Made by a program: the position numbers and the translations under genes. Below are positions 1 through 7,934 of a stretch of DNA of 7,934 nucleotides, piece by piece. Numbering within the stretch: position 1 is the stretch's first letter; the number at the start of each line of letters is the position of its first letter. The notes under the pieces were generated by a model. It was not told where the DNA came from. It worked only from the letters and a program-made list of their open reading frames with translations, and made no database searches. The DNA lies in the NCBI GenBank assembly GCA_902495955.1, contig CABUZE010000034.1, positions 1 to 7,934 of the forward strand, given 5' to 3'. This DNA comes from an uncultured Collinsella sp. GTDB lineage: Bacteria; Actinomycetota; Coriobacteriia; Coriobacteriales; Coriobacteriaceae.

Positions 1-738
1 AGCCAGGCCCTCGACGATGGCCGTCTTGCCCACGCCGGGGTCGCCCAGAATGAGCGGGTTGTTCTTGGTGCGGCGCGAAAGAATTTCCATCATACGCTGG
101 ACTTCCTTTTCGCGACCGATTACAGGGTCGAGCTCGCCGTCGCGCGCCTTCTGCGTGAGGTTGGTCGCGAACTGCTTAAGCGTATCGGTGCCACTCCCCT
201 TTTGCTGAGAGGCATCCGAGCCGCTAAAGAACGGCAGGCCCGCACCGGGACGACCGGCACCGGCGCCGGCGAGCGGACGCTTCTTGTCCTGGTCCTTGGC
301 GGTGAGTTTCTCGATAGCCTTTTTGATGGAGGCGGACGACACACCCAGGCGCATGAGGATGTCCATGGCCATGCCGTTGCCCTCTTCGACGATGCCGATC
401 AGCAAGTGCTCGGTCGACACGTAGGTCTGGTTGTTCTCACGCGCCACGCGGAACGAACGCTCCATCACGCTAATGACGAGCGGCGTAAAGGCGAGCTTGG
501 CCGCCTCGGTCTCCTCGCTGGGCTCGGGAACCGTGGTCTGGACCTCTTTGAGAGTATCCATGATGTCATCGTAGGAGATGTCGAGCGAACGCAGCGCCTC
601 GGCGGCAATGCCCTCGTCCTCCTTGGCAAGCGCGAGCAGCAGGTGCTCGGTGCCCACCTTATTTGAATGAAGATCGAGCGCCTCCTGTTTGGCCATCGAC
701 ATGACCTTGCGCGCTCGATCGGTAAATCTATCTAACAT
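1..738 (-). CDS. clpC: ClpC-type AAA+ unfoldase, ATP-binding subunit of Clp protease (N-terminal part, cut by window edge)
   Basis: The first 246 residues of a Clp/Hsp100 ATPase, which unfolds proteins and feeds them to the ClpP peptidase in the cytoplasm. Two Clp_N repeats are visible: residues 4-50 ([28 protein letters not shown]) and 83-132 ([16 protein letters not shown]). A Gly/Ala/Lys-rich linker (about 148-184) follows, then the start of AAA+ domain 1 with [10 protein letters not shown] (203-211), SRRTKNNP (221-228) and Walker A GDPGVGKT (232-239). The N-domain and GREKE/RRTKNNP wording fit ClpC better than ClpB. The second AAA+ domain and the ClpP-binding loop lie outside the window. 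The start is ATG 738-736, preceded by AAGGA seven bases upstream. No McsA/McsB/CtsR genes stand upstream, and I found no CIRCE or CtsR box. The upstream neighbour is the tetR gene, 192 bases away and separated by hairpins, so clpC is probably its own unit. Confidence 0.93.
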
Positions 739-764
739 GCTCGTTTCCTTACATGAGTTCATCG

Positions 765-797
765 AAATCAAAACGCCCGCCCGTCGGCGGCGCTTTT
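765..797 (-). terminator. Terminator-like hairpin in the presumed clpC leader
   Basis: Bases 770-797 form AAAA-CGCC-GCC paired with GGC-GGCG-TTTT around a CGTC loop: about 11 base pairs with one single-base bulge on each side. On the minus strand the stem is followed by TTTTGATTT, as in an intrinsic terminator. On the plus strand it is followed by TTTTGTCTCTTT, so it could act in both directions. It ends about 30 bases before the clpC start codon, too close for a full promoter to fit after it. It is therefore either the end of the tetR transcript or an attenuator inside the clpC leader. Confidence 0.5.
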
Positions 798-841
798 GTC
801 TCTTTACCCACAGGTCGTCTATGTTAACAGCTGGAGGAATA

Positions 842-847
842 TCTATA
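842..847 (-). promoter_or_regulatory. Possible -10 element for clpC
   Basis: On the minus strand a TATAGA hexamer within TTTATAGATATT resembles a sigma-70 -10 box and is the most AT-rich spot between tetR and clpC. The -35 region at 17-base spacing (CCTGCA) matches the consensus poorly. If real, transcription would start near 835 and give a leader of about 95 bases that contains the 770-797 hairpin. This is a weak call. Confidence 0.25.
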
Positions 848-878
848 AACCCGGCTCACATGAATGCAGGTTATGACC

Positions 879-904
879 GCATCGCGGGACTCACCGCGCG
901 ATGC
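879..904. repeat. Perfect 8-bp inverted repeat downstream of tetR
   Basis: GCATCGCG (879-886) and CGCGATGC (897-904) are perfect reverse complements around a 10-base loop. The hairpin starts 27 bases after the tetR stop codon. It lacks a T-tract on either strand, so it is not a standard intrinsic terminator. It may protect the 3' end of the operon mRNA or be a regulatory dyad. Confidence 0.4.
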
Positions 905-930
905 GCGACGGGCGCCCCGCAAGAGAAACC

Positions 931-1620
931 CTAGACGTCTTTCACCACGTCGGGACTCGTCGCTCGCGATGCGCGATAGGCATCGGCCTCCTTGGAGACG
1001 CGTTCGAGCAGCTCGGATGTATCGACGCCCTCGACTTGCGCGACCGTTTCAACCGTCTGCATGGCGACTGCCCTCAGGTACGCGCACGCGCTGTCCCCCA
1101 GCTGCTCGAGGTCTATCTCCTCGCCGCCCTCCCGGGCAAAGCCGACCGCCATCACAAAGCCCATGATGCCCGAGACCAGAAAGCCCACCGCAAAGCTCGA
1201 ATCTGCCTTGAGCTCTTCTCCGTCGGGGTGGACGATCTCTCTCACGCGGTCGATGATGATCGTATGGATGCCCTGCACGACCTGCTCGGCGGCACCCGCC
1301 CTCATGGTGATGACGATGCGCCGCAGCAGACAGCGGACGTCGCGCCGGTCGAACGCCGAAAGGTCGCCCTCGCTCGAAAAATGCCAGAGGGCATCGGTGA
1401 TGAGCTCGTTATCCTGCAGCAGCTGGGCTATGGCGATGGCGACGAGTTCATCGAAATCGTGAAAATAGTAGTAAAACGTTCCGCGATTGCACTGGGCGGC
1501 GCGGGTCACCTCGCCAACCGACAGCTCGAAGATGCTGTTGTTCTCGATGAGCTCCCAAAACGCCTCGATGATACGGGTGCGTGCATCGGGCGCATCGGCG
1601 TCCTTACGCGGTCTCGCCAT
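931..1620 (-). CDS. TetR-family transcriptional regulator, probable regulator of the operon it ends
   Basis: A 229-residue protein of typical TetR length. The N-terminal DNA-binding domain is clear: after a basic MARPRKDAD start comes TRIIEAFWELIENN (helix 1), then the helix-turn-helix SVGEVTRAAQCNRGTFYYYF (about residues 34-53) and HDFDELV. The long helical C-terminal region, which in this family binds the ligand and dimerises, shows no named subfamily to me. I chose ATG 1620, which has GGTGAGG just upstream; a GTG at 1629 would add three residues and is an equal alternative with AGGGG before it. Either way the gene overlaps the end of the large upstream gene (stop 1606-1604), so the two are co-transcribed and probably translationally coupled. 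Its likely target is the 21-bp palindrome at 6093-6113 ahead of the operon, which would make it autoregulatory. The ligand is unknown; a lipid or acyl-CoA is an inference from the partner gene. Confidence 0.9.
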   Translation of the reverse strand: MARPRKDADAPDARTRIIEAFWELIENNSIFELSVGEVTRAAQCNRGTFYYYFHDFDELVAIAIAQLLQDNELITDALWHFSSEGDLSAFDRRDVRCLLRRIVITMRAGAAEQVVQGIHTIIIDRVREIVHPDGEELKADSSFAVGFLVSGIMGFVMAVGFAREGGEEIDLEQLGDSACAYLRAVAMQTVETVAQVEGVDTSELLERVSKEADAYRASRATSPDVVKDV

Positions 1621-4600
1621 GCGCCTCACCGCACCCCTGCGCCTTGGCGTTCATGATGAGCATCTGAAGACGGTTCTCCACGTTGGCGAAGCTCACGTCG
1701 GGATCGTAGTCGAGCGGCAGGAACTGCGCCGTGGGATACTGCTCCTTGAGCGCATGGATGAGCCCGCGCCCCACGACATGGTTGGGCAGACACCCGAACG
1801 GCTGCAGGATCACGAAGTTGCGGCAGCCGCGCTTGGCGTGCTCGAGGATCTCCGCCGGAATCAGCACGCCCTCGCCCGCATCGAACGTATGGTGCAGGAT
1901 CTTATCGCTCGCGCGCACGAGCTCGGGCATGCGCGTCGGCGGCTCGTAGAGCGGGCTCGCCGCGCCCAGGCGGTCGCAACGGTCGTGCGCGAGCTCGAAC
2001 AGGTTGTCCGCCGTGGCGTACCAGGCCTTTTCGGGCAGCGACAGGTCGACGTGGAACTCGCGCGACTGCGCATGCTTGTAGAAATAGGTCTTGCGGATCA
2101 CGTCGGTCATGCGCGCCTCGATGACCTCGAGCCCGTTGTCCTCGAGGTAGCGCTCGATCTCGTGGTTGGCGCCGAGATGGAAATTGAGCAGGTACTCGCC
2201 CACGATGAGAACGGTCGGATGCGGGTTCGAGCGGTCGTACGGAACGGCGTCCATGATCGCAAGCGCGCGTTTGAAGCCCGTCGCCTGGCCTCTCAGCCCC
2301 GAGCGCTCCATGCCCTCGATAACCTCATCGAGCGCGCGGTCGAACGCAGCGTCCGCCGCGCCCTTCTCGAGCTCATAGGGACGGATGCGCCTAAGCATGG
2401 CCTCGAGGGCATCGATCATGGGAAGACCGTAGGCGATCTGGATGCTCGGGCCAAGGCCGAGCTTGAAGCCCGGATGCGCATTGTGGGCATCGACGTCGTC
2501 GTTGGTGAGCACCGGGACATAGTCGTATCCCGCGTCGTCGAGCGCGCGGCGCAGCAGGGGCATGTAGTGCGTCAGGCGGCAGTCGCCGATATACTTGCCA
2601 GTCACCACGGCGACGTCGTGCGGGTCGTACTTACCGCTCTCGAGTGCCGCGAGCGCCTCGCCGATCACGATTTGCGCGGGGAAGCAGATGTCGTTGTGCA
2701 CATAGCGTTTGCCCAGGCGGATGGCATCCTCGCGCCCGATATCAAGGGCCTCGGCGCGCACGCCCTGATTGCGCATCGCCGCGGTCATGAGCCTGCAGAA
2801 CGCATGAGAGGTGTTGGGGACCAGCGCGATCTTGTCGTGCCGGTCGCGCTTGATGTACTTGACCTTATACGGGTCGTCGAGCGGATGGACCGCGTGCACC
2901 CGGGCGCCCTCGGCACGCTCCTCCGCGCGACGACGGTTGACCGACTCGATAAACGAACGCACGCGAATGCCCATGGGACCGGCGACGTCGCTCTCATCGA
3001 GCTTGATCATCATCGGAACCTTGGAGCCCATCTCGCCCATCATGCGCGCGATCTCGTCGGTGAGATACGCATCGTGGCCGCAGCCGAAGCTGCCCATCTG
3101 CACGAGCTCGAGCTCGGGCGTCGATGCGACGATGACCGCGCACGACAGCATGCGCGCATGGTAGTTGTTCACGATGTCGATGCGGCTGTTGGAAAGATCG
3201 ACGTTGCAGACCCCCGGCACCGCATCGGGCGTCAGCACGGGGATGCCGCGCTCAGAGAAGAGCTTGGGCAGCCCGTGGTTGACCAGCGGGTCGTTGTGGT
3301 ACGGGCGCGAAGCGATCACCACCGCGTAGCCGCCGTCCTCGCGCACGTTCTCGAGCACCTGCCTGCCGCGCAGCTGCAGCTGGTTCTCAAACGTCTCCTG
3401 CGCGCGGTCCGCCTGCTCGGTCGCCTTGGCAATCAGGTCGGCATCGATATCGAAGGTCTCCTTGCACCACGCCTTGAGCTGGCGGTTTCGGTCGCCCTCG
3501 TCGTACCAGTGGAACAGCGGCGTATCGAACGGAACGCCGAAACGCTCCTCCGGGTTATCGGAATTGCGCATCACGTAGGGGTATCCCTTTACGACGGCGC
3601 ACATCCACTCGCTGGTAGAGGCGGTGTTTTCGGTGGGCACCGTCGTGATGATGGGCATGAAGATGCGGTCGACGCCGGCGTCGACGAGATTGCGGATGTG
3701 CCCGTGGACGAGCTTGGCCGGGAAGCACACGGTGTCGGATGTGACGTGCGCCAGACCGCGCTCGTACATCGCCTTGGTGCTGCGTCCCGAGACGCGCACC
3801 TTAAAGCCGAGCGTGCTGAAGAACGTCGACCAGAACGGCAGGGTGTCCCAGAACTCGAGCACACGGGGAATGCCGATCGTGACATCGCGCCCCCCGCAGA
3901 CGGGAACCGTGGGGTACGACTCGAACAGCAGCTTCTCGCGGTCGACAAAGAGATTGGGGGCAGCCGCGGTCCGGTCGCGCCCCGTGCCGGGTGCCTGTAC
4001 CTCGCAAGCACCCTGCGGACGCAGCTCCTCCGCCGCGGGAACCTCGCGCACGAGCTCATCCCATGAGATGGCGCCGCCGCGCGGGCAGCGATTGCCCGTG
4101 ACGTAAAGCGAGCCGTCGCCAAATGCCACGACCGCGCGCTGGCAGCGGTTGTTGCACCGACGGCAGGTAACGCCGCCGAACTCGCGATGCTCGAAGCGCT
4201 CCACGGCATCGAGCCCGATAAACGACGTGTCGGCGTCGCCCTTGCGGCATTCCTCGCGCGCGAGCAGGGCGATACCGATAGCGCCCATCAGCCCCGGGTG
4301 GGGCGCACGCGTGACGGGTTTGCCCAGATACTGCTCGAATGCGCGCAGCACCGCGTCGTTTCGGAACGTGCCGCCCTGGACGACGACTTTGTCGCCCAGA
4401 CGGTTGAGATTTGAAACGCGAATGACCTTGGTGAACACGTTCTCGATAATCGAACGGCAGAGACCGGCCATGATGTCGCCCGGACCCTTACCGCGCCGCT
4501 GCTCGGAAACGACGCTGCTGTTCATGAACACCGTGCAGCGGCTGCCGAGAACGGCGGGGGCTTTGGACGAAAATGCCTCGGTCGCGATATCCTCAACGGC

Positions 4601-6043
4601 TATTCCGAGGTTTTTGGCAAAACCCTCGAGGAACGAGCCGCAGCCCGCAGAGCACGCCTCGTTGACGACGATATCGGTCAGCACGCCGTGGTTGAGCCAG
4701 ATGGCCTTCATATCCTGTCCGCCGATGTCGAGCACGAAGGTCGCATCGGGAACGCATGCGCACGCGGCGCGGGCGTGCGCGACCGTCTCGACCGTATGGT
4801 AGTCGGCGTGGAACGCGCGCGCGAAAAGCTCCTCGCCGTATCCCGTGGTGCCCACGGCATCGATCGCAAGCGTGACTCCCGCTGTCTCCCAGCGGTTCTT
4901 CAAGCTGACAAGACCCTGTTGGGCGACGTCGAGCGGTCTGCCGTTATTAGACGCGTAGAACGATTCGACAAGCTCACCCGCCTCATCGACCAGGGCGAAC
5001 TTGGTCGTCGTGCTCCCCGAATCGATACCGAGCGCCACACGCACCGTCTCTCCGGGCGCATACGCATCCGGACCCTTTGCCGGCGTCTCTTTGCCATGGC
5101 GTGCCGTAAAATCCGCCTGCTCGGCAGGTGTGGCAAAAAAGGGCTGGGCAAGACGTCCCTCCCCGCTTGCGGGCGCGACCGTCTCGAGCTTATCCAGCCG
5201 GACAAAAGCGTCGGGAAGGTCGATCGGTTGGGACGATGCGAACATGTCGGTCAGCGACAGGGCGGCACCGCGCGCGACCATGATCTGCGGATCGCGCGGG
5301 ACGATAACCTGATCGTCCGATAGATTCAGTTGCTCCCGGAACACGCGGACCAGTGTGGGGTTGTAGGCGAGCGTACCGCCCTCGAAGATTACCGGCGGCT
5401 CGATGTCGATACCCTGGGCCAGACCGCCGATCGTTTGGCGGGCGACCGCGTGAAGCGCCGAAAGCGCCAGGTCGGTGGTAGGAATGCCCTCGTTGAGCAG
5501 CGGCTGGATATCGGTCTTTGCGTACACGCCGCAGCGGCCCGAGACCTCGTGGACGGTCGTTCCCCGGCTTGCGAGCTGCTCGAACTCGCCCGATTCGGTG
5601 CCGACCCCCATGAGCTTTGCCATCTCGTCGATAAATGCACCGGTACCGCCTGCGCACGAGCCGTTCATGCGCATGTCGGCAACCTCGATGTCTCCCTTAT
5701 CGTTGGTGCGGAAGAAGATCATCTTGGCGTCTTGGCCGCCCAGCTCGATGGCGCAGCGCGTCTGCGGATAGAACCTGCTGATCGCGAGCGCGTTGGCGAC
5801 CACCTCCTGAACGTACGAGGCGCCCAGCGCGGTCGCGATATCGCGCGCACCCGAGCCGGTCACCGCAACGCGCAGCGACTCATGGGGAAAGCGCTCGGCG
5901 AGCTCGCCGAGCATGGCGCGCACGCTCGCTGTCTGACACGCCCCGTGGCGGCGATATCCCCACCACGCCTCGGTCATATCCTCGTGCATCGCGTAAACTT
6001 TGGTCGTCGTCGACCCTACGTCCAGTCCTACTAGCAACGCCAT
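1604..6043 (-). CDS. Single-chain 2-hydroxyacyl-CoA dehydratase activase/DUF2229/HgdB-like protein; probable fused plasmalogen synthase (PlsA-PlsR type)
   Basis: A 1479-residue protein. Activase domain 1 (about 1-268) has ATP motifs DVGSTTTK (8-15), LGGQDAK (101-107) and EGGT (221-224), with C130 (SCAGGTG) and C171 (GRCGVY). Activase domain 2 (about 335-598) repeats them: DSGSTTTK (341-348), IGGQDMK (440-446), QGGT (556-559), C464 (ACSAGCG) and C503 (SRCTVF). A CxxCxxxC motif follows (627, 630, 634, plus C653). Then come two HgdB/DUF2229-like halves with cysteines C773 (TVCFPAK), C815, C988 (SFGCGHD) and C1120 (DICFPAQ), C1155, C1418 (PFGCLPN). In this family the activase uses ATP to push one electron at very low potential into the dehydratase-like iron-sulfur site. 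No signal peptide or clear membrane segment is seen. The architecture equals Clostridium PlsA plus PlsR (recalled), suggesting reduction of ester phospholipids to vinyl ethers. The family is sure; the substrate is inference. Start ATG 6043 has GGAG four bases upstream. The tetR gene overlaps its end. Confidence 0.93.
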   Translation of the reverse strand: MALLVGLDVGSTTTKVYAMHEDMTEAWWGYRRHGACQTASVRAMLGELAERFPHESLRVAVTGSGARDIATALGASYVQEVVANALAISRFYPQTRCAIELGGQDAKMIFFRTNDKGDIEVADMRMNGSCAGGTGAFIDEMAKLMGVGTESGEFEQLASRGTTVHEVSGRCGVYAKTDIQPLLNEGIPTTDLALSALHAVARQTIGGLAQGIDIEPPVIFEGGTLAYNPTLVRVFREQLNLSDDQVIVPRDPQIMVARGAALSLTDMFASSQPIDLPDAFVRLDKLETVAPASGEGRLAQPFFATPAEQADFTARHGKETPAKGPDAYAPGETVRVALGIDSGSTTTKFALVDEAGELVESFYASNNGRPLDVAQQGLVSLKNRWETAGVTLAIDAVGTTGYGEELFARAFHADYHTVETVAHARAACACVPDATFVLDIGGQDMKAIWLNHGVLTDIVVNEACSAGCGSFLEGFAKNLGIAVEDIATEAFSSKAPAVLGSRCTVFMNSSVVSEQRRGKGPGDIMAGLCRSIIENVFTKVIRVSNLNRLGDKVVVQGGTFRNDAVLRAFEQYLGKPVTRAPHPGLMGAIGIALLAREECRKGDADTSFIGLDAVERFEHREFGGVTCRRCNNRCQRAVVAFGDGSLYVTGNRCPRGGAISWDELVREVPAAEELRPQGACEVQAPGTGRDRTAAAPNLFVDREKLLFESYPTVPVCGGRDVTIGIPRVLEFWDTLPFWSTFFSTLGFKVRVSGRSTKAMYERGLAHVTSDTVCFPAKLVHGHIRNLVDAGVDRIFMPIITTVPTENTASTSEWMCAVVKGYPYVMRNSDNPEERFGVPFDTPLFHWYDEGDRNRQLKAWCKETFDIDADLIAKATEQADRAQETFENQLQLRGRQVLENVREDGGYAVVIASRPYHNDPLVNHGLPKLFSERGIPVLTPDAVPGVCNVDLSNSRIDIVNNYHARMLSCAVIVASTPELELVQMGSFGCGHDAYLTDEIARMMGEMGSKVPMMIKLDESDVAGPMGIRVRSFIESVNRRRAEERAEGARVHAVHPLDDPYKVKYIKRDRHDKIALVPNTSHAFCRLMTAAMRNQGVRAEALDIGREDAIRLGKRYVHNDICFPAQIVIGEALAALESGKYDPHDVAVVTGKYIGDCRLTHYMPLLRRALDDAGYDYVPVLTNDDVDAHNAHPGFKLGLGPSIQIAYGLPMIDALEAMLRRIRPYELEKGAADAAFDRALDEVIEGMERSGLRGQATGFKRALAIMDAVPYDRSNPHPTVLIVGEYLLNFHLGANHEIERYLEDNGLEVIEARMTDVIRKTYFYKHAQSREFHVDLSLPEKAWYATADNLFELAHDRCDRLGAASPLYEPPTRMPELVRASDKILHHTFDAGEGVLIPAEILEHAKRGCRNFVILQPFGCLPNHVVGRGLIHALKEQYPTAQFLPLDYDPDVSFANVENRLQMLIMNAKAQGCGEAHGETA

Positions 6044-6075
6044 AATGCTCCGTCTCTCGCATTTTTCCTGCTAGA

Positions 6076-6081
6076 GATATA
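6076..6081 (-). promoter_or_regulatory. Likely -10 element of the dehydratase-like/tetR operon
   Basis: The minus strand reads GGTATATCTC here; TATATC is a reasonable -10 hexamer 32 bases upstream of the start codon at 6043. The -35 position at 17-base spacing (6099-6104, GTCTGT) is weak and falls inside the 21-bp palindrome, as expected for a promoter blocked by a repressor bound there. Confidence 0.4.
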
Positions 6082-6092
6082 CCACTCTACGT

Positions 6093-6113
6093 AATACAAC
6101 AGACTGTTGTATT
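6093..6113. promoter_or_regulatory. 21-bp perfect palindrome, candidate TetR operator
   Basis: The arms AATACAACAG (6093-6102) and CTGTTGTATT (6104-6113) are exact reverse complements around a single central A. The size, single-base centre and position 50 bases upstream of the operon's start codon fit a TetR-dimer operator overlapping the promoter. The natural binder is the TetR protein encoded by the last gene of the same operon. AT-rich composition rules out a strong terminator, and there is no loop for a hairpin. Confidence 0.72.
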
Positions 6114-6123
6114 TAAACTCCGT

Positions 6124-6158
6124 ATAAAATGCGGCTGCCGAAACGCTTCAGCAGCCGC
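6124..6158 (-). terminator. Intrinsic terminator after the DUF2798 gene
   Basis: In minus-strand RNA, GCGGCTGCTGAA pairs with TTCGGCAGCCGC around a GCGT tetraloop: 12 base pairs counting one U-G wobble. ATTTTATAC follows directly. It lies about 165 bases after the DUF2798 stop codon and just before the operator and promoter of the next operon, so it insulates the two units. Confidence 0.75.
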
Positions 6159-6270
6159 CGAATGCACCAACAGATTGTTCTGCGCGCTAGCACGTCGGGC
6201 AACGGAGCAGCACGGGCCCTCCGGTCATGCGCACCGCTCACGCCCGCGATGCCGCCGAGAGAGCTATCCA

Positions 6271-6322
6271 CGCTTAGGGCTCCAACCAAGCAAGTCGCCC
6301 GCGCTCAGCAGATCCCTAAGCG
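6271..6322. repeat. 9-bp perfect inverted repeat right after the DUF2798 stop codon
   Basis: CGCTTAGGG (6271-6279) and CCCTAAGCG (6314-6322) are exact reverse complements with a 34-base loop. The right arm begins two bases after the DUF2798 stop codon. There is no T-tract; it may fold as a 3' stem in the mRNA. The rest of 6159-6270 shows no gene or motif I recognise. Confidence 0.35.
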
Positions 6323-6324
6323 AG

Positions 6325-6873
6325 CTACTCGCACTCAGGAGCCATAGCCTGCTCCAAGAGCTCGGCATGCTCCTCCTCGAAAACCGTCCCCACAGGGAAG
6401 GCGCGACGGAAGACGAAGTGGGAAATCGGACCGGCTACCAAAAGGTTCCACGGCAGCGCCATCACAAAATTATGCGGGATGTTGATCATCCAGATCGCGG
6501 GCACGGAATACAGGTTCGCAAGGATGCCACCGGGCATGTGCGTCAGACCCTCGCAGGCACCGTACAGCGACATGATGATGACCATGGGAACGACCATGCA
6601 GGAGCTGACGGCGAGCGTCATGGCGAGCGGCGAGCTCTTGCCCGGAGTGACCAAGTACTTAAAGGCGAAACCCTTGGCGAGCGGGCTGGCGACGAACCAG
6701 TCGCAGCACATGGCAAAAATGTAGGCAACGGGGAAGCCGAGCCACGCAGCGGCAACGACCTCGCCGTTGATGGCCCCATGCTGCAGGGCAACGTTGTAGA
6801 TGCTCATCCAGAGCACCATGCAAAAGCACATGATAAAGGTGAACAGCAGGCTCTCTCGTTTGTTGATAGGCAT
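6325..6873 (-). CDS. DUF2798 family integral membrane protein
   Basis: A 182-residue, strongly hydrophobic protein with four predicted membrane segments, roughly residues 9-29, 38-62, 83-104 and 125-152, and a short acidic cytoplasmic-type tail (FEEEHAELLEQAMAPECE). The sequence is a tandem duplication: the first half (CMVLWMSIYN, then FPVAYIFAM..DWFVASPLAKGF) is echoed in the second (CMVVPMVIIMSLYG, then IPHNFVMALPWNLLVAGPISHFVF), as in two-repeat DUF2798 proteins. The function of this family is unknown to me; a transport or membrane-stress role cannot be read from the sequence. I chose ATG 6873 because MPINKRESLL starts just before the first membrane helix and AGAGGA lies 11 bases upstream; an alternative start at 6933 would add 20 residues running through the leader. 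It stands alone, bounded by a leader hairpin and a downstream terminator. Confidence 0.82.
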   Translation of the reverse strand: MPINKRESLLFTFIMCFCMVLWMSIYNVALQHGAINGEVVAAAWLGFPVAYIFAMCCDWFVASPLAKGFAFKYLVTPGKSSPLAMTLAVSSCMVVPMVIIMSLYGACEGLTHMPGGILANLYSVPAIWMINIPHNFVMALPWNLLVAGPISHFVFRRAFPVGTVFEEEHAELLEQAMAPECE

Positions 6874-6897
6874 GAAGGGCAGATTCCTCTCTGTGTT

Positions 6898-6909
6898 GTG
6901 CCGCGGCAC
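6898..6909. repeat. 12-bp perfect palindrome in the DUF2798 leader
   Basis: GTGCCGCGGCAC reads the same on both strands and lies just upstream of the AGAGGA ribosome site of the DUF2798 gene. It has no loop, so it is more likely a protein-binding dyad or chance than an RNA hairpin. GC-rich 12-mers of this kind can occur by chance. Confidence 0.25.
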
Positions 6910-6916
6910 CACGCAA

Positions 6917-6968
6917 CAAAAACGGGCGGGCAAGATGGAGCTGTTGGGACTTCATCTCGCCCGCCCGT
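6917..6968 (-). terminator. Strong intrinsic terminator hairpin upstream of the DUF2798 gene
   Basis: ACGGGCGGGC-AAGATG (6922-6937) pairs with CATCTC-GCCCGCCCGT (6953-6968): 15 of 16 pairs, with a 15-base loop. On the minus strand the stem runs into TTTTTG (6917-6921), the classical form. It ends about 44 bases before the DUF2798 start codon and 220 bases after the thrE stop. It may end the thrE transcript, or act as a leader attenuator for the DUF2798 gene, since there is little room for a promoter after it. Confidence 0.75.
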
Positions 6969-7004
6969 GGTACGTGCGTCTGCGACTACTTATGTGGTGG
7001 AACC

Positions 7005-7034
7005 AGCCTAGCACGAAACGCATGCGCTTCGTAA
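7005..7034 (-). promoter_or_regulatory. Possible promoter with overlapping 20-bp dyad, upstream of the DUF2798 gene
   Basis: On the minus strand TTACGA (7029-7034) and TAGGCT (7005-7010) stand 18 bases apart, a possible -35/-10 pair. The spacer is almost entirely filled by a near-perfect palindrome, ACGAAACGCA / TGCGCTTCGT (7013-7032), with a single mismatched pair. A repressor bound there would cover the promoter. Both hexamers are only moderate matches, so this is a candidate rather than a firm call. Confidence 0.35.
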
Positions 7035-7083
7035 GCGTTGAGTTTATGAAGATGCAGGGCACCGATAATCCCCCGACCCCATA

Positions 7084-7150
7084 AGTTGCGGTGGAATACG
7101 GACTGTTTTGACCCTTTAAGCAGCAATTCAGTCCCTATTTCACCGCAACT
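7084..7150. repeat. 67-bp imperfect inverted repeat (MITE/REP-like element)
   Basis: Two 22-base arms (7084-7105 and 7129-7150) are reverse complements at 20 of 22 positions; the outermost ten bases, AGTTGCGGTG / CACCGCAACT, are exact. The 23-base loop is AT-richer than the surroundings. There is no T-tract, so it is not a normal terminator. It codes for nothing recognisable. The long arms and the position between genes suggest a dispersed palindromic element; only a genome-wide copy count can show this. Confidence 0.6.
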
Positions 7151-7153
7151 CTT

Positions 7154-7186
7154 TTGGTGCAAAGTAACCTGTCCCCCTTGTACCAA
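7154..7186. repeat. 33-bp palindromic repeat touching the thrE stop codon
   Basis: TTGGTGCAA (7154-7162) and TTGTACCAA (7178-7186) are reverse complements except for one G-T pair, enclosing AGTAACCTGTCCCCC. The right arm ends on the base next to the thrE stop codon (7189-7187). The ACAGGTTACTTTG-type core resembles REP-like palindromes I associate with REP-transposase families in several bacterial groups; that is memory, not a checked match. Confidence 0.45.
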
Positions 7187-7934
7187 TTAGCTGGTGTGGC
7201 GCCAGCGAGGGTCGGTGAGAGTTCTCGCCACACCCAGCCCAACGGGCAGAAACGCTACGATGAGCACTGCGCGCACAAACCAGCCGAGCATATTGACTGT
7301 GTCGAAGGTGCACATGTAATACATAGAGCGATAGAGATACAGACCGGGCACCATAATGACAATCGAAGGCACCGTGAGGGCGATGCGCGGGTAGGTGAGC
7401 TTGACTTCAGCCAAGCTTGCGAGCAGCCCCGATACCAGCGCGCCGATAATCGCTGCTGCCTCGGGAGGCATTCCCGTGCTGAGGCCCAGGAAGGGAATCA
7501 TCGTCGGCGCATCGACAAGGGTCAGACGCAGGGTATTGGACACGGCACCGATCAACCCAGCTGCCGCGGCCATCTTTACCGGGCTGTTGAACATCACCGA
7601 GAAGCCGAATACGCCAACGAAGCTCATCACCACGCGCAGGAGCGTAAGGGCAAGCGGCGAAAGGCCCAGTGGGGCAAAGTCGTCCGGCGCTAGGCCAACA
7701 CACTCGGCAACCATCCAACCTACGAGGGTCGCCATCACAATAATCGATACGGCATATGAAAGGCGCTCGATACCGCTTCGCATGTCGAGCTTAGCGATGT
7801 CGAGGCCTGCCGTAATGAGCGGAAAGCCGGGAATCACAAAGAGCATGGCGCCGATATAGCCTTCTTGGTGCGACATTGCCCCCGGTATGACCTGGCCAAG
7901 GCCGAGCAATGCCAGCAGATACGAAACGCAAGCG
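7187..7934 (-). CDS. ThrE-family threonine/serine exporter, C-terminal 248 residues (5' end beyond the window)
   Basis: The reading frame is open to the right edge of the window, so the start lies outside it. What is present matches the end of the DUF1212 domain and the whole DUF3815 domain of fused ThrE exporters. Key spots, numbered from the first visible codon, are PGFPLITAGLD (35-45), FNSPVKM (115-121), a Gly/Ala-rich helix (156-174) and VPGLYLYRSMYY (195-206). About eight hydrophobic membrane segments can be seen, ending in a short basic tail. By family, it exports threonine, serine or related small amino acids across the cytoplasmic membrane using an ion gradient; the exact substrate cannot be read here. 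The gene ends with TAA immediately next to a palindromic repeat. The next intrinsic terminator on this strand is at 6917-6968. A TTG at 7909 is an internal leucine codon, not a start. Confidence 0.88.
   Translation of the reverse strand, partial: ACVSYLLALLGLGQVIPGAMSHQEGYIGAMLFVIPGFPLITAGLDIAKLDMRSGIERLSYAVSIIVMATLVGWMVAECVGLAPDDFAPLGLSPLALTLLRVVMSFVGVFGFSVMFNSPVKMAAAAGLIGAVSNTLRLTLVDAPTMIPFLGLSTGMPPEAAAIIGALVSGLLASLAEVKLTYPRIALTVPSIVIMVPGLYLYRSMYYMCTFDTVNMLGWFVRAVLIVAFLPVGLGVARTLTDPRWRHTS

Follow-up and report, generated by a model that had tools for sequence, protein, structure and literature searches.

A single-chain ATP-dependent reductase in Collinsella from a clade sister to the plasmalogen synthases

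The window, a 7,934-nucleotide stretch of DNA from an uncultured Collinsella sp., carries a fused reductase gene, a regulator gene that overlaps its 3' end by 17 nt, and a palindrome and a terminator-like hairpin upstream of it (Table 1). The host was assigned to Collinsella aerofaciens. The encoded enzyme is one 1,479-residue chain in which a pair of activase domains is followed by a linker with four cysteines and then by two reductase halves of HgdB fold, which confirms the one-frame fusion described in the original prediction. The HgdC and HadI structures match residues 337-610. Searching the PDB by sequence with the reductase halves, either as a single query or as a profile of 27, gave significant matches to activases alone; the folds of these halves were therefore taken from prediction, which placed an HgdB-type fold in both. 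A 99.3% identical copy of the enzyme carries the annotation 'acyl-CoA dehydratase activase'. An Rfam scan matched no family, and a scan of viral contigs returned no relative.

Table 1. Features of the window and their positions.
Feature	Coordinates	Strand	Remarks
Clade-W fused ATP-dependent reductase	1604..6043	-	1,479 aa, stop codon counted in
Activase domain 1, residues 1-300, C130 and C171	5144..6043	-	BcrAD_BadFG stretch; invariant cysteines
Activase domain 2, residues 337-600, C464 and C503	4244..5035	-	BcrAD_BadFG 338-595; invariant cysteines
Linker, residues 601-715, C627, C630, C634 and C653	3899..4243	-	same cysteines in every W, Pls and Ger row
Reductase half 1, residues 716-1065, contains DUF2229, C773, C815 and C988	2849..3898	-	
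Reductase half 2, residues 1066-1479, PlsR-like part, C1120, C1155 and C1418	1607..2848	-	
TetR/AcrR-type regulator gene	931..1620	-	annotation of homologous gene; related gene at W loci
Perfect palindrome, 21 bp, 10-base arms, 1 base between, candidate TetR operator	6093..6113	.	
Terminator-like hairpin, 12-pair stem, upstream of palindrome	6131..6158	-	weak evidence

The activase-activase-DUF2229/reductase-reductase order and the conserved cluster cysteines of the window enzyme are those of PlsA-PlsR (C. perfringens CPE1194-1195; single-gene PlsA in E. faecalis, L. cremoris and B. longum). Fusion in a single gene is shared with the PlsA of the last three hosts, for which it has already been published (PMC12838417), and in some hosts PlsA-PlsR is likewise partnered by a TetR. 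Ger (T. maritima Tmari_0479, D. alkenivorans) too combines a pair of activase domains and DUF2229 in one fused chain, and it has these cysteines as well. In an alignment, all fourteen electron-path cysteines were common to Pls, Ger and the clade of the window enzyme, hereafter W. The four-cysteine linker is predicted to hold a [4Fe-4S] cluster. An activase fold with its cysteines is found as well in HgdC/HgdAB, HadI/HadBC, class I benzoyl-CoA reductases and double-cubane proteins, and the HgdB-type fold of both W reductase halves in the 2-hydroxyacyl-CoA dehydratase/benzoyl-CoA reductase group. Members of this group, however, have separate activator and dehydratase subunits, whereas W holds donor and acceptor on one chain, has the extra linker, and has no CoA-transferase or substrate operon nearby. 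The evidence supports the proposal that the enzyme is a fused, ATP-driven member of the PlsA-PlsR/Ger superfamily of reductases, partnered by a TetR gene.

The regulator scored 22.0 bits for TetR_N against a Pfam cut-off of 24 bits, and a homologue is annotated as TetR/AcrR. Its position downstream of W is conserved in Coriobacteriia: at 15 of 20 W loci a related gene occupies the corresponding site. At coriobacterial Pls loci, in contrast, TetR lies directly upstream (22/23), the order reported for E. faecalis (EF1326-EF1327). The window locus does not match this order, which is not universal in the family; its TetR is of another type, showing no meaningful similarity to the Pls TetR. When the 281-nt upstream region was shuffled 2000 times, arms as long as those of the palindrome arose in 3 shuffles, and the 28 kb of L001 contain no other match to the palindrome when up to 3 mismatches are allowed. 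The Collinsella Pls locus has no further copy of it (a single match with 3 mismatches, 0.38 expected), and it is missing from most W loci other than C. aerofaciens copies. Three more palindromes with arms of at least 10 bases occur in the 28 kb of L001. The palindrome upstream of W may be the operator at which its own TetR represses it. Terminator-like sites numbered 5 in positions 740-6400 against 3.0 expected, making the hairpin weak evidence.

The same Collinsella genome carries another fused gene. Its product is 50% identical to the Listeria protein, compared with 35% for the window protein, and a TetR gene lies directly upstream of it. Likeness is lowest in the substrate halves: in the reductase halves W and Collinsella Pls share 28-33% identity, while Collinsella Pls and Listeria share 46-52%. 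Judged by sequence, the Pls-clade place in this host is taken by the other gene and not by the window gene, and the window gene is therefore a deep paralogue. Identities and trees rule it out as a PlsA-PlsR orthologue, and its original assignment as a PlsA-PlsR fusion is in this respect not supported.

In the tree the W sequences came together as one clade (SH-aLRT 100), with Pls (SH-aLRT 99) as its sister and Ger outside both. On the Pls side of the trees, Listeria, E. lenta, A. parvulum and a split Fusobacterium pair stood in for the assayed PlsA of C. perfringens, E. faecalis, B. longum and L. cremoris; the Ger side did not include D. alkenivorans Ger and Ger2. The only enzyme with a measured product compared to the W sequences was T. 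maritima Ger, and X_G051, on a very long branch, was removed from the later tree. Beyond clade W, the full-length fusions closest to it belong to the Pls clade, and identity to those of the Pls branch included in the comparison is 34-36%; the outcome that was to refute the original prediction, grouping with a characterised dehydratase or benzoyl-CoA reductase, did not arise. With the T. maritima gene taken as Ger the window protein shares 24% identity, and that gene sits on a distant branch. Of the columns conserved within W, Pls and Ger alike, 67 had W siding with Pls against Ger and 7 with Ger against Pls; within the reductase halves the corresponding counts were 29 and 4. The low identity and the Pls-like columns rule out a Thermotoga-type Ger. 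According to the portion of PMC13274423 available, PlsA and Ger are indistinguishable from sequence alone, and one versus two activation domains separates the enzyme types. The latter rule fails here: two BcrAD_BadFG stretches were found in all six proteins considered (two W, three Pls, one Ger), even at 1e-8. A literature search turned up no description of W as a clade of its own; the range of that search did not include the 2021 C. perfringens gene paper or the 2022 Ger paper.

We identified W in 46 of 246 Coriobacteriia genomes, with Pls beside it in 46/46. The dimethylacetals (DMA) named in the original prediction for coriobacterial lipids are reported, in the portions of the papers available, for Eggerthella lenta (16:0 DMA, 29.4%), O. 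uli (18:1 DMA, 19.9%) and Atopobium parvulum (18:1 DMA, 24.1%). The available portions of the Slackia and Cryptobacterium papers give no DMA values, and among the titles listed by a literature search none concerned lipids or dimethylacetals of Collinsella itself. In E. lenta and A. parvulum Pls is present and W absent, and Pls seems to be enough for their dimethylacetals. As both species have abundant DMA without W, plasmalogens there do not depend on W, and the expected tracking of plasmalogens by this gene across Coriobacteriia does not hold.

W occurs beside Pls in Coriobacteriia; in Fibrobacter-like genomes it was the sole family member found. Each of 71 Fibrobacter-like genomes carries one full-length W at 46-48% identity. 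As this was the window query's single match per genome, no Pls or Ger gene was found in them, an absence that rests on the window query; none of the 71 was identified as F. succinogenes S85. The Fibrobacter succinogenes major domain was sought in 25 of the 71 and occurs in these at 15-91 copies per genome. This domain also matches in Bacteroides ihuae. Plasmenylethanolamine is a major lipid of F. succinogenes, described as Bacteroides succinogenes (PMC9702350); the word 'plasmalogen' was not found in the F. succinogenes papers PMC3079729 and PMC10308913.

W is likely a plasmalogen maker because it is the sole family gene found in these 71 genomes and the occurrence of plasmalogens in Fibrobacter is long established. 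We put the probability at roughly 0.5 that plasmalogen synthases come in a second type, represented by the one-chain reductases of their sister clade W. The sister position to Pls, the fourteen common cysteines, the Pls-like conserved columns and the steady W-TetR order in Coriobacteriia also speak for this reading. Against it stand the constant company of Pls in W-carrying Coriobacteriia, the dimethylacetals of E. lenta and A. parvulum, the low identity to Pls in the reductase halves and the missing palindrome at most W loci other than C. aerofaciens copies. The function originally guessed is thus favored by the Fibrobacter-like genomes, while its attachment to the host's Pls-branch gene is lost. 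A fuller version falls somewhat short of even odds: W as a second synthase class deeply split from PlsA-PlsR, the enzyme behind the Bacteroides (Fibrobacter) succinogenes plasmalogens of 1963, and Collinsella with two parallel vinyl-ether systems, each beside its own TetR type.

As a plasmalogen synthase, W would convert an acyl ester of a membrane glycerolipid to a vinyl ether. The tandem activase pair would hold one [4Fe-4S] cluster between C130, C171, C464 and C503, and ATP binding and hydrolysis there would push a low-potential electron through the four-cysteine linker to the reductase halves, each with a predicted three-cysteine [4Fe-4S] cluster. The ester carbonyl would be reduced via a ketyl radical, with loss of water giving the 1-alkenyl ether. 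In Collinsella, W would be an extra activity beside ordinary Pls, switched by its own TetR at the upstream palindrome.

It is unlikely, though deserving of weight, that W forms ether bonds other than the ordinary sn-1 vinyl ether, such as a saturated alkyl ether as in Ger, an sn-2 ether, or an ether on a glycolipid or cardiolipin. Such a product would account for Collinsella retaining W beside Pls, and agrees with the invariable co-occurrence of the two in W-carrying Coriobacteriia and with a divergence lying mostly in the reductase halves, where half 2 alone accounts for 16 of the 37 type-specific columns. Spirochaetes carry W, and in the portion of PMC11868695 available 19 of 28 Spirochaetota MAGs are reported to have Ger homologues; the reported inseparability of PlsA and Ger by sequence points the same way. 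However, the identity to T. maritima Ger and the conserved columns speak against it, and the Fibrobacter plasmalogens would be left without a family gene. Slightly harder to sustain is a non-lipid role for W as an ATP-driven reductase or dehydratase of a small thioester or other small molecule. It shares its folds with the hydroxyacyl-CoA dehydratases and benzoyl-CoA reductases, and no lipid gene adjoins W at the Collinsella locus. Yet the original observation that no CoA-transferase lies nearby held at that locus, where neither a ligase nor a catabolic operon was seen; none of the three was present among the seven neighbors scanned at two Fibrobacter loci. In sequence W is also far nearer the lipid-reducing Pls fusions than the solved enzymes, which match its activase domains only. 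Despite a domain order identical to PlsA-PlsR and the coriobacterial dimethylacetals, the window gene is most improbable as the host's main plasmalogen gene, given the separate Pls-branch gene in the same genome and the plasmalogens of E. lenta and A. parvulum.

In the available portion of a gut study, species were scored as plasmalogen-positive by the Pfam domains of pls (PMC10076029). Both Pfam domains found in the window enzyme occur in W, Pls and Ger proteins, so calls of this kind mix at least three clades. Two genes in one genome, each adjoining a different regulator, offer a clean genetic test. Should W make plasmalogens, the lipid described in the Fibrobacter lineage sixty years ago would at last have its gene; should the product be a different ether, a common gut bacterium would contain an unrecognised lipid.

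The enzyme gene encodes a single chain of 1,479 residues, in which Pfam recognises two activase stretches (BcrAD_BadFG) and one DUF2229 domain, confirming the original prediction of a fused, single-frame ATP-driven reductase. An annotated Collinsella aerofaciens gene in NZ_OY725717.1 is 99.3% identical to the window protein over its full length, which assigns the window to this species; the 90% cluster of the protein holds 20,293 member sequences. In NZ_OY725717.1 a hypothetical protein, a threonine/serine exporter and housekeeping genes lie upstream of the enzyme gene, with a TetR/AcrR gene and then a Clp ATPase gene downstream. Preceding the enzyme gene in the window is a 202-aa ORF, annotated as a hypothetical protein in C. 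aerofaciens, which looks membrane-bound and has no match in Pfam or NCBIfam.

A DUF2229 search of the same 0.9 Mb Collinsella record identified a second fused gene, ULD52_RS08810 (1,593 aa), annotated as a 2-hydroxyacyl-CoA dehydratase. It has a TetR-like gene directly upstream, sharing the order given for E. faecalis EF1326-EF1327 in the available text of a review (PMC9702350). ULD52_RS08810 shares 50% identity with the Listeria homologue (window protein, 35%) and 45/39% with the split Fusobacterium A/R pair (window protein, 37/28%). L. monocytogenes, for which the same portion of the review reports plasmalogens, has one DUF2229 gene in its 2.9 Mb record. Identities of C. perfringens PlsA/PlsR to Enterococcaceae and Streptococcaceae homologues are 48-55/41-42% in the accessible part of PMC12838417.

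Two trees of 53 and 54 rows, in which relatives stand in for the assayed PlsA proteins, place the window protein in a clade (W; SH-aLRT 100) with Coriobacteriia, Clostridia, Spirochaetes, Fibrobacter, Haliovirga and deltaproteobacterial MAG rows. Its sister is the plasmalogen synthase (Pls) clade (SH-aLRT 99), containing the second Collinsella gene, Listeria and the split Fusobacterium pair, to which the second tree adds E. lenta, A. parvulum and a genome that we take to be C. curtum. Being nearer to Listeria and Fusobacterium and sitting in the Pls clade, ULD52_RS08810 takes the place of host PlsA-PlsR that had been assigned to the window gene, and we reject the window protein as the Pls orthologue.

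DUF2229 occurs in 57 of 103 Thermotogota genomes. The only such gene of G091, presumably T. maritima MSB8, encodes 1,415 aa and is treated here as the glycerol ester reductase (Ger); its identity is 24% to the window protein and 24-28% to the compared Pls proteins. Within W, Pls and Ger, 224 alignment columns are each conserved at 90% or more in all three groups: 135 carry one residue throughout, 13 differ between all three, W stands alone in 2, W agrees with Pls against Ger in 67 and with Ger against Pls in 7. In the reductase halves W sides with Pls in 29 conserved columns and with Ger in 4. A Thermotoga-type Ger was rejected on the low identity and the mostly Pls-like columns. The published rule of one versus two activation domains fails to separate the compared groups. 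A Paraclostridium bifermentans plasmid encodes an activase fusion of 1,282 aa whose identity to W and Pls is only about 26%; it adjoins genes for cupins, an ABC transporter and a regulator of the Crp/Fnr type.

Features and loci (L, locus handle; G, genome handle)
Feature	Location	Strand	Remark
Enzyme gene	window 1604-6043	minus	
Perfect 21-bp palindrome	window 6093-6113		between terminator-like hairpin and enzyme start codon
Terminator-like hairpin	window 6131-6158		
202-aa ORF	window 6325-6933	minus	
Palindrome TTTTTAGACA..TGTCTAAAAA	L133, L136, L137		about 85-110 nt upstream of W reading frame
Pls loci with upstream TetR	L013:7141-12644, L100-L104, L106-L111, L119-L128		
Two adjoining Pls-like ORFs	L105 (G657:C1:2530000-2543000)		
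Split W	G926, G940, G943, G944, G945, G949-G953, G958, G1003		
Lgt gene adjoining W	L150:11009-11902 (G1041)		Fibrobacter-like genome
P. bifermentans activase fusion	L005:3992-7840		

Among 246 Coriobacteriia genomes, whose relatedness means that co-occurrence counts are not independent trials, W was found in at least 46 (54-99% identity over the pieces listed). With Collinsella Pls as the query, all 46 carry a Pls gene (best piece 65-100% identical), and thus W was never seen without Pls among the matches listed. Pls-type matches are strong (E at most 1e-160) in 174 genomes, weaker only in 49 and lacking in 23; 128 genomes have a strong match without W, as judged among the matches listed. The genomes that we take to be E. 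lenta (G639) and A. parvulum (G688) both carry Pls, with no W among the matches listed. The available portions of their published fatty acid profiles include 29.4% 16:0 dimethylacetal (DMA) and 24.1% 18:1 DMA, respectively, in line with the expectation of DMAs in coriobacterial lipids; the expectation that the window gene tracks plasmalogens across Coriobacteriia was not borne out by these two species. Since they combine Pls and DMA with no W identified, Pls seems to be enough for plasmalogens in Coriobacteriia, which speaks against W being the chief plasmalogen gene in Collinsella. L105 has two adjoining long ORFs, 28% and 46% identical to Pls, which judged by sequence are putative further Pls paralogues; the same genome carries Pls as well.

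The predicted partnership of the enzyme gene with a TetR gene holds: the two overlap by 17 nt in the window. Of 20 coriobacterial W loci, 15 (three from near-identical C. aerofaciens copies) carry a related TetR gene that follows the enzyme gene in the same orientation and overlaps it. It was undetected at the other 5 and at 12/12 Fibrobacterota W loci. At 22 of 23 coriobacterial Pls loci a TetR gene of another type sits immediately upstream of Pls; L105, with its more distant paralogues, is the only exception. This arrangement in gut anaerobes is contrary to the available review text, which describes the TetR regulator of pls as absent from strict anaerobes (PMC9702350). No meaningful similarity was found between the two Collinsella TetR proteins.

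We infer that the palindrome preceding the enzyme gene is an operator. Of 2000 shuffled versions of the upstream region, 3 had arms of 10 or more; within 28 kb the motif has no second match, though three unrelated palindromes with such arms occur elsewhere in these 28 kb. Outside the C. aerofaciens copies, the 300 nt preceding the gene contain no perfect palindrome with arms of at least 8 at 14 of 17 coriobacterial W loci. The remaining three have a different palindrome in common, unlike that of C. aerofaciens apart from the ACA..TGT centre, and possibly a divergent operator.

In the wider genome sample, the single match in G191 is W, at 48%; its W protein is 65% identical to an NCBI-named Fibrobacter sp. 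protein. The window query matches 145 of 167 genomes of this phylum. Full-length W at 46-48% is present in 71 of them with exactly one match each, and therefore neither Pls nor Ger was found there by this query. These 71 are Fibrobacter-like, as all 25 tested carry the Fibrobacter succinogenes major domain in 15 to 91 copies each; three other phylum members have 0, 6 and 21 copies, one Bacteroides control is also positive, and the domain is absent from four Coriobacteriia and Thermotogota genomes. In one Fibrobacter-like genome, W has a gene for prolipoprotein diacylglyceryl transferase (Lgt) as its neighbour. Another 12 genomes of the phylum have W split into two ORFs near residue 600, a cut point different from that of PlsA/PlsR, separating the activase pair from the linker and reductases (on different contigs in 10). 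Donor and acceptor form one chain in the window, as predicted, but the split genes show that tethering is not obligatory.

It is possible that W makes a different ether product or acts on a non-lipid substrate, because its reductase halves are the most divergent part and Collinsella already has Pls. The function of W is most likely in ether lipids, as a second type of plasmalogen synthase, since W and Pls are sister clades, all the Pls electron-path cysteines are retained in W, and W is the only family member found in a lineage with known plasmalogens. For F. succinogenes, studied in 1963 as Bacteroides succinogenes, the available text of PMC9702350 gives a high aldehyde-to-phosphorus ratio and plasmenylethanolamine as a major polar lipid. 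W would be the sole family member available in Fibrobacter for making plasmenylethanolamine, an association at about the genus level.
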